NCBI GenBank assembly: GCA_036001065.1
Contig: DASYUQ010000169.1
Coordinates: forward strand, 1 to 63,492
Length of the DNA: 63,492 nt
DNA from: Candidatus Methylomirabilota bacterium
GTDB taxonomy: Bacteria; Methylomirabilota; Methylomirabilia; Rokubacteriales; CSP1-6
Reading direction: 5' to 3'
In this document: piece after piece, positions 1-63,492 of the stretch
Layout of the letters: every line of letters starts with the position of its first letter
Numbering within the stretch: position 1 is the stretch's first letter
Notes under the pieces: generated by a model
The model's database searches: none
Seen by the model: the letters and a program-made list of their open reading frames with translations, nothing else
What the model was told of the DNA's origin: nothing
Made by a program: the position numbers and the translations under genes

Positions 1-332
1 TGGCGCACGCTTACGCCGTGACGCCGCAGCCCGCGGTAGTCGAACGTGAGGCTGTCGATCGTCCGCACCCCGCTCAGCACGAGGTTGCTGAACGGGCAGG
101 AGACGAACGTGCGGTTCGGCTCCAGTAGGATCACCTCGATCGAGGGGTCGGCGAGACGGACGTACTTGGCGGCCGTCGCGCCGCCCCAGCCGCCGCCGAT
201 CACGACGACGCGCTTGCCGGTCTTGGGTCCCATGTCTCCCCGGATCGCCTGCGCGCAACCACCCGCGAGGCCGCCGCCGACCATACCCGCTCCGGACGCG
301 CGAAGGAACTCCCGGCGCGTGATTCCTGTCAT
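1..332 (-). CDS. FAD-dependent sulfide dehydrogenase (flavocytochrome c type), 3' part outside window
   Basis: The first 110 codons are present and the C-terminus runs off the window. The protein opens with a twin-arginine export signal (TRREFLRASG, from residue 5) and a Gly-rich stretch, so it is probably exported to the periplasm. An FAD-binding Rossmann motif follows (VVVIGGGWGGATAAKY). The FVSCPFSNLVLSG segment is typical of the flavoprotein subunit of flavocytochrome c sulfide dehydrogenase and carries the cysteine expected near FAD. The ATG at 332 is chosen because it places the Tat signal at the N-terminus. It lies 34 bp downstream of the YeeE gene on the same strand, so the two probably form a sulfur-oxidation or sulfur-import operon. 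The cytochrome subunit, if there is one, would lie outside the window. Confidence 0.75.
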   Translation of the reverse strand, partial: MTGITRREFLRASGAGMVGGGLAGGCAQAIRGDMGPKTGKRVVVIGGGWGGATAAKYVRLADPSIEVILLEPNRTFVSCPFSNLVLSGVRTIDSLTFDYRGLRRHGVSVR

Positions 333-366
333 GACGCTGCTCCTCCCGTTGTCGAGTGTGGAGGCT

Positions 367-1536
367 TCACACCAATGTGCTGAACTTCCCCGACTGTTCG
401 TTCCAGGTCGCGGCGACGGCCCAGGCGGCCATGACCGCGACGATCAGCATCAGGGCCCCCGCCCAGCCGAGCACCGCGGGGAGAAAGACGGCGACGCCCA
501 GCTTCCCGGTGAGCCCGGTCTGCGTGAGCGCGAGCCGCGCCAGTGATGCGCCCAGCGCGAAGCAGGCGATCGCGGCCCAGAGCTTCACCTGTCCTTCGCC
601 GGCCCGCCAGATCGACCCGACGCCGCAGCCGCCCGCCAGCGTCATGCCGATGCCGAAGAGCAGGCCGCCCGCCAGCGCGCCGGCGCCGGCCGCCGCGAAC
701 ACCCATTCCGATCGGTCCTTGAGGTCGGTGAATTTGAGGATGGCGAAGCCCAGCATGCTGAGGGTCAACGCCAGCGCGGCGGCGCGCGTGTGCTCGGCGT
801 CGCCCGTCATGAAGGGCTCGCGGAAGGCGCGGACCAGGCAGAAGCGCGAGCGCTGGAAGATGACCCCGAACGCCGCGCCGAAGAGGAGGAAGATGCCCTG
901 GGCCACGTAGCCCGCGCCGCTGTAGGCGAAGGGGACCAGCAGGAGCAGCAGGAGCAGCAGCCCGCCCACCAGCGGCTGACGGCTGCGCCTCGGGCCCCGC
1001 GCCGCGCCGAAGACGCGCGCGCGGCCGCTGGACCACGACGGGTAGTGCTCGATCTCCCACACCAGATACCGCAGGGCGAGGAAGGCGCCGGCGCCCAGAC
1101 CGAGCATCATGCCGAGGCCCGCCAGCGACAGCGCGCTCGTCGCCGAGAAGAAGCCGCCGACGTTGCAGCCGAAGGCGAGGATCGCGCCGACGCCCATGAG
1201 CAGGCCGCCCAGCGCGCCCTTCACCAGCTCTCCGGGCGGCGGCACCCGCAGGGCGAACTCGCAGCTGAGCAGCGCCGCCACCAGGCCGCCCAGCAGCACG
1301 CCGGTGTTCAGCAGCGCTCCCGAGTAGAGCCACGGCGCGATCAAGTCCGGGCGGTGCAGCGCGCCGAGCCCGGTGAGGATCCAGTCCCCCCAGTTGCGCA
1401 TGCCGTCGGAAGCCGTCCAGGGGCGATCGAAGGCGAAAAGGAAGACGTTCACCGTCGCCACCAGCACGGCCGCGCCCCACACGGGCCAGGGCCGGCGGAA
1501 CATCGCGTCATACTGCGCGGCGAAGAGCCCCTTCAT
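367..1536 (-). CDS. YeeE/YedE family sulfur-compound transporter
   Basis: A 389-aa polytopic membrane protein of the YeeE/YedE (DUF395) family, which takes up thiosulfate or other reduced sulfur. The duplicated family signature with conserved cysteines is visible: FGCNVGGFFSA in the first half, and SRFCLVRAF plus AGGCGVGSIWRAG in the second. About ten hydrophobic segments can be counted. The start is placed at the ATG at 1536 (MKGLFAAQYDAMF); the open frame continues 31 codons upstream, but that part is not protein-like. No Shine-Dalgarno is seen, and an extended -10 box ends 10 nt before the ATG, so the mRNA may be nearly leaderless. The gene precedes the flavocytochrome-c-like flavoprotein, supporting a role in sulfur oxidation. 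Confidence 0.85.
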   Translation of the reverse strand: MKGLFAAQYDAMFRRPWPVWGAAVLVATVNVFLFAFDRPWTASDGMRNWGDWILTGLGALHRPDLIAPWLYSGALLNTGVLLGGLVAALLSCEFALRVPPPGELVKGALGGLLMGVGAILAFGCNVGGFFSATSALSLAGLGMMLGLGAGAFLALRYLVWEIEHYPSWSSGRARVFGAARGPRRSRQPLVGGLLLLLLLLVPFAYSGAGYVAQGIFLLFGAAFGVIFQRSRFCLVRAFREPFMTGDAEHTRAAALALTLSMLGFAILKFTDLKDRSEWVFAAAGAGALAGGLLFGIGMTLAGGCGVGSIWRAGEGQVKLWAAIACFALGASLARLALTQTGLTGKLGVAVFLPAVLGWAGALMLIVAVMAAWAVAATWNEQSGKFSTLV

Positions 1537-1546
1537 TTCGAGCGGG

Positions 1547-1555
1547 ATTGTAGCA
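1547..1555 (-). promoter_or_regulatory. Extended -10 box upstream of yeeE
   Basis: The minus strand reads TGCTACAAT, an extended -10 element with five of six matches to TATAAT. It ends 10 nt before the yeeE ATG, so transcription would begin only a few bases before the start codon. No convincing -35 element is seen. Confidence 0.35.
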
Positions 1556-1593
1556 TCTCGCCTTGACCAGCGGCGACGGCGGGGTATCATCCA

Positions 1594-1880
1594 GCCAAGG
1601 GGCTCGAGCGCGTGATCGTGCTCAAGCACAGCCTGCGCAACGCGGTCATCCCGATGCTCACGGTGCTGGGCATCCAGGTCGCCAGATCATCGGGGGGACC
1701 GTGATCATCGAGACCGTCTTCGGCCTGCCCGGCATGGGGCGGTTCCTGTTCGATGCCATCAACCAGCGGGACTACCCGGTCATCCAGGGCGTGAACCTCG
1801 TCGTCGTCTCCTCCATCGTGCTCGTCAACCTCACGGTCGACGCGCTCTATGCCGTCCTCGATCCGCGGATCCGCTACTAG
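1594..1880 (+). pseudogene. DppB-like ABC transporter permease, 5'-truncated and frameshifted
   Basis: Only the last ~95 codons of a peptide/nickel ABC permease of the DppB/OppB type remain. The frame opens inside the EAA loop (AKGLERVIVLKHSLRNAVIP) and ends in the family C-terminus (LYAVLDPRIRY). At 1681-1685 the frame slips. The sequence reads GTCGCCAGATC where family alignment expects GTC GCC CAG ATC, so one C is missing from a C run; this could be a true mutation or a consensus error. The first two thirds of the gene are absent: yeeE, on the other strand, begins 58 bp to the left. The intact DppC-like partner follows. Together these mark a deletion or rearrangement junction. Confidence 0.8.
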
Positions 1881-1881
1881 G

Positions 1882-2000
1882 TCGGAGGGAGCCTCGGCGG
1901 CCCCCTCCGAAACCTCCCCCCCGCTTACTTCGGAGGGGGGCTCCGCCCCCCTTCCCAACCTCCCCCCCTCGGTTGCGCCGGCGAAGCCGGCGCGCGAGCG
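1882..2000 (+). repeat. GC-rich modular hairpin repeat, copy 1
   Basis: Contains all three modules of the repeat family: a hairpin TCGGAGGG..CCCCCTCCGA, a second hairpin TCGGAGGGGGG..CCCCTTCC, and a terminal module GCGCCGGCGAAGCCGGCGC. It lies between the dppB remnant and the conserved part of dppC. The dppC reading frame is open through the whole repeat. Confidence 0.85.
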
Positions 2001-2058
2001 CGATCATCCCGTAGCGCGTGGTGCCCGAGCGGCCGCGGTCGTCCGGCTGCTGCGAGCG

Positions 2059-2886
2059 GTGGGGCGGTTCGGGCGGCGCAAGCCGCTGGGCGCCCTCGGC
2101 GGCCTGATCATCGGGGCCCTGCTGGTCATGGCGGTCTTCGCCGAGCGGATCGGGCCCTATAGCTACGACGAGACGATCCGCGGCGCGCGCATGAAGCCGC
2201 CGGGTCTGGCCTACTGGCTCGGCACCGACAACCTGGGACGTGACATGTGGAGCCGCATCGTGTACGGCGCGCGCGTGTCGGTGACGGTGGGATTCGCCAC
2301 CATCCTGATCGGGACGCTGGTCGCCACCGCCGTCGGCGTGTCGAGCGGTTACTTCGGCGGGGCCTACGACATGGTCGTCCAGCGCGTGGTGGACGCCTGG
2401 ATGTCGTTCCCCTTCCTCATCATCATCCTGTCCGTGATGGCCGTGCTGGGGCCGGGGCTCCTCAACGTGATCCTGTCGCTGTCCATCATCATCGCCGCCA
2501 ACAGCTCGCGCGTCATCCGGGGGGCGACGCTGGCGACGGCCCAGAACGTTTACGTGGAGGCCGCGCGGGCGATGGGCGCCACCCACGCGCGTATTCTCCT
2601 GCGCCACATCCTCCCCAACGTCGCCGCGACGATCATCATCCTGGCGACGATCGGGCTGGGGGGCGTGATCCTGGCCGAGTCGGCTCTGTCGTTCCTGGGC
2701 TTCGGCGTGCCGCCGCCGTACCCGTCGTGGGGCGCGATGCTCTCGGGGTCGGGCCGGACCTTCATGTTCCGGGCGCCCTGGATGGCCGTCTGGCCGGGCG
2801 TGGCCATCTCGCTGGCCGTCTTCGGTTTCAACATGCTGGGCGATGCCCTTCGCGATGTGCTCGACCCGCGCCTGCGCGGGTCGTAA
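2059..2886 (+). CDS. DppC-like peptide/nickel ABC transporter permease
   Basis: Inner-membrane permease of the DppC/OppC family, about 275 aa from the GTG at 2059. It has the N-terminal helix after FGRRKPLGALGGL, the family segment YWLGTDNLGRDMWSRIVYGARVS, and the ABC coupling (EAA) loop YVEAARAMGATHARILLRHI. It ends in DALRDVLDPRLRG. The start is uncertain. The frame stays open back to an ATG at 1849 that overlaps the dppB remnant, but this would translate the whole repeat as a ~45-residue Pro/Ala-rich N-terminal extension. Residues encoded just after the repeat (ARAAAVVRLLRAV) look genuine, so the original start was probably upstream and may have been displaced by the repeat. With dppB broken, this permease may no longer work unless another partner exists. 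Confidence 0.75.
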   Translation: MGRFGRRKPLGALGGLIIGALLVMAVFAERIGPYSYDETIRGARMKPPGLAYWLGTDNLGRDMWSRIVYGARVSVTVGFATILIGTLVATAVGVSSGYFGGAYDMVVQRVVDAWMSFPFLIIILSVMAVLGPGLLNVILSLSIIIAANSSRVIRGATLATAQNVYVEAARAMGATHARILLRHILPNVAATIIILATIGLGGVILAESALSFLGFGVPPPYPSWGAMLSGSGRTFMFRAPWMAVWPGVAISLAVFGFNMLGDALRDVLDPRLRGS

Positions 2887-3105
2887 CCCCCTGCTGCCGG
2901 AACCGATCGGAAACACTCGGCAGTGTCCGGCGTGCTGACACCGATCCCTCCCGAGGCCTCTGCGGGAGGCGCGGCGGAACCCTCGTCAAATCAGCACGAT
3001 TTCGCCGCCCGCACAGTTTGGCACGAGCGGTGCAAAACCCACAGGCGGTTTCGAATTCGGGCTTGCCCGGATGGCCGAGGCGGGCCGCATGAACGAGGTG
3101 GCGCA

Positions 3106-4086
3106 ATGGAATACGAGCAGCCCATCGTGGGGTTGAGGCGCTGGAGCGTTCTCCTCATCGCCGCGCTCATCCTCGGCGTGACGGCTCCGGCGGGAGCGCA
3201 GAAGCCCGCGGAGACCGAGACGCAGCTCGGCAAAGAGGCCAGGGAGATCGACGCCTCGGCGAGTCGCGCGGACTCTGCGCGCGTGTCCCGCCGGATCGCC
3301 GAGGAATTCTCCGCCGTCCAGGTGAAGTCGTCGGCGACGGACCCGAACGCGCGACCCCTGACGCTCCAGGACGTCCAGAGCCTCCGGAGCAAGGGGCTCG
3401 GCTACGGCGAGATCACGAATCTTCTGGCCCTCTACTCCCGCCAGTCGGGGAGCACGTTCTACACGATCGATCAGATCCGGGAGATGAAACGCTCGGGGCA
3501 GGGCTGGGGCCAGATCGCGAAGGTCCTCGGCATCGAGCGGCTGGGTGCCGTGCGACGCGACGTCAAGCGGACCGATCACGCCGTCCGCGCCCTCGCCCAA
3601 CCGGTGAACGCGGGCGAGCAGACGCGCGCCTCCCAGCTCCAGGCGGAGGCCAAGCGCGTCGACGCGGGCGCGGCCGCGGCCGGATCCACTCCGGAGGGCC
3701 AGCGGCGGGTGACGCAGGCCATCGCGAAGGAATTCAAGGTCGATGAGTCGGTGGTCACGAGCCTGCGCAATCGGGGGCTCGGGTTCGGCGAGGTGGCCAT
3801 CACCCTCGCGCTGGCGGACGAGCTGCCGAAGCGCGGGATGACCGACCAGGACGCCATGAAGACGATCCTGGATCGACGTGCGGCCGGCCAGGGCTGGGGC
3901 CAGATCGCCCATGACCTCGACCTCAAGCTCGGGCGCGTGCTCAGCAAGGTCAAGAAGACGCAGAAGGAAGTCGCACACGCCGAAGGCGCCAGGGCGGCGA
4001 AGGCCGAGAGACCCGAGCGCAGCGACCGCCCGGGCAAGCCCGACAAGCCCGAGAAGCCCGAGCGGGCGGAGCGGGCCGGACGCTGA
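3106..4086 (+). CDS. Secreted protein with two internal helical repeats and Lys/Pro/Glu-rich tail
   Basis: A 326-aa protein of unknown function. The ATG at 3106 is chosen because GAGGTGG lies just upstream and because it gives a clean signal peptide (VLLIAALILGVTAPAGA). The body contains two copies of a motif: SLRSKGLGYGEITNLLAL, then GQGWGQIAKVLGI; and SLRNRGLGFGEVAITLAL, then GQGWGQIAHDLDL. The repeats are about 150 residues apart. The last ~40 residues are rich in Lys, Pro, Glu and Arg with a KPDKPEKPE pattern, suggesting a disordered tail. It stands alone, followed by a possible terminator and then a separate outer-membrane gene. I recognise no enzyme motif; a periplasmic structural or binding role is a guess. 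Confidence 0.7.
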   Translation: MEYEQPIVGLRRWSVLLIAALILGVTAPAGAQKPAETETQLGKEAREIDASASRADSARVSRRIAEEFSAVQVKSSATDPNARPLTLQDVQSLRSKGLGYGEITNLLALYSRQSGSTFYTIDQIREMKRSGQGWGQIAKVLGIERLGAVRRDVKRTDHAVRALAQPVNAGEQTRASQLQAEAKRVDAGAAAAGSTPEGQRRVTQAIAKEFKVDESVVTSLRNRGLGFGEVAITLALADELPKRGMTDQDAMKTILDRRAAGQGWGQIAHDLDLKLGRVLSKVKKTQKEVAHAEGARAAKAERPERSDRPGKPDKPEKPERAERAGR

Positions 4087-4103
4087 TGAACCGCCGGTCA
4101 CCG

Positions 4104-4124
4104 GCGCGGCAACCTCGGCCGCGC
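4104..4124 (+). terminator. Possible intrinsic terminator hairpin
   Basis: A perfect 7-bp stem (GCGCGGC / GCCGCGC) around a 7-nt loop starts 18 bp after the stop codon of the repeat protein. Only a weak T-rich stretch (TTCCTTT) follows, so its strength is doubtful. Confidence 0.35.
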
Positions 4125-4238
4125 CGGTACCGGTTCCTTTGGGAAGGCCCAGTTGTAACGCCGAGCTCCCTGTGACTATCCTGAGGCCCGAGACCGCCCG
4201 CTGACAGGCGACTCCATCATCCCGACGGGAGACCAAGT

Positions 4239-5012
4239 ATGCGCTGCTGCGCTGTCATGATTGCGGCCGTGCTCACCCTCGTCGGCGTCACTCCCGCCCT
4301 GGCCGAGGACCCGCGCTGGCTGTTTTCGACCTCCTTCAACTACTCGCGCGGGGACTACGGCACCGACGAAGACACCACGATCGCCTACGTGCCGTTCACC
4401 TTCGGCGCCGCCTGGGACCGGCTCGAGCTGAAGCTCACCGTGCCGTACATCCGCCAGACGTCGGAGAACGTCACCGTGACCGGCGGCGGCGTCGCCGTGC
4501 GGAGCGGAAGCCGGGGGCGGACCACCGAGGACGGCGTCGGCGATATCCTGCTGCGGGGGTCCTACATCATCCTGGAGGAGCACGAGGTGCTCCCCGAGGT
4601 CGCGCCCTACGTCAAGATCAAGTTCCCCACCGCCGACGAGGGTCGGGGCCTGGGCACGGGCGAATTCGACGAAACGCTCGGCCTCGACTTTGCCAAGACT
4701 TTCCGGGAGCGCTGGACGGGATTTCTGACCCTGGCCTACACGTTCATCGGCTCGCCCTCCGGGACGGACCTCCAAAATTCCTTCGGCTGGTCCATCGGGG
4801 CGGCCTACAGCGTGACGCAGCCGCTCAGCGTCTTTGCATTCCTCGACGGCGCGGAGGCCATCTCTCCGCACCAGGTGGATCCCTGGGGGCTGCGCTTCGG
4901 CGCGGAGTACCGGCTCACCAGGGTCATGAAGCTCACCGGCTCGGTCGGCGTCGGGCTCACCAAGGGCGAGGCCGACTACTTCTTCTCGGGCGGGGTCGCG
5001 TTCCGGTTCTGA
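4239..5012 (+). CDS. Outer-membrane beta-barrel protein
   Basis: A 257-aa protein with a signal peptide (MIAAVLTLVGVTPALA) followed by alternating amphipathic strands. It ends in the aromatic C-terminal signature of outer-membrane proteins (GGVAFRF). Segments such as VTPFT-like strands and KLTVPYIRQTSENV resemble barrel proteins of the phenol-degradation MetA / transporter-like group. A GGGAGACC box precedes the ATG. The gene stands alone and converges on the EF-G gene. Substrate or function cannot be read from sequence. Confidence 0.75.
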   Translation: MRCCAVMIAAVLTLVGVTPALAEDPRWLFSTSFNYSRGDYGTDEDTTIAYVPFTFGAAWDRLELKLTVPYIRQTSENVTVTGGGVAVRSGSRGRTTEDGVGDILLRGSYIILEEHEVLPEVAPYVKIKFPTADEGRGLGTGEFDETLGLDFAKTFRERWTGFLTLAYTFIGSPSGTDLQNSFGWSIGAAYSVTQPLSVFAFLDGAEAISPHQVDPWGLRFGAEYRLTRVMKLTGSVGVGLTKGEADYFFSGGVAFRF

Positions 5013-5080
5013 GCGGCTACTTTGACGGCCACCGGCAGGACGCGGCCGCCGGCCACGAGGAGCTGGCGGCGCGTCACCGG

Positions 5081-7159
5081 TCAGTGCTTCTCGGCCTTCT
5101 CGGCCTTCGTCTCCTTGACGACCTTCTCGGCGAGGAACGCGGGCAGCTCCTCGTAGTGGGAGAACTCCATCGAGTAGGCGCCACGGCCGCCCGTCATGGA
5201 GCGTAGCGAGGGCTCGTAGGTCAGCATCTCGGCCATCGGCACCTGGGCCCGGACGACCGCCGTCTCGCCGGCGGGCTCCATCCCCACGATCCGCCCCCGG
5301 CGCGAGTTGAGGTCGCCGATCACGTCGCCCGCCACCTCCGAGGGGCAGGTCACCTCGACGTTCATGATCGGCTCCAGCAGGATGGGATGGGCGTCCATGA
5401 AGACCTTCTGGAGTCCCATGGAGGCGGCGATCTGGAAGGCCATGTCCGACGAGTCCACGTCGTGGTAGGAGCCATCGTAGAGCGTGACCTTGAGGTCCAC
5501 CACCGGGTAACCGGCCAGGATGCCGCGCTTCATGCAGTCACGCACGCCCTTCTCGACGGAGGGGATATAGTTCCGCGGGATGGCGCCGCCGAAGATGTCG
5601 TCGACGAACTCGAAGCCGGCGCCGCGCTGGAGCGGCTCGACCTTGAGCCAGGCGTCGCCGTACTGCCCGCGCCCGCCCGTCTGCTTCTTGTACTTGCCCT
5701 GCCCCTCGGCCCGGCCTTTCACCGTCTCCTTGTAGGGGATGCGGGGCGGTAACAAATTGACGTCCACGTTGTACTTGCGCTTCATGCGCTCGACGACCAT
5801 CTCCACGTGGAGATTGCCCACGCCGGAGACCAGGAGCTGCTTGGTCTCGGGATCGAAGTGGTAGTGGACGGTGGGGTCTTCCTCGGCAATGCGGGCCAGC
5901 GCGTTGGAGATCTTGTCCTCGTCCCCGCGGGTCTTGGGCTGGATGGCGAACGAGATGGCCGGCTCCGGGAAGGTGATGCGCGGCAGCTCGAAGGGGTTGG
6001 CCTCGTCCGCGAGCGTGTCGCCGGTGAGCGTCTCCTTGAGCTTGGCGACGACGCCGATCTCGCCGGGACCGAGCGCCTCCACGGCCTTCTGGGTCTTGCC
6101 CTGCAGCCAGGCGACGTGACTCATCCGCTCCTTGGCCCCGCGCGAGACGTTCAGGAGCTGCGACTCCGATTTCAGCGTGCCGCTGAAGACGCGGAAGAGG
6201 CTGAGCTTGCCGACGTGGGGATCGCTGAGTGTCTTGAAGAAGAGCGCGACCGCGGGCGCCTTGGGGTCGGGCGCGCGCGTGCCCGGCTGCTTGGTCTTCA
6301 GGTCCGTCCCGCTCACCCCGCCGCGGTCGGCCGGCGACGGGAAGGCCTCCACGAAGAGATCGAGGAGGGCGGACGCGCCGATGTTCTTGGCGGCGGCGGC
6401 GATGAGGACCGGGACCAGCTTGCCCTCGGCGATGCCGGCCCGCAGCGCCTTGAGCATCTCGGCTTCACCGAGCGAGCCCTCCTCCAGGTACTTGTTCAGC
6501 AGCTCATCGTCCGTCTCGGCGGCCGCCTCCACGAGCTTCTCCCGGTACTCCTTGGCGCGGTCGCCGACCTCGGCCGGGATGTCCGTCTCCCTGGGCTTGC
6601 CGTCGGCGTGGACGATGCCCTTCATCTTGATGAGATCGACGAAGCCTTGAAAGCCGCTCTCCTCCCCCACCGGGACGTGGAGCGGCACCAGCCGGCCCTT
6701 GAGACGGCGTCCCAGCGAGTCGAGAGTCCGGAAGAAGTCGGCGCGCTCCCGGTCGAGGCGGTTCACCACGACGGCGCGGGGCAGGCCGAACTCGGTGGCG
6801 AACTTCCAGACCTTCTCGGTCTGGACCTGGACCCCGGCGACGGCGTCCACGACGACGATGGCCGCCTCCACCACCCGCAGCCCCGCCCGCGCGTCGGCGA
6901 TGAAGTCGCCGTATCCGGGCGTGTCCACGAGATTGATGCGATGGCCCTTCCAGTCGCAGTGGGCGAGGGCGGTGTTGATCGAGATCTTCCGCTTGATTTC
7001 ATCGGGGTCGAAGTCGGTGGTCGTGGTGCCGTCGTCCACCCGACCCAGCCGGGTCACGGCGCCGGCGGAGAAGAGGAGCGCCTCCACCAGGGACGTCTTC
7101 CCGACCCCGCCGTGCCCCACGACACCGACGTTGCGGATCTTGCCGATCTCGATCGTCAT
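5081..7159 (-). CDS. Elongation factor G-like GTPase (EF-G2 type)
   Basis: A 692-aa translational GTPase with the full EF-G domain order. The G1 loop reads GHGGVGKTS (residues 15-23) instead of the usual GHIDAGKTT, G3 is DTPGYGDF, and G4 is NRLD instead of NKMD. These changes mark the EF-G-like paralogue rather than the housekeeping fusA product, and no rpsL/rpsG/tuf genes are nearby. The C-terminal half has the domain IV/V features (YGDAWLKVEP, GRGAYSMEFSHYEELP). AGGAGG precedes the ATG at 7159. Its exact role (translocation, ribosome recycling or stress) is unknown for this subgroup. Confidence 0.85.
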   Translation of the reverse strand: MTIEIGKIRNVGVVGHGGVGKTSLVEALLFSAGAVTRLGRVDDGTTTTDFDPDEIKRKISINTALAHCDWKGHRINLVDTPGYGDFIADARAGLRVVEAAIVVVDAVAGVQVQTEKVWKFATEFGLPRAVVVNRLDRERADFFRTLDSLGRRLKGRLVPLHVPVGEESGFQGFVDLIKMKGIVHADGKPRETDIPAEVGDRAKEYREKLVEAAAETDDELLNKYLEEGSLGEAEMLKALRAGIAEGKLVPVLIAAAAKNIGASALLDLFVEAFPSPADRGGVSGTDLKTKQPGTRAPDPKAPAVALFFKTLSDPHVGKLSLFRVFSGTLKSESQLLNVSRGAKERMSHVAWLQGKTQKAVEALGPGEIGVVAKLKETLTGDTLADEANPFELPRITFPEPAISFAIQPKTRGDEDKISNALARIAEEDPTVHYHFDPETKQLLVSGVGNLHVEMVVERMKRKYNVDVNLLPPRIPYKETVKGRAEGQGKYKKQTGGRGQYGDAWLKVEPLQRGAGFEFVDDIFGGAIPRNYIPSVEKGVRDCMKRGILAGYPVVDLKVTLYDGSYHDVDSSDMAFQIAASMGLQKVFMDAHPILLEPIMNVEVTCPSEVAGDVIGDLNSRRGRIVGMEPAGETAVVRAQVPMAEMLTYEPSLRSMTGGRGAYSMEFSHYEELPAFLAEKVVKETKAEKAEKH

Positions 7160-7212
7160 TCACGACCTCCTGGGGCCGAGCGATGCGGTGGGGCAGATGC
7201 TACCATATTTGC

Positions 7213-7424
7213 TCGGAGGGGGACTCCGTCCCCCGTCCTCGTCGGAGGGGGCGCCTTCACGGGCGCGCCCAAGGGCGCGACGGCCCCCTCCGAGACCTCC
7301 CCCTAGTGCCGTTCCAACTATTCGCGCCTAGGAAGGCACCGTGTACGTCGTTCGTGGACAGATTTAGTATCAACAAGTTGGAACGGCACTAGGATAGGTC
7401 GCGCCGGCGGAGCCGGCGCTCGAG
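7213..7424 (+). repeat. GC-rich modular hairpin repeat, copy 2, interrupted by MITE
   Basis: The A and B hairpin modules occupy 7213-7301, and the terminal GCGCCGGCGGAGCCGGCGCTCGA-type module occupies about 7400-7424. A 90-bp element with terminal inverted repeats (7303-7392) splits them. The 272-bp gap between EF-G and threonine synthase otherwise holds nothing recognisable. Confidence 0.85.
7303..7392 (+). mobile_element. 90-bp MITE-like element, copy A
   Basis: The element has a perfect 17-bp terminal inverted repeat (CTAGTGCCGTTCCAACT) at both ends. Its interior is AT-richer than anything around it and has no coding capacity. An exact reverse-complement copy lies at 37680-37769. If the outer TA is read as the duplicated target, the structure fits a non-autonomous Tc1/mariner-IS630 type element. 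It is inserted inside a copy of the GC-rich repeat. No transposase is present in this window. Confidence 0.85.
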
Positions 7425-7431
7425 CTCCGGT

Positions 7432-8667
7432 TCAGCGCGTGAGGACCTGCTGGACGCGCGCGACGATGTCGTCTTCGGAGCCTACCAGATCCGTGGCCCG
7501 CGGCAACGGTGGGGGCTCGTTCTTGATCCCGCTTCCGGTGAGGACAAGGACGATCCGGGCATCGGCGGCGAGCGCGCCCCGGTCTTTCAGCTGAATCAGC
7601 GCCGCGACCGTCGCCGCCGCCTCCGGCGCCGTCCAGACGCCGTCAAGCCGCGCCAGCAGGCGCTGGGCCTGGCGGATGGCGGTCTCGCTCACGGCCAGGG
7701 CCTCGCCCTTGCTCTCGCGGATCACGCGGAGCATCTGACGTCCCGCGAACGGAGAGGGCACGCGCAGCCCCGCCGCGTGGGTCACCGGGCTCTCCCAGGC
7801 GCTGGTGGTCTCGGCGCCCTCGCGCCACGCCTTGACGACGGGCGCGCAGCCCTCGGCCTGCACGCTGACGAAGCGCGGCAACGCGCCGGGGAGCCATCCC
7901 ATCGTGCGCAGCTCCTCGTAGGCCTTGGCGATACCGACCAGGCCGGTGCCGCCGCCGGTGGGGTAGATGAGGAGGTCGGGCATCGTCCAGTCGAGCTGCT
8001 CGGCCAGCTCGAGCCCCATCGTCTTCTTGCCCTCGAGACGGTACGGCTCCTTGAGCGTCGAGAGATCGAACCAGCCGATCTGGGGCGCGGCCCTCGCGAC
8101 GATCTTGCCGGCGGTGGCGATCGAGCCCTCGACCGTGAAGACATGCGCGCCGGCGATTAGCGCCTCGGCGACCGCCGCCGGTGGCGTGTCCCGCGGCACG
8201 ATCACGGCGCAGGGCAGGCCGCACCGTGCCGCGTACACCGCCGCCGCGCCGCCGGCGTTGCCCGCCGACGGGATGAGGAAGCCCCGTGCCCCCAGCGTCC
8301 GGGCCCGCGTGATCGCCATGCCGAGCCCCCGGGCCTTGAAGGTGCCGGTGGGATTCTGGCCCTCGTCCTTCGCCAGCAGGTGGCGCAGCCCGAGCTGCGC
8401 GGCCAGTCGCGGCAGCGGTAGAAGCGGCGTGCCTCCCTCGCCGAGCGTCACCGGCTCCTCGCCGTCATCCAGTGGCGTCAGCTCGCGGAACCGGTACATC
8501 CCCGGCGGCCGACCGCGCAGCGCCTCCTTGCTGACCTGGGCCCTCACGCGCTCGACGTCGTAGCGTGCCGCCAGCATCTGGCTGCACCTCTCGCACACGG
8601 TGAGCAGGCGCTTGGGGTCATGGCGGTGACCGCACACGGTGCACTCGACGTGGGTGAGGAAGCTCAT
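7432..8667 (-). CDS. thrC: Threonine synthase
   Basis: A 411-aa PLP enzyme that converts O-phosphohomoserine to threonine. An N-terminal zinc-ribbon-like segment (CTVCGHRHDPKRLLTVCERC) precedes the fold type II PLP domain. The PLP lysine is in PTGTFKARG, the phosphate-binding loop is seen at SAGNAGGAAA, and a second Gly-rich loop reads YPTGGGTGLVG. The start is the ATG at 8667, which puts the zinc ribbon at the N-terminus; the open frame upstream is antisense to the Uma2 gene. A TATACT box ends 7 nt before the ATG, suggesting a leaderless message. Confidence 0.88.
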   Translation of the reverse strand: MSFLTHVECTVCGHRHDPKRLLTVCERCSQMLAARYDVERVRAQVSKEALRGRPPGMYRFRELTPLDDGEEPVTLGEGGTPLLPLPRLAAQLGLRHLLAKDEGQNPTGTFKARGLGMAITRARTLGARGFLIPSAGNAGGAAAVYAARCGLPCAVIVPRDTPPAAVAEALIAGAHVFTVEGSIATAGKIVARAAPQIGWFDLSTLKEPYRLEGKKTMGLELAEQLDWTMPDLLIYPTGGGTGLVGIAKAYEELRTMGWLPGALPRFVSVQAEGCAPVVKAWREGAETTSAWESPVTHAAGLRVPSPFAGRQMLRVIRESKGEALAVSETAIRQAQRLLARLDGVWTAPEAAATVAALIQLKDRGALAADARIVLVLTGSGIKNEPPPLPRATDLVGSEDDIVARVQQVLTR

Positions 8668-8674
8668 CTCCCGG

Positions 8675-8680
8675 AGTATA
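8675..8680 (-). promoter_or_regulatory. -10 box (TATACT) just upstream of thrC
   Basis: The minus strand reads TATACT, five of six matches to consensus, ending 7 nt before the thrC ATG. This spacing leaves almost no 5' leader. No clear -35 box is visible. Confidence 0.4.
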
Positions 8681-8766
8681 GCCTGCACGGCGCCCTGGAC
8701 CCGGCGTATCGGAATCCCGACGGCCATCGGTACCACCGGCCACGGTAGAATGCGGCCGAGGCAGGG

Positions 8767-9330
8767 ATGGACGAGCTTCTGACGCGGCGTCGGTTCACCG
8801 TCGAGGAGTACCACCGGATGGGCGAGGCCGGAATCCTCGCGGAGGACAGCCGGATCGAGCTCATCGCCGGGGACATCGTCGTCCGCGAGCCGGTCGGCGC
8901 GCGGCACGCTGGCACCGTTGACCGCTTGAATCGCCTGTGGACGTCGCGGCTTGGGGATCGGGCGATCGTGCGCGTCCAGAATCCCGTCCAGTTCCCGAAG
9001 GAAGACACCGAGCTCCAGCCCGACGTCATGCTCCTCCACCCGCGTGACGACTTCTACACGACCAGTCATCCCTTGGCGGCCGATGTGCTGCTCCTGATCG
9101 AGGTCGCCGACACGACGCTCCGGCTGGACCGCCGCGTGAAGATCCCCCTCTATGCGCGCGTCGGCATCCGGGAGGTCTGGCTCGTGGACCTGACCTTCGA
9201 CCGGGTCGAGATGTACCGCCCGGCGCAGGGCGATCGTTACCTTGACGTCACCGTGGTCGAGCGAGGGCAGCGCCTCGGACCGCTGGCCTTTTCCGATGTG
9301 ACCGTCGCCGTCGGGGATCTGATCGGTTGA
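8767..9330 (+). CDS. Uma2 family endonuclease-fold protein
   Basis: A 187-aa member of the Uma2 (DUF820) family, which has a PD-(D/E)XK nuclease-like fold. The family N-terminus RRRFTVEEYHRMGEAGIL is present. The likely catalytic core residues lie in D-x(n)-E-V-A-D (LQPDVMLLHP, LLIEVADTTLRLDRRVKIPLYA) and REVWLVDL. A TAGAAT box (8746-8751) and a GGCAGGG sequence precede the ATG. A truncated second copy of its N-terminus follows directly. Such genes are often multicopy in environmental bacteria; their cellular role is unknown. Confidence 0.8.
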   Translation: MDELLTRRRFTVEEYHRMGEAGILAEDSRIELIAGDIVVREPVGARHAGTVDRLNRLWTSRLGDRAIVRVQNPVQFPKEDTELQPDVMLLHPRDDFYTTSHPLAADVLLLIEVADTTLRLDRRVKIPLYARVGIREVWLVDLTFDRVEMYRPAQGDRYLDVTVVERGQRLGPLAFSDVTVAVGDLIG

Positions 9331-9334
9331 GGCC

Positions 9335-9442
9335 ATGGGCGAGCAACTCACGCGGCGCCGGTTCACCGTCGAGGACTACCACCGGATGGGCGAGGCGGGA
9401 ATCCTCGCCGGACACCTCCACGCATCGCGCGGGCGCGATTGA
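9335..9442 (+). pseudogene. Truncated tandem duplicate of the Uma2 gene
   Basis: The ATG at 9335 starts an open frame of 35 codons whose first ~25 residues (MGEQLTRRRFTVEDYHRMGE..) nearly repeat the N-terminus of the preceding Uma2 gene. The frame then runs into unrelated sequence and stops at 9442. A copy of the GC-rich repeat begins 9 bp later. This looks like a tandem duplicate whose remainder was deleted. Confidence 0.75.
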
Positions 9443-9450
9443 GACGGCAT

Positions 9451-9525
9451 TTCGAGCGCGGGCTTTTGCCCGCGCAACCCGGTCCGGGGGGAGGAATCGG
9501 AGGGGGCCGTGGAGGCCCCTTCGAA
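9451..9525 (-). repeat. GC-rich modular hairpin repeat, copy 3
   Basis: An inverted copy with the terminal module first (TTCGAGCGCGGGC..GCCCGCGCAA) and then the A module (TCGGAGGGGGCC..GGCCCC). It sits between the Uma2 remnant and the 3' end of ispH, where it could act as a bidirectional structural boundary. Confidence 0.8.
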
Positions 9526-9526
9526 A

Positions 9527-10519
9527 TTAAATCGACTGACGCATGACGGTCCGCGAGGGCAGTGTGATCTCCCGCTCCCGAGCCATGTGCTCGAGCTCCG
9601 AGGGCAGCCCGAACCTCACGTTCTCCTCGACAACGTGAACTTCCCGCACCGCCGCGCCGCCCCGTCGGAGCGCTGCCACCGTCTCCGTGACCAGGATCTC
9701 GGGCGTGGACGCGCCGGCGGTCACGCCGATCCGCCGGGCGCCCTGCAGCCACTCGGGCTTGACGTCCTGGACATTGTTGATCAGATAGGCCGGCGTGCCG
9801 GCCGACTGCGCCACCTCGACCAGTCGGATAGCGTTCGAGCTGTTGGCCGCCCCGATCACCAGCAGCACGTCCACGTCGCCCGCCACCGTCTTCACGGCCG
9901 CCTGGCGGTTCTGCGTCGCGTAACAGATGTCGTCCCGGGACGGGCCCACGATCTTGGGGAACCGGCGCCGGAGCGCCTCGATGACGTCGCGGGTGTCGTC
10001 CACCGACAGCGTCGTCTGCGTCAGGTAGGCGATCTTCTTCGGGTTGGGGACCTCCAGCTTCTCGACCTCGGCGACGCTATCGATGACGAAGATGCGGTCG
10101 GGCGCCTCGCCCAGGGTGCCGATCACCTCGTCGTGGTCCTCGTGGCCGATGAGGATGATGGAGTAGTGCTCCCGGGCGTACCGGATCGCCTCCAGGTGCA
10201 CCTTGGTAACGAGCGGGCACGTCGCGTCGATCACCCGCAGGCCGCGGCGGCCGGCGTTCTCCCGGACGGCCGGGGAGACCCCGTGAGCGCTGAAGATCAC
10301 CGTGGCGCCGTCGGGAACCTCGTTCAGCTCGTCGACGAAGACCGCGCCCTTGGCCCGGAGCTTCTCCACGACGTAACCGTTGTGGACGATCTCTCGCCGG
10401 ACGTAGACGGGCGGTCGGCAGACTTCCAGCGCCAGCTCCACGATGTCGATGGCGCGCTCCACCCCGGCGCAGAAGCCTCGGGGACCGGCCAGGACGATTT
10501 CGGCGATGGACGTGGCCAT
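9527..10519 (-). CDS. ispH: 4-hydroxy-3-methylbut-2-enyl diphosphate reductase
   Basis: A 330-aa iron-sulfur enzyme catalysing the last step of the MEP pathway, giving IPP and DMAPP. The three cluster cysteines are C17 (PRGFCAGV), C101 (DATCP) and C199 (DICYATQNRQ). Substrate-binding histidines lie in VHNGY and SAHGV, and the family motif GAANSSN is present. It is the last gene of the leftward hopanoid operon, 7 bp after pagL, so isoprenoid precursor supply is probably co-expressed with squalene and hopanoid synthesis. Confidence 0.93.
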   Translation of the reverse strand: MATSIAEIVLAGPRGFCAGVERAIDIVELALEVCRPPVYVRREIVHNGYVVEKLRAKGAVFVDELNEVPDGATVIFSAHGVSPAVRENAGRRGLRVIDATCPLVTKVHLEAIRYAREHYSIILIGHEDHDEVIGTLGEAPDRIFVIDSVAEVEKLEVPNPKKIAYLTQTTLSVDDTRDVIEALRRRFPKIVGPSRDDICYATQNRQAAVKTVAGDVDVLLVIGAANSSNAIRLVEVAQSAGTPAYLINNVQDVKPEWLQGARRIGVTAGASTPEILVTETVAALRRGGAAVREVHVVEENVRFGLPSELEHMAREREITLPSRTVMRQSI

Positions 10520-10526
10520 GGGGCTC

Positions 10527-11132
10527 CTATCTGAAGAAGAATGATACGCCCGCCAGGCCCGTATGCGCCTCGAAACCTCGGTTGGGGGTCTCGGTGTTCC
10601 CGTTGGACATGTGGACCAGGCGGTAGCCGGCGTAGATCGCGGTGTTGTCGGTGATGAAGATCGAAGCCCCCACGCCGCCGACCACCCAGAACGCGAACTC
10701 GGATCGGATCTCGCTGACCTTGAGGTCGGTGGCCCCCGCGGCTCCGGCGATCTCCACGTAGGGCACGAAGCGCCCGAATGACAGGAAGTGGTACCGGCCC
10801 ACCAGGCCGAGACCGGCGTAGAACGCCGCCACCGGGTCGGTGTACCGCTGGTAGATCGGCTCCAGTCCGATCTCCAGCGCCCCGTGGAAGATGCCGTTCC
10901 CCAGCGGCGCGAAGGGCAGCAGCGACGCGCGCACGCCCGCGTACCAGAGATCGAGACCGGTCTGGATGTCCTGGCCGTCGAGGTTCTGTTGGGAGCCGCC
11001 CCCCGCCTCGAGGGAAAAGATGACAGTCCCCTTCTGGTACGTTTCGTCGGGGTCGAACGCCAGGGCGGGCTCGGCCGTCGCCAGGAGTGCCCAGACCAGC
11101 GCGAGCCCGAGGCCCCTCGCCGGCCGCGTCAC
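10527..11132 (-). CDS. pagL: Lipid A 3-O-deacylase (PagL-type acyloxyacyl hydrolase)
   Basis: A 201-aa outer-membrane barrel enzyme. It has a signal peptide (LALVWALLATAEPALA), a barrel of amphipathic strands and the PagL catalytic signature near the C-terminus: HMSNG (His-x-Ser-Asn), followed by an acidic residue in NRGFEAH. The final residues (LAGVSFFFR) suit barrel insertion. Its start overlaps the end of the upstream zinc dehydrogenase gene by 4 bp (11129-11132), so it is translationally coupled into the hopanoid operon. That context suggests remodelling of outer-leaflet lipid A alongside hopanoid delivery (inference). Confidence 0.78.
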   Translation of the reverse strand: MTRPARGLGLALVWALLATAEPALAFDPDETYQKGTVIFSLEAGGGSQQNLDGQDIQTGLDLWYAGVRASLLPFAPLGNGIFHGALEIGLEPIYQRYTDPVAAFYAGLGLVGRYHFLSFGRFVPYVEIAGAAGATDLKVSEIRSEFAFWVVGGVGASIFITDNTAIYAGYRLVHMSNGNTETPNRGFEAHTGLAGVSFFFR

Positions 11133-12154
11133 GGCTCGATCAACACTTTCAACGCTTCCCCTCTCGCCATGAGCTCGAGCGCCTCCTGGACGCGCTCCAG
11201 CCCCATGCGATGCGTGAGGAGGCCATCAGGATTCAGCGCGTCCGAATCGAGGAGCTCGACCGCCCGGCGGATCAGATCGGGCGTGTGATGAAACGCGCCG
11301 ACCAGGGTGAGCTCGTCGTAGTGTACTCGCCGTGTATCGAGGGGCACGGTCGTCCCCGGCGCGCAGCCGCCGAAGAATACCACGGTCCCACCCCGGGTCG
11401 CCGCCGCCATCGCCTGCTGCCATACCTCCGGCCGGCCGGTGGCGTCTACGGTGACATCGGCGCCCCGGCCCGCCGTCGCCGCCCGGAGGTCGGCCACGAC
11501 GTCGGCCGAGGCCGTGGCGTCGAGGCACTCCCCGATCGCCAGCGCGCGCACCCGCTCGAATCGCCAGCCGCGCTTGCCCACCAGGATCACGCGCGCCTTG
11601 CGGGAAGCCGCCACCATGCCGAGCAGGCAGCCGAGCGGCCCATGGCCGAAGACGACCACGGTCTGCCCGGGTTCGACACGGGCTCGTTCGATACCGAGCA
11701 GCGCGCAAGCCAGAGGCTCGGCGAACGCCGCCCGCGCCGCCGAAAGCGCGCGGCCCAGGGGCACGACGTTGCGCCGGACCAGACGCGGCGGCAGGACGAT
11801 GGCCTCACCGTAGGCGCCGTTGACGAAGAGCAGGTCCTCACACAGGTTGGCCCGACCGCCGAGACACAACGCGCAGGCGCCGCAGGGCGCGGAGTTGGCC
11901 GCCACCACGCGATCCCCGTCGCGGAGACCGTTGACCCCGGCGCCCACGGCGGTCACGGTGCCGGCGAGCTCGTGGCCGAAGACGGTGGGCACGCGGGGGA
12001 TCATGACCGGATGCCCGCGCCGGAGCGTCTTCACGTCGGTGCCGCAGGTGAGGGCGGCGTCGATCTTGACGACGATCTCGCCGGGCCCCGGCGTGGGCCA
12101 GGGCAGGTCCTCGTAGCGGAGATCGCCGGGGCCGTGGAAGACCACGGCCCTCAT
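11129..12154 (-). CDS. Zinc-dependent medium-chain alcohol dehydrogenase (hopanoid operon, second copy)
   Basis: A 341-aa medium-chain dehydrogenase/reductase. Catalytic zinc ligands are visible in ALTCGTD and GHELAG. The structural zinc site is the four-cysteine loop within APCGACALCLGGRANLC. The cofactor fold contains VVFGHGPLGCLLG. It overlaps the preceding dehydrogenase gene and pagL by 4 bp each. The two dehydrogenases in this operon are related but clearly diverged. Substrate is unknown; reduction of a hopanoid side-chain aldehyde or a phosphonoacetaldehyde-like intermediate is possible, but this is inference from context only. Confidence 0.82.
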   Translation of the reverse strand: MRAVVFHGPGDLRYEDLPWPTPGPGEIVVKIDAALTCGTDVKTLRRGHPVMIPRVPTVFGHELAGTVTAVGAGVNGLRDGDRVVAANSAPCGACALCLGGRANLCEDLLFVNGAYGEAIVLPPRLVRRNVVPLGRALSAARAAFAEPLACALLGIERARVEPGQTVVVFGHGPLGCLLGMVAASRKARVILVGKRGWRFERVRALAIGECLDATASADVVADLRAATAGRGADVTVDATGRPEVWQQAMAAATRGGTVVFFGGCAPGTTVPLDTRRVHYDELTLVGAFHHTPDLIRRAVELLDSDALNPDGLLTHRMGLERVQEALELMARGEALKVLIEP

Positions 12155-13158
12155 GGCGTCACGTACACCTTGACCGCATCATGGGTGCGCAGAAGATCGA
12201 CGCCCTCGCCGAGACGCTCGAACGGCACCCGGTGGGTGTACAGCCGCGCCACGCCGATCTCGCCTCCCGTGATGAGTCGAGACGACTCCGCCAGATCCGC
12301 CGGCGATGACGAATAGGTCGCGGAGATGGTGAGCTCCCGGTGATAGAGCGTGTCGAGCGCGATCGGCAGCGCGTCGCCGTGACCGCCGGCGAAGTAATGG
12401 ATGCTCCCGCCGTCCCGGACAACTCGCACCGCCCACTCCAGCACTTCGGCGGCGCCGCCGGTGACGATCACGTGATCGGCTCCCCGGCCCTCCGAGAGCT
12501 TGTCGATCCGCCCCCGGGCGGCCGTCGGGCGCAGCGCCTCCACGCCGAGTCGCTCGGCGAAGTCGATGCGGTGACCCGCGTCGTCGACGCCGACCACGGT
12601 GGCGCCGGCCCGCTGGAGCAGGGGGACGAAGAGGTGCCCGATCGAGCCCAGCCCCACCACCACGGCCGTGTCGCCTGTCTCGACACCGGCGCGCCGCACC
12701 GCGCGCAGGCAGCAGCCGAGGGGCTCGATGAACGACGCCGCCTCGTCGCTGACGTGCGGCGGGATCCTGAAGGTCGCGTGCCGCACATTGGGGGCGGGCA
12801 CGCGGACGTACTCCGCGAACCCACCGGGGTCGAGGTGGCTGATCTTGAAGGCCGGGCACATGGAGTGGCTGCCGCGCCGGCAGTAGTGACAGTCGCCGCA
12901 GGGCACGTGGTGGGCGGCCACGACACGGTCGCCGGGCGCGAAGTCCGCGACGCCCGCGCCGGCCTCCACCACCTCGCCGACGATCTCGTGGCCGAAGACG
13001 GCCGGCGCCGCCGTCGTCGGCGCCAGCATCTTCACGATGTCCGAGCCGCAGAGCCCGCACCCGCGCAGCCGAAGCAGTAGCTCCCCGGAGCCGATCGAGG
13101 GGCGGGGCCACTCTTCGGTCGCCAGGCGCCCCGCGCCCCGGAAGACGGCGGCTCTCAT
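12151..13158 (-). CDS. Zinc-dependent medium-chain alcohol dehydrogenase (hopanoid operon, first copy)
   Basis: A 335-aa medium-chain dehydrogenase of the same family as its downstream neighbour. Zinc ligands lie in CGLCGSD and GHEIVGE, and the structural zinc loop is VPCGDCHYCRRGSHSMC. The nucleotide-binding motif is VVVGLGSIGHLF. The ATG overlaps the stop codon of hpnD (ATGA), and the 3' end overlaps the next dehydrogenase by 4 bp. Tight coupling to hpnD, hpnA and hpnG makes an activity on a hopanoid intermediate the most economical hypothesis. Confidence 0.82.
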   Translation of the reverse strand: MRAAVFRGAGRLATEEWPRPSIGSGELLLRLRGCGLCGSDIVKMLAPTTAAPAVFGHEIVGEVVEAGAGVADFAPGDRVVAAHHVPCGDCHYCRRGSHSMCPAFKISHLDPGGFAEYVRVPAPNVRHATFRIPPHVSDEAASFIEPLGCCLRAVRRAGVETGDTAVVVGLGSIGHLFVPLLQRAGATVVGVDDAGHRIDFAERLGVEALRPTAARGRIDKLSEGRGADHVIVTGGAAEVLEWAVRVVRDGGSIHYFAGGHGDALPIALDTLYHRELTISATYSSSPADLAESSRLITGGEIGVARLYTHRVPFERLGEGVDLLRTHDAVKVYVTP

Positions 13159-14045
13159 GCCGTGGCCCCCCGGAGGCGCGGGGCGCCCGGCAGGCGCGCG
13201 GCCGTCCAGCAGGCGAGCGCGATCGCGAGCTTGCGACGCCTGGTCACGGTGATCCGCTCGTCGAAGACCCGGAACCGGCGCGCCTCGATCTCTCCGAGCA
13301 GCGCGTAGTAAATGCGCCCCATGATCTCGGCGGCCACCAGGGAGCGCGCGTCGGCCGGAGGAAAGGCGGCGCGGGCCCGGCGGTAGAAGGCATGGGCCCG
13401 GCCGGCCTGCCGCTCCATCAGGCCGACGAAGGCGGGGGTGTAGCGGCCGGCGCCCAGATCGTCGACGCTGACGCCGAACGCGCGCAGGTCCGCCTGCGGC
13501 AGGTAGACACGCCCGGCGCGGGCATCGGCGCCCACGTCTCTCAGAATGTTGGTGAGTTGCAGCGCGATCCCGAGGTTCACCGCGTACTCCCGCGCGCGCG
13601 GATCCGTGTAACCGAAGATCTCGATGGAGGCCAGGCCCACCGCGGAGGCCACCCGGTAGCAGTACGGGTAGAGCGCCTCGATCGTCTCATAGGTGACGCC
13701 GGCGAGGTCCATCTGGACGCCATCGATGATCGCCTCCAGCGCCTCGCGGGGGATGGCGTACCGATGAACTGCGGCGGCCAGCCGCTGCGCGATGGGGTGC
13801 TGGGGCACGCCGCCCGGCTCGTAGCCGCAGGCCACCTCGCGCCGCCAGCGTCCCAGCTCCTCCCGCAGCGTCGCCGGATCGGCGCCCCGCTCCAGCCCCA
13901 GGTCGGCGATGTCGTCCACGGTCCGGCAGAACGCATAGACGGCGTAGAGCGCCTCCCGGCGGGGCCGGGGCAGGGTGAGGAAGGCGTAATAGAAGTTCGA
14001 GCGGCTCCGGCGCGTGAGCCGGGAAACCAGGTCGGTGGCGCTCAT
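13155..14045 (-). CDS. hpnD: Squalene/phytoene synthase family, presqualene diphosphate synthase HpnD
   Basis: A 296-aa prenyl-condensing enzyme. The two Asp-rich Mg-diphosphate motifs are DDIAD (44-48) and NILRDVGADAR (D170, D174). The N-terminal segment SNFYYAFLTLPRPRREAL is typical of HpnD. In the HpnCDE route it makes presqualene diphosphate from two farnesyl diphosphates; hpnC and hpnE are not in this window. The ATG at 14045 overlaps the stop of hpnA by 4 bp; a longer open frame upstream is only a shadow of hpnA. Confidence 0.85.
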   Translation of the reverse strand: MSATDLVSRLTRRSRSNFYYAFLTLPRPRREALYAVYAFCRTVDDIADLGLERGADPATLREELGRWRREVACGYEPGGVPQHPIAQRLAAAVHRYAIPREALEAIIDGVQMDLAGVTYETIEALYPYCYRVASAVGLASIEIFGYTDPRAREYAVNLGIALQLTNILRDVGADARAGRVYLPQADLRAFGVSVDDLGAGRYTPAFVGLMERQAGRAHAFYRRARAAFPPADARSLVAAEIMGRIYYALLGEIEARRFRVFDERITVTRRRKLAIALACWTAARLPGAPRLRGATA

Positions 14046-15061
14046 GTCACGGCGGCGCGCCTGGTCGCCCCCTGCCTCACATAGCCGTGCTCGGAAAACC
14101 ACTCGACCGCGTCGACCAGCGCCTCGCGCACGTCGGTCTGAGGCAGCCCGAGCTCCCGCACCGCCTTGGCCGGGCTGAAGAACATGCGCTTGCGCGCCAT
14201 GCGCACCGCCGTCAGCGACACCTGCGGGCGGCGGCGGGTCAGGCGTGCCGCGCCCTCCATGCCGGCGGCGGCCAGCCAGGCGATCGCGTACGGGATGCGG
14301 AGCCACGGGGGCCGAAGCCCCGCGATGTCGGCGAGCAGGCGGAAGATCTCGGCGAGCGGGAGATTGGCGTGGCCCAGGATGTACTTCTCGCCGACCCGCC
14401 CGCGCTCGGCCGCCAGGAGATGACCGCGGGCGACGTCGCGCACGTGCACGACGTTGAGCCCCGTGTCGAGCGAGGCGAACATCCGGCCGCGAAGAAAGTC
14501 CACGATCATCTGCCCGGTCGGCGTCGGCTTGACGTCCCACGGGCCCACCGGCGCCGACGGATTGACGATGACCACGGGCGCGCCGGCGCGGGCCCGCTCG
14601 AGCGCCACCTGCTCGGCCAGGAACTTGGAGGCCTTGTAAGGGCCGACCATGTCCGCCAGCGACACGGGCGTCTCTTCGGTCCCCGGGCTGCCGTCCTTGG
14701 GGATGCCCAGCGCCCCGACCGTGGACGTGTAGACGATGCGCTTGGCCCCGGCCTCGGCCGCGGCGTCGAGGATGGCCCGCGTGCCTTCGACATTGGTGAC
14801 GAAAAGCTCCTCCGGCCGCGACGCCCACAAGCGATAGTCGGCGGCGACGTGGAGCACGGTGTGAACGCCGGCGACCGCGCGGCGGAGCGAGGCGGGGTCG
14901 CGCAGATCGCCCTCGCAGATCTCGACCGCGAGCCCGGCCAGCGCGCGCCGGTCGCCCCCCGACCGCGCCAGCACGCGGACCGTCGCGCCCTGGCGCAGAA
15001 GCTCGCGCACGACGTTGGCGCCCACGAAGCCGGTGCCACCGGTGACGAGCGCCTCAGGCAT
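14042..15061 (-). CDS. hpnA: Hopanoid-associated NAD-dependent sugar epimerase HpnA
   Basis: A 339-aa extended short-chain dehydrogenase. The N-terminal NAD motif is VTGGTGFVGANV, and the catalytic Tyr-x3-Lys is in PYKASK. The family feature VIVNPSAPVGPWDVKPTPTG is present. The start at 15061 (MPEALVTGG) is set by the Rossmann motif. It lies inside the 3' arm of a long inverted repeat spanning the hpnG-hpnA gap, so its translation may be controlled by RNA structure. HpnA is conserved in hopanoid clusters; its exact reaction is not settled. Confidence 0.87.
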   Translation of the reverse strand: MPEALVTGGTGFVGANVVRELLRQGATVRVLARSGGDRRALAGLAVEICEGDLRDPASLRRAVAGVHTVLHVAADYRLWASRPEELFVTNVEGTRAILDAAAEAGAKRIVYTSTVGALGIPKDGSPGTEETPVSLADMVGPYKASKFLAEQVALERARAGAPVVIVNPSAPVGPWDVKPTPTGQMIVDFLRGRMFASLDTGLNVVHVRDVARGHLLAAERGRVGEKYILGHANLPLAEIFRLLADIAGLRPPWLRIPYAIAWLAAAGMEGAARLTRRRPQVSLTAVRMARKRMFFSPAKAVRELGLPQTDVREALVDAVEWFSEHGYVRQGATRRAAVT

Positions 15062-15258
15062 GAGGGTCGTCGGGTCGAGCGGGTGGCGGGGGAGCGGTTC
15101 CCGTCCGGCCCTCGCGTGGCACCACGCGCGGAAAGCAGTGAGATATGACGCCGGACGCGACGGGTTGATCCGCCCCACCCGCAACGCAAGCCACCGACAA
15201 CGAGGCCGGACGGGGGCCGCGACCCGGACAGGACCCGCTCGGCCCGACGACCCTCATG
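15059..15258 (-). repeat. 26-bp inverted repeat enclosing the hpnG-hpnA gap
   Basis: The arms are 15059-15084 and 15233-15258. They match in inverted orientation at 25 of 26 positions, with 148 bp between them. In the operon mRNA the 5' arm begins at the hpnG stop codon and the 3' arm ends at the hpnA ATG (15061-15059), so pairing would bury the hpnA start. A 67-codon open frame (15257-15054) starts with an ATGA overlap at the hpnG stop and ends just past the hpnA ATG; ribosomes reading it could open the stem. Both arms and positions are seen directly; regulation is inferred. Confidence 0.7.
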
Positions 15259-15928
15259 ACCGCGCGATCCTTCCCAGCGCGGCCGCCACGGTTTTGAGGG
15301 CGGCGGCGGTGCCGTGCCCGAGAGTCACCGCGTCAGCCACCGCGCGCGGGCGCCCCAGCGCGACGCGCAGGGCCCGCCCGGCGCGGACGCCGCCGCCGGG
15401 CTCCACCAGCGCGGCGAGATCGGCGGGCACCGTCTGCTGCGCCGTGTCGGCGACGCCGCGCACGACGACGACCGGCACGCCGCGCGCGCGGGCCCAGGCC
15501 AGGATCGTCGCGGACTCCATGTCGACGGCCAGGGCGCCCGTCGCCACCCAGAGCCTGGCCTTGGCGGCGGGGGTCTCCACGAGCTCGGCTACGGTGAGGA
15601 GCGCGCCGGCGCGGAGGAGCCCGGGCCAGGGATCGGTTGCGTGCCGGGCCCCGGTGGGGGCCATCACGGTCTCGGGCACGACGAGATCACCCGCGGCCAG
15701 ATCCGGCGCCAGCGCGCCACAAGCGCCCGCCGACACGACGAGCGAGGGCGGAGGACCGCCGGCCACGCGCTCCTCCAGGCAGGTTCCGCGCACGCCGATG
15801 CCCGCGATCTCGAGCGCGCCCCCACGATAATGCGGCCAGCGGGCGTCGCCCACGGGCGCCAGGCCCAGGTGCCGGGCCAGGCCCCGGGCTTCCAGGTCGA
15901 CGGCGGTGAGCACGAGGACGTGCGTCAC
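15254..15928 (-). CDS. hpnG: Hopanoid phosphorylase HpnG (nucleoside phosphorylase family)
   Basis: A 224-aa member of the purine nucleoside phosphorylase / MTA-SAH nucleosidase fold. HpnG removes adenine from adenosylhopane to give phosphoribosylhopane, the entry to bacteriohopanetetrol. Family features include VSAGACGALAPDLAAGDLV and ALAVDMESATILAWA, where the Met-Glu-Ser segment binds the ribose. The start overlaps the stop of the HpnG-coupled 110-aa gene by 4 bp. It follows hpnH in reaction order, consistent with the pathway. Confidence 0.85.
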   Translation of the reverse strand: MTHVLVLTAVDLEARGLARHLGLAPVGDARWPHYRGGALEIAGIGVRGTCLEERVAGGPPPSLVVSAGACGALAPDLAAGDLVVPETVMAPTGARHATDPWPGLLRAGALLTVAELVETPAAKARLWVATGALAVDMESATILAWARARGVPVVVVRGVADTAQQTVPADLAALVEPGGGVRAGRALRVALGRPRAVADAVTLGHGTAAALKTVAAALGRIARS

Positions 15929-16257
15929 GCCAGCGGTGCGGACTCTTCGGCCTGGGCCTTGCGACGGAGCCAGGCCTCGTACGACTTTCCGGCCGCCGTG
16001 TCCTTGCCCGTGAACCGGACCGTGCGGACCGCGGCGTAACGCAGGGTGTGCGAGGCGCCGGTGGGGTCGAACAGCTGCAAGAACGGCTCGGGCACGTCGC
16101 GGTTGCGGTTGTAGACGTAGCCGACCACCTCGGTGCCGTCCCGCCGGACGATCGTGACGTCCCCGCGATAATCGAAGGCGAGGTCGATCACCTCGTCGAG
16201 GGTGACGCCGGCGCCGATCGTCGGCGACCAGCCCTCGACGGACCGCTCTTCCGTCAT
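15925..16257 (-). CDS. Conserved-looking 110-aa protein between hpnH and hpnG
   Basis: A small soluble protein of unknown family. The ATG at 16257 (MTEERSVEGWSPTIGAGVTL) is the first start after the upstream repeat. It contains predicted beta-rich segments (DVTIVRRDGTEVVGYVYNRN; LQLFDPTGASHTLRYAAVRTVRF) and a charged C-terminal helix (SYEAWLRRKAQAEES). No signal peptide, membrane segment or metal motif is seen. Its 3' end overlaps hpnG by 4 bp. A 57-bp repeat separates it from hpnH. Its position between two sequential pathway enzymes suggests a hopanoid-related accessory role, but nothing in the sequence names one. Confidence 0.7.
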   Translation of the reverse strand: MTEERSVEGWSPTIGAGVTLDEVIDLAFDYRGDVTIVRRDGTEVVGYVYNRNRDVPEPFLQLFDPTGASHTLRYAAVRTVRFTGKDTAAGKSYEAWLRRKAQAEESAPLA

Positions 16258-16260
16258 AAC

Positions 16261-16317
16261 CTCGTCTCGGACGCGGGGGCCCCAGCCCCCGGCCGGCCTG
16301 CGACTCGCACGACCATC
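16261..16317. repeat. 57-bp repeat family 2, copy a
   Basis: Matches 33195-33251 at 50 of 57 positions by eye and has the same length. It carries a GGGGGCCCCAGCCCC near-palindrome. It overlaps the last bases of hpnH including part of its stop codon (16316-16318). Confidence 0.7.
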
Positions 16318-17338
16318 AGAGCCGGCCGGTGACGGTGGCGACGACGGAGTCCCTGAAGCCGCGCCAGGAACTGAAGGTGTGATCCACCGCGGTGGCCTCG
16401 TACCCGCAGTGAACCATGCAGTCACGGCACTTCGGGTTGCCGCTCTTGCGGCCGTACTGATCCCACCTGGTCGTCTCCATCAGCTCCTGGAACGTCGACG
16501 CGTACCCCTCTTGCAGCAGATAGCAGGGGCGCTGCCAGCCGAAGAGGTTGTAGGTCGGATTGCCCCAGGGCGTGCACTCGAAGTCCTGCTTGCCCATGAG
16601 GAACTGCAGGAAGAGCGGCGACTGGTTGAACCGCCACCGCCGCTTGGCCCGGGCGAGCATCGTCGAGAACAGCTCGTTGGCCCGCTGGCGCCGCAGGAAG
16701 TGCTCCTGGTCCGGCGCCTTCGAGTAGCTGTAGCCGGGGGAGATCATCATCCCCTCGACGCCGAGGTCCATCATCTCGTCGAAGAACTGGCGCATGCGGA
16801 GCGGGCTGGCGCCCTCGAAGAGGGTCGTGTTGGTGGTGACGCGGAAGCCCCGCCGGAGCGCCTCCTTGATCCCCTCCACCGCCTCGTCGTACACGCCCTC
16901 GCGGCAGACGGACTCGTCGTGCTCCTGGCGGGGGCCGTCCATATGGATGCTGAAGGAGAGGTACTTCGAGGGTGCGAACATCCCCTCCTCCAGTTTCTCC
17001 TTGAGCAGGATCGCATTGGTGCAGAGGTAGATGTACTTCTTCCGGACGACCAGCTCCTTCACCAGGGGGCCGATCTCCGGGTACATCAGCGGCTCGCCCC
17101 CGGGGATGCTGACCATCGGCGCGCCGCACTCCTCCACCGCCTGCAGGCACTGCTCCACCGTGAGGTGCCGCTTCAGGATGTGGGCGGGGTACTGGATCTT
17201 GCCGCAGCCGGCGCAGGCCAGGTTGCACCGGAACAGCGGCTCCAGCATGAGGACGAGCGGATAGCGCGCTTGCCCCTTGAGCTTCTGCTGGAGCACGTAC
17301 GTCGCCACGGTCCACATCTGCGACAGCGGAACAGTCAT
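16316..17338 (-). CDS. hpnH: Radical SAM adenosylhopane synthase HpnH
   Basis: A 340-aa radical S-adenosylmethionine enzyme that attaches adenosine to diploptene, giving adenosylhopane. The 4Fe-4S cluster motif is C38-x3-C42-x2-C45 (CNLACAGC). A SPASM-like C-terminal cysteine group (CRDCMVHCGYE) is present, and SIPGGEPLMYPEI is the family GGE motif. The ATG at 17338 overlaps the CruF-like gene by 4 bp. The stop codon lies in copy a of the 57-bp repeat. Confidence 0.92.
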   Translation of the reverse strand: MTVPLSQMWTVATYVLQQKLKGQARYPLVLMLEPLFRCNLACAGCGKIQYPAHILKRHLTVEQCLQAVEECGAPMVSIPGGEPLMYPEIGPLVKELVVRKKYIYLCTNAILLKEKLEEGMFAPSKYLSFSIHMDGPRQEHDESVCREGVYDEAVEGIKEALRRGFRVTTNTTLFEGASPLRMRQFFDEMMDLGVEGMMISPGYSYSKAPDQEHFLRRQRANELFSTMLARAKRRWRFNQSPLFLQFLMGKQDFECTPWGNPTYNLFGWQRPCYLLQEGYASTFQELMETTRWDQYGRKSGNPKCRDCMVHCGYEATAVDHTFSSWRGFRDSVVATVTGRL

Positions 17339-18084
17339 GCGCTCTCGACCCCCCTCGCTCCGAAACCGCCGCCCCTCTCGGCGGTCAGACGCACCGCGCG
17401 CAGAGAGACCGCGCTGAGCGCGTGGAGCGCGAGGCCCACCCCGAAGAGCGGCCACTCACCGATCCACGCCGTCACGGCCAAATTGAACCCGAGCACCGCG
17501 TAGTATAGCGCGATGCCGGGCCAGAGGCGGCGGTCTCCGGGGGCTGCGCCCGCTCCTCCCGCGAGCAGATACGCGCCCACGCCGACCGCCCCCACCAGCC
17601 ACCACCCGGCGAAGTTCGACAGCGGGACACCGAAGTAGGCGCCGCCCTCCGGATAGTAGAAGACCCGTCCCAGGAACCAGCGGTCGCCGCGCACGGCGAG
17701 GGGATCGATCACCACGTCCAGAAGCATCATCACGAACCCCGTGCACCCAGCCAGCGCCAGGCGGGATACCCGCCGACCGGCGAGGGCCGCGCGGGCCAGG
17801 CAGAACGCCGCGTAGGCCAGGAACGTGAACGAGAGCGAATCCATGAACGGCACGTTGGCGATGTAGAGCTCCTGCCCTCGCGTGGTGGCGGTGTAGTGGT
17901 AGAGCCCGAAGGGCACGCCCACGCGCGTCGAGGAGAACTCGGCAAGCCACGCCACCGGCCAGACCCCGGCCGCGAAGAGCAGCGTGCGGCGCCACCCGAG
18001 GTCGGCGGCCCCGGCGGCCAGGAACGCCGCCAGGAAGCCGAAGACATAGGGGCGCAGCACGATCGTGCCGACGAGCAGCTCCAT
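17335..18084 (-). CDS. CruF-like carotenoid biosynthesis membrane protein
   Basis: A 249-aa polytopic membrane protein of the Carot_biosynth (DUF422/CruF) family, which hydrates the psi end of acyclic carotenoids in known members. Family features include the acidic pair in MMLLDVVIDPLA and the motif GVPFGLYHYT, with about seven hydrophobic helices. The ATG at 18084 (MELLVGTIVL) is favoured over one 11 codons upstream, which lies within the promoter region. It is the first gene of the leftward hopanoid operon, and no other carotenoid gene is near, so the true substrate may be a squalene- or hopene-derived lipid (inference). Confidence 0.75.
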   Translation of the reverse strand: MELLVGTIVLRPYVFGFLAAFLAAGAADLGWRRTLLFAAGVWPVAWLAEFSSTRVGVPFGLYHYTATTRGQELYIANVPFMDSLSFTFLAYAAFCLARAALAGRRVSRLALAGCTGFVMMLLDVVIDPLAVRGDRWFLGRVFYYPEGGAYFGVPLSNFAGWWLVGAVGVGAYLLAGGAGAAPGDRRLWPGIALYYAVLGFNLAVTAWIGEWPLFGVGLALHALSAVSLRAVRLTAERGGGFGARGVESA

Positions 18085-18107
18085 TGGGTTTTCCGCGACG
18101 AATCCGC

Positions 18108-18117
18108 ATGTTACCAT
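18108..18117. promoter_or_regulatory. Overlapping divergent extended -10 boxes between the two hopanoid operons
   Basis: The ten bases ATGTTACCAT read TGTTACCAT on the plus strand and TGGTAACAT on the minus strand. Both are extended -10 elements (TG-n-TAnnAT), overlapping almost completely. The plus-strand box ends 8 nt before the GTG of shc; the minus-strand box ends 23 nt before the ATG of the CruF-like gene. This would make one near-palindromic, bidirectional promoter for both operons. No -35 boxes are evident. Confidence 0.45.
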
Positions 18118-18125
18118 CAGCGATC

Positions 18126-20030
18126 GTGACAGGGCTCCCCGAAGCCATTTCCCGCGCCCAGGCCCACCTCCTCTCCCGTCAAGCCGACGATGGCGCCTGG
18201 GTCGGCGAGCTGGAAGCCGACACGACGATCACGTCCGAGTACCTGCTGCTCGGTCACCTCATCGACCGGGTGAATCGGGAGCGGGAGCTCAAGGCGGTGC
18301 GGTATCTGAGGTCGCGGCAGCTCCCCGACGGGGGCTTCAATCTCTTCGAGGGGGGGCCGACCAATCTGTCGGCCACGATCAAGGCGTACTTCGCCATGAA
18401 GATGGCCGGCGTGGCGGTCGACGATCCGGCCATGGTTCGGGCCCGCCAGCGCATCCGGGCCATGGGTGGTCCGGCCCGGGCCAACGTCTTCACCAAGATC
18501 CAGCTGGCGCTCTTCGGCGAGTACGACTGGAACGGCGTGCCGGCGATGCCGGTGGAGATCATGCTGCTGCCGCCGCCGTTCTTCCTGTTCAACATCTACG
18601 AGGTCTCGTACTGGTCGCGGACCGTGATCGTGCCGCTGCTCATCATCATGGACCGCAAGCCGGTGAAGTGGCTCCCGCCTCACCTCTCCCTCGACGAGCT
18701 GTGGCCGGTGCCGCGCGAGCAGACCAGCCTGCGCTTCTCCCGCGTGCCCGAGCCGTTCTCGTGGCGCGCGCTGTTCTGGAAGAGCTTCTTCATCGCCGTG
18801 GACGACGGTCTCAAGATCTGGGAGCGGTTCTCGCCCCGGCCCCTGCGCAAGCGCGCGGTGGAGGCGGCGCGGTTGTGGCTGGAGGAGCGACTGGCCGTGC
18901 CCGGCGGGCTGGGCGGGATCTACCCGGCGATGGCCTACGCGGTGCTGGCCTTGCGACTGCTCGGCTATCCCGACGACCATCCTCTGATCCGTGGCCAGCT
19001 CAAGGAGATCGAGGCGCTCGCGCGCGAGGATGCCGACGAGATCCACTACCAGCCCTGCGTGTCGCCGGTGTGGGACACGGCGCTGGCCATCAACGCGCTC
19101 GTCGAGAGCGACCTCGAGCCCGACCATCCCGCGCTGCGACGCGCGGGCGAGTGGCTGCTCGATCGCCAGGTGCTGGTGCCCGGCGACTGGCAGGTGAGGC
19201 GGCCGTACGTGCAGCCGGGCGGCTGGGTCTTTCAGTACGCGAACGACTACTACCCGGACCTGGACGACACCGCCATCGTGCTCATGGCGCTCGAGAAGCT
19301 CCGCGGCCTCGACCCCGACCGCGTGCGGACGGCTCAGGAGCGCGGCCTGGGCTGGCTCCTCGGTATGCAGGCGACCGACGGCGGCTGGGCCTCGTTCGAC
19401 ACCGACCAGAAGCGGCTCTACCTCAACAACATCCCGTTCGCCGACCACGGCGCGCTGCTCGATCCCTCCACCGAGGACCTCACCGGCCGCGGGCTGGAGC
19501 TGCTCGGCACCTGTGGCTACCGACCGGACTTCGAGCCCTCCCGGCGCGCGCTCCAGTTCCTCCGGCACACGCAGCGCCACGACGGCCCCTGGTTCGGCCG
19601 CTGGGGCGTGAACTACATCTACGGCACGTGGTCGGTGCTGCGGGGACTGCGCGCGATCGGCGAGGATCTCCGGCAGGAGTACGTGCAGCGGGCGGTGCGC
19701 TGGTTGGAGCGTCACCAGAATCCGGACGGCGGCTGGGGCGAGACCTGCGAGAGCTACGACCGGCCGGAGCTGGCCGGCAAGGGCGACTCGATCCCGAGCC
19801 AGACCGCCTGGGCCTTGCTGGGGCTCCTGGCGGCCGGCTCCACCAACCGGCGCGTCATCGACGCCGGCATCGGTTATCTCTTGAGGTCGCAGCGCGAAGA
19901 CGGCTCCTGGGAAGACTCGCTCTGGAACGGGACCGGCTTCCCCCGCGTCTTCATGCTCAAGTACCACCTCTACGCCGCGTACTTTCCCCTCTGGGCGCTC
20001 GGGGTCTACCGCCGCACCTTCGATGGCTGA
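18126..20030 (+). CDS. shc: Squalene-hopene cyclase
   Basis: A 634-aa class II triterpene cyclase making hopene/diploptene from squalene at the cytoplasmic membrane. The catalytic D-x-D-D motif is DLDD (378-381). Several QW repeats are visible (for example DGGWASFD, DGGWGETCESYD, DGSWEDSLW). The GTG at 18126 is preferred: a -10 box ends 8 nt before it, and LPEAISRAQAHLLSRQ then follows at the usual distance. An in-frame ATG at 18108 lies inside that -10 box. The 3' end overlaps mlaE by 8 bp, tying hopanoid synthesis to lipid transport. Confidence 0.92.
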   Translation: MTGLPEAISRAQAHLLSRQADDGAWVGELEADTTITSEYLLLGHLIDRVNRERELKAVRYLRSRQLPDGGFNLFEGGPTNLSATIKAYFAMKMAGVAVDDPAMVRARQRIRAMGGPARANVFTKIQLALFGEYDWNGVPAMPVEIMLLPPPFFLFNIYEVSYWSRTVIVPLLIIMDRKPVKWLPPHLSLDELWPVPREQTSLRFSRVPEPFSWRALFWKSFFIAVDDGLKIWERFSPRPLRKRAVEAARLWLEERLAVPGGLGGIYPAMAYAVLALRLLGYPDDHPLIRGQLKEIEALAREDADEIHYQPCVSPVWDTALAINALVESDLEPDHPALRRAGEWLLDRQVLVPGDWQVRRPYVQPGGWVFQYANDYYPDLDDTAIVLMALEKLRGLDPDRVRTAQERGLGWLLGMQATDGGWASFDTDQKRLYLNNIPFADHGALLDPSTEDLTGRGLELLGTCGYRPDFEPSRRALQFLRHTQRHDGPWFGRWGVNYIYGTWSVLRGLRAIGEDLRQEYVQRAVRWLERHQNPDGGWGETCESYDRPELAGKGDSIPSQTAWALLGLLAAGSTNRRVIDAGIGYLLRSQREDGSWEDSLWNGTGFPRVFMLKYHLYAAYFPLWALGVYRRTFDG

Positions 20031-20817
20031 CGCTCCCACCTGGGTGGTGCTCCGTCCGTTCGAGCTGCTGGGCGAACGGGTGCTCGGCCTGCTCGAATCG
20101 CTCGGGCGCTTCGGCTCGTTCTTCGCGCGCGCCCTCCTCTCCATGGTCACGCCGCCGTTCAAGGTCCGCGCCTTCGTCGACCGCATCGATTACATCGGTT
20201 ACCGCTCGCTGGTCATCATCGTCCTGACGGGCGCGTTCACCGGGATGGTGCTCGGCCTGCAACTCTTCCTGACCCTCTCCCGGTTCGGCTCGGAGGCCTT
20301 CCTGGGCCCGGCGGTGGCGCTGGGGATGATCCGGGAGATGGGGCCGGTACTGGCCGCGCTCATGGTGACGGGCCGGGCCGGCTCGGCACTCACCGCCGAG
20401 ATCGGGATCATGCGGATCACCGAGCAGATCGACGCGCTCACGGTGATGGCGCTGAGCCCGTTTCGCTACCTGGTGACGCCGTCGATCCTCGCCGGCCTCG
20501 TCACCTTCCCTCTCATGACCGCGATCTTCGACGTGGTGGGGATCTTCGGCGGCTACCTGGTGGGGGTGAAGCTTCTGGGGCTTTCGGAAGGCACCTACTT
20601 CGGCGAGATGCAGACGTTCGTCCGCCTGGACGACATCCTGACCGGCTTCTGGAAGTCGCTGTCCTTCGGCGTGCTCGTCACCTGGGTCTGCACCTACAAG
20701 GGCTACTACGTCGGCCGCGGCGCCGAGGGCGTGGCGCGGGCGACGACGCAGGCGGTGGTGCTGTCGTCCGTGCTCATCCTGCTCTGGGACTACTTCATGG
20801 GCTCGGTGCTGCCGTGA
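20023..20817 (+). CDS. mlaE: MlaE family lipid ABC transporter permease
   Basis: A 264-aa inner-membrane permease of the MlaE/YrbE family, which forms the transmembrane part of the retrograde/anterograde phospholipid transporter. Family segments include LTGAFTGMVLGLQ, GMIREMGPVLAALMVTGRAGSALTAEIG and TEQIDALTVMALSPFRYLV. About five membrane helices are present. The ATG overlaps shc by 8 bp, and mlaF begins 13 bp after its stop, so it belongs to the shc-mla transcript. Confidence 0.9.
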   Translation: MADAPTWVVLRPFELLGERVLGLLESLGRFGSFFARALLSMVTPPFKVRAFVDRIDYIGYRSLVIIVLTGAFTGMVLGLQLFLTLSRFGSEAFLGPAVALGMIREMGPVLAALMVTGRAGSALTAEIGIMRITEQIDALTVMALSPFRYLVTPSILAGLVTFPLMTAIFDVVGIFGGYLVGVKLLGLSEGTYFGEMQTFVRLDDILTGFWKSLSFGVLVTWVCTYKGYYVGRGAEGVARATTQAVVLSSVLILLWDYFMGSVLP

Positions 20818-20830
20818 TCGCGGCGAGCCT

Positions 20831-21586
20831 ATGATAAAGGTCGAGGGGCTCACCAAATCTTTTGGCAGCCAGCCGGTCCTCCGCGGCCTGGAGCTGGAAG
20901 TGCGCGATGGGTCGATCACGATCATCATCGGTCGGAGCGGCGGCGGCAAATCGGTCTTCCTCAAGCACCTGCTCGGCCTCCTGCGCCCGGACGCCGGCCG
21001 CGTCCTGGTGGGCGGCGTCGACCTGACCGGCGTCTCCCGGCGCGAGGTCGACCGGGTCCGCGAGCGATACGGGGTCGTCTTCCAAGGAGGCGCGCTCTTC
21101 GACTCGCTGACGTGCGCGCAGAACGTCGCCTTCCCGCTGCGCGAGAAGACCCGCCTGGGCCACGCGGAGATCGCCAAGCGCGTGGAGGCGGCGTTGGCCC
21201 AGGTCGGGCTGGAGGGCGTCGGCCCCAAGTTCCCGGAGGAGATCTCGGGGGGCATGCGCAAGCGCGTGGCGATCGCGCGGGCGCTCATCACGGAGCCGGA
21301 GATCGTCTTCTTCGACGAGCCGACGACCGGGCTCGATCCCATCCTCGTGAACAGCATCCACGGGCTCATCCGGGATCTCCACCGGCGCTTCGGCTTCACC
21401 GCGGTGATGGTGAGCCACGAGATCCCGGAGATCTTCGGAATCGCCGATACAGTGGCGATGCTGCACGACGGCCGGATCGTCGAGGTCGGCCCGCCGGAGG
21501 CGATCCAGGGGTCGCGGAATCCCATCGTCCAGCAGTTCATCCGCGGCGAGCCCGACCAAGGCATGGCCTTCAAGGAGAGCGGCTGA
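20831..21586 (+). CDS. mlaF: MlaF family lipid ABC transporter ATPase
   Basis: A 251-aa ABC ATPase. The Walker A motif is GRSGGGKS (34-41), the signature is ISGGMRKRVAIAR, Walker B is EIVFFDEPTTGLDP, and the switch histidine is in VSHE. Such proteins energise the Mla permease. The stop codon overlaps the mlaD start (TGATG). The ATG at 20831 lies 13 bp after mlaE. Confidence 0.9.
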   Translation: MIKVEGLTKSFGSQPVLRGLELEVRDGSITIIIGRSGGGKSVFLKHLLGLLRPDAGRVLVGGVDLTGVSRREVDRVRERYGVVFQGGALFDSLTCAQNVAFPLREKTRLGHAEIAKRVEAALAQVGLEGVGPKFPEEISGGMRKRVAIARALITEPEIVFFDEPTTGLDPILVNSIHGLIRDLHRRFGFTAVMVSHEIPEIFGIADTVAMLHDGRIVEVGPPEAIQGSRNPIVQQFIRGEPDQGMAFKESG

Positions 21587-22026
21587 TGGAGCGGTCCAAG
21601 GTGAATATCGCGGTGGGGATCTTCGTCGTCCTGGGTATCTTGGCATTGGGGTACCTTTCCATTAAACTCGGCAGGGTCAGTTTGTTCGCGGGCGGCGGCT
21701 ATCTGCTGACGGCCGAATTCCCCTCCGTGGGAGGCTTGCGACCCGGAGCGAGCGTCGAGATCGCCGGCGTCGAGGTCGGACGGGTCGAGTCCATCGGGTT
21801 GGCGGACTACCAGGCGCACGTCGTCCTCCGGCTCGATTCGGACGTGAAGCTACAGGAAGATGCGATTGCGTCGATCAAGACGAAGGGCCTGATCGGGGAG
21901 AAATTCATTCGCATCAGTCCCGGCGCCTCCGAGAAGCTCATCGCGCCGGGTGGCCGCATCCGCGAGATCGAGGCTCCCGTCGACCTCGAGGAGCTGATCT
22001 CCAAGTACGTGTTCGGAAAGGTGTAG
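21586..22026 (+). CDS. mlaD: MlaD family MCE-domain substrate-binding protein
   Basis: A 146-aa protein with a single N-terminal membrane anchor (VNIAVGIFVVLGILALGYLSI) followed by one MCE domain (YLLTAEFPSVGGLRPGASV, VEIAGVEVGRVESIGL). MlaD forms the periplasmic hexameric ring that conducts lipid to the permease. The ATG at 21586 overlaps the mlaF stop. The length matches short single-domain MlaD proteins. Confidence 0.9.
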   Translation: MERSKVNIAVGIFVVLGILALGYLSIKLGRVSLFAGGGYLLTAEFPSVGGLRPGASVEIAGVEVGRVESIGLADYQAHVVLRLDSDVKLQEDAIASIKTKGLIGEKFIRISPGASEKLIAPGGRIREIEAPVDLEELISKYVFGKV

Positions 22027-22049
22027 TCGCAGGAACGGGAGGTCCGCCG

Positions 22050-22682
22050 ATGACGTCGCTACAGTGTGGGTTCGCGCTCGTGGTCGCCCTCGCCCTGGCC
22101 GCGGTGGTCCGCCCGGCGCCCGCGGCCGCCGCCGGTCCGACCGAGCAGCTTCGCGCCCAGATCGACAAGGTCGTGAAGACGCTCGAGGACCCCGAGCTCA
22201 ACAAGGAAGGCAAGAACACAGAGCGCCGGGTGGCGGTGCGCAAGATCGCGGAGGAGATCTTCGACTTCGGCGAGACCGCCAAGCGCTCGCTGGCGCGCCA
22301 CTGGCTGGCGCGCACGCCGGCCGAGCGCGGTGAGTTCGTGGCGCTGTTCGCCGATCTCCTGGAGCGCTCGTACATCTCGAAGGTCGAGCTGTTCGACGGC
22401 GAGCGGATCACCTACATCGGAGAGACCATCGAGGGCGACCAGGCCGTCGTGAAGACCAAGATCATCACCAAGCAGGGGACCGAGATCCCCGTCGACTACC
22501 GCCTGCTGCGGAAGGGCGAGCGCTGGCTCGTCTACGACGTGATCATCGAGGGCGTGAGCCTGGTCGCCAACTACCGCACGCAGTTCAACAAGATCATCCA
22601 GACCTCGTCCTACCAGGAGCTGGTCAAGAAGATGAAGACCAAACAGGAAGAGTTCCTCGAGCAGGAGAAGAAGCGGACATGA
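22050..22682 (+). CDS. mlaC: MlaC/HpnM-type periplasmic lipid carrier
   Basis: A 210-aa protein with a signal peptide (FALVVALALAAVVRPAPAAAA) and the MlaC (toluene-tolerance Ttg2D) fold. Features include ELNKEGKNTERRVAVRKIAEEIFDF-type helices and the C-terminal VDYRLLRKGERWLVYDVIIEGVSLVANYRTQF. Members shuttle lipid between inner and outer membranes; the hopanoid-cluster version is called HpnM. Its 3' end overlaps the PEP-mutase gene by 4 bp (ATGA), so the lipid transporter and the phosphonate genes are translationally coupled. Confidence 0.88.
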   Translation: MTSLQCGFALVVALALAAVVRPAPAAAAGPTEQLRAQIDKVVKTLEDPELNKEGKNTERRVAVRKIAEEIFDFGETAKRSLARHWLARTPAERGEFVALFADLLERSYISKVELFDGERITYIGETIEGDQAVVKTKIITKQGTEIPVDYRLLRKGERWLVYDVIIEGVSLVANYRTQFNKIIQTSSYQELVKKMKTKQEEFLEQEKKRT

Positions 22683-24346
22683 GCAAGGCGCGCGCGCTCC
22701 GCGAGTTGCTGGCCCGTCCCGGCCTGGTCCCCGCGGTGGGGGCCCACGACGCGCTCAGCGCCAAGCTGATCGAGGCCGCGGGGTTTCCCGTGGTCTGGTC
22801 GTCCAGCTTCACCGTCTCCGCCGCCCAGCGCGCCATGCCCGACGTCAACCTCCTGACGATGACCGAGACGCTGGAGGCGGCGCGGCACATCGACAACGCC
22901 GTGAGCGTCCCCGTCATCGCGGACTGTGACAACGGCTACGGCAATGTCGTGAACGTCGTGCGGACGGTGGAGGAATACGAGCGGGCGGGCATCGCCGGCA
23001 TCTGCATGGAGGACAACCTCTTTCCCAAGAAGTGCAGCCTCTACCCGGGGATGCGGCGCGAGCTGGCATCGATCGAGGAGCACGCCGGCAAGATCCGCGC
23101 GGCCAGGAAGGCCCAGCGGGATCCGGCGACGGTCATCATCGCCCGCTCCGAGGCGCTGATCGCCGGCTGGGGGATGAAGGAGGCGCTGCGGCGCGCCTAC
23201 GCCTACGCCGAGGCCGGGGCCGACATGATCCTGATGCACTCCAAGGCGCCGACCGCGGCCGAGGTGCTCGAGTTCATGCGGCTCTGGGACCGGCCCACGC
23301 CCATCGTGGTGGTGCCCACCCTCTACCCGTCGGTGACCTTCGAGGAGCTGGAGGCGGCGGGCGTCAAGCTCGTCATCTGGGCGAACCAGGTGCTGCGGGG
23401 CGCCGTGAAGGGAGTGCAGGAGACGCTGGCGACGCTCCGGCGGGCCCGCTGCCTCGACGCCCTGGCCCCCCACATCGTCACGCTGGAGGAGATCTACCGC
23501 CACGTCGGGGTGGACGAGTTCAAGCAGATCGAGACGGAGTTCCTGCCGCGGGGCGCCTCCGACGTGCGGGCCGTCATCATCGCGGCGGGCTCGGGGAAGT
23601 CGCTCCTGCCGCTGACGGAAGACCGGCCCCAGTGCATGCTCGACATCAAGGGGCGGACGGTGCTGGAGCGGCAGCTCGAGACATTGCGCGCCTGCGGCGT
23701 CCAGGAGATCGCGGTGGTCCGCGGCTACCGCAAGGAGACCGTGACGGCCCCGGGGGTGCGCTTCTACGACAACGATGCCTTCGACGAGAGCGGCGAGCTC
23801 GCCTCGCTCTTCGCGGCCGAGCCCGAGCTGCACGGCCGCGTCCTCTTCCTCTACTCGGACATCCTGTTCGAGCGCGCGGTGCTGGAGAAGGTGCTCCGCG
23901 CCGAAGGGGACGTCGTCATCGCCGTGGACCGCGCCTGGGTGGACCAGCGGGACCGCCTGCTGCCGCTGGCCAAGCCCGTGGATCTGGTGGTCACGTCCGA
24001 CCCGCCCCGGCCCGGCCGCCGCTCGCTCGGCGAGGACTGGCGTGACGAGCTGGTGCTGATCGGCCAGCGCATCGCCCCGGAGGCGGCCACCGGCGAGTTC
24101 ATCGGGCTGGCGGCGTTTTCGCCGCGGGGCGTGGAGCTCGCGCGCGAGACCCACGCCCGCGCCGTGGCCGCGGGCGCCGCGCCCTTTCACGAGGCGGCCA
24201 GCATCCGGTACGCCGCCTTCACGGACCTGCTGCAGACGCTGGTGGCGACCGACCACCCCGTCACGTGCGTGAGCACGTGGAAGGGCTGGCTCGAGATCGA
24301 CACGTTCGAAGACTACCAGCGCGCCTGGGCCGAGATCAGGTCGTAG
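22679..24346 (+). CDS. pepM: Phosphoenolpyruvate mutase-like protein fused to nucleotidyltransferase domain
   Basis: A 555-aa fusion. Residues 1-290 are a PEP mutase/isocitrate lyase-superfamily domain that would rearrange phosphoenolpyruvate to phosphonopyruvate. Metal/substrate residues are visible in ADCDNGYG (D82, D84), E111-D112, R156 (IARSEALIAGWG) and H187 (LMHSK). The usual mutase loop EDK-x5-NS is changed: here it is E111-D-N-LFPKK-C119-S120. Residues 296-555 are a sugar-nucleotidyltransferase-like domain (AVIIAAGSGKSLLPLT), comparable to the cytidylyltransferase fusions of phosphonate head-group pathways. In that loop the usual Arg is Ser308 and the PK Lys is Gln318, so its activity is uncertain. 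The downstream decarboxylase supports the phosphonate assignment despite the loop change. Confidence 0.8.
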   Translation: MSKARALRELLARPGLVPAVGAHDALSAKLIEAAGFPVVWSSSFTVSAAQRAMPDVNLLTMTETLEAARHIDNAVSVPVIADCDNGYGNVVNVVRTVEEYERAGIAGICMEDNLFPKKCSLYPGMRRELASIEEHAGKIRAARKAQRDPATVIIARSEALIAGWGMKEALRRAYAYAEAGADMILMHSKAPTAAEVLEFMRLWDRPTPIVVVPTLYPSVTFEELEAAGVKLVIWANQVLRGAVKGVQETLATLRRARCLDALAPHIVTLEEIYRHVGVDEFKQIETEFLPRGASDVRAVIIAAGSGKSLLPLTEDRPQCMLDIKGRTVLERQLETLRACGVQEIAVVRGYRKETVTAPGVRFYDNDAFDESGELASLFAAEPELHGRVLFLYSDILFERAVLEKVLRAEGDVVIAVDRAWVDQRDRLLPLAKPVDLVVTSDPPRPGRRSLGEDWRDELVLIGQRIAPEAATGEFIGLAAFSPRGVELARETHARAVAAGAAPFHEAASIRYAAFTDLLQTLVATDHPVTCVSTWKGWLEIDTFEDYQRAWAEIRS

Positions 24347-25560
24347 TGACCGGACGCGAGTTCGCCGCCCTGCTGGAGCGCCGGGGATTCGATTTCTTCG
24401 CGGGCGTACCCTGCTCGCTGATCGAGGACCTGATCGCGGCGCTCGAGAGCCATCCGCGCCTCCCCTACATCGACGCCGTCCGCGAAGACGTGGCGGTGGG
24501 CCTGGCCGGGGGTGCCTGGCTCGCCGGTCGGCGCCCCGCGGTCCTCATGCAGAACTCGGGGCTCGGCACGAGCCTGAACGCGCTCGCCTCCTTCGCCTTG
24601 ATGTACGGCCTGCCGGCCCTGCTCCTCGTCACCTGGCGCGGCTTCGGCGGCCAGGACGCGCCCGAACACATTCTCATGGGCGAGATCTCGCCGCGCCTGC
24701 TGGACCTGCTGGGCATTCCCTATCACGTGCTCGCCCGCGACTCGCTCGAGGCTGACGTCGCCTGGGCGCGGGAGCAGATGGACGCCCGCATGAGCCCGGT
24801 CGCGCTGCTCGTCCCGCCCGGCCTATTTCATTCGGAGGGGGCATCTTCCTCGGAGGGGGGCTTCGCCCCCTTGCGATCGTCGGAGGGGGCCTCGACGGCC
24901 CCCTCCGAGGCCTCCCCCAGGACGAGGATTGCGCCGGCGAAGCCGGCGCTCGAAGTGCGGTCGCTCCACCACGCCGAGGATAGGCCGTTGGTGGCGAGGA
25001 TTTCGCGGATGCAGGCGATCGCGGCGGCGATCAAGCAGTTGGGCGACGAGCCGGCCATCCACGCCAACGGCTACCCGTCGCGCGAGTCCTGCGCGATCGC
25101 CGACCGCCCGCAGAATTTCTACATGATCGGCTCCATGGGCCTCGCTTCGGCCATCGGCCTGGGCGTGGCGCTCGGCCGCCCCCAACGGCGCACGATCGTC
25201 TTCGACGGCGACGGTAACCTCCTGATGAACCTCGGCATCATCGCCAACGCCACCGCGCTGGCTCCCCCCAACTTCATCCACTGCGTCTTGGACAACGAGG
25301 CGTACGGCTCGACCGGCAACCAGCGGTCGGCGTCGGCCCACGTCCGGCTCGATCGAGTGGCCCGGGCAGCCGGCTACCGGACGGTGGCGGCGGTGACGGA
25401 GGCCGACGAGGTCGCCGCGGCGCTCCGGACGATGCTTTCCTCGGACGGTCCCCACTTCCTCCTCGTGAAGGTGACACGGGAGCAGGCGAAGGTCCCGCGG
25501 ATCCCCCACACCCCGCCGGCGATCCGCGACCGCTTTCGCGCCACCGTGCTGGGAACATGA
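24346..25560 (+). CDS. ppd: Phosphonopyruvate decarboxylase carrying an in-frame repeat insertion
   Basis: A 404-aa thiamine-diphosphate enzyme converting phosphonopyruvate to phosphonoacetaldehyde, the step that makes phosphonate synthesis irreversible. The Pyr domain is residues 1-160 with the likely catalytic Glu at 47 (AVREDVAVGLAGGAW). The PP domain begins near 215 and has the TPP/Mg motif G288-D-G-N with a partner Asn in VLDNEAYG. Residues S163-E203 are encoded entirely by a copy of the GC-rich repeat and lie in the interdomain linker. Without them the length is 363, close to normal. The GTG at 24346 overlaps the pepM stop codon by one base. The 3' end overlaps the next gene by 4 bp. 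Confidence 0.85.
   Translation: MTGREFAALLERRGFDFFAGVPCSLIEDLIAALESHPRLPYIDAVREDVAVGLAGGAWLAGRRPAVLMQNSGLGTSLNALASFALMYGLPALLLVTWRGFGGQDAPEHILMGEISPRLLDLLGIPYHVLARDSLEADVAWAREQMDARMSPVALLVPPGLFHSEGASSSEGGFAPLRSSEGASTAPSEASPRTRIAPAKPALEVRSLHHAEDRPLVARISRMQAIAAAIKQLGDEPAIHANGYPSRESCAIADRPQNFYMIGSMGLASAIGLGVALGRPQRRTIVFDGDGNLLMNLGIIANATALAPPNFIHCVLDNEAYGSTGNQRSASAHVRLDRVARAAGYRTVAAVTEADEVAAALRTMLSSDGPHFLLVKVTREQAKVPRIPHTPPAIRDRFRATVLGT
24832..24954 (+). repeat. GC-rich modular hairpin repeat, copy 4, inside the ppd coding sequence
   Basis: 123 bp, exactly 41 codons, beginning and ending on codon boundaries of ppd. It has the A, B and terminal modules seen in the intergenic copies, including GCGCCGGCGAAGCCGGCGCT. 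The translated part is Ser/Ala/Pro-rich with SEG, APSEASP and IAPAKPALE motifs and no stop codon. Confidence 0.9.
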
Positions 25561-26297
25561 AGGCCATCATCCTCGCCGCCGGCGTGGCCCGCCGGCTCGC
25601 GCCGCTCACCGACCGGACGCACAAGTGCCTGCTGCCCGTGGGCGACCGGCCCCTGCTCACTCGGATGCTGGCCACCCTGGAGGCCGTCGGCGTCGCCGAA
25701 GCGGTGCTCGTCGTCGGTCACTGCGCGGACCAGATCCGCGCGGTGGCGGGCGCGCGCTTCGGCCGGATGAGGGTTCGCTATATCGACAACCCCGAGTACA
25801 CCAGGGGCTCGGTGCTGTCGCTCTACGCCGCGCGCGAGCACCTCGCCGAGCCCGCCCTGGTGATGGACGCCGACGTGCTCTTTCCCCGCGAGCTCCTGCG
25901 CCGCCTGCTGGCGGCGCCGGCTCCCAGCGCCTTCCTCCTCGATCACGGATTCCAAGACACGGGTGAGGAGGTGAAGTACTACACGCGGGGCGATCGGGTG
26001 ATCGCGCTCGGCAAGAAGGTCGTGCCCGAGTCCTGGGAGCTCGTGGGCGAGGGCGTGGGCTTCTTCAAGTGCGGCGCCGAGGCCGGCCCCCAGCTGGTCC
26101 GCCTGCTCGAGCGCGTCATCGCCGAGGGCAACGGCCTCAACGAGTACGAAGACGCCCTGCACCTGCTGGTCGCGCGGCATCACGTGGGGTGGGTCGACAT
26201 CACCGGCCTGCCCTGGACCGAGATCGACTTCGCCGAGGACCTGCGCCGGGCGCGGGACGAGGTGCTGCCGCACGTCGTCCGGCTCGACGGCGCGTGA
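25557..26297 (+). CDS. Sugar-phosphate/alcohol-phosphate cytidylyltransferase-like NTP transferase
   Basis: A 246-aa nucleotidyltransferase with the canonical N-terminal loop ILAAGVARRLAPLTD, followed by HKCLLPVGD. It keeps the Arg and Lys lost in the PepM-fused domain. MDADVLFP supplies the metal-binding Asp, and DITGLPWTEIDFAEDL is the usual C-terminal signature. The family includes phosphocholine, inositol-1-phosphate and 2-aminoethylphosphonate cytidylyltransferases. The gene overlaps ppd and the CDP-alcohol phosphotransferase gene by 4 bp each, so a CDP-activated head group is the likely product. Inositol-1-phosphate or a phosphonate are the best candidate substrates. Confidence 0.82.
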   Translation: MKAIILAAGVARRLAPLTDRTHKCLLPVGDRPLLTRMLATLEAVGVAEAVLVVGHCADQIRAVAGARFGRMRVRYIDNPEYTRGSVLSLYAAREHLAEPALVMDADVLFPRELLRRLLAAPAPSAFLLDHGFQDTGEEVKYYTRGDRVIALGKKVVPESWELVGEGVGFFKCGAEAGPQLVRLLERVIAEGNGLNEYEDALHLLVARHHVGWVDITGLPWTEIDFAEDLRRARDEVLPHVVRLDGA

Positions 26298-27457
26298 TCA
26301 CCGAGGCCGCGCTCTATCTCGCGAGCCCCGCGGACGCGAGCACGGCGAGTTCCGCGGTGGCGGGACGGCCGGTCGCCTTCCGGATGCTGATGGCGGCGGT
26401 CCGCGCGGGGTGCCGCCGGGTGTACGTTCCGGACATCTTCCGCGCCAGCCACGTCGAGCGCGCCATCGCGGCCACCCCCTCCGCGCGCGCCGCCGCCGTC
26501 TGGCTCGCTCACGACGCGAAACCGCCGGGTGGGCCGCTCCTGCTCCTGCCCGCCGCCGCCGTCGTCCCGCCCTCCGCGCTGGCCCCGCTGCTGACCGCGC
26601 CTCCCCTCGCGCTTCTGACCGCCTCCCGCGGCGGCGACGCGCCCGTGGTCGCTGCCGGCGCGGCCCTGGCCGCGACGCTCTGGACGTCGATCGCGGCGGG
26701 TCGGCCGCTGGGAGACGCGCTCGGGCGCGCCCTCCAGAGCGCGGAGGTCGCGGCGATTCCGGGCCCCGGCTGGTACGTGCGAGCGGTGTCGCCCGCGGCC
26801 CGGAAGGAGGCGGAGGCGCATCTCTGCGCTGACCTGGCCAGTGCCATCGACACCTGGCTCGACACGGTCTTCCATCGGCGCCTGTCGCGTCCGCTGAGCC
26901 GGGCGGCGGTCGCAGCGGGCATGACGCCCAACCAGGTCACCCTGGCCAGCCTGCTGGTGGGCCTGGGGGCGGTCTGGTGCTTCTGGCAGGCGACGCCGGC
27001 GCGCGCGCTCGTCGGGCTGGTGTTCTACGCGGGCGCCGTCGTCCTCGACCACGCCGATGGCGAGGTCGCGCGGCTCACGCTCAGCGAGTCACCATTCGGC
27101 GCCTGGCTCGATGTGGCGGTGGACACCGCCATCCACGCGCTGCTGGTCGTGGCCATGGGCATGACGGCCCAGCAGGTCGGGGGCGACGGCGCCGCGCTGG
27201 CCGGGTTGTTGGCGGCGATCGGCGTCGTGGCCAGCGCGACGCTGACGCAGACCTCGCCGCCGGCCCGAGGCGGCCGGATCGGTGTGCTGCTCGACGCGCT
27301 GAGCAACCGAGACGGCTTCTACGCGATGCTCGTCATCTTCATCCTGGGGCTGGCGCTCCGGCCGGGCGCGCTCCCCGCGCTCATGATCTTCCTGGCGGTC
27401 GGCTGTCACGCTTTCTGGTTGAGCCGCCTCGTCTACCGGCTGACGCGGCTCAGCTGA
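26294..27457 (+). CDS. CDP-alcohol phosphotransferase with N-terminal degenerate NTP-transferase-like domain
   Basis: A 387-aa protein. The C-terminal ~190 residues are a CDP-alcohol phosphatidyltransferase membrane domain with a perfect signature: D252-x2-D255-G256-x2-A259-R260-x8-G269-x3-D273-x3-D277. The first ~170 residues look like a decayed nucleotidyltransferase fold (AGRPVAFRMLMAAVRAGCRRVYV; GPLLLLPAAAVVPPSALAPLL) without catalytic residues. This arrangement recalls the fused cytidylyltransferase/phosphotransferase of di-myo-inositol phosphate synthesis, with the active cytidylyltransferase here on the separate upstream gene. The GTG at 26294 overlaps that gene's stop. The 3' end overlaps the convergent oxygenase gene by 8 bp. 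Confidence 0.82.
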   Translation: MITEAALYLASPADASTASSAVAGRPVAFRMLMAAVRAGCRRVYVPDIFRASHVERAIAATPSARAAAVWLAHDAKPPGGPLLLLPAAAVVPPSALAPLLTAPPLALLTASRGGDAPVVAAGAALAATLWTSIAAGRPLGDALGRALQSAEVAAIPGPGWYVRAVSPAARKEAEAHLCADLASAIDTWLDTVFHRRLSRPLSRAAVAAGMTPNQVTLASLLVGLGAVWCFWQATPARALVGLVFYAGAVVLDHADGEVARLTLSESPFGAWLDVAVDTAIHALLVVAMGMTAQQVGGDGAALAGLLAAIGVVASATLTQTSPPARGGRIGVLLDALSNRDGFYAMLVIFILGLALRPGALPALMIFLAVGCHAFWLSRLVYRLTRLS

Positions 27458-28202
27458 GGCCGCCACGGCGGGCGCCGCCGAAGACCGAGCGGAAGCCGAA
27501 GTAGGCGATCGAGTCCTTCATGTTCGACACGAACCGCGCGAGCGGACTCATCGCCGGGTCGCTTACGTACTCGAGCGTGAGGCTCACGCGCTCCTCGCCC
27601 TCGCCCAGCGGCGTGATCGCGTGCCAGAGCTTGTCGCCGTTGAACAGGACGAGGGTGCCGGGCTCGGTCGCCAGCCGGAGCTCCAGGGGCTGGCGCCGCG
27701 GGTCCTTCCGGTACGGCTGGCAGAGCAGGCGGCTCGACGACCGCTCGACGAGGCCCACCAGCACCGTGTAGCGGGCGCCCCTGTAGTAGGACGTGTCGAA
27801 GTGGAAGCCGATATGATCGCCCGGCTCGGTGTAGTAGTAGAGCGCGCACGCGTGCGGATCGGTGGCGGGGCAGCACTGGAGCGCTTGTCCCGTCACTCGG
27901 CGCAGGAAGTCGATGAACGCGGGCGAGCGGTAGAGCGCCAGGATGGCCGGGGCTTCGGCCGCCAGCGTGAAGTAGCTGACGCTGCCGCCCTTCTTGTGCC
28001 GGGGAATGTAGTTGCGGTGAACGGCCGGCCGCACGCGCTCGAGCTCGGCGACGAACGGCTCGATGACGGACGGAGGCAGGCAGCGCTCCAGATAGACGAA
28101 CTCGTTCTGCCGCCAGTACGCTGCGCGCACCGCTTCCATATCCAGCGCGCGGATCACGCGCGCGATCTCTTCCTGCACCGGGTCCATCACGGGATCGAGC
28201 AC
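27450..28202 (-). CDS. 2-oxoglutarate/Fe(II)-dependent dioxygenase
   Basis: A 250-aa double-stranded beta-helix oxygenase. Iron ligands are H134-x-D136 (GFHFDTS) and H194 (KLWHAITP); R205 ([10 protein letters not shown]) would bind 2-oxoglutarate. GGAGG lies just before the GTG at 28202, which supports that start over the ATG at 28187. It converges on the CDP-alcohol phosphotransferase and is divergent from inositol-phosphate synthase. It could hydroxylate a lipid or head group made by this locus, but the substrate is not evident from the sequence. Confidence 0.8.
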
Positions 28203-28335
28203 TGGGACCTCCCCGCGGTCGTGTCGGCTCGCCCGCAGGCAGCGAGCCCTCGCCGCCGACTATGTTACACTGCGCGTTGCGATCGTCTCCGCTCGTCGCG
28301 TCGGGACATCGTTCACATCGGCCAAGGAGGCATCC

Positions 28336-29409
28336 GTGGCGTCTGTACGCGTCGCCCTCATCGGCGTCGGCAACTGCGCGTCGGCCCTCGTCCAGGGCGT
28401 GCAATTCTACCGCACCACGGTCGAGGACGGGTTCGTGCCTGGCCTGATGCACCCGCGGCTGGGCGAATACCATATCGGCGATATCGAGTTCTCGGCGGCG
28501 TTCGACATCGACGAGCGGAAGGTCGGCCGCGACCTCTCCGAGGCCATCGGGGAGGCGCCGAACAATACGGTGCGCTTCGCCCAGGTCCCGCCGCTGGGGG
28601 TACCAGTGTACCGGGGCATGACCCATGACGGGCTGGGAACCTACCTCTCGCAGATGATCCGCAAGGCCCCCGGCTCGACCGCCGACATCGTCGGTATATT
28701 GAGAGAGACGGGGACGCACGTCGTCGTCAACTTCCTCCCGGTCGGCAGCGAGATGGCGACCAAGTGGTACGTCGAGCAGATCCTCGACGCCGGCTGCGCC
28801 TTCGTCAACTGCATCCCCGTCTTCATCGCGCGGGAGGCGTACTGGCGCCGGCGCTTCGAGGAGCGCGGGCTGCCGATCGTGGGCGACGACGTCAAGTCCC
28901 AGGTGGGCGCCACCATCGTCCACCGGGCGCTGGCGCGGCTGTTCATGGACCGCGGCGTGCGCCTGGAGCGCACGAGCCAGCTCAACGTCGGGGGCAACAC
29001 CGACTTCTACAACATGCTCGAGCGCGAGCGGCTGGTGTCGAAGAAGATCTCGAAGACCGACGCGGTGCGTTCGCAGCTCAGCCACGACCTGCCCAGCGAG
29101 GCGATCCACATCGGGCCCAGCGACTACGTGCCCTGGCTGGAAGACCGCAAGTGGGCGTACATCCGCCTGGAGGGCCGCAGCTTCGGCAACCAGCCGGTCA
29201 CGGTGGAGCTGAAGCTCGAGGTCTGGGACTCGCCCAACTCGGCCGGCGTGGTGATCGACGCCATCCGCTGCTGCAAGATCGCGCTCGACCGCGGCCTCAA
29301 GGGCGCGCTCCTGGCGCCCTCGGCGTACCTCATGAAATCACCGCCGGAGCAGTGGGCCGACGACGCGGCCCGCCAGCGTCTGGAGCGGTTCATCAGCGGC
29401 GAAGAGTAG
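28336..29409 (+). CDS. ino1: myo-Inositol-1-phosphate synthase
   Basis: A 357-aa NAD-dependent enzyme that cyclises glucose-6-phosphate to L-myo-inositol-1-phosphate. The Rossmann motif is [13 protein letters not shown]. Family features include [33 protein letters not shown] and [11 protein letters not shown]-like residues ([14 protein letters not shown]) with the catalytic lysines. The GTG at 28336 is supported by AAGGAGG 6-8 nt upstream. The RND exporter gene begins 1 bp after its stop. Together with the cytidylyltransferase and CDP-alcohol phosphotransferase it suggests an inositol-containing lipid or solute. Confidence 0.9.
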
Positions 29410-29410
29410 C

Positions 29411-32167
29411 TTGGCGCTCGTCACCACGACGGGCGGCGTCCTGCGCCGGCTGGTGCGGGCCGCCTGCGCGTTCCCGGCTCTCACGGTGGTCGGCGCGCTG
29501 GCGCTGTCGGCGGCCTCCATCTGGTACGCCCTCACCACGCTCACCTTCGCGACCTCCACGCGCGCGCTCCTGCCCCAGGGGCAACCCTACATCGAGCGCT
29601 ACGTCGAGTACGACCGCGAGTTCGACGAGCTCGAAGACCTGGTGATCGTGGTCGAAGCGCGGTCGCTTCCGGAAGCGAAGGTCTACGCCAGCCGCCTGGT
29701 CCGCGAGCTGCGCGGGCGGCACGCCCCCCTCCGCCGCATCGCCTACCGTATCGATCCCAAGCAGTTCGAGGGCCGCGCGCTCCTGTACCTGTCGAAGGAG
29801 AAGCTGGGCGAGATCCGGGACAAGGTTTTCGACTATCAGGAATTCATGGAGACCTTCGCCGCCCGCCCCACGCTCGACCAGGTGGTGGCGGGTCTGGCCA
29901 CGCAGATCGCCAACGCCTTCGTCACCGGGTTCTTCGACCTGGGGCTCGACGACTCCAAGGGCAGCAGCGACCTGCGCTTCATCGAGGACCTGGTGGTCCA
30001 GGTCTCAGCGCGCCTCGAGCGCCCGGCCCCGTATCGATCGCCGTGGGGCGCGCTCTTCTCGGCGGATGTCGACGAGTCGGGCGCCGGCTATTTCCTGTCC
30101 GACGACCAGCGCCTGCTCTTCATCCTGGCCGAGCCGGAGAGCGAGACCGGCAGCTTCAGCCGCGACCGCCACGCGGTCGAGGCGATCCGCACCGTCGTCG
30201 CCTCGCTCCGGCGCGATTTTCCCCAGGTCAACGTGGGCGTCACCGGCAAGCCGGCCCTGGCCACCGACGAGATGACGGCGGCGTTCCAGGACAGCGAGAA
30301 GGCCACCCTGCTGGCCTTCGCGCTGACGCTGGTCCTCCTGATCGTCGCCTTCCTGCGCGTGGGCAAGCCGCTGCTCATGCTGTTCGTGCTGGCCATGAGC
30401 CTCTGCTGGTCGATCGGGGTCGCCACCCTGGCCGTCGGCCACCTGTCGCTCTTCTCGGTGATGTTCATCTCGATCGTCATCGGCATCGGCATCGACTACG
30501 GCATCTACTTCTTGTTCCGCTACGAGGAGGAGCTGTTTCTGGGCCGGAGCCTGCGGGAGGCGATCGAGGTGACGGCGGCCCGCAGCGGTCCCGGCATGCT
30601 GGTGGGCGCGGCCACGGCCGCGGCCACTTTCTACGTGCTCATGCTGACGGACTTCCGGGGGCTCCAGGAGCTGGGGCTCATCGCGGGAAGCGCGATTTTA
30701 GTGTCCTGGCTGGCGATGATGACGGTCTTCCCCGCCGCCCTCATGCTAGTCGACCGGCGGCACGCCGAGCGGCCCCAGCGGTCGATCCCGCGGGCGATGG
30801 AGCTGGAGCGGATCCGCGTGCCGTTGCTCGATCTCATCGCCGCCCACCCCAAGACGGTCCTGGCCTTGGCGGTCCTGGTCACCGCCGTCTCCGCCTGGGG
30901 ACTCGGCTGGGTCCAGTTCGATTACAACCTGCTCAACCTCCAGGCGAAAGGCACCGAATCCGTCGTCTGGGAGAAGAAGGTGCTGGCAACGGCGGGGCGC
31001 TCGGGGTTCGCCGCGCTGGCGAGCGCCGACTCGTTCGAAGAGCTGCGGCGCAAGCACGCGGCCTTCAGCCGGCTGCCCAGCGTGTCGGAGGTGGATTCGG
31101 CGCTGCTCCTGATCCCTGAGGACCAGGACGAGAAGCGGAAGATCATCAGTGACTTCGCCCCCCTGGCGGCGCCCGTGCGGGTGAACCGACCGCTGCCGGT
31201 GGACCTCGAGCGCCTGATCAGCGCCTTCGAGACCCTGAAACGACGCCTGGACATCGCGGCGAACGAGGCGCCGCCCGGTGACGCCAAGCGCCGCCTCGGG
31301 CGGCTGGCCGAGCGGCTCAGCGAGCTGCTGACGAAGCTCCGGCAGAGCGACCGCGACGCCACCGAGGCCGCGCTGGCCCATCTCCAGCAACAGCTCTACC
31401 GGGACTTCCTGCGGAGCTTCCAGAGGCTGCAGGCGAACCTGACGCCGCCGCGGATCGGCCTGACTGACCTGGCTCCCGAGATCCGGCGCAAGTTCGTCAG
31501 CGACCGCGGCCAGTTTCTGATGCAGATCCATCCCGCCGTCGACATCTGGGGCCGCGAGGGCGCGCGGCGTTTCGTCACCGAGCTGCGATCGGTCGACCCG
31601 GAGGTCACGGGGACGCCGGTCATCACCTTTGAGGCGATCCGGCTGATGGAGCGCGCCTATCAGCAGGGTACGGTCTACGCGATCCTGGTGGTGGCCGCCC
31701 TCACCGCGCTCACGATCCGGCGCTGGCGCGAGGCCCTCCTGGCGCTGCTGCCACTGGGGCTGGGTCTCCTGTGGACGTTCGGTCTCATGTACTTCTTCGA
31801 CCTGAAGCTCACCCTGGGCAACGTCTTCGGGATCCCCCTGATACTCGGCGCGGCCGCGGAGTTCGGCTCGAACATCGTGCTGCGCTTCATGGAGGATCAA
31901 GACTACGAGGGGCCGCTCATCGCGCGCAGCACGGTCATGGCCGTGCTGGTCAACGGCCTGACCACGATCGTCGGCTTCGGCAGCCTGATGCTCGCCAGCC
32001 ACCGGGGGATCTTCGGGCTGGGGCTCCTGCTCACGCTCGGGATAGTCACGAGCCTGATCGCGGCGCTGGTCGTGCTTCCCGTGCTGCTGCGGATGGTCCG
32101 GCAGATGCGCACCGCCCGCCGGGCGCCGCCCGCCCCGCGCTCGGTCGAGCCCGTCGGAACGGGTTAG
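29411..32167 (+). CDS. hpnN: Hopanoid-associated RND transporter HpnN (MMPL family)
   Basis: A 918-aa polytopic RND protein with two halves, each with one helix, a large periplasmic domain and five further helices. Segments such as GIGIDYGIYFLFRYEEEL and the second-half counterpart GIPLILGAAAEFGSNIVLRF are typical. HpnN moves hopanoids from the inner to the outer membrane. Translation probably begins at the TTG at 29411, immediately after the inositol-phosphate synthase stop codon; no better start is seen near it. A coiled region around residues 595-660 (RRLGRLAERLSELLTKLRQ) lies in the second periplasmic domain. Confidence 0.85.
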   Translation: MALVTTTGGVLRRLVRAACAFPALTVVGALALSAASIWYALTTLTFATSTRALLPQGQPYIERYVEYDREFDELEDLVIVVEARSLPEAKVYASRLVRELRGRHAPLRRIAYRIDPKQFEGRALLYLSKEKLGEIRDKVFDYQEFMETFAARPTLDQVVAGLATQIANAFVTGFFDLGLDDSKGSSDLRFIEDLVVQVSARLERPAPYRSPWGALFSADVDESGAGYFLSDDQRLLFILAEPESETGSFSRDRHAVEAIRTVVASLRRDFPQVNVGVTGKPALATDEMTAAFQDSEKATLLAFALTLVLLIVAFLRVGKPLLMLFVLAMSLCWSIGVATLAVGHLSLFSVMFISIVIGIGIDYGIYFLFRYEEELFLGRSLREAIEVTAARSGPGMLVGAATAAATFYVLMLTDFRGLQELGLIAGSAILVSWLAMMTVFPAALMLVDRRHAERPQRSIPRAMELERIRVPLLDLIAAHPKTVLALAVLVTAVSAWGLGWVQFDYNLLNLQAKGTESVVWEKKVLATAGRSGFAALASADSFEELRRKHAAFSRLPSVSEVDSALLLIPEDQDEKRKIISDFAPLAAPVRVNRPLPVDLERLISAFETLKRRLDIAANEAPPGDAKRRLGRLAERLSELLTKLRQSDRDATEAALAHLQQQLYRDFLRSFQRLQANLTPPRIGLTDLAPEIRRKFVSDRGQFLMQIHPAVDIWGREGARRFVTELRSVDPEVTGTPVITFEAIRLMERAYQQGTVYAILVVAALTALTIRRWREALLALLPLGLGLLWTFGLMYFFDLKLTLGNVFGIPLILGAAAEFGSNIVLRFMEDQDYEGPLIARSTVMAVLVNGLTTIVGFGSLMLASHRGIFGLGLLLTLGIVTSLIAALVVLPVLLRMVRQMRTARRAPPAPRSVEPVGTG

Positions 32168-32172
32168 GCAGG

Positions 32173-32282
32173 TCGGAGGGGGCGGACGTTACGGCCCCCT
32201 CCGAGATTCCTAGTCAGAGGGGGCCGCGCGCGGCCCCCTCTGAACCTCCCCACAGGTTGCGCGGACGAAACCCGCGCTCGAG
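32173..32282 (+). repeat. GC-rich modular hairpin repeat, copy 5
   Basis: Lies between the convergent hpnN and heme-oxygenase-like genes, immediately after hpnN. It has two hairpins (TCGGAGGGGGCGG..CCCCCTCCGA and CAGAGGGGGCC..GGCCCCCTCTG) and the terminal module, here GCGCGGACGAAACCCGCGCTCGAG. Confidence 0.85.
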
Positions 32283-32304
32283 CGGTGCTTAATCCGACGC
32301 GCGG

Positions 32305-33033
32305 CTAGGCGGCGGCGCCGACGAAGGCCTCGAGCATCCCGTCGGCGCAGATGCGCCGCACGGTGATGGCGCGCCGCATCGCCAGCCGGCCCCAGGTCTG
32401 CTGTTCATCGGTGACGGCCAGCCGCTCGAGCAGCCGCACGGCGCGCGCGGCGTGATCGCCCTCCACCTCCATGTGGACGAGGTAGAAGTCGAGCGCGTCC
32501 CGGGCCACTCCGTAGTGCTTCTCCATCGCCTCGGCCATCCGCTGCATGTGGAGGGGATTGATCGACTCGGTGGCGATGTTGCCGCCGCACAGCGCCTCCA
32601 GCGTGGAGGAGCGCTGCAGGAGGAACAGCTCGTTCTTCTCGATGATCGTGGTCGGCAGATACTCCGTCGCGAACACCTCGGCCCGCGAGATTCCCAGCGC
32701 CTCGGCCAGACGGAGAAAGAGGTAAGCGTGGGCGGTGGCCTTGCCGCCGATCGTATCCTCGCCGCCCTCCTCGACGACCAGCGGGATCAAGGCGCGCTGG
32801 CGCTCGAGGTCCTCGAACGTGGGCGTGTAGCCGCCGACGGAGACGATCTTCCACGCCGCGTGGCGGAGCGTGTCGAGGAAGAAGCAGCCCTGCTGCCGGA
32901 TCACCCGCTGGACCTGGCGCCGGTCGAGCCGGCCCTCGTAGATCAGGTGAAAGAGCCGGTGGTGGAGCCAGGGGTGCGTCTCCCGGGCTTCCTCGAGTAG
33001 ATTCGCCGCGAACTCCGCCGGTGACAGCGCCAT
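32305..33033 (-). CDS. Heme-oxygenase-like (TenA/PqqC/CADD-type) putative diiron protein
   Basis: A 242-aa all-alpha protein of the heme-oxygenase-like fold. Candidate metal ligands are in helix segments EEGGEDTIGGKATAH, EKNELF and the C-terminal DFYLVHMEVEGDHAARA, whose His, Glu and Asp-His spacing resembles heme-oxygenase-like diiron oxidases. GGAGGAGG precedes the ATG at 33033. It stands alone between repeats. Reaction unknown: related proteins make cofactors, cleave fatty acids or oxidise amino acids. Confidence 0.7.
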   Translation of the reverse strand: MALSPAEFAANLLEEARETHPWLHHRLFHLIYEGRLDRRQVQRVIRQQGCFFLDTLRHAAWKIVSVGGYTPTFEDLERQRALIPLVVEEGGEDTIGGKATAHAYLFLRLAEALGISRAEVFATEYLPTTIIEKNELFLLQRSSTLEALCGGNIATESINPLHMQRMAEAMEKHYGVARDALDFYLVHMEVEGDHAARAVRLLERLAVTDEQQTWGRLAMRRAITVRRICADGMLEAFVGAAA

Positions 33034-33048
33034 GGGATCCTCCTCCAG

Positions 33049-33125
33049 TTCGAGCGCCGGCTCCGCCGGCGCAACCCCCTTCTTTGGGGGAGGCCTCGGA
33101 GGGGGCCGTAACGTCCGCCCTCCGA
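33049..33125 (-). repeat. GC-rich modular hairpin repeat, copy 6
   Basis: An inverted copy: terminal module (TTCGAGCGCCGGCTCCGCCGG) then the A module (TCGGAGGGGGCCG..CCCTCCGA). It begins 16 bp upstream of the heme-oxygenase-like gene's start. The ~600-bp gap 33034-33643 holds this repeat, the second 57-bp repeat copy and a molybdopterin oxidoreductase remnant. Confidence 0.8.
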
Positions 33126-33194
33126 TGAGTACCCGCCGGCCGGGCGTTACACCGGCGGCTATCCGCGACGATGGCCCAGGGGCCTCTGCATAGG

Positions 33195-33251
33195 CTCGCC
33201 TCGGGCGCAGGGGCCCCAGCCCCTGGCCGCCCTGCGGCGCGCACGACCATC
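33195..33251. repeat. 57-bp repeat family 2, copy b
   Basis: Same length as 16261-16317 and matches it at 50 of 57 positions by eye, including the shared end CGCACGACCATC. It is intergenic here. Confidence 0.7.
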
Positions 33252-33322
33252 CCTGGCTTGCTGCGCTGGCCGCACCGGCGCGGCTTCACCCGTCCCCGGA
33301 GGACGCGGCGGGCATGACCGGA

Positions 33323-33604
33323 TCATACGCCGGCCGCGGGAGCGAGCGCGACCTCGACGAGGTTCGAGTGGAAGGCGTGGCCGCCGCCCAGGTCCGTTAC
33401 CCGGTCGCTGGTCAGCACGTTGACGGCGCGGTCGCCCGAGTGAACGCGGTGCCACCAGATGCCTTCGATCACGACCACGCCCGGTCGCGTGGCATCGCTG
33501 ACGCGAGCCGTGAAGCGCGACGATCCTCGATCGTTGAAGACACGCACCGGGTCCCCATCCCCGATCCCGCGCCGGGCCGCGTCGGCGGCGGCGTCAACAC
33601 CGTG
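33323..33604 (-). pseudogene. Molybdopterin oxidoreductase, C-terminal remnant
   Basis: About 93 codons of the molybdopterin-dinucleotide-binding domain remain (AADAARRGIGDGDPVRVFNDRG, VVVIEGIWWHR, NVLTSDRVTDLGGGHAFH). The upstream ~600 residues are absent, replaced by unrelated sequence leading into the BT1 transporter gene on the other strand. No start codon or ribosome site precedes it, so it is a deletion remnant. Confidence 0.75.
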
Positions 33605-33643
33605 GGCGTCTTCTGCCGGCTGCGCAGCAGCGGATAAAGTATC

Positions 33644-34906
33644 ATGGCGCCCGGGATGCTCGACCGCCTCCGAAGGCTGCACCCCTTCCAGACTCCCGAC
33701 GCTCAACGCCTCGCCCTTCTCTTCGCCATCGTCTACTTCGCCCAGGGCATGTGGTACCTGCCCAACCAGACGATCACCATCGTTCTCAAGGAACGCGGGC
33801 TGTCGGCCGGCCAGGTAGCGACGTTCTTCTCGATCACCACGATCCCGTGGCTGATCAAGCCCGTCTACGGGCTCGTCTCGGACTTCGTCCCGCTCTTCGG
33901 GCGGCGGCGGAAGAGCTACCTGCTGCTCACCTCCGCGCTAGCGACGAGCGCCGGCGCCACCATGGCGCTCGTCGCGGACCATTCCTACTGGCGGCTGGCG
34001 ATCTTCTTCACGATCATGGGGCTGGGCCTGGCCTTCACGGACGTGCTGGTGGACGCGCTCATGGTGGAGAACGGCCGGCCGCGCGGCCTCACCGGCGCCT
34101 TCCAGTCGGTCCAGTGGGCCGCGATCTACGCCGCGACGGTGCTGGTCGGGGTTCTCGGAGGCCATCTGGCCGAGAAGCGCGACCTCCACGCCGCCTTCGC
34201 CATCGCCGCCTGCTTCCCGCTGATCTCGTTCCTCATGGCGGTCCTGTTCGTCACCGAGGCCCCGGCGCCCGCCGACCGCGAGGCCTTCCGTGAGACCTTG
34301 GCGGCGATACGGGGGGCCCTGGGGGAGCGGGACGTGTGGGTGGTAGCCGGCTTCATCTTCTTCTGGACGTTCAGCCCCTCGTTCGGGCCCGCCCTCATCT
34401 ACTACCAGACGGACGTCCTGAAGTTCAGCCAGCGGTTCATCGGCATCCTCGGCTCGCTGGGGGCCATCGCCGCCGTGGTGGGGGCGTTCGTCTATGCGCC
34501 GCTCTCGCGGTGGGTGCCGCTCAAGAGGCTGATCAACCTGGCGATCGGCATCGGCATCGGGGGCACGCTGGCCTACCTCGGCTACCGCGGCCCGCTCTCC
34601 GCCGTGGTCATCGACACGGTCTTCGGCTGCATCGGCATGATCACGCAGCTCGCCTTCCTGGACCTGGCGGCCAAGAGCTGCCCCCGCCGGGTGGAGGCGA
34701 CGTTCTTCGCCCTGCTGATGTCGGTGTTCAACGGCGGCGTGCAGGGCTCGCAGATCGTGGGCGGTTACCTGTACGACTGGCTGGGCTACACGCCGCTCAT
34801 CTTCATCTCGACCGGGATGACGGCCTTGGCGTGGTTCCTCGTCCCCCTGGTGAAGATCCACCGGATCGACGCCAAGGCCCGCGCCGAGGCCGCCACGTCG
34901 GGCTAG
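33644..34906 (+). CDS. BT1/folate-biopterin family MFS transporter
   Basis: A 420-aa membrane transporter with about twelve helices. The N-terminal signature FAQGMWYLPNQTITIVLKERGLS and the loop GLVSDFVPLFGRRRKSYLLL are characteristic of the BT1 (folate-biopterin) branch of the major facilitator superfamily. Substrate cannot be decided: members carry folates, pterins or muropeptide-like compounds. An alternative ATG at 33656 would fit a TATCAT box ending 10 nt before it. The gene is monocistronic. Confidence 0.8.
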   Translation: MAPGMLDRLRRLHPFQTPDAQRLALLFAIVYFAQGMWYLPNQTITIVLKERGLSAGQVATFFSITTIPWLIKPVYGLVSDFVPLFGRRRKSYLLLTSALATSAGATMALVADHSYWRLAIFFTIMGLGLAFTDVLVDALMVENGRPRGLTGAFQSVQWAAIYAATVLVGVLGGHLAEKRDLHAAFAIAACFPLISFLMAVLFVTEAPAPADREAFRETLAAIRGALGERDVWVVAGFIFFWTFSPSFGPALIYYQTDVLKFSQRFIGILGSLGAIAAVVGAFVYAPLSRWVPLKRLINLAIGIGIGGTLAYLGYRGPLSAVVIDTVFGCIGMITQLAFLDLAAKSCPRRVEATFFALLMSVFNGGVQGSQIVGGYLYDWLGYTPLIFISTGMTALAWFLVPLVKIHRIDAKARAEAATSG

Positions 34907-34919
34907 GGCCCGGCCGCGA

Positions 34920-35201
34920 TCAGTCGGCCGCCTCGGGGCTGCGCGTGACGGCGGACCAGGCGCGCCGGAGCCAGCGCAGCGCCAGCTCCATCTGCGCGGG
35001 GTCGTCGATGATCAGTTCCACCCAGCCGCGGCGGGCGAAACGGCGGTGCGGGCGCACGCGCGGATCACGGAGCGCGCGCGTCTGGTCCTCGACGGTCAGG
35101 CGGATCCACAGGTCCCGGTCCTTCTCCCGCACGGGAAAGCAGGCGAAAAGCCGCGGGCCCACGAAGTAGCCCCAGCGCCCGAACATGGGCGTGATCTTCA
35201 C
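34920..35201 (-). CDS. TfoX N-terminal/YjbR-like small protein, start uncertain
   Basis: Encodes about 93 residues with the TfoX N-domain pattern: MFGRWGYFVGPRLFACFPV, DLWIRLTVEDQ, then RRGWVELIIDDPAQMELALRWLRRAW. The GTG at 35201 is the first usable start, but homology-like sequence (YRLNEALARWTG) continues ~15 codons upstream and no ATG/GTG/TTG is in frame there. The 5' end may be truncated or a start codon lost. It lies between the BT1 gene and a small ferredoxin-like-fold gene. Confidence 0.5.
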   Translation of the reverse strand: MKITPMFGRWGYFVGPRLFACFPVREKDRDLWIRLTVEDQTRALRDPRVRPHRRFARRGWVELIIDDPAQMELALRWLRRAWSAVTRSPEAAD

Positions 35202-35311
35202 GCCCGTCCACCGCGCCAGGGCCTCGTTCAGGCGGTAGGCGGGCCCGGCCCCGCCCCGCGTGAGCGTACGCCGCGTCCGGCGCCCACGGCCGAGACCGCG
35301 GAACCGCCGGA

Positions 35312-35623
35312 CTATGGCCAGACCTGCGTGTACGCGAAGCGCGCCCGCTCGCTCGCCACGCCGAACGCGGCGTCGTACTCGGCCTTGAGCTGCTTGAAGT
35401 GCGGCGATCCCATGAGCCGGCGGAAGGTCGCTTCGTCCTGCAGCTCGTAGACGGCCATGTACTGGTAGCGGTCCTCCCCCATGATGGCCTTGTACCGGCG
35501 GGCGCTGACCGCGCCCTTGAACTGGAGAAACTGCGGAATATGCTCCTCGTTGTACCAGCGGTTGAAGGCTTCCTCCCGATCCTTGGTGATGGTGGCCTTC
35601 ACCACGAACAGCACGGTGGCCAT
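35312..35623 (-). CDS. Small dimeric alpha-beta barrel (DUF4286/EthD-like) protein
   Basis: A 103-aa protein with the pattern FNRWYNEEHIPQFLQFKGAV, YMAVYELQDE and a C-terminal helix, as in dimeric ferredoxin-like-fold proteins of the DUF4286/EthD group. AGGAGG lies just upstream of the ATG at 35623. Function unknown; related proteins act in degradation pathways. Expressed opposite to malate synthase. Confidence 0.7.
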   Translation of the reverse strand: MATVLFVVKATITKDREEAFNRWYNEEHIPQFLQFKGAVSARRYKAIMGEDRYQYMAVYELQDEATFRRLMGSPHFKQLKAEYDAAFGVASERARFAYTQVWP

Positions 35624-35762
35624 GGCGAACCTCCTGGGGACATTTCATCGCCGCGCGGCCCGCGGCGCCCGCATTCTGCCATTGACAGCACTCGGTCGCC
35701 ATGCGAAAAAGGTTTGTTTTTACGCTGAAGTCGAGCCTTTATCCCGGATCAAGGAGCGATTC

Positions 35763-37442
35763 ATGGCCGGTTCGGCAACCACCCGTGCGGGTTGGCCGCG
35801 GGTCGAAGGGGCGGCGGAACTGTTCACGCCGGCCTTCCTCGACTACCTGGTCAGCCTCCACGATCAGTTCGCGCCGCGCATCCGCGAGCTCCTGGCCCGG
35901 CGGGCGGAAGCGCTCGACCGGGCCCTCCGGCAGGGTCGCCTGCCCGCCCATCCGCCGGCCAGCGCCGCCACCACGGGGTCCTGGAAAGTTCCGCCCGTGC
36001 CGGACGATCTCCGCAAGCCCGGCATCGAGATCTCGGGGCCCTGCTCGATCACGCCCATGTTCATCAATGCGCTCAACCCCGGGCCGGAAGGCGAGCGCGC
36101 CGAGGGCGACCTGGACGACGACGAGGATTCGGGCGGCCATCGCCTCGGCGACACCGTCCGGGCGGCCCACAATCGGATCGCGGCCATTCAGCGCGAGCTG
36201 AACTACTTCGACCGGGAAAGGAACAAAGAGTACAAGATCGTCGAGGGCGAGCTGCCCTTCTTCATGCACCGCGAGCGCGGCATCCACCTGGAGGAGCACG
36301 AGATGGCCATCGACGGCGCGCCCGTGAACGCCGCCATCCTCGGCACCGCGCTGACGCTCTTCCATGCGGGCCGCGCCCAGGCCGAGCGCGGTCAGGGCAT
36401 CTACTTCTACCTGCCCAAGCTCGAGTTCGCGCCCGAGGCCCGCCTCTATCGGGATCTCTTCGACGCCAGCCGCCCGCGGCTGCCCTGGCTCAAGAGCGCG
36501 ACCATCCGGGCGGTCGTCCTGGTGGAGGCGCTGCCCTGCGTGTACGAGATGGAGGAGATGCTGTACGAGCTGGGGCCTTACGCGGCGGGTCTCAACGCCG
36601 CGCGCTGGGACCTCAAGGCCAGCATCTTCGAGTACGTCATGAGCGATCCCCAGTCGGTGTGGCCCGATCGCTTCGGCGTGGACATCAAGACCACGCCGTT
36701 CCTCGCCGACATCTTCCGACGCCTGGTCGCCATCTGCCTCAAGCGGGCCGCCGTGCCCATCGGGGGCATGGCCACCGCCCTGCCCAGCTCCGATCCGGAA
36801 GTCAACCGCGTCGCCGCCGAGGCGATCCGAAGCGACAAGGAGTGGGAGGCCCGGCAGGGCTTCATCCGCGGCTGGGTGGCGCACATCTTCCACATGAAGA
36901 CCGCCGCCGACCCCTTCAAGAAGCTCATCGCGTCGGGCTGGAAGCCGACGCCCGAGATGGCGAATCCCGAAAACTACCCTGTGCGGATCGAGGTCCCCCG
37001 GGGACCGATCACGGTCGAGGGGACGCGCCGCAACTGCCGGATGATCACCGAGTACGTGGAGGGCTGGCTCAACGGCCGCGGCGCCAAGGGCATCGACAGC
37101 CTCGCCGGCAGGCCCGGCGTCCACCCCGCACTGATGGAAGATCTGGCCACCGGCCGCATGTCCGTGGCCCAGATCGCCCAGCGTATTCGTCACCGGGTGC
37201 GCCCGACCGAGGGACCGGCCGACGTCCACGATGTCGCCCTGGTGAAGCGGCTGCTCCAGCAGGAGGTCGAGGACATCCTGGCGCGCTCGAAGCCCGACGC
37301 GCCGGGTCAGGCGCGCTACCGCAAGGCGGTGAAGATCGCCATGAGGTGGATCAAGAACTACACCGAGCTGGACTTCCGTAGCCTCGGCTCCTACCCGCGC
37401 GCCGATCTGGAGAGGATCGCCGCCGGGCCTGACGCGCTATAG
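35763..37442 (+). CDS. aceB: Malate synthase A
   Basis: A 559-aa enzyme condensing glyoxylate and acetyl-CoA to malate in the glyoxylate shunt. Family hallmarks are GPCSITPMFINALNPG, RGIHLEEHEM, YFYLPKLE, GPYAAGLNAARWDLKASIFEY and IGGMATALPS. The start at 35763 follows an AAGGAG box; the longer open frame upstream is not protein-like. No isocitrate lyase gene is adjacent. The length is slightly above the usual 530-540. Confidence 0.92.
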   Translation: MAGSATTRAGWPRVEGAAELFTPAFLDYLVSLHDQFAPRIRELLARRAEALDRALRQGRLPAHPPASAATTGSWKVPPVPDDLRKPGIEISGPCSITPMFINALNPGPEGERAEGDLDDDEDSGGHRLGDTVRAAHNRIAAIQRELNYFDRERNKEYKIVEGELPFFMHRERGIHLEEHEMAIDGAPVNAAILGTALTLFHAGRAQAERGQGIYFYLPKLEFAPEARLYRDLFDASRPRLPWLKSATIRAVVLVEALPCVYEMEEMLYELGPYAAGLNAARWDLKASIFEYVMSDPQSVWPDRFGVDIKTTPFLADIFRRLVAICLKRAAVPIGGMATALPSSDPEVNRVAAEAIRSDKEWEARQGFIRGWVAHIFHMKTAADPFKKLIASGWKPTPEMANPENYPVRIEVPRGPITVEGTRRNCRMITEYVEGWLNGRGAKGIDSLAGRPGVHPALMEDLATGRMSVAQIAQRIRHRVRPTEGPADVHDVALVKRLLQQEVEDILARSKPDAPGQARYRKAVKIAMRWIKNYTELDFRSLGSYPRADLERIAAGPDAL

Positions 37443-37444
37443 CC

Positions 37445-37551
37445 TCGGAGGGGGGCTTCGCCCCCCTTCCGAAATTCCTGGTCAGAGGGGGCCTCGCGGC
37501 CCCCTCCGAACCTCCCCAATGGATGTTGCGCCGGTGAAGCCGGCGCTCGAA
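37445..37551 (+). repeat. GC-rich modular hairpin repeat, copy 7
   Basis: Starts 2 bp after the malate synthase stop codon. It shows the B hairpin (TCGGAGGGGGGCTTCGCCCC), an A-type hairpin and the terminal module GCGCCGGTGAAGCCGGCGCT. The 323-bp gap 37443-37765 contains this, an inverted copy and a MITE, and nothing else. Confidence 0.88.
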
Positions 37552-37600
37552 GGCCGCGAGATCTTCCCGGTCCGCTACGGGCGCGTCGGAGTAAGCACTG

Positions 37601-37675
37601 TTCGAGCGCGGGCTTCGCCCGCGCAATCCTTGCTGGGGGGGAGGCCTCGGAGGGGGCCGTCGAGGCCCCCTCCGA
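37601..37675 (-). repeat. GC-rich modular hairpin repeat, copy 8
   Basis: An inverted copy (TTCGAGCGCGGGCTTCGCCC..., then TCGGAGGGGGCC..GGCCCCCTCCGA), facing copy 7 across a 49-bp spacer. A MITE begins 5 bp after it. Confidence 0.85.
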
Positions 37676-37679
37676 TGAC

Positions 37680-37769
37680 CTAGTGCCGTTCCAACTTGTT
37701 GATACTAAATCTGTCCACGAACGACGTACACGGTGCCTTCCTAGGCGCGAATAGTTGGAACGGCACTAG
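37680..37769 (-). mobile_element. 90-bp MITE-like element, copy B
   Basis: The exact reverse complement of 7303-7392 over all 90 bases. It has the same 17-bp terminal inverted repeats and possible TA target duplications. Its right end supplies the TAG stop codon (37766-37768 on the minus strand) of the VOC protein gene. Identity of the two copies indicates recent movement. Confidence 0.88.
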
Positions 37770-38527
37770 GGGAAGCGGTAGCGGCTGATGTGCAGATGCA
37801 CGCCGTGACTGGACACCGGCTCGATAGTCACCTCGCCCGTCCCCCGGAGGAACTTCACGCGGGCCCGGTCGCAGGCCTCGGTCAGCGCGGCGAACTCCTC
37901 GGCGACGAACGACAGCGCCACCAACCCCTCCGTCCCGCCCACCTCGTCGGCCGGCACGACCAGCAGCGCCCCCTGGCCCACGCCCAGCATGGTGCGGAGC
38001 CCGCCGTTCATCGCCACCTCCGGCAGCGCGAAGAGCGACCGGAAGACGTCGGCGGTGCGCTTCGGCTCGCTGGCTCCGATCACCAGGCGCTTGAGCTGCA
38101 ACGGTGAGGGGCGAGCGTCCCTCCCGTCCTCGACCGGCGTGGCCAGCTCCACCAGCACCCCGGCGCACGCCCGCGGGTGCAGGAAGGCGATACGGCCGGC
38201 CAGGCCCGGGCGCGGCGCCGTGTCGATCAGCTCGATGCCGCGGTGCTTGAGCCCGTCGAGCGCGGCCTCGACGTCGGGGGTGTCGAAGCAGAGGTGGTGG
38301 AGGCCCTCGCCGTGGCGCGCGAGATAGCGCCCCACGCCGCTCGCGTCATCGAGCGGCTCCAGCAGCTCGATCTCGCACTCGCCGGCGCCCAGCAACGCCG
38401 CGCGCACGCCCTGATCCGGGAGGTCCGCCTTCCTGAGCAGCGGCAGCCCCAGCGTGTCGCGATAGAACCTATAGGACTCCGTGAGACGCTTCACCACGAT
38501 ACCCACGTGATGAATCCGTCGCACCAC
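37766..38527 (-). CDS. Two-domain VOC family protein (methylmalonyl-CoA epimerase-like N-domain)
   Basis: A 253-aa protein with two vicinal-oxygen-chelate domains. Residues 1-130 resemble methylmalonyl-CoA epimerase (HHVGIVVKRLTESYRFYRDTLGLPL; EIELLEP; GLHHLCFDTPDVEAAL; ELATP), with metal ligands expected at His6/7, His in GLHHLCF and the Glu of LVELATP. Residues 140-253 form a second glyoxalase-like domain with fewer obvious ligands. AAAGGAGGG precedes the GTG at 38527. The stop codon lies within the MITE end, so the last residues may have changed on insertion. Confidence 0.78.
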   Translation of the reverse strand: MVRRIHHVGIVVKRLTESYRFYRDTLGLPLLRKADLPDQGVRAALLGAGECEIELLEPLDDASGVGRYLARHGEGLHHLCFDTPDVEAALDGLKHRGIELIDTAPRPGLAGRIAFLHPRACAGVLVELATPVEDGRDARPSPLQLKRLVIGASEPKRTADVFRSLFALPEVAMNGGLRTMLGVGQGALLVVPADEVGGTEGLVALSFVAEEFAALTEACDRARVKFLRGTGEVTIEPVSSHGVHLHISRYRFP

Positions 38528-38761
38528 GTTCGGTCCCTCCTTTAGCGGATGAATGCCGCGACCCGGGGCGCGCGGCCGTCACGGACGCGGATGCGGTGGT
38601 TGGACAGCGGCGGGGCCGGCCGCGCCGCAGGGGAAGTCGCGAAGCGCGAGGGTCTCGACGCACGCCGCCAGCTGGCCGACGACGTCGGGGTCGATCGTGA
38701 TCACCCGCACACCCTACCCGAGGGCCGGCGGCTCTGCAAGGTGCCGGGGCCGCGCCTCGAA

Positions 38762-39874
38762 TCAAGCCGGGGTGAACAGGCGCCTGAATTTCTCCCAGGG
38801 CATCGGTGACGTCGCAGCCACGACCGCGTTCTCCTCCACGTGGGGCGCCGACTTCATTCCAATGAGCGCGGTGCCGATCCCGGGCGTGGACCGTACGAAC
38901 TGGAGCGCGCGCTGCGCGTCCGTCGTGAAGCCCGGCAGGTACTCGGCGACGACCGGGGGCAGGTTCCGCGCAAGCTGGCCCTGGTACACCGACGCCGAGG
39001 CCATCACGTAGATGCCGAGGCGGCGCGCCGCCTCCAGGGCCGTCACCGTCTGGTCCCCTACGCGCTGGTTGGCGCGGGTGAACGCCTCGGGCATGGCGAG
39101 GTTGTAGGGCAGCTGAATCACCTTGAAGTGGTGATCGGGGCCGCCGACGTCGCGCGCGGCGGTGACCATCTCCTCGAGCGACAGATAGTCGGGCGCAGTG
39201 GGCAGCTGGCGGTAGCCGTTCCACGTCGCCGTGCCGTAGCAGCCGATCTTCCCCTCCCGGACGGCCTGCTCGAGGGCCTGGAAGGCGGCGCGCGTCCGGG
39301 TCAGGAACTTCTCGTGCTCGACCTCCTGGAGCTGGGTCTCCGGGTTGTGCAGGTAATAGATGTCGACGGTCTCCAGGCCGAGGTTCGCGCGGCTGCGATC
39401 GAGCTGCTCCTGAAGGTACCGCGGCGTCATGCAGTGGGCGCCGGCCACCACATCGTCGGGCCGGACGATCCCCGGGCGGAGATAGGTCTCGGTGAAGTAC
39501 GTGCGCGGGTCGAGCGTGGACTCGGCGTCGAGCGGGATGTAGCCGCCCTTGGTGGCCACGACCACCTCGCCACGCTGGAAGGGGCCGCGGCCGACGAGGT
39601 CGCCGAGGGCGGCGCCGACGGCGCGCTCGCTCCGCTGGTGGCGGTAGTTCACCGCGGTGTCGATCACGTTGAAGCCGCGCTCCACCGCCCGTACGATCGC
39701 GCGCCGGTAGAGGGCGTCGGTCGCGGCGTCGTCGGCTCCGAGATAGGTGCCGAGGCCGAGGCTCGCGAGCAGTCCCAGGGGCCTCCAGCGCCGAAAATGC
39801 TCGGTGGGGACGCTCGGTGCACAGCGGGCGGCGTATCGCTCGGTGCCGGCGTCCGTCGCGCGACCGGTCAGCAT
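38762..39874 (-). CDS. Aldo/keto reductase
   Basis: A 370-aa NADPH-dependent reductase of the aldo/keto reductase superfamily. The catalytic tetrad region is present: FNVIDTAVNYRHQRSE (Asp, Tyr), KGGY (Lys), and ETVDIYYLHNPE (His). The start at 39874 is chosen over one 18 codons upstream that would overlap copD. It is the last gene of the leftward garR-GNAT-copC-copD set, 16 bp after copD. The 38528-38761 gap contains only an unconvincing 41-codon frame. Confidence 0.8.
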   Translation of the reverse strand: MLTGRATDAGTERYAARCAPSVPTEHFRRWRPLGLLASLGLGTYLGADDAATDALYRRAIVRAVERGFNVIDTAVNYRHQRSERAVGAALGDLVGRGPFQRGEVVVATKGGYIPLDAESTLDPRTYFTETYLRPGIVRPDDVVAGAHCMTPRYLQEQLDRSRANLGLETVDIYYLHNPETQLQEVEHEKFLTRTRAAFQALEQAVREGKIGCYGTATWNGYRQLPTAPDYLSLEEMVTAARDVGGPDHHFKVIQLPYNLAMPEAFTRANQRVGDQTVTALEAARRLGIYVMASASVYQGQLARNLPPVVAEYLPGFTTDAQRALQFVRSTPGIGTALIGMKSAPHVEENAVVAATSPMPWEKFRRLFTPA

Positions 39875-39890
39875 GGCGCCATTATGCCCT

Positions 39891-41465
39891 TCAGCTCTCG
39901 CGATAGAACAGCAGGAGCAGCCCGACACCGACGAGGCAGGCGCGCCAGATCCAGCCCGGCGTCTCGCCGGCCTCGGGCAGTCGGACCTCCAGCCAGCGCC
40001 CCCAGCCGGCGAAGCTCCCGAGGATCCCCAGCGGCGCGTGCGTCACCTCGGTCAGGAATTCGTCCTTCAGGCTGAACATCGCGTGGGAGTGCGTGAGGAG
40101 GAGCCCGCCACCGACGGCGCACAGGAGTGGAAAGACGTAGCTCCAGGGCCGGGGACGCAAGCGCCCGGTGCGCACCATCCACTCGAAGACGCCGAAGGCG
40201 ACGATCAGCAGCACGAAGGCGCGGTGCTGCAGGACGTCCGGCAGCGTCATGCTCTCCCAGAAGCCCGCGGGGCCGAGCGGCCAGGCGCGGGGGTCGTTGC
40301 GAATGAAGAGGAAGATCGCCAGCCCCAGCAGCGCGAGCGGCCAGTGGCGCCCCCCGCGGAGGCCGAGACGCTCGAGCACCGCGAGCAGCCCCATGGCCAG
40401 CACGAACAGTCCCGCCCAGTGGTGGTTGTACTCCGACCACGCGCGCTCGACGGGCTTGCGCTCCCCCGGCGGCGCCATGAGCGGATCGGCGGTGCGCAGC
40501 AGCTCGTCGATCGGAGGACTGGCCAGGCGCGGCGGCGCGGGCACGAACCGCGACGCGACCTCGGCGACGGTCGCACGGTCGGCCCCCACGTCCACCGCCG
40601 GCGGCAGCGAGGTGAGGGACGCCGCCACGAAGAGAACGGTGACGCCGAGCCCGAGCTCCACCTCCACCAGGCGCGCCAGGCGCGCGGTCGACGCGGCGGC
40701 GGCCCGGCGCACCAGGCGGAAGTTGGCGTAAGCGAGCACCAGGACGGCGCCGAGCAGCGTCACCTTGCTGAGGATCATCACCCCGTACGCGGTGCCTACC
40801 AGGGCCGCCAGGTCGCCGACGTAGATCACCGTCAGCGTGACCCCCGTCGCGGTCAGCGCGGTGACGGCGCCGAGCGCCACCGACGAGAAGCGGCGCGCCA
40901 CCACGCGGTCGCGAGGGTCCGCCTCGCCCCGGCCCCGCACCGCGTGGAGCGTCAGGTGGGCGAGACCGCCCACCCAGACCGCGACGGCGAGCTGGTGGGC
41001 GGCGTCGACTGCAAAGAGCAGCGCGCGATCGCTCACGCGGGCGACGGCGTGGCTCAGCGCGGCGGACGAGACGACGAGGGACAGGCCCAGCGTCGCCAGC
41101 GCCGCCCAGGCGCGCCGCCCCGCCGCCCGGCGCGCCAGTCTCGCCGCCACGACGCCCAGCATCACGCCGAGGACGACGCGCCCCAGCGCGATGCGCGCGA
41201 AGGTCGTTTCTAGATAAGGCCCCAGCGGCAGTCCGCCGGTCTGGGCGGTGAGATCCGCGAGGAGCAGCAGCAGGATCACGCCCTGCACGGCCGCCGCGAG
41301 CCACGCCGCCGTCGAGACCGCGCGGAGCGAGGCGGCGGCGGCGACGTCGGGCTTCGCGTAGGGCTCCGCCCGGAGGACCAGGCGGAGCCAGGCGATGCCG
41401 CCGACGGCGACGCTGACGAACGTCAGCAGCAACCCGCGCAGGAGCACGTCCAGGAAGCCTGCCAT
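39891..41465 (-). CDS. copD: CopD-like copper transport membrane protein
   Basis: A 524-aa polytopic membrane protein whose first ~290 residues carry the CopD domain (LLLTFVSVAVGGIAWLR; LSHAVARVSDRALLFAVDAAHQLAVAVWVGGLAHL). The rest has additional helices with His-containing segments (EYNHHWAGLFVL; LLTHSHAMFSLKDEF) that could bind copper or heme. It lies 9 bp after copC, the usual partner. Confidence 0.82.
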   Translation of the reverse strand: MAGFLDVLLRGLLLTFVSVAVGGIAWLRLVLRAEPYAKPDVAAAASLRAVSTAAWLAAAVQGVILLLLLADLTAQTGGLPLGPYLETTFARIALGRVVLGVMLGVVAARLARRAAGRRAWAALATLGLSLVVSSAALSHAVARVSDRALLFAVDAAHQLAVAVWVGGLAHLTLHAVRGRGEADPRDRVVARRFSSVALGAVTALTATGVTLTVIYVGDLAALVGTAYGVMILSKVTLLGAVLVLAYANFRLVRRAAAASTARLARLVEVELGLGVTVLFVAASLTSLPPAVDVGADRATVAEVASRFVPAPPRLASPPIDELLRTADPLMAPPGERKPVERAWSEYNHHWAGLFVLAMGLLAVLERLGLRGGRHWPLALLGLAIFLFIRNDPRAWPLGPAGFWESMTLPDVLQHRAFVLLIVAFGVFEWMVRTGRLRPRPWSYVFPLLCAVGGGLLLTHSHAMFSLKDEFLTEVTHAPLGILGSFAGWGRWLEVRLPEAGETPGWIWRACLVGVGLLLLFYRES

Positions 41466-41474
41466 CGTGACGCG

Positions 41475-41831
41475 CTACGGCCTGATCCGGAAGGGGAAGG
41501 CGCCGCTCACCAGGTGGCCGTCGGTGGAGAGCACGGACCACTCCAGGCGGTACGCTCCCGGCCCGAGGGCCGGCGCCACCGCCTCGAGCCGCTCGGGGGG
41601 CCCGCCGGGCAGCGTCGCTAGCACGCGCGCCTCACCGCGCGGGTCGACCAGACGGATGCGCGAGAGCCGCTTCTCGATCCGGTTGTTGAACCTGAGGCTG
41701 ACGCGGCCCGGCCGAGCGACCACGGCGCCGGCAGCGGGTGACGAGTCGAGCAGGAGCGAGTGGGCGGAGGCGGCCGGCCCCCGGCTCAGGAGCAGGGCGC
41801 CGACGATGAGGGCAAGCCAGAGGGACGTCAA
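41475..41831 (-). CDS. copC: CopC-like periplasmic copper-binding protein
   Basis: A 118-aa protein with a signal peptide ending in ASA, so the mature chain starts with His-Ser (HSLLLDSSPAAGAVV). That N-terminal His is the Cu(II) ligand in CopC proteins. The C-terminal LEWSVLSTDGHLVSGAFPFRIRP supplies the second conserved Asp/His pair. Translation probably starts at a TTG (41831) that overlaps the TGA of the upstream acetyltransferase gene. It is followed closely by copD. Confidence 0.8.
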   Translation of the reverse strand: MTSLWLALIVGALLLSRGPAASAHSLLLDSSPAAGAVVARPGRVSLRFNNRIEKRLSRIRLVDPRGEARVLATLPGGPPERLEAVAPALGPGAYRLEWSVLSTDGHLVSGAFPFRIRP

Positions 41832-42859
41832 CGCCAGTCGTCGAGCACCAGGTGGGTGGGGTCCTCGTACCCCTCCTGCTTGCCGCGCTGCATGCGGACC
41901 ATCGTGAAGTCGACCTGATACCCCCCCCGGAGCAAGGTGCTGTAGGCCGTCCAGTAGGTCGTGTAGACAGGCAGGATGACCCGCTGGATGCCCAGCTCGT
42001 GGCCCAGATCCTCGAGGGCCGCGATGAACTGCTCGAGGTACTCCACCCGCTTCTGCTGGGGATCGAGAGCGAGGTACTTGACGTAGAGGGCGCCCGCGGG
42101 CGCCTCGCTCACGCCAGGCGTGTGATAGATCGCAAAGCCCACCAGATCGCGTCCCCGCTCCAGCAGCAGGGTATCCCCCAGCGCGAGGCCATCGACGATC
42201 TCGACTTCTTTGGCCAGGTCCAGGCCCCGGCAAACGGCGTTGGTGATCCGGTGGAATCGCGCGAGCGCCGCCTTCTTTTTCGTCTCCTCCAGCGTGGAGA
42301 AGCGGCGCGCGGCCAGCGGCGCCTTCGGCGGGCGGGGCGCCGAACCCCGGCTGTCGCGCCGCTCGAGCACGCGGCTCATCACCACCATCAGACCCTTCGG
42401 CCGGTAGCCGAACTTGTGATAGACGGCGAGGTGCTTGGGGCTCGTCGGATAGGTGACGCAGCCGTGCAAGGCGACCTTGTTCTCCTCGAAGAAGTCCTCG
42501 ACCGCCTGGATGAGCTGCTGGCCGATCTTCTGGTTCTGGTAGTTCGTGAGCACCGCGATGGGCCCGAGCACGCCGACGGCGCCCCACGTCACGCCCAGCC
42601 CGGCGCCGACGATCTTGGACTGATCCTCCTCGGCGACGAAGCAGCCCCAGGGCTCCATGAGCCAGCGGTGGTGGACGTACTGGGCGCCACCGAACGGTTG
42701 CCGCGGGCGCGTTCCCAGCTGGCGCTCGAGGAAATCGCTGAAGGTCTGCTCGATGACGTCGCGGACCTTGGAGAGATCGCCCTTGCGGACGCGCCGGATC
42801 TGGACCTTGGTCGAACGCCCGTGGGAATCGACCCCGACGCGATCGACCGTCGCCCTCAC
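41828..42859 (-). CDS. Two-domain GNAT-like N-acetyltransferase
   Basis: A 343-aa protein. The N-terminal half has GNAT features (GVLGPIAVLTNYQNQKIGQQLIQAVEDFF; YPTSPKHLAVYHKFGYRP), matching the acetyl-CoA loop and C-terminal strands. The second half, from ~190, is a second alpha/beta domain with ALYVKYLALDPQQ and ILPVYTTYWTAYSTLLRGGY, reminiscent of a degenerate GNAT. The GTG at 42859 overlaps the stop of garR (GCGTGA). Substrate unknown. Confidence 0.72.
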   Translation of the reverse strand: MRATVDRVGVDSHGRSTKVQIRRVRKGDLSKVRDVIEQTFSDFLERQLGTRPRQPFGGAQYVHHRWLMEPWGCFVAEEDQSKIVGAGLGVTWGAVGVLGPIAVLTNYQNQKIGQQLIQAVEDFFEENKVALHGCVTYPTSPKHLAVYHKFGYRPKGLMVVMSRVLERRDSRGSAPRPPKAPLAARRFSTLEETKKKAALARFHRITNAVCRGLDLAKEVEIVDGLALGDTLLLERGRDLVGFAIYHTPGVSEAPAGALYVKYLALDPQQKRVEYLEQFIAALEDLGHELGIQRVILPVYTTYWTAYSTLLRGGYQVDFTMVRMQRGKQEGYEDPTHLVLDDWR

Positions 42860-43740
42860 GCGGAAGCGCCCGCGAGGTCTTCCAGCAAGGTGATCACGGC
42901 GGAGTGGTCGAGGCCGCCACGTCCCTTGACGCGCAGCGCGTTGAACAGCTCCTGCACGACGGCCGTCGCCGGAAGGGGCACGCCGAGCGCGCGCGCGGCC
43001 TCCATGATGAGGCCGAGATCCTTGTAGTGCAGGTCGATCTTGAAGCCCGGCTTGTAGCTGCCGGCGATGTAGTTGGGCGCCTTCTGGTCGAGGCACTTCG
43101 AGCCGGCCAGTCCGCCCGCGAGCGCCTTGAGCGTCAGCTCACGGTCGAGGCCGGCCTTCTTGGCGAGCGTCAGCGCCTCCCCGAGCGCGGTCAGGTTGAT
43201 GGCGACGATGATCTGGTTGGCCAGTTTGGTGAAGCCGCCGAACCCGAGCGGCCCCAGGTGCGTGATCGTCTTGCCCATTGCCTGGAAGATCGGAAGCACC
43301 GCCTCGAAGACGGCCTTGTCGCCGCCCACCATGATGGAGAGCGCTCCCTCGATCGCGCCCTTCTCGCCCCCGGAGACGGGGGCATCCAGCATCCTGACGC
43401 CCTTGGCCTCGAGCGCCTTGCCGACCTTCTGCGACACGATAGGCGAGATCGTGGACATGTCCACGAAGACCAGCCCCGAGCGCGCGCCCTCGATGATCCC
43501 GTCCTTGCCGAGCGCGACCAGCTCGACGTCCGGGGAGTTGGGAAGCATGGTGACGAGGACGTCACACCGGCCCGCCACATCCCTGGGTGCCGTAGCGGCC
43601 TTGGCCCCGGCCGCAACCAGCTCGTCGACCGGTCCACGGCTCCGGTTGTGGACAACCAGTGGGTAACCCGCCTTGAGTAGGTTCTTGGCCATGGGGCGGC
43701 CCATGATTCCAAGGCCAATGAATCCAATTACTTGCGCCAT
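42856..43740 (-). CDS. garR: 2-Hydroxy-3-oxopropionate reductase / 3-hydroxyisobutyrate dehydrogenase family
   Basis: A 294-aa beta-hydroxyacid dehydrogenase. The NAD(P) motif is GFIGLGIMGRPMAKNL, the substrate motif is FVDMSTISPIVSQK, then DAPVSGGEKGA. The catalytic Lys is in GFTKLANQIIVA. The sequence is closest in style to tartronate-semialdehyde reductase (GarR). Such an enzyme would act in glyoxylate/glycerate metabolism, although malate synthase is several kilobases away. First gene of a leftward overlapping operon. Confidence 0.8.
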   Translation of the reverse strand: MAQVIGFIGLGIMGRPMAKNLLKAGYPLVVHNRSRGPVDELVAAGAKAATAPRDVAGRCDVLVTMLPNSPDVELVALGKDGIIEGARSGLVFVDMSTISPIVSQKVGKALEAKGVRMLDAPVSGGEKGAIEGALSIMVGGDKAVFEAVLPIFQAMGKTITHLGPLGFGGFTKLANQIIVAINLTALGEALTLAKKAGLDRELTLKALAGGLAGSKCLDQKAPNYIAGSYKPGFKIDLHYKDLGLIMEAARALGVPLPATAVVQELFNALRVKGRGGLDHSAVITLLEDLAGASA

Positions 43741-43838
43741 GAAACCCCCGGAGGAGGCTGGGTGTGCTCAGTTTTGGATCGTGAGCCCGCCGACACATAA
43801 CATACGGTTGCGCAGTGGGTCAAGGCGAATTCGGCCTA

Positions 43839-43867
43839 TTGACACGCATGCACGACCATAGCAGTAT
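43839..43867 (+). promoter_or_regulatory. Candidate sigma-70 promoter for the ATP-grasp gene
   Basis: A perfect TTGACA (43839-43844) is followed after 17 bp by CAGTAT (43862-43867), which matches TATAAT at three positions. The ATP-grasp GTG is 33 bp downstream. The region is AT-rich for this window. Confidence 0.4.
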
Positions 43868-43900
43868 TCTTGATAATCCCGGTCGAAAATAGGATTTTGC

Positions 43901-44860
43901 GTGATCGGAATACTCGACGAGCACCCAGAGTGGTCGAACCGGCTCCTGGCCGAGCTCGCCCAGCGTCGCTTGGCCTTCGAGAAGATCGACCTCTCGACCC
44001 ACGCCCACGACCCGCGCCAGCGGGAGCGCCGCTACTCCGTGATCGTCAACCGCACGAGCCCGTCGTCGCACCGGCGGGGGCACGGCAACGTCCTCTTCTA
44101 CGCCGAAGCGCTCCTCAACCATTACCAGGGGCTCGGCATTCCCGTGATCAATTCCCTCGCGGCGTGGCGCTTCGAGAAGTCCAAGGCCCTGCAGATCGAC
44201 CTCTTCGAGCGCCTCGGCGTCCGCTACCCCCGGACGATCGTGGTCAACCACCGCGACCAGATCCTGAAATCCGTCGACCGCCTGCGGTTCCCGCTCCTGC
44301 TCAAGCCCAACATCGGTGGTTCGGGCGCGGGCATCGTGCGCTTCGACGCGCTCGCGGAGCTCGAGGCGGCGATCGAGCGGCTCGATTTCGGCCCCGACGG
44401 CACCGCCCTCCTCCAGGAGTTCATCGACTCCGCGGACGGCGCGATCGTGCGCGTCGAGATGCTGGACGGTGAATACCTTTACGCCATCCGCGTCGTGCGG
44501 CAGGTCCAGAGCGACTTCAATCTGTGCCCCGCCGACCTGTGCCGGGTGCCCGAAGGCGGCGGCCGGCCACCGGACGAGCTGTCGGCCTGCCCGGCCGATG
44601 CGAAGCCCGGGCTCAGCGTCACGCGGTTCGACGCGCCCGCGGAGGTGATCGAGGCGGTCCGCCGGCTCACCCGCGCCGCCTCCATCGACGTCGGCGGGAT
44701 CGAGTATCTGGTGAGCCAGGCCAATGGGCAGGTGTACTTCTACGACATCAACGCCACGTCGAACTTCGTGGCGAACGCGCCGGCGGTGCTCGGCTTCGAC
44801 CCCTTCCCCCGCTTCGCCGACTATATCGTCCGCGTGGCGACGCGCGGCCGGCGCGGCTGA
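43901..44860 (+). CDS. RimK-like ATP-grasp ligase
   Basis: A 319-aa ATP-grasp protein. The nucleotide-binding segment is FPLLLKPNIGGSGAGIVRF, and the metal-binding acidic residues are in YFYDINATSNFVANAP. An N-terminal pre-ATP-grasp domain with VIVNRTSPSSHRRGHGNV and GIPVINSLAAWRFEKSKALQ resembles RimK/LysX ligases that join amino acids or make peptide-like bonds. The GTG at 43901 is preceded by AGGA and by a TTGACA promoter. It stands alone, converging on the aldehyde oxidoreductase operon. Confidence 0.78.
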   Translation: MIGILDEHPEWSNRLLAELAQRRLAFEKIDLSTHAHDPRQRERRYSVIVNRTSPSSHRRGHGNVLFYAEALLNHYQGLGIPVINSLAAWRFEKSKALQIDLFERLGVRYPRTIVVNHRDQILKSVDRLRFPLLLKPNIGGSGAGIVRFDALAELEAAIERLDFGPDGTALLQEFIDSADGAIVRVEMLDGEYLYAIRVVRQVQSDFNLCPADLCRVPEGGGRPPDELSACPADAKPGLSVTRFDAPAEVIEAVRRLTRAASIDVGGIEYLVSQANGQVYFYDINATSNFVANAPAVLGFDPFPRFADYIVRVATRGRRG

Positions 44861-44894
44861 AGCCGGCGCGCGCCGACCGGCCACCGCGGCGGCG

Positions 44895-46826
44895 CTACCT
44901 CTTCGGCCCCCAGAGGTCTCGCGCGAGCCAGTCGAGCCCCAGCTCCTTGAGCGTCTGGGGGAGCGGCTTGCCGGTCTTGCGGTCGTAGCCCACCTGCGTG
45001 TACCAGGTGTCGACCATCTTCTCCCATTGCTCGCTGACGGCCTGCCCCTTGGCGGGGCCGTCGTGCGGCGTGGAGCCGTAGCGGGCCGACGGCCGCTCGA
45101 GCTTCGGGCCGATGCCACAGCGGAGCCGCACCGATCGGAGGATCGCGGCGGTGCGCCGCCCGAACCTCATCGCCTCGTCCAGGGTGTAGTACCAGCCCGT
45201 GGCCGCCGAAAGCGCCCGACAGAGGTTCTCCATGCGCGTGCGCGCGGTGAAGATGCAGATGCCCAGCGAGTCCTCGAAGTGGCGACGCCCGAGGATACCG
45301 GCGACCTGCCGGGCCACCGCCTCGCCGTCGAAGGGGGTGATGCGCGTGGGCAGCCCCAGCTCGGCCACGTGGACGGGGACGCCGCTTTCCAGGGTCCCGG
45401 TGCCGGCCATGCAGGTGTCGAGCATCTCGTCCCAGCGCCCGCGGTGATCGTGGCCCCGCGGTGAAGCGCCCAGCAGCGTGTAGATCGCGCACTCCTTGGC
45501 CCGGCCGCCCAGGCGCTCGGCGGCAATCTTCACGCCCTCGGCCAGCAGGTCGCCGAACCCCTCGCGGTGCGAGATCATCCCCAGCAGCCGGCGGGCGCCC
45601 TTGATGTCGCCCCAGCCGAGCTCGAAGCCGAGCTGCTCCTTGGTGAGGTAGCCCTTCTCCTGGCACTCCATCACCCAGCCGCAGACCCAGCCGAACTCGT
45701 TGACGTCCACGCAGGCACGATCGCACTCGGTGTTGAGCCAGGAGATCCCTTCCTTGTCGCGCGCGCCGATCTGCCAGCCGCAGCCCGACCACCCCTCGTA
45801 CTCCGGCTCGTCGACGACCTTCCCCTTGTGCTCGCCGCCGCGGATCACCTGCATGTGGCAGTGGTGCATGCCACAGGCGTTGCACTGGTGGCCGCGGTGG
45901 TCGAAGCCCTCCCGCAGCTTGGGGGCCTCCCAGCTCGACGTGTCGTCGTAGGGCACGTTGGTCGTGTAGTTCTTGATGGGCAGCACGCCGAGCTTGGAGA
46001 GGTTGACGACGCCCGGCAGGGTGCCGTACTCGTACAGCGACTTCGCCGAGGGATCGGTGCGGAGGTCGTGGGCGATGTCGTCGGCGGCCTGGATCACGCC
46101 GCGGTAGTCGGCGGCCGTGAGGGCCCGCGTCCCCTTCACGATGGCCACCGCCTTGAGCTTCTTCTTACCCATGACCGCGCCGCACCCGTTCTTCGAGGCG
46201 ACGTGGCCATAGTCGCCGTGGATGGCCGCGAAGCGCACCAGGTTCTCGCCGGCCGGGCCGATGGCATAGACGGAGAGCTGATGGCCGGAGAGCCCGTGGG
46301 CGGCGCCGAGCGCCTCCTGCGTCTCCCAGGTGTCCTTGCCCAGCAGGAACGTCGCCTCGCGCAGCTCGACGACGTCGTCGTCGATGTAGAGGTAGACCCA
46401 GTCCTTCGACTGCCCCTGCACGATGATCGCGTCGTACCCGGAGTACTTGAGATTGGTCCCAAAGAACCCGTTGGCCTGGGTGGACGTGGGGCCGTTGGTC
46501 TGGGCGCCGATGGTGACGACCGTGAGCGCGCCCGTCCCCCACACCGGCAGGCCCGCCAGCGGACCGGTCGCGAGCACGAGCCGGTTGTCGGGATGGTCCC
46601 AGGCGACGTTGCCCTTGCCGCCGCGCGTGGCGGTCTCGCGGTACAGGATCAGCGCTCCGAGCCCGACGCCGCCCAGCAGCTCACGCATCTCGTCCGGGCT
46701 CCAGGGCTCGGCCCAGCACGTCTTGCGGGTGAGATCGACGCGGAGGAGGCGGCCGGCGTAGGCGCCGGGGCGCGCGGGGGCCCGCTTCGTCTTCGTCGCG
46801 GGCGTGGCGAGGGTGGTAGGGCTCAT
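44895..46826 (-). CDS. aor: Tungsten/molybdenum aldehyde:ferredoxin oxidoreductase
   Basis: A 643-aa enzyme oxidising aldehydes to acids with a tungstopterin cofactor and a 4Fe-4S cluster. Domain 1 carries the pterin-binding signature (GPLAGLPVWGTGALTVVTIGAQTNGPTSTQANGFFG in short segments). Cluster cysteines include C315-x2-C318-x3-C322 (CNACGMHHC), with a further Cys expected in LGICIFTARTRME. The ATG at 46826 (MSPTTLATP) is preferred over upstream frames, which are repeat sequence. It is the last gene after GYD, ferredoxin and FAD-oxidoreductase genes, a set suited to pass electrons from aldehyde to NAD(P) or quinone. Confidence 0.88.
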   Translation of the reverse strand: MSPTTLATPATKTKRAPARPGAYAGRLLRVDLTRKTCWAEPWSPDEMRELLGGVGLGALILYRETATRGGKGNVAWDHPDNRLVLATGPLAGLPVWGTGALTVVTIGAQTNGPTSTQANGFFGTNLKYSGYDAIIVQGQSKDWVYLYIDDDVVELREATFLLGKDTWETQEALGAAHGLSGHQLSVYAIGPAGENLVRFAAIHGDYGHVASKNGCGAVMGKKKLKAVAIVKGTRALTAADYRGVIQAADDIAHDLRTDPSAKSLYEYGTLPGVVNLSKLGVLPIKNYTTNVPYDDTSSWEAPKLREGFDHRGHQCNACGMHHCHMQVIRGGEHKGKVVDEPEYEGWSGCGWQIGARDKEGISWLNTECDRACVDVNEFGWVCGWVMECQEKGYLTKEQLGFELGWGDIKGARRLLGMISHREGFGDLLAEGVKIAAERLGGRAKECAIYTLLGASPRGHDHRGRWDEMLDTCMAGTGTLESGVPVHVAELGLPTRITPFDGEAVARQVAGILGRRHFEDSLGICIFTARTRMENLCRALSAATGWYYTLDEAMRFGRRTAAILRSVRLRCGIGPKLERPSARYGSTPHDGPAKGQAVSEQWEKMVDTWYTQVGYDRKTGKPLPQTLKELGLDWLARDLWGPKR

Positions 46827-46832
46827 ACGTGC

Positions 46833-46935
46833 TCGGAGGGGGGCTCTGCCCCCCTTCCGAATCCATAGCTGGAGGAGGCCGCACGGCCCCCTCCAAGCCA
46901 CCCCAATGGTTGCGCCGGCAAAGCCGGCGCTCGAA
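46833..46935 (+). repeat. GC-rich modular hairpin repeat, copy 9
   Basis: Sits between the FAD-oxidoreductase and AOR genes, directly upstream of the AOR start. It contains the B hairpin (TCGGAGGGGGGCTCTGCCCC), a diverged A hairpin and the terminal module GCGCCGGCAAAGCCGGCGCT. Confidence 0.85.
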
Positions 46936-46983
46936 GGAGCACGCTGGGGACGCGATACCACTTCGAGATGGACACAGGATGTC

Positions 46984-48330
46984 TCATACGGCCACCGGAG
47001 TCGTGCCGGGCGCCTTGGACGGACGCCCCAGCACGGTCTGAGGGAGCAGCTTGCTCGTCGCCTTCGAGGCGATGTAGGCCGGCTTGATGTCGAACGGGTT
47101 CTTCCGGAGGTAGTCCTTGAAGCGCGCGAGCGAGACCTGGGAATGCACGAGGCCCTTGAGCATGCCGATGTCGTTCGTCGTCCAGATGGCGCTCGACGGG
47201 CCCACGATGATGGCGCCGGTCAGCCGGTCGCCCGTCCACAGGAGCTTGCGATAGGCGGACCGATCCGGCTTGAGCCCCGTCACCGCCTCGGCCTTGGGGT
47301 CGTCCCAGGCGCCGAACGACGCGATGTCGAGGTGGCCGACCTCGACGATGTTCATGGAGAGGCTCCCGCGGTAGGGGACGTCGCGCCCCGCCATATTGGC
47401 GCCGACCACCCGCCCGTGCTCCTGCGCCGTCGGCTCGATGGCGTGCACCACGCTGGCTCCGGAGATCAGCTCGCGCCCCTCGGCGACGTCGCCGGCGGCA
47501 TAGACGTTGGGTACGCTCGAGCGGAGATGGTCGTCGACGACGATGCCCTGGTCGATCCGGAGGCTAGCGCCCTTCAGCCATTCGAGATTCGCCTTGATCC
47601 CGGTGGCCATGATGACCACGTCGGCGACGATGTCCGCGCCTTTGGCGAACCGGAGCCGCTTCCGAATTGTCTTGGAGCCGCGGGCGCCGGGGACGTCCTC
47701 GATCTGGGCGAGCCGGGCGTCGGTGCGAATGGTGACTCCCTGGTTCCGCAGCCACGCCTCGACCACGTCGGCGCCGGTGGCGTCGATCATGCGCGGCAGG
47801 ATCCGCGGCGCGATCTCGACGATGGTGAGCGTGGCGCCCAAGGCCAGGATCGAGTTGAGGATGGTGAAGGCGATGAAGCCGGCGCCCACCATGACGACAT
47901 GGCTTCCCGGCCTGGTGTCGGCGATGAGCCGGCGGCACTCGTCGAGCGTCCAGAACGAGTGGACCCCCCGGCCGTCGGCGCCCGGCACCGGCGCCTTCAC
48001 CGGAGAGGAGCCCGTGGCGATCAGGCAGTCGTCGTACGCGATCGTGGTCCCGTCGTCGAGCGCGCAGACGTTGGCCTTGGTATCGAGGCTGGCCGCCCGC
48101 CGGCCGAGATGGGCCTTCACCCCCCACTCGGCCAGCACGCCCGCCGTGGCCGTGAAGACGTGCGACTCGGCGATCGAGCGGTCGAGATAGTACGGCAGCA
48201 CCATCCGGGAGTACGGCTTCTCGGCGCTGACGAGGGTGAGCTCCGACCGCTCCTTCTCCTCTTCGCGGATCGTGCGCATGGCGTTCATGCCCGCCGTGCC
48301 GCCGCCGATGATCAGATGGCGCGCCGGCAT
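46984..48330 (-). CDS. FAD-dependent pyridine-nucleotide-disulfide oxidoreductase
   Basis: A 448-aa NAD(P)H/FAD oxidoreductase. The FAD motif is LIIGGGTAGMNAMRTI, the NAD motif is VVMVGAGFIAFTIL, and the second FAD contact is VYAAGDVAEG. No redox-active CxxC pair is seen, which fits the nitrite reductase/ferredoxin reductase-like subgroup. Its ATG at 48330 overlaps the ferredoxin stop codon (TGATG). In this operon it probably links the ferredoxin to NAD(P). Confidence 0.85.
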   Translation of the reverse strand: MPARHLIIGGGTAGMNAMRTIREEEKERSELTLVSAEKPYSRMVLPYYLDRSIAESHVFTATAGVLAEWGVKAHLGRRAASLDTKANVCALDDGTTIAYDDCLIATGSSPVKAPVPGADGRGVHSFWTLDECRRLIADTRPGSHVVMVGAGFIAFTILNSILALGATLTIVEIAPRILPRMIDATGADVVEAWLRNQGVTIRTDARLAQIEDVPGARGSKTIRKRLRFAKGADIVADVVIMATGIKANLEWLKGASLRIDQGIVVDDHLRSSVPNVYAAGDVAEGRELISGASVVHAIEPTAQEHGRVVGANMAGRDVPYRGSLSMNIVEVGHLDIASFGAWDDPKAEAVTGLKPDRSAYRKLLWTGDRLTGAIIVGPSSAIWTTNDIGMLKGLVHSQVSLARFKDYLRKNPFDIKPAYIASKATSKLLPQTVLGRPSKAPGTTPVAV

Positions 48331-48800
48331 CACCGGACCCCCGCCAGCAGGCGCACCGTCCGCTCGGCGGCGAAATCGCCGAGCCAGTCGACGGTGGGGA
48401 CGTCGTCGTAGGTGATGGCGGCGGTGGGACAGGCATGAGCGCAGGCGGGATCGCCGCCGCACAGGTTGCACTTGAACGCCTTCCGCGTGTCGGGATCGTA
48501 GAACATCGTCCCGTAGGGGCAGGCGATGGTGCAGAGCTTGCAGCCCACGCAGGTGTCGTCGAGCACGTCCTTGGCGCCCGCCGCGTTGATCGTGATGGCC
48601 CCCACCGGGCACGCGGTCATGCACCACCCCTCCGCGCACTGCGGGCACGTGTAGGGCGCGTAGGAGGTGAAGCCCTCGAAGGGGGAGACGCGGATGACCG
48701 ACTTGGCCGGCTGGAACGTCCCCGTCTGTGTGTACGAGCAGGCGATCTCGCACCGCAGGCAGCCGGTGCACTTCTCGGGCGTGATCTTGAGGACTCTCAT
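48330..48800 (-). CDS. Four-cluster ferredoxin-type electron-transfer protein
   Basis: A 156-aa iron-sulfur protein of the DmsB/HycB type with four cysteine groups: CTGCLRCEIAC, CPQCAEGWCMTACP, CVGCKLCTIACP, and CNLCGGDPACAHACP. It would carry up to four 4Fe-4S clusters and accept electrons from AOR. The ATG at 48800 overlaps the GYD gene stop by 4 bp. Confidence 0.88.
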   Translation of the reverse strand: MRVLKITPEKCTGCLRCEIACSYTQTGTFQPAKSVIRVSPFEGFTSYAPYTCPQCAEGWCMTACPVGAITINAAGAKDVLDDTCVGCKLCTIACPYGTMFYDPDTRKAFKCNLCGGDPACAHACPTAAITYDDVPTVDWLGDFAAERTVRLLAGVR

Positions 48801-49114
48801 CGCTTCTTCCGCACCCTGCCCTTCCCGTTGTGCTCGAGCCGGCTGATGAACTCCTCGAGGGGGATGGCGGCCATGGTCATGCCGGCCACGCCGCCCCGCG
48901 CACCGAGCTCGACCGACACGCGCGAGATGGTGGCGTTGTCCGGCGCCTCGATGACGGTGACGAAGTCGTAGGGACCCAACACCGCGTACTGCGCGAGCAC
49001 GCGGGCGCCCATGCGCTTGACGTCGCCGTTGACCTTTCGAATCCAGCCGGGACGCTCGCGAAGGACCCGCCGGCCCGATTCCGAGAGCGTGCTGAGCATG
49101 ATGTAGAGACTCAC
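48797..49114 (-). CDS. GYD-domain protein
   Basis: A 105-aa protein with the GYD pattern (YIMLSTLSESGRRVLRE; VLAQYAVLGPYDFVTVIEAPDN), a ferredoxin-like dimeric fold. A GGAGA box precedes the GTG at 49114, and TATACT (49147-49152, minus strand) is a likely -10 box. It leads the AOR operon with a 4-bp overlap to the ferredoxin gene. Its role is unknown. Confidence 0.78.
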   Translation of the reverse strand: MSLYIMLSTLSESGRRVLRERPGWIRKVNGDVKRMGARVLAQYAVLGPYDFVTVIEAPDNATISRVSVELGARGGVAGMTMAAIPLEEFISRLEHNGKGRVRKKR

Positions 49115-49173
49115 CGCCGATCTCCTCTCGCCCGAAGCGCCGGCGTAGTATAGCACGCGCGTACTGACGCGCC

Positions 49174-49250
49174 GTTCGAGCGCGGGCTCCGCCCGCGCGA
49201 TCGAATTCCTGGGGGGAGGCTTCGGAAGGGGGGCGAAGCCCCCCTCCGAG
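49174..49250 (-). repeat. GC-rich modular hairpin repeat, copy 10
   Basis: An inverted copy (TTCGAGCGCGGGCTCCGCCC..., then a TTCGGAAGGGGGGCGAAGCC hairpin). It lies between the AOR operon promoter region and the 3' end of the next dehydrogenase gene, touching that gene's stop codon. Confidence 0.85.
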
Positions 49251-49251
49251 G

Positions 49252-50154
49252 CTAGACCGGCACCTCCCGACTCGACGGCTTGAGGAACGCGTAGACCGAC
49301 GAGAAGTCCTGGCGCCCGAAGCCGTGCGACGAGGCCAGGCGGAGCAGCTGCTGGGCCGCCGGCGCCACCGCCACCGGAATGCGGAGCTCACGAGCGGCGT
49401 TGACGGCGAGCCCTAGATCCTTGGCCATCAGATCCGTCATGAACCCCGGCGCGTAGTCGCGGCTGGAGGCCGCCTTCTCCACGATGCCCGGCACCGGATG
49501 GCCGTGCTCCATCACCCAGGTGCTGCCGGAGGACTTCGAGATCACCTGGGTGAGGATCTTCGGATCGACGCCGAAGCCTTCGGCGATCCGGAAAGCCTCG
49601 CTCACCGCCACCATCGCCACGCCGGCGATCAGGTTGTTGCAGAGCTTGGCGACCTCCCCCGCGCCCACGTCCCCCACGTGGATGACGTTGGTCCCCATGG
49701 CCGCCAGGGCGGGCCGCGCCTCCTCCAGATCCCGGGCGTCGCCGCCCACCATGATCGTGAGCGTGCCCTCGACGGCGCGCGGCACCGCGCCGGACACCGG
49801 CCCATCGAGAAAGCGCACGCCCCGCTCGCGCAGCCGGCCGGCCACGCGCCGCGAGGTGCCCGGGTCGATCGTGGACATGTCGACGCAGAGCCGGCCCCGC
49901 GCCGCGCCCTCCACGACGCCCCCGGGGCCGAGGTACGCGCTCTCGACGTGGGCCGATGAGGGCAGCATGGTGATGACCAGGTCGCCCTCCTTGGCGGCCT
50001 CGGCCGCCGAGCCCGCCCGGGCGGCGCCCAGCCTCAGCGCGGCCTCGAGGGCCGCCGGGGCCACGTCGTAGGCCACGACGGCGAAGCCCTTCTTCAGCAA
50101 GTTGTTCACCATCGGTTGTCCCATGGTCCCCGTTCCGATGAACCCGACTTTCAT
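49252..50154 (-). CDS. Beta-hydroxyacid dehydrogenase (3-hydroxyisobutyrate dehydrogenase family)
   Basis: A 300-aa NAD(P)-dependent dehydrogenase, the second of this family in the window. The cofactor motif is GFIGTGTMGQPMVNNL, followed by CVDMSTIDPGTSRR and DGPVSGAVPRA. The catalytic Lys is in GEVAKLCNNLIAG. The ATG at 50154 (MKVGFIGTG) is set by the Rossmann motif. It is 34 bp downstream of the cyclase gene, so both may act on one catabolic route. Confidence 0.82.
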   Translation of the reverse strand: MKVGFIGTGTMGQPMVNNLLKKGFAVVAYDVAPAALEAALRLGAARAGSAAEAAKEGDLVITMLPSSAHVESAYLGPGGVVEGAARGRLCVDMSTIDPGTSRRVAGRLRERGVRFLDGPVSGAVPRAVEGTLTIMVGGDARDLEEARPALAAMGTNVIHVGDVGAGEVAKLCNNLIAGVAMVAVSEAFRIAEGFGVDPKILTQVISKSSGSTWVMEHGHPVPGIVEKAASSRDYAPGFMTDLMAKDLGLAVNAARELRIPVAVAPAAQQLLRLASSHGFGRQDFSSVYAFLKPSSREVPV

Positions 50155-50188
50155 GGGTGAGCTCCCTCGCAGATCAAGGGTGGTGCCA

Positions 50189-50842
50189 TCATCTTTCTTC
50201 CAGCGCGAAGATGCGCGCGGGAGCGCCATCGCCGCCGCGGACTTTGAGCGGGAAGGCGCCGATGGTCAGGCGTCGCCCCCTGATGCCGGTGAGGTTCGCC
50301 AGGTTCTCCGCGATGAGGACGCCCGCCCCCAGCAGCCGGTGGTGCACCGGCCAGTCGAAGCCTGGCGGCCGCAGGGGCACCGGCAAATCCGCGGAGAAGA
50401 AGTCCACGCCTACCATCCGGGCGCCGCGCTCGACCAGCCAGGCCGCGGCCTCATCGCTGAGATAGGGGTGCGTGTGGTAGTCCGGCGTCGAAAACTTGCG
50501 GTCCCAGCCCGTCGCCAGCAGCACGATGTCGCCGCGCTCGACGGTCAGGCCCGTGGCCTCGAGATGGCGGACGGCGATCGGCTGGCTCGCCTCCGCGTCG
50601 ACGGGCAGCACCACGCCGGGACCGCCCAGCTCACCGAGGTCGTAGGTGTCGATGGTCCGCCCGCCCTTGATGAAGTGGAGGGGGGCGTCCACGTGGGTGC
50701 CGAGGTGCGTGCCGAGCACGAGCCGCTGGATGTTGAAGGGGCGCTCCCCGATCGTCCAGACGTTCTCGATACAAGGCGGCCCGATCATGGGCTGCGTCGT
50801 CATGGCGGCGTGATAGTCGTGGGCCAGGTCGTGCCAGATCAC
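50189..50842 (-). CDS. Cyclase/kynurenine formamidase family metal hydrolase
   Basis: A 217-aa member of the cyclase (KynB-like) family. The metal-binding signature is HLGTHVDAPLHF, preceded by the N-terminal WHDLAHDY. Family features include GWDRKF and GVDFFSAD. The GTG start (50842) overlaps the thioesterase stop codon. The substrate is probably an amide or ester, but the context does not identify it. Confidence 0.8.
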   Translation of the reverse strand: MIWHDLAHDYHAAMTTQPMIGPPCIENVWTIGERPFNIQRLVLGTHLGTHVDAPLHFIKGGRTIDTYDLGELGGPGVVLPVDAEASQPIAVRHLEATGLTVERGDIVLLATGWDRKFSTPDYHTHPYLSDEAAAWLVERGARMVGVDFFSADLPVPLRPPGFDWPVHHRLLGAGVLIAENLANLTGIRGRRLTIGAFPLKVRGGDGAPARIFALEER

Positions 50843-51255
50843 GGGGTGAGCACCATCTGGGTCTGGACGGTCATGGCCAGCAGACGCCCGGACTCGTCGG
50901 TGATGCGCGTCTGCCAGACCATCGTGCGCCGCCCGCGGTGCAGCGGCGTCGCCTCCGCCCGCACCCGGCCCTCGCGGCCGGCGGCGAAGAAGTTGGTCTT
51001 CGACTCGATCGTGGTGGTCGAGGCCCCGGGCGGGAGATTGATGAACGTCGCGGTGGCGCCCACCGTGTCGGCGAACGCCATGATCGCGCCCCCGTGCAGC
51101 GCCCCGCCGAACGTTCTCAAGTCGTCGCGGATGCTCAACTCCGCCACGACGCGCTCCGGGCTGGCCTCGACGAAGCGCACGCCCAGGAGCGCCGATAGCG
51201 TGCCACGCTGCCGCTCCTCGAGCGTCTTCGGGTCGATCGTGCTCGGCTGCGGCAT
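50839..51255 (-). CDS. PaaI-type hotdog-fold thioesterase
   Basis: A 138-aa hotdog protein. The signature GALHGGAIMAFADTVGATATF contains the catalytic HGG motif of PaaI/YbgC-like thioesterases. The C-terminal RRTMVWQTRITDESGRLLAMTVQTQMV completes the fold. It overlaps the cyclase gene by 4 bp and is divergent from the EamA remnant. Confidence 0.82.
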   Translation of the reverse strand: MPQPSTIDPKTLEERQRGTLSALLGVRFVEASPERVVAELSIRDDLRTFGGALHGGAIMAFADTVGATATFINLPPGASTTTIESKTNFFAAGREGRVRAEATPLHRGRRTMVWQTRITDESGRLLAMTVQTQMVLTP

Positions 51256-51271
51256 CTCCCCCGCCCTCCGC

Positions 51272-51277
51272 TATAAT
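51272..51277 (+). promoter_or_regulatory. Consensus -10 box (TATAAT)
   Basis: A perfect TATAAT ends 8 nt before the GTG of the EamA-type frame, which has no ribosome-binding site. This fits leaderless transcription. The now-defective gene still keeps its promoter. Confidence 0.5.
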
Positions 51278-51285
51278 GCCCCGCC

Positions 51286-51681
51286 GTGCTGCAGGGCCTT
51301 CTGCTGATCGCTCTGGCGGCCGTCTCCTGGGGCACCACCGGCTCCGTCACCGCCGTCCTCGTCGCCCGAGCCGACGCCCACCCGCCGCTCATCGGCGCCG
51401 CGCGCCTCGCCGTGGCCGCCGTGCTGCTCCTCCTGGGCGCGCGGCTCATCACGGGCGCGCTGGCCATCGCCCGGGCCGATCTCCCCCGCTGTCTGGCGAT
51501 AACCGGTTGGCCTCCGCCGGGTGCCGGCATCGGTGGCCGGGGTCGTCACCCACTCGAGCCGCTCACCGCGACCCTGCTGGGCATGTTCCTCTTCGGTGAG
51601 CGGCTCGGCGGCGCCGGAATCACCGGCGTCGCTCTGCTCCTCACCGCGATCGTGCTCCTGCTCGGCGATAGAACCCGGTAG
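51286..51681 (+). pseudogene. EamA/DMT transporter with internal deletion
   Basis: An open frame of 131 codons whose N-terminus (LLLIALAAVSWGTTGSVTAVL, then LIGAARLAVAAVLLLLGARL) is the start of an EamA drug/metabolite transporter. Its C-terminus (LEPLTATLLGMFLFGERLGG, then TGVALLLTAIVLLLG) is the last helices of one. The middle ~150 residues are missing and replaced by about 15 non-homologous residues. Full-length family members have ~290 residues and ten helices, so this product is unlikely to transport. Confidence 0.75.
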
Positions 51682-51728
51682 ATCCCGGCACCTCGCGCCA
51701 CCTTGCGCCCGTTCGGGCTCGGTCGCCC

Positions 51729-52769
51729 TCACGCTTTGCGGCCCGGGACACGGATCGGACGCCAGACGGCGCGGCTGAAGCAGCAGTTGGGCACGACGCT
51801 CGAGTGCTTGCCGGGCCCACCGGCCACGATCACGAAGACGTCCTCGGGCGACGGTACGCGCGGCGGCCGCGCATCGTCGTCGCGCAACGCCATCATCCAG
51901 GCGGGCCAGTCCTGCATGCCCCAGGCGCCGCCCAGCTTGAGCGTGCGGAGCGGCAGCCGCGCGTGCTCGTAGACGAAGCGCTGCACATCCGCGCGTGTCA
52001 GGCCGTCGGCGGAAATCGTCTGAGCGTGCTCGGGCCCCAGGGCGACCAGGAGCTGGCTCTGGGAAAAATACCAGCCGACGTTGGAGCCGAGCGTGACCGC
52101 GGTGTGGGCGACGGTGGTGAGGACGCCGGAAGCGGTGGTCGAGCAGTGGTCGTTGACGTTGTGCGGCGCCTCGCCGCCGTACACGGTCACGCCATCGGCC
52201 GCGTGCAGCGGGCCCCACGGCGAGGCCGCCTCGTTCTCGGCGATGCAGTAGCTGAACTTGGCGGGGCTGCCCTGCGTCGCCATGTCGTGCCGGCCCGGCC
52301 AGCCGCCCCCGACGTTCATGAGGATCAGGCGGAGGGCCCGGCCGATCGTGGCGTTGGCCCGGAAGCCGGGGCCGAAGCAGCCGCTACCGCCGTGGAGGCC
52401 GATCTCGAGCGCGTAGGGACCGTTGGCGATGGCCAGGGGCGCCACCGGATGCGTCGTGGCCTGGACCCCGTAGAGATTGAAGGCGGGGTCCAGCATCGCC
52501 TCTACTGCGGCGACGATCACGGGAAAGTATTCCGGCCGGCACCCCGCCATCACCGCGTTGACCGCCAGCGTCTCGAGCGTGGCCTCGCGCCAGAGGGGGG
52601 GCATCGCGCCCAGCGAGCCCTGCCCGTCGCCGCCGCCCAGCATCGCCTGCACGCGGTCCTCGGTGGGCGGCACGATCGGCAGCCCGTCGCACCACTCGCG
52701 TTCGACGAAGGCCTCGAGAAGGGCCTCCGGTGCGTCCTCGACCTCGAGGTCCCGAGCCCGCGTCGCCAT
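51729..52769 (-). CDS. Protein coupled to the UGSC selenoprotein, function unknown
   Basis: A 346-aa soluble protein I cannot place in a characterised family. Notable segments are EWCDGLPIVPPTEDRVQAML near the N-terminus, HNVNDHCSTTASGVLTT in the middle, and a C-terminal VIVAGGPGKHSSVVPN. The ATG at 52769 overlaps the stop codon of the UGSC selenoprotein (TGATG), so the two are translationally coupled and probably act together. Several conserved-looking Cys and His residues (C27, GCFGPGF, NDHCS, PNCCF) could be redox-active or bind metal. Confidence 0.7.
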   Translation of the reverse strand: MATRARDLEVEDAPEALLEAFVEREWCDGLPIVPPTEDRVQAMLGGGDGQGSLGAMPPLWREATLETLAVNAVMAGCRPEYFPVIVAAVEAMLDPAFNLYGVQATTHPVAPLAIANGPYALEIGLHGGSGCFGPGFRANATIGRALRLILMNVGGGWPGRHDMATQGSPAKFSYCIAENEAASPWGPLHAADGVTVYGGEAPHNVNDHCSTTASGVLTTVAHTAVTLGSNVGWYFSQSQLLVALGPEHAQTISADGLTRADVQRFVYEHARLPLRTLKLGGAWGMQDWPAWMMALRDDDARPPRVPSPEDVFVIVAGGPGKHSSVVPNCCFSRAVWRPIRVPGRKA

Positions 52770-53299
52770 CAGCGACGCCCGAGGAGACTGGCGAGTTGTT
52801 CGATGGCCTGCTGAGCCCGGCGCACCACGGCCTCGGCGCGCTCGCCGCCGAGCGGATGCTCGATCACCAGCAGCGGCAGCCCGGAGACGCCGCGGGCGGC
52901 GAGCTGGCGTGCGGCCAGCCCCTGAAAGGCGGTGGTGGCGATCAGTCCGGGCGGCGTGCCGACCTTGGCCAGCTCAAGGGCGTCGTGGAGACTCCACGAC
53001 GTGCACGACCCTCAGTCGGCGGAGCCGGCGAAGACGACGTCACACGCCTTCGCCAGCTCGGCGATCAGCTCGGACGATGCGGCCGTGGACGCGTTGGCTT
53101 TCCGGCGGTGGACGATCGCCTTGACGCCGTAGCGTTCGCGCAGCAGCTGGCCCATCTCGCCGGCGAGGCGGTCGAAGTTGGGCTTGGTGTTGTCGAGGAA
53201 GCCCACGGTGCGGTTCGCGAGGTCCGGCGGGAGCGCAGGAACGGTGACCGTCTCGCTGGACTCGACGCCGATGGGGCTCAGGACGCGGATGCGTGCCAT
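52769..53299 (-). CDS. UGSC family selenoprotein with in-frame TGA (Sec96)
   Basis: A 176-aa protein if the TGA at 53014-53012 is read as selenocysteine. The first 95 residues (MARIRVLSPIGVESSETVTV.. to VFAGSAD) run straight into TGA GGG TCG TGC, giving the family's name-giving U-G-S-C motif. The same frame then continues 80 codons of plausible protein (TSWSLHDALELAKVG, GLPLLVIEHPLGGERAEAVV) to a TGA stop at 52771-52769. AAGGAGG precedes the ATG at 53299. A stem-loop just after the internal TGA fits a bacterial SECIS. The reaction is unknown; the UGSC motif resembles a redox or nucleophile centre. It sits between a 73-aa gene and its coupled partner. Confidence 0.85.
52978..53014 (-). promoter_or_regulatory. 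Putative bacterial SECIS element
   Basis: Starting at the internal TGA, the mRNA has 11 nt, then a perfect 7-bp stem (GUCGUGG / CCACGAC) around the loop AGUCU, followed by GCCC, which can pair back to the GGG right after the UGA. The loop begins 18 nt after the UGA, close to the distance in E. coli fdhF, whose loop is GGUCU-like. Confidence 0.65.
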
Positions 53300-53327
53300 C
53301 GGACCCTCCTTCGGGGCCCATTCTACT

Positions 53328-53549
53328 TCAGCGGCCGCCGCCCCGCGGGAAACCCTTCGACCGCGCCAGCAGTCGGCCGAGCGTGTCGTGCACCTCGCTG
53401 AGGATGGACCGCTTGATGCGCACGGTGATCGACTCCACCGGCTCGGTGCTGCCGACGCGGTGGATGACCAGCGTGCCCGTGAACTCCTCGGCGCGCTCGT
53501 CGGTCGCCGCCAGCCCGCGCAGCGTGAGAACTTCCCAGGCCTCCCCCAT
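53328..53549 (-). CDS. Small 73-aa protein upstream of the UGSC selenoprotein
   Basis: A short protein with beta-strand-like segments (FTGTLVIHRVGSTEPVESITVRI) and a C-terminal helix (SILSEVHDTLGRLLARSKG). A TAAGAT box (53557-53562, minus strand) ends 7 nt before the ATG, suggesting a leaderless message. It is 28 bp upstream of the selenoprotein gene on the same strand and probably shares its transcript. No known family recognised. Confidence 0.6.
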   Translation of the reverse strand: MGEAWEVLTLRGLAATDERAEEFTGTLVIHRVGSTEPVESITVRIKRSILSEVHDTLGRLLARSKGFPRGGGR

Positions 53550-53579
53550 GAGCGGTATCTTACCCGAGGCGCCCTATCC

Positions 53580-55025
53580 ATGATCATCGCGCTCGACATC
53601 GGCACCTCGTCCGCCCGCGCTGGGGCGTACGACGATGCGGGCCGGCCCCTGCAGGGCCGTTTCCACCGGGTGCGCTATCGCCCGAGGGTGACGCCCGACG
53701 GCGGCGTGGAATACGAGCCCCAGCAGCTCTTCGACGCGGTGGTGACCTGTCTCGACGCCGTGCAGGCGGGAGGCCGGCCGCCGGACGTGGAGGGGGTCGG
53801 CGTGGCCACCTTCTGGCACGGACTGCTCGGCTTCGACGGCGCCGGCCAGGCCGTGACGCCCATCTACATGTGGGCCGACACGCGCAGCGCGCCGGACGCG
53901 GCGCTGCTGAGAGACGCCCTGGACGAGAGGGCGGTCCATGCGCGCACCGGGTGCCACCTGCACTCCTCGTACTGGCCGGCGAGGCTGCGCTGGCTCGTCC
54001 GCGAGCGACCCGAGCAGATGGCGCGCGTCGCCCGGTGGGGCTCCATCGGCGAGTATCTGGAGCTGACCCTCTTCGGCGAAGCAGCCACCAGCGTCTCGAT
54101 GGCCTCCGCCACGGGGCTGTTCGACCAGCAGGCGCTGCGCTGGGACGCCGAGGCGCTGGCCGCCGCGGAACTTGATGAGAGGCACCTGTTCCCGCTCTGT
54201 GACCGCCGCGATGCGCGGCGGGGGTTTCGGCCCCAGTGGGCGAAACGCTGGCCCGCTCTACGGGGCCGGCCCTGGTTCGCCGCCGTGGGCGACGGGGCGG
54301 CCAGCAACATCGGCTCGGACTGCATCGCTCCCGGCCGCGTCGCGCTGAACGTGGGGACGTCGGCGGCCCTTCGATTGGCCACGACCGCGCCGGGCCGCCC
54401 GCCCTGGGGGCTCTGGCGTTACCGTGTCGACCGGGAGCTATCGCTCATCGGCGGGGCCCTCTCCGAGGGCGGCAACGTGTACGAATGGTGCCGCGACGTG
54501 CTGCGCTTGCCCGCCGGCGAGGAGCTCGAGGCCGCGCTGGCCGCGGCGACGCCGGACACGCACCGCCTCACGATGCTCCCGTTTGTCGCGGGCGAGCGCG
54601 CCCCCGGCTGGCGCGGGGAGCGGCGGGCGGCGCTCACCGGGCTCGGCCTGGACACGACCGCGCTCCAGATCCTCAGAGCTGCGCTCGAAGCCGTCGCGCT
54701 CAGGATCTCGTTGGTCTACGACTTGCTCCAGCCGTGCGCGGCGCCCGACCATCAGGTCGTCGCCTCCGGCGGCGCGATCGCACGATCGCCGGCCTGGGCG
54801 CAGATGATCGCGGACGCGCTGGGTCACCCCATCACCCTGTCCGGCGAGGAGGAGGCCACGAGCCGCGGCGCCGCGCTGCTGGCGCTGGAGGCGCTGGGGC
54901 GGCTGCCGGATCTCCCGTCCGCGCCGGCGCCGCTGCCCAGGATCTTTCATCCCGATGCCGCGCGACACGCGCGCTATCGCGAGGCCCTCGACCGCCAGCG
55001 AGGGCTGGACCGGAAGCTCCTGTGA
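53580..55025 (+). CDS. FGGY-family carbohydrate kinase, probable gluconokinase
   Basis: A 481-aa sugar kinase. The ATP-binding phosphate-1 motif is ALDIGTSSARAGAYD, the catalytic-base region is MWADTR, and the second domain has ALNVGTSAALRL and VASGGAIARSPAW. The gluconate assignment comes from family resemblance and the operon: the following genes are 6-phosphogluconolactonase, RpiB-PGI and glucose-6-phosphate dehydrogenase. The ATG at 53580 follows the divergent promoter region near 53556. Confidence 0.8.
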   Translation: MIIALDIGTSSARAGAYDDAGRPLQGRFHRVRYRPRVTPDGGVEYEPQQLFDAVVTCLDAVQAGGRPPDVEGVGVATFWHGLLGFDGAGQAVTPIYMWADTRSAPDAALLRDALDERAVHARTGCHLHSSYWPARLRWLVRERPEQMARVARWGSIGEYLELTLFGEAATSVSMASATGLFDQQALRWDAEALAAAELDERHLFPLCDRRDARRGFRPQWAKRWPALRGRPWFAAVGDGAASNIGSDCIAPGRVALNVGTSAALRLATTAPGRPPWGLWRYRVDRELSLIGGALSEGGNVYEWCRDVLRLPAGEELEAALAAATPDTHRLTMLPFVAGERAPGWRGERRAALTGLGLDTTALQILRAALEAVALRISLVYDLLQPCAAPDHQVVASGGAIARSPAWAQMIADALGHPITLSGEEEATSRGAALLALEALGRLPDLPSAPAPLPRIFHPDAARHARYREALDRQRGLDRKLL

Positions 55026-55084
55026 GCCGACGGCGGCCATGACGCGGGCGGCGAAACGGTCCGGGGTATGATCTGGGCATAGCC

Positions 55085-55828
55085 ATGGAGACCAAGACGG
55101 ACGTCGCGGTGTTTGCCGATCCCGGCGCGCTCGCCGACGCCGCGGCGCAGGCGATCGTCAGGGAAGCCGCCGCGGCCGTCGCCGCGCGCGGGCGCTTCCT
55201 GGTCGCGCTGGCGGGGGGCGCGACGCCGCGCGAGACGTACGCGCGGCTGGCGCTTCCTCCGCGCAGCGAGGCGATGCCGTGGCCGCGAACCTTCGTCTTC
55301 TTCGGCGACGAGCGCTGCGTGCCTCCCGAGCATCCGGAATCGAACTACCGCATGGCCCACGAGATGCTGCTAGGCAAGGTCGCCATCCCGCCTTCCCAGG
55401 TCTTTCGCATGCGCGGCGAACGCGACGACCCGGAAGCGGCGGCGGCCGAGTACGGGCGCACGCTCGCTGAGGTCTTCGGCACGCGCCGGGGGGGCACGCC
55501 GCGCTTCGATCTGATCCTGCTCGGGATGGGTCTCGACGGGCACACGGCCTCCCTCTTCCCGGGCTCTCCGGCGCTCAAGGAGGTCTTCCGCCCGGTCGCC
55601 GCCGTCCACGCCGCCGCCGCGGCCATTCCACAGCGACTCACCCTGACCTTCCCCGTGCTGAACGCGGCGGCCTGCGCGGTCTTCATCGTGGCGGGCGCGG
55701 AGAAGGCCAAGGCGGTGAAGGCGGTGCTCGCCGACGGCGCCATGCTGCCGGCGGGCATGGTGCGGCCGGAGAACGGGCGGCTCCTGTGGCTGCTCGATCG
55801 CGCGGCCGCCGCGCTGCTCAAGGCGTGA
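55085..55828 (+). CDS. pgl: 6-Phosphogluconolactonase
   Basis: A 247-aa DevB-type lactonase hydrolysing 6-phosphogluconolactone. Family signatures are LVALAGGATPRETYARL, FFGDERCVPPEHPESNYRMA and LLGMGLDGHTASLFPGSP, the last holding the catalytic Asp-His region. A TATGAT box (55067-55072) lies just upstream, so it may also have its own promoter. It precedes the fused isomerase by 3 bp. Confidence 0.9.
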   Translation: METKTDVAVFADPGALADAAAQAIVREAAAAVAARGRFLVALAGGATPRETYARLALPPRSEAMPWPRTFVFFGDERCVPPEHPESNYRMAHEMLLGKVAIPPSQVFRMRGERDDPEAAAAEYGRTLAEVFGTRRGGTPRFDLILLGMGLDGHTASLFPGSPALKEVFRPVAAVHAAAAAIPQRLTLTFPVLNAAACAVFIVAGAEKAKAVKAVLADGAMLPAGMVRPENGRLLWLLDRAAAALLKA

Positions 55829-55831
55829 GCG

Positions 55832-57925
55832 ATGCGCATCGCGATCGCCGGCGACCATCACGGCGTGGCCTACAAGAAGGATCTCATCCGGGCGCTGACG
55901 AGCGACGGCCATGAGGTGCTGGACCTCGCTCCTTCGTCCACCGATCCCGTCGACTACCCCGACTACGCCCGGGCGGTGGGGCTGGCGGTCCGCAACGGGC
56001 GCGCCGAGCTCGGCGTCCTGATCTGCGGCAGCGGCGCGGGCGTGTCGATCGCCGCCAACAAGATCCGCGGGGTGCGCGCCGCGCTCGGCCATGACCTCTT
56101 CACGGCGCGCCAGGCGCGCCAGGACGACGACGCCAATGTCCTCTGCCTGGGCGCGCGGGTGGTGAGCCTCGAGCTCGCCATCCAGCTCACGCGCGCGTTC
56201 GTGGGCGCGCGCTTCTCCGGCGCCCCCCGGCACGCCCGCCGGCTGGCCAAGGTGCTGGCGCTGGAGGCGGCCCTGGGGGACGACGCGGTCGCTGAGGCGA
56301 CGCCCGAGTGGCCGACCGCGCCCGCCGTCACCGTCGCGCTCGAGCGGCTCGAGCGCGCGTCGGTCGGCGCCCGGATCTGGAAGAGGGATGCGAGCCTCTG
56401 GAGCGACGCCGAGGCGGTGCGACCGTCGATCGCCAATCGGCTGGGCTGGCTGGAGACGCCGGCGACGATGCCGACGGAGGTCGGCGATCTCGACGCGTTC
56501 GCCGCCTCGGTGCGCCAGGAAGGATTCGCGGACGTCGTGCTGCTGGGCATGGGCGGATCGAGCCTGGCCGCCGAGGTGCTGGCCTCGACCTTTCCGCCGC
56601 CTCCGGGCGCGCCCGCGCTCACGGTTCTCGACACCACCGACCCCGGCGCGATCCGCAACGCGCTCGGCCGGCTCAAGCCCGCGCGCACGTTGTTCCTGGT
56701 CTCCTCCAAGTCGGGAACGACCGCCGAGATGCTGGCCCTCTACCGGTTCTTCCGCGCCGAGCTGGAGAAGTGCGTCGATCGACCGGGTGCCCACTTCGTC
56801 GCCATCACGGACGCCGGCACGCCACTGGCGCGGCTCGCCACCGAGGGCCGGTTCCGCCGGATCTTCCTCAATGCGCCCGACATCGGGGGCCGCTTCTCGG
56901 CACTCTCCTATTTCGGCCTCGTCCCCGGGGCGCTCGTCGGCATCGACCTCACGCGGCTGCTCGACCGGGCCCGCGCCATGGCGGCCGCCTGCGGGGCGAC
57001 CGTGCCCGCCGCCGACAATCCGGGTCTCCGGCTGGCGGCAGTGCTGGGCGGCTCGGCCTCCGCGGGACGGGACAAGGTCACGCTGGTGCTCTCCGAGTCG
57101 ATCCGCTCGTTCGGCGGGTGGCTCGAGCAGCTCCTGACCGAGTCGACCGGCAAGCAGGGCCGGGGGCTGGTCGTCGTCCACGACGAGGCGCCGGGGCCGC
57201 CGGCCGTCTATGGCGCCGACCGGGTCTTCGTCGCCCTCACCCTGGGCGCGGATGCCGCGATCGAGCGCGCGCTCACTCCGCTGCGCGCGGCGGGCCATCC
57301 GGTGGCGCGCATTCCCCTGGCCGACCGCTTCGACCTCGGCGGCGAGTTCTTCCGGTGGGAGCTGGCGACGGCGGCCGCCGGGGCGCTGCTGGAGGTCAAC
57401 CCGTTCGACGAGCCGAACGTCGCCCAGGCCAAGGAGGCGACCCAGACGGCGCTGGCGACCTTCAAGGAGCGCGGGCGCCTGCCCGAATGGCCGGCCGACG
57501 CCGCCGACGACGTCGTGCGCGTCCTCGGTCAGGCGCGCGCCGGCGACTACGTCGCGCTCCTCGCCTACCTCACGCCGGAGGCCGCGACGACCGCCGCGCT
57601 CCAGCGGCTCCGCACACTGCTGCGTGACCGCACCCGTCTGGCAACCACGGTGGGGTATGGTCCCCGCTACCTCCACTCGACGGGGCAGCTCCACAAGGGC
57701 GGCCCGCCGACGCCGATCCTCCTCCTGTTATCCGCCGAGGACCGCGAGGACCTGCCCATTCCCGGCGAGCGTTACGGCTTCGGGACGCTGAAGATGGCCC
57801 AGGCGCTAGGCGATCTGGCGACGCTGCGAGCGGCGCACCGCCGAGCGCTCTGGCTGCCCATCCAGGGCCCGGTCGTGGATGCCATCGATCGGCTCACCGC
57901 CGCGCTGGACAGGAACTTGCGCTGA
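55832..57925 (+). CDS. Fused ribose-5-phosphate isomerase B - glucose-6-phosphate isomerase
   Basis: A 697-aa bifunctional protein. Residues 1-145 are RpiB (IAGDHHGVAYK; CGSGAGVSIAANK; LGHDLFTARQARQDDDANVLCLGAR), with the catalytic Cys at ~65. From ~165 onward there is a phosphoglucose isomerase SIS domain pair (LLGMGGSSLAAEVLAST; SSKSGTTAEM; LTESTGKQGRGLVV) and a C-terminal HSTGQLHKGGP motif. The common fused form in other bacteria pairs PGI with transaldolase; a link to RpiB is unusual. It directly connects the pentose and hexose phosphate pools. The stop codon overlaps the next ATG. Confidence 0.9.
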   Translation: MRIAIAGDHHGVAYKKDLIRALTSDGHEVLDLAPSSTDPVDYPDYARAVGLAVRNGRAELGVLICGSGAGVSIAANKIRGVRAALGHDLFTARQARQDDDANVLCLGARVVSLELAIQLTRAFVGARFSGAPRHARRLAKVLALEAALGDDAVAEATPEWPTAPAVTVALERLERASVGARIWKRDASLWSDAEAVRPSIANRLGWLETPATMPTEVGDLDAFAASVRQEGFADVVLLGMGGSSLAAEVLASTFPPPPGAPALTVLDTTDPGAIRNALGRLKPARTLFLVSSKSGTTAEMLALYRFFRAELEKCVDRPGAHFVAITDAGTPLARLATEGRFRRIFLNAPDIGGRFSALSYFGLVPGALVGIDLTRLLDRARAMAAACGATVPAADNPGLRLAAVLGGSASAGRDKVTLVLSESIRSFGGWLEQLLTESTGKQGRGLVVVHDEAPGPPAVYGADRVFVALTLGADAAIERALTPLRAAGHPVARIPLADRFDLGGEFFRWELATAAAGALLEVNPFDEPNVAQAKEATQTALATFKERGRLPEWPADAADDVVRVLGQARAGDYVALLAYLTPEAATTAALQRLRTLLRDRTRLATTVGYGPRYLHSTGQLHKGGPPTPILLLLSAEDREDLPIPGERYGFGTLKMAQALGDLATLRAAHRRALWLPIQGPVVDAIDRLTAALDRNLR

Positions 57926-58138
57926 TGGAAATCGTCTCCTCGCTCAGAGAGCTCGCGGACGCGCTGAAGCTGGCCGAGCTGCTCCAGCGCCGCGACACTG
58001 TCCGGGAAGGCGGTAACACGTACTCTGAGGATGACGGGCGGCGCGTCCTCCCCCCCTCCGACTATGGGCTCGACCTGGCGCTCAGCGCGCTGGCGGCCGA
58101 TCCCAAGCTCGCCCCGCTCCGGAACGCCTTCGGTGGCC

Positions 58139-58155
<17 letters not shown>
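57925..58155 (+). CDS. Small 76-aa protein overlapping the zwf start
   Basis: Begins with a TGATG overlap at the isomerase stop and overlaps the first 17 bases of zwf. The sequence is acidic-helical at first (LRELADALKLAELLQRRDTV) and then a second helix (DYGLDLALSALAADPKL). The frame and spacing suggest a real, coupled gene; no family recognised. Confidence 0.55.
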
Positions 58156-59629
<1,474 letters not shown>

Positions 59630-59633
59630 ATCG

Positions 59634-59707
59634 TCGAAGGGGGCCTCGACGGCCCCCTCCGAGCCACCCCCAGAAATCGGTTGCGCCGGCGGAAGCCGGC
59701 GCTCGAA
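59634..59707 (+). repeat. GC-rich modular hairpin repeat, copy 11
   Basis: Starts 5 bp after the zwf stop codon. It holds an A hairpin (AGGGGGCCTCGACGGCCCCC) and the terminal module GCGCCGGCGGAAGCCGGCGCT. It lies between convergent zwf and lipoprotein genes. Confidence 0.85.
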
Positions 59708-59737
59708 CCGCGCCCGACGATCGCGCGGACTAACTAG

Positions 59738-60151
59738 CTAGCGCGGAGTGCTGGCCGACGCGAGCGCGCGGCTTGCCGTCAGCTCGACGTAGGTGAAGAT
59801 TCCCATCCAGCCTTCCCAGACGAGGACCTCGAGGGAGCTCCCCGCCTTCTCGTAGACCTGCGTCGTGCCGCGCTCCACGCTCGTGCTGCTGACGTGGCGC
59901 CAGCCGTTGGCCTCGAGCGTCGCGCGCAGCGCGACGCCCAGGCTCATCGGCTCGAGCCGGCCGCGGTAGACGAGACGCGCCGCCTTGACCGTCGGCGACT
60001 CGATGATCATCGACTTGCCCGGCAGATACGTGAGGCCCTTCGGGACGGGGATGTCTTCGAACTCGCTCCGCATGGGTCGGGCGGGCGCCGTGGCGCACGC
60101 CCCGAGGAGCAGGAGGGCGAGCAGCGGGCTGAGGAGTCTCTGGATTTTCAT
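59738..60151 (-). CDS. Putative lipoprotein
   Basis: A 137-aa protein with a lipoprotein signal (LLALLLLGAC; lipidation Cys at 19) and a small mature domain with PKGLTYLPGKSMIIESP and ARLVYRGRLEPMSLGVAL. This resembles small outer-membrane lipoproteins of unknown function. It would be anchored to a membrane; a target cannot be inferred. Confidence 0.7.
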   Translation of the reverse strand: MKIQRLLSPLLALLLLGACATAPARPMRSEFEDIPVPKGLTYLPGKSMIIESPTVKAARLVYRGRLEPMSLGVALRATLEANGWRHVSSTSVERGTTQVYEKAGSSLEVLVWEGWMGIFTYVELTASRALASASTPR

Positions 60152-60211
60152 GGGCGCAAGCCTAGCAGGCGTCGCGCAGAACGGGCAAGGGAATTTCCCG
60201 GAGCGGGCCGC

Positions 60212-60967
60212 TCAACCCTGGATCGAGAAGCCACCGTCCACCGGGATCGCGGCTCCCGTGACGAAGTCGGAGGCCGCGCTCGCGAGAAAGACCGCGATGC
60301 CACTCATGTCGTCGATCGTGCCCCAGCGGCCGGCCGGCGTACGCTGCAGGACCCGCTCGTGCAGGCCCGGGATCTCTTGCCGCGCCCGGCGCGTGAGCGC
60401 GGTGTCGATCCAGCCAGGCAGCACCGCGTTCACTTGAATGTCGTCCCGGGCCCACGCCGAGGCGCACGCCCTCGTGAATTGCACGATCCCGCCCTTGGAG
60501 GCGGCGTAGGCGGGGGCGAAGCCGGCGCCGAAGATCGACATCATCGAGCCGATGTTGATGATCTTGCCGCCGCCGGTCTTCAGCGCGGGGTAGGCCGCGT
60601 GCGAGCAGAGGTAGGCGCTCGTGAGGTTCGTGTCGAGGACCTGGCGCCACTCGGCGAGCGACACCTCGTGCGGGGGCTTCCTGATGTTGGTGCCCGCGTT
60701 GTTGATGAGGACGTCGAGCCGTCCGAACGCGTCGAGCGTCGCCTTGACCATCCGGCGGACGGCCGCCTCGTCGGTCACGTCCGTCGTGACGGCGAGAGCG
60801 CCGGGGCCGAGCGCCGCCAGGTCCTTCACCGCATCCTTGGACTTCGCCTCGTCGCGCGCCGCGATCACCACGCGGGCGCCGGCGCGCGCGAGCCCCCGCG
60901 CCATGCCGAGACCGATACCGCCGTTGCCGCCTGTGACGATCGCGACTCTGCCCTCGAGCTCGGGCAC
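60212..60967 (-). CDS. Short-chain dehydrogenase/reductase
   Basis: A 251-aa classical SDR. The cofactor motif is VTGGNGGIGLGMARGL, the structural NNAG motif is present (INNAGTN), and catalytic Ser/Tyr/Lys lie in INIGSMMSIFG and YAASKGG. The C-terminus carries PVDGGFSIQG. The start is the GTG at 60967. It is most like 3-ketoacyl reductase or gluconate-type SDRs. The gene stands between the lipoprotein gene and a beta-lactamase-fold pseudogene. Confidence 0.85.
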   Translation of the reverse strand: MPELEGRVAIVTGGNGGIGLGMARGLARAGARVVIAARDEAKSKDAVKDLAALGPGALAVTTDVTDEAAVRRMVKATLDAFGRLDVLINNAGTNIRKPPHEVSLAEWRQVLDTNLTSAYLCSHAAYPALKTGGGKIINIGSMMSIFGAGFAPAYAASKGGIVQFTRACASAWARDDIQVNAVLPGWIDTALTRRARQEIPGLHERVLQRTPAGRWGTIDDMSGIAVFLASAASDFVTGAAIPVDGGFSIQG

Positions 60968-61024
60968 CCGGTCACCTCCCCATTGCGCCTTTGCTTCTCC
61001 AGCATCTTACTCCGACACCCATTG

Positions 61025-61719
61025 TCAGGCGGCTTCGGCCGGGCCGAGTGCCCTCTTGATCACTTCAGCGAGGGCGAGGATCGCTTTGCCCCCATCGCCC
61101 TTGAACGTGGAGCCATGCATCAGGGCGAGGGTTCGAGGCTCCAAGCCAGCGAGCCTCCGCAGGGTGGCCTCCGTGTACGGCGTGTAGGGCATATCTTTGG
61201 CCATCGGACCCGCCAGGTTCTTCAGAATCGCCGAGCTTGCGCGTCCGACCACGTCCGCTTCGGTCACCGGCTCGGGATTTCCAGGGTGGAAGAAGAGATC
61301 CGAGCACAGGAGCGTCCGATCCGCCTCCTCGAAAAACAGCCCAGCGTCCCAGCAGTGTGGCACGTGAGGGGTGGCCAGGAATCGCAGGCGGCGACGGCCG
61401 ATCGAAAGCGCTTCGCCATCGGTGAGCGAGCGGGCGGGGCGATCGGCAAAGTCGTTGACCATGACGACGGCCCCGACGAAGCTGCACACCGCCTGCGCCC
61501 GTGGCGCGACCCTGAGCCACTCCAGCGAACCTTCGACGGGTCGATGATCGATGAGACGCCGTCGAGAGTGACCGGAAACATCTTCCTCAAACTCGTGTGC
61601 ATCAGGAAAGGCTCGTCGTCCTTGATGAGAAACTGGTTGAACTGGATGCCGTATTCCGGATGGAAGGTCGAAATCCGGTACGTCTCCGGGGCGATCTCGG
61701 TCACGTTGCTCTTCATCAC
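61025..61719 (-). pseudogene. MBL-fold diiron hydrolase/oxygen-binding protein, deleted and frameshifted
   Basis: Two frames together encode a metallo-beta-lactamase-fold protein. The N-terminal frame (61719 inward) has TEIAPETYRISTFHPEYG, ending near VRW at about 61525; the C-terminal frame resumes with EWLRVAPRAQAVCSF and FLATPHVPHCWDAGL, LLCSDLFFHPG. Between VRW and EWL the family normally has ~15 residues including the HxExD metal-binding motif. Those residues are gone and the reading frame is shifted, with TGG repeated at the joint. Without the metal motif the product would not be functional. Confidence 0.75.
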
Positions 61720-61734
61720 GAGTACGGCATCGAT

Positions 61735-62064
61735 TTAGTCAACCACGAAGAGCTTCGCGCCAACCACTGTCGATGAACGGTGGGGTTCAGCGTTATCAGC
61801 GACTTGATAACTCATGCCCGGTTTCAGAACAAACCGCCGGCCATCTTTGAGCTCGGTATGCAACGCACCTTCGAGACACAGGAGGATGTGGCCTTTCGCG
61901 CACCAATGGTCCGCGAAATAACCTGGCGTGTACTCGACCATGCGAACCCGGATGCTGCCAAAGGTGCACGTGCGCCAATAGGCGATACCCGTTTCACCCT
62001 TGTGCTCCGTTCGTTCAATCGAGGACCAATCGGTCGTGCCGAACGGGATATCCGCGAGTTTCAT
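61735..62064 (-). CDS. Small cupin-fold protein (DHCW-motif type)
   Basis: A 109-aa single-domain cupin. The metal/active-site strand carries ADHWCAKGHILLCLEG, with His, Cys and His as candidate ligands, and the second cupin motif is MSYQVADNAEPHRSST. Its base composition is visibly less GC-rich than the left part of the window. It lies next to the MBL pseudogene and an NTF2-like gene in a region of short genes. Function unknown. Confidence 0.72.
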   Translation of the reverse strand: MKLADIPFGTTDWSSIERTEHKGETGIAYWRTCTFGSIRVRMVEYTPGYFADHWCAKGHILLCLEGALHTELKDGRRFVLKPGMSYQVADNAEPHRSSTVVGAKLFVVD

Positions 62065-62145
62065 GAGTCTTCCCTCCCGATGCCTTACCCCTTCAACTCC
62101 CGCTTCAGCTCGTCCAGGAACGCCCCCCTCCTTCGTGGTGCCCCG

Positions 62146-62535
62146 TTATGCCGGCTTCTCAACGATCTTCCAATACGAGTCCTTCCTAATGACCTTCCCA
62201 TCTCGAAACTCCCAGTGGTCGCATCCGCGCACTCGAACTCGCCGTCCCTCTGGCGTCGTGCCGGTCAGAAGCCACTCGGAAACGCCCATATCGCCACTGA
62301 CCCAGTGTCGATCATCACTGTAGTGGACGTCTGGGAGGCCTTTGAAGCGCGTCGCTAGCCCCTCGCGCACGGCCACTTTGCCTACCATGCGCTGTCCCCA
62401 GGGCTCCGGCCCGCGGGGCATGTCTAACGAGCAATCGTCGGCAAAGAACTCCATGATGGCGTCGAGATCGTGGGCATTGAACGCATGAGCGATTGCCTTC
62501 AATGTTTCGACCGGGACCGCGTTCTGCTGGGCCAT
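62146..62535 (-). CDS. SnoaL/NTF2-like protein
   Basis: A 129-aa cone-shaped alpha+beta-fold protein (AIAHAFNAHDLDAIMEFFADDC; MVGKVAVREGLATRFKGLPD; VRGCDHWEFRDGKVIRKDSYW). The fold is shared by isomerases, hydratases and ketosteroid-binding proteins, so the activity is unknown. AAGGAGG precedes the ATG at 62535; the longer upstream frame is the attC-like hairpin. GC content is lower than in the main part of the window. Confidence 0.75.
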   Translation of the reverse strand: MAQQNAVPVETLKAIAHAFNAHDLDAIMEFFADDCSLDMPRGPEPWGQRMVGKVAVREGLATRFKGLPDVHYSDDRHWVSGDMGVSEWLLTGTTPEGRRVRVRGCDHWEFRDGKVIRKDSYWKIVEKPA

Positions 62536-62550
62536 GGCTTGCCTCCTTGA

Positions 62551-62636
62551 GCTCTCACGTTGGCGGTAAGCGCCGTGCGAAAGGCGGCGAAACCGCCCGA
62601 AGCACGTCCGCTTCACCGGCGGGTTGGGCGGCATTG
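62551..62636 (-). other. attC-like hairpin (integron cassette recombination site, degenerate)
   Basis: The minus strand reads GCCCAAC (R''-like), then CGGTGAAGCGGACGTGC, which is complementary to a later GCACGGCGCTTACCG except for unpaired bases, as in attC L boxes. Between them is a small GC-rich hairpin. The 3' end reads AACGTGAG where attC has a GTTRRRY core, so the R' site is degenerate. The orientation (between two minus-strand genes) suits a cassette boundary. No integrase gene is in the window. Confidence 0.35.
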
Positions 62637-62760
62637 CGACCAGGCTCGCATGGTTGCCTACGTTGAAGCAGCGGCACCAACTACCAGGATGCATACTGCC
62701 ATGAAGGCGGGATGCAAGGACAGCGTATAGCACGTTTGGTACGTGTCAGCGATAGCCGGA

Positions 62761-63186
62761 TCACGGGCACTGACCGGCCGGGCAGCGAGCCGCTAGCAAG
62801 AGCCTGAGAATCGCGTCGTATTCGGCGCCGGAGACGGACCTTTGTCGCGGGGAGTGTTGCGATGGCTGCGTGGTGTCGGTCTTGTGAGCAATGACCAGGT
62901 CGAGTTCGGGTAGGACTGTGATGAACTGTCCGCCAAACCCCATGCCGGCGTAGGCCCCGACGAACGAGCCTGAGGACTTGGGCGCATCCCAGACCCACCA
63001 GAGGTAGCCGTAAGCCCAGCGGTTGCCCGTTCCAAGGGCTCGCCACTGTGGTGGGTTCAACTCGTGAAACGGCGTCACGACGCTCCTAATCCGCCGCGTC
63101 CAGTCCCGCGACACGACCTGCCGTCCAGCCCAGTCTCCGTCTCGGAGCATCAATAATCCAATTCGGGCCATGTCACGCGTCGACAG
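62761..63186 (-). pseudogene. Serine hydrolase (beta-lactamase class C family), 5'-truncated
   Basis: About 141 codons of a class C beta-lactamase-like serine hydrolase remain (LSTRDMARIGLLMLRDG, AYGYLWWVWDAP, GMGFGGQFITVLPELDLVIAH). The N-terminal ~200 residues with the catalytic Ser-x-x-Lys are missing. The sequence joins directly, out of frame, to a truncated SDR gene at about 63175-63190. Confidence 0.72.
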
Positions 63187-63492
63187 CCGCCGCGAGGACA
63201 ATACGGTCCAGTGCTCCCTTGCTCGCGCCATAAGGTAGATTGCCGGCGACGTGATCGCTGGTCAGCGCAACGATCCGGCCGCGCCCGCGGGCAGCCCGGA
63301 AGCGTCGGCCGAACTCGCGCACCAGCAGCCAGCTCGCGCGCGCATTCACGGCAACGTGCAAGTCGAAGCTCTCGGTCGTCGTCTCGAGGATGCCGCTGTC
63401 CATCGAGTGGCAATGAGAGAGTACAAGCGCCGTAACAGGCCCGATCGCCTCTTCGACGGCATCGAAGACGCGGGCCGGCGTCTCGACGAGGC
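63173..63492 (-). pseudogene. Short-chain dehydrogenase, 3'-truncated, 5' end outside window
   Basis: An open frame from the window edge encodes an SDR interior (PVTALVLSHCHSMDSGIL; ESFDLHVAVNARASWLLVRE; RIVALTSDHVAGNLPYGASK with catalytic Ser/Tyr/Lys). It ends in GALDRIVLAAAVDA, after which the SDR C-terminal ~50 residues should follow. Instead a TGA comes in and the serine-hydrolase sequence starts in another frame. This is a deletion junction between two unrelated genes. Confidence 0.7.

Follow-up and report, generated by a model that had tools for sequence, protein, structure and literature searches.

The window analysed here, a stretch of 63,492 nucleotides from a draft metagenome assembly of 239 contigs, carries a gene for a phosphonopyruvate decarboxylase-like protein (ppd; 24346-25557, plus strand, 404 codons, with the stop codon at 25558-25560). 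The gene starts with GTG, which overlaps the stop codon of the PEP mutase-like gene upstream. Its open reading frame is intact, and TPP-enzyme domains (PF02776 and PF02775) are recognised at the N and C termini of the 404-residue product. The best NCBIfam match of the product is TIGR03297 at 300.3 bits, which is below the curated cut-off of 312.5, and the neighbouring PEP mutase-like gene points to phosphonopyruvate decarboxylase as its probable function. At 22679-27457, a PEP mutase-nucleotidyltransferase fusion, ppd, a second nucleotidyltransferase and a CDP-alcohol phosphatidyltransferase adjoin in series, which suggests a phosphonolipid pathway.

The repeat copy in the linker of ppd

The two domains of Ppd are joined by a linker of 58 codons (24826-24999, plus strand), delimited by orthologue comparison. 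Within this linker lies a 123-bp copy of a palindromic repeat (24832-24954, plus strand), recognised by the family core, comparison with a sister species, a DNA profile and RNA folding. The earlier note had the coordinates, the frame and the residue numbers right: the copy is in frame and contributes 41 codons without a stop, which encode SEGASSSEGGFAPLRSSEGASTAPSEASPRTRIAPAKPALE (residues 163-203). From 5' to 3' on the plus strand it comprises a 48-bp module with a partial repeat start and the GGGGGGCTTCGCCCCC hairpin (24832-24879), the main hairpin TCGGAGGGGGCCTCGACGGCCCCCTCCGA (24880-24908; repeat comparison and folding), a spacer with a conserved CCTCCCCC block (24909-24928), and the core hairpin TTGCGCCGGCGAAGCCGGCGCTCGAA (24929-24954), which is the best-conserved portion of the repeat family. 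The RNA folding z-score of the copy is -4.05. Membership in a dispersed family, as had been claimed, is borne out by the 24-nt core, for which the 4.46-Mb genome has 158 matches against none for a reversed control pattern, and by a DNA profile that was built without the ppd copy and still detects it (E=2.5e-18).

A weak candidate 3' tail follows the core hairpin (24955-24984, plus strand). By eye, a recurring 3' tail of the repeat resembles 24955-24974 at 14 of 20 positions. Because of this likeness, and because an insertion in a TRAP permease (see below) includes seven residues past the repeat core, the ppd element probably extends beyond 24954. The AlphaFold2 model (23 sequences) predicts two confident Ppd domains (mean pLDDT 84.6), with residues 166-209 below a pLDDT of 50. 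The repeat segment is thus modelled as an unstructured linker joining the two thiamine-enzyme domains, where the earlier note had placed it. Predicted fusion peptides include SEGASTAPSEASPR and IAPAKPALEPR. A published soil metaproteome (PXD004965; Butterfield et al., PMC5103831) contains proteins of Rokubacteria.

Outside its own genome, the best named match to Ppd is that of Candidatus Rokubacteria bacterium 13_1_40CM_69_27 (L151), which has the same linker as the same-genus genome G052 and was counted with it as one record, the sister species. The ppd of G052 carries an in-frame element at the same site, encoding an identical peptide where shared, and the profile built without the ppd copy detects it as well (E=1.1e-17). 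There the element measures 69 bp (23 codons); it lacks the first 48-bp module and 6 bp of the spacer, and both indels are in frame. An addition of exactly 41 codons therefore describes the ppd of the window and is not a property of the element. Between the two species, the common 69 bp contain two differences, both synonymous, and 12 of the next 30 sites (24955-24984) differ. The proposal that a dispersed repeat was inserted into an interdomain linker, is kept in frame and would be tolerated as protein is supported.

Homologue searches recovered 27 full-length ppd orthologues in the family, and the same profile found no element in the other ppd genes of the family beyond the two same-genus species. 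In genus 3, ppd (L063) contains a hairpin that looks similar by eye; the profile detects nothing there, and we rejected it as a carrier. Linkers in other genera range from 28 to 79 residues and are non-homologous and unalignable, so that no repeat-free orthologue carries a homologous 41-residue linker. Removal of the 41 codons leaves an enzyme of roughly normal length, as had been stated, with a linker of about 18 residues, which is shorter than that of every orthologue. For this reason, and because the linker cannot be aligned outside the genus, the orthologues provide no clean empty site for ppd, contrary to what the earlier note expected.

Two things had been missed: a former gene junction at this very site and the copies in other proteins. 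Rokubacterial homologues with both halves are fused at all 23 named loci of a species-representative collection, and 53 of 54 non-rokubacterial homologues (from Nitrospirota, Nitrospinota, Binatota and others) consist of two separate genes, alpha and beta. In the split homologues, the first gene stops at the start of the rokubacterial linker and the second begins at its end. Because they meet exactly at the linker, it appears to be the former junction of two genes, provided that the split form is ancestral, as we assume.

A repeat family at gene borders

A variant core gives 48 further matches in the genome, some of which overlap partly. We analysed 153 distinct copies with their flanks, a part of them by individual inspection; gene calls around them rest on codon usage and homology, and the related genomes are likewise draft metagenome assemblies. 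All 60 Rokubacteriales genomes searched (4 families, 27 genera) carry the repeat, and matches in other families of the class are sporadic only, to the point of being nearly absent. From the first hairpin to the core its median length is 80 bp, with about 70% GC. At least one GC-rich hairpin comes with the CCTCCCCC spacer and a GCGCCGGC-GAA-GCCGGCGC hairpin, to which a short 3' tail is added. Identity across genera exceeds 90%, which could reflect selection on the repeat instead of mobility.

Most copies abut genes. Among the 70 copies whose left flank is coding in the same direction, 49 begin no more than 6 nt from the stop codon of that gene; when the left gene lies on the opposite strand, most copies start no more than about 10 nt from the predicted beginning of that gene. 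The repeat may either land mostly at gene borders or be retained there. In some 15 more copies of the genome the stop of the upstream gene lies inside or just past the element, and these are possible C-terminal extensions by the element, although misplaced boundaries may explain part of them. Taken one by one, the six frames are each free of stops in 115-136 of the 153 copies. Frames are mostly open because the repeat is GC-rich, so the openness is not a coding adaptation, and the stop-free frame in ppd loses the special meaning that the earlier note gave it. Recurrent 3' tails terminate in CTAG or CTCAT. CTAG lies within 14 nt on the left side of 36 of the 153 copies and within 60 nt on the right side of 38 (3.3 expected), an enrichment that may be due in part to a separate CTAG-flanked repeat beside several copies.

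Repeat comparison identified further copies in the window at 33049-33105 (minus strand; core pattern at 33049-33072), 37443-37551 (plus strand), 37601-37678 (minus strand; common to the collinear DNA of G052) and 59630-59712 (plus strand). Another copy, at 46830-46983 (plus strand), is missing in the sister species. G052 reads uninterrupted through GGGCTCATACGGCCACC at this position and the inserted state has CTCATACG on both sides, so that this one empty site gives a duplication of CTCATACG (or CTCAT).

Matches of the element to Rfam are sub-threshold only. No rokubacterial repeat like this one is described in the literature found with the word combinations tried, and the full text of one Rokubacteria genome paper mentions no repeats, palindromes or intergenic elements.

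In-frame copies in other genes

We tested codon usage on either side of every copy and then ran family searches; together these identified six more in-frame copies inside genes of the genome, one of which (LivM-LivG) is less sure. All seven in-gene copies sit in linkers or loops, chiefly between domains. Five of the seven, a small sample, read the core in one of the six frames. Two further candidates were rejected, an ORF of 76 aa (L114) and the second candidate of L122, as neither spans a gene.

The clearest insertion is in a TRAP fused permease (L099; TIGR02123, 615 bits), which has 37 extra residues containing RLPSEGGFAPLPNLPPGRVAPAEPALEP. The 16 orthologues compared read ..ATPDR-IPWSDL.. 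at the insertion point, which is a clean empty site.

PurH (L136) is 567 residues long and its model has 511 positions; compared with solved structures, about 50 extra residues lie between its two enzyme domains. Element DNA is detected, with E between 1.2e-15 and 2.1e-12, in the PurH genes of five genomes from four genera (G000, G052, G003, G056 and G030). In other genomes most PurH linkers are short, and some are longer without a significant DNA match. Occupancy is scattered on the PurH tree, with four changes of which at least two are forced, a distribution not distinguishable from that of shuffled labels, and it varies within genus 2. On this pattern, recurrent insertion and inheritance followed by loss are inseparable, and recurrence is not proven. 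The same ambiguity, a hot spot or one old and diversified insertion, was reported for R. japonica (PMC3767692). The PurH of G010 (L373) has a linker that exceeds the short ones by about 90 residues and holds several copies of the tandem peptide repeat ARPTAAGTSEPQ; here the linker at this site has grown in another way.

In a multi-GAF histidine kinase, the element lies between the membrane segment and the first GAF domain, an arrangement also present in a genus-2 genome. The kinase region (L256/L288) is 93% identical in a genus-2 genome and has only a 37% match in the sister species, a distribution that suggests horizontal transfer or loss. In a Get3/ArsA tandem ATPase, the element separates the two ATPase domains. 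CobB carries an antisense element between its CbiA and glutaminase domains, which is found in G052 too and, weakly, in G006 from another genus. Finally, a LivM-LivG open reading frame reads through an element at the junction; this assignment is less certain because LivM and LivG are normally separate genes. Judging from these sequences, ppd is not a lone case, as the element occurs in at least five other proteins of the genome, and the generalisation to other genes is stronger than the original ppd case.

Origin of the coding copies and relation to known repeats

We consider it probable that the ppd segment is a copy, now translated, of a modular and non-autonomous palindromic repeat of the whole order, which would be mobilised in trans and neutral in disordered linkers. 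We infer that the repeat is, or was, mobilised by a putative enzyme; no mobilising enzyme for it was found in the genome, whose single Y1 transposase locus (Y1_Tnp) adjoins an apparent TnpB gene of the IS605 type. In a disordered linker or loop, an insertion whose net length is a multiple of three would escape purifying selection, and the inserted repeat would be translated as a flexible spacer rich in Ala, Pro, Ser and Glu while the enzyme keeps working. Such in-frame insertions would be tolerated because the repeat is largely stop-free in six frames. The ppd copy may thereby illustrate a route from a non-coding repeat to protein at the one-time boundary of two genes. More tentatively, the order-wide repeat might act as a recurrent source of linkers, with PurH above all, Ppd and CobB being refilled and module-swapped in frame across genera; we regard this as possible, though doubtful. 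If true, core enzymes would continuously receive coding linkers from a mobile non-coding DNA family.

A hot spot hit by separate landings or by gene conversion, in place of one inherited insertion, would account for the shared ppd core, in which 2 of 69 sites differ against 12 of the next 30, and for the scattered PurH occupancy with its variation inside genus 2. However, the two ppd copies share site, orientation and frame in collinear DNA of about 93% identity, and we judge separate events unlikely.

The former junction raises a different possibility, namely that the repeat occupied the spacer between the alpha and beta genes and became coding when they fused. The exact coincidence of the ppd linker with the split in 53 of 54 non-rokubacterial homologues, the usual start of the repeat 0-6 nt past a stop codon, and the repeat at the LivM-LivG junction are all in keeping with such a scar. 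Nevertheless, all 23 named rokubacterial loci are fused and the element is found in the ppd of one genus only, which makes insertion after fusion more parsimonious; the TRAP and PurH copies, moreover, lie inside long-established single genes. We therefore rate a fusion scar as quite improbable.

We give still less credit to the idea that in-frame copies are kept for a role of the nucleic acid, such as an mRNA hairpin acting in stability or translation coupling, with the peptide as a by-product. The strong folding, the synonymous nature of both species differences in the shared 69 bp, and the tight placement of intergenic copies at gene ends would be expected of it, but two substitutions are too few to discriminate, the CobB copy is antisense, and hairpin modules are freely gained or lost between sister species. 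An assembly artefact, chimera or pseudogene, conceivable in a draft metagenome assembly, is for practical purposes refuted by the intact open reading frame with both TPP domains and by the independent assembly of another species (L151), which has the same insertion with conserved flanks.

A translated repeat of this kind has precedents. The best-known palindromic repeats that code for protein are those of Rickettsia and Wolbachia, whose intracellular genomes are reduced, and weak selection could explain them there. The sequences compared here indicate that such repeats can occur outside the Rickettsia lineage, in large GC-rich soil genomes and in core enzymes such as PurH. Because they are found in such genomes and enzymes, and with clean empty sites, this suggests that tolerance hinges on frame openness and linker disorder, and not on genome decay.

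Rickettsia and Wolbachia palindromic elements (RPE/WPE) are hairpin-rich, measure about 100-150 bp and are found in intergenic DNA as well as in frame within unrelated conserved genes, and orthologues may hold different element groups at one locus (PMC2229807, PMC10969869, PMC3767692). The rokubacterial repeat is likewise hairpin-rich and has copies between genes as well as in-frame copies within conserved ones, which upholds the parallel with Rickettsia palindromic elements drawn in the earlier note. It is set apart by lineage and build, being restricted to one order, about 70% GC, and composed of hairpin-spacer-hairpin modules. Unlike RPE, most copies abut stop or start codons and are largely open in six frames, and about 5% lie in genes, compared with nearly half of the RPE in R. 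conorii (PMC10969869). By analogy, it appears to work like RPE while belonging to a different family by lineage, any sequence relation aside.

REP elements are 20-40 bp long, carry a GTAG or CGTC tag and lie mostly downstream of genes; intragenic ones, for example in Opitutus terrae, encode 20-30 residues (PMC3733652). The rokubacterial repeat resembles them in being high-copy, palindromic and located at gene ends, with some copies inside genes. In contrast to REP, its median length is 80 bp and its flanks are often CTAG or CTCAT. We rejected a REP/RAYT system, as size and tag differ and the genome has no repeat-flanked RAYT. ERIC/RU-1, RU-2, RU-3 and the Correia 107-bp element are small non-autonomous intergenic repeats with open frames fused in frame to genes (PMC2759123, PMC2229807), and in function the rokubacterial repeat is parallel to them too. 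Several of these families have terminal inverted repeats, and many of the reported fusions are in small or poorly conserved loci, whereas the rokubacterial fusions are in linkers of conserved enzymes.

The repeat agrees in part with the definition of a MITE, as it is short and non-autonomous and has empty sites (46830-46983; TRAP); visual inspection of both ends of the 46830-46983 insertion revealed no terminal inverted repeats. A second repeat, 82 bp long and nearly invariant, has 12-bp terminal inverted repeats (TGCCGTTCCAAC...GTTGGAACGGCA) and CTAG at both sides. It occurs in the window at 7303-7392 and 37680-37769 and in 29 copies in the roughly 1 Mb sampled. The copy at 37680 is missing in the sister species, where the empty site has one CTAG, and this repeat looks like a recently active classic MITE. 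At 43888-44763, the window contains 875 bp of coding-like sequence that G052 lacks at the collinear site. A dispersed repeat of a third kind (CTCG..GGGGCCCCAGCCCC..) is found at 16255-16317 and 33189-33251 of the window and at about 3296-3455 of L235, and where the window has 20822-20835 the sister species is about 159 bp longer, with sequence similar to this third repeat in the additional stretch.
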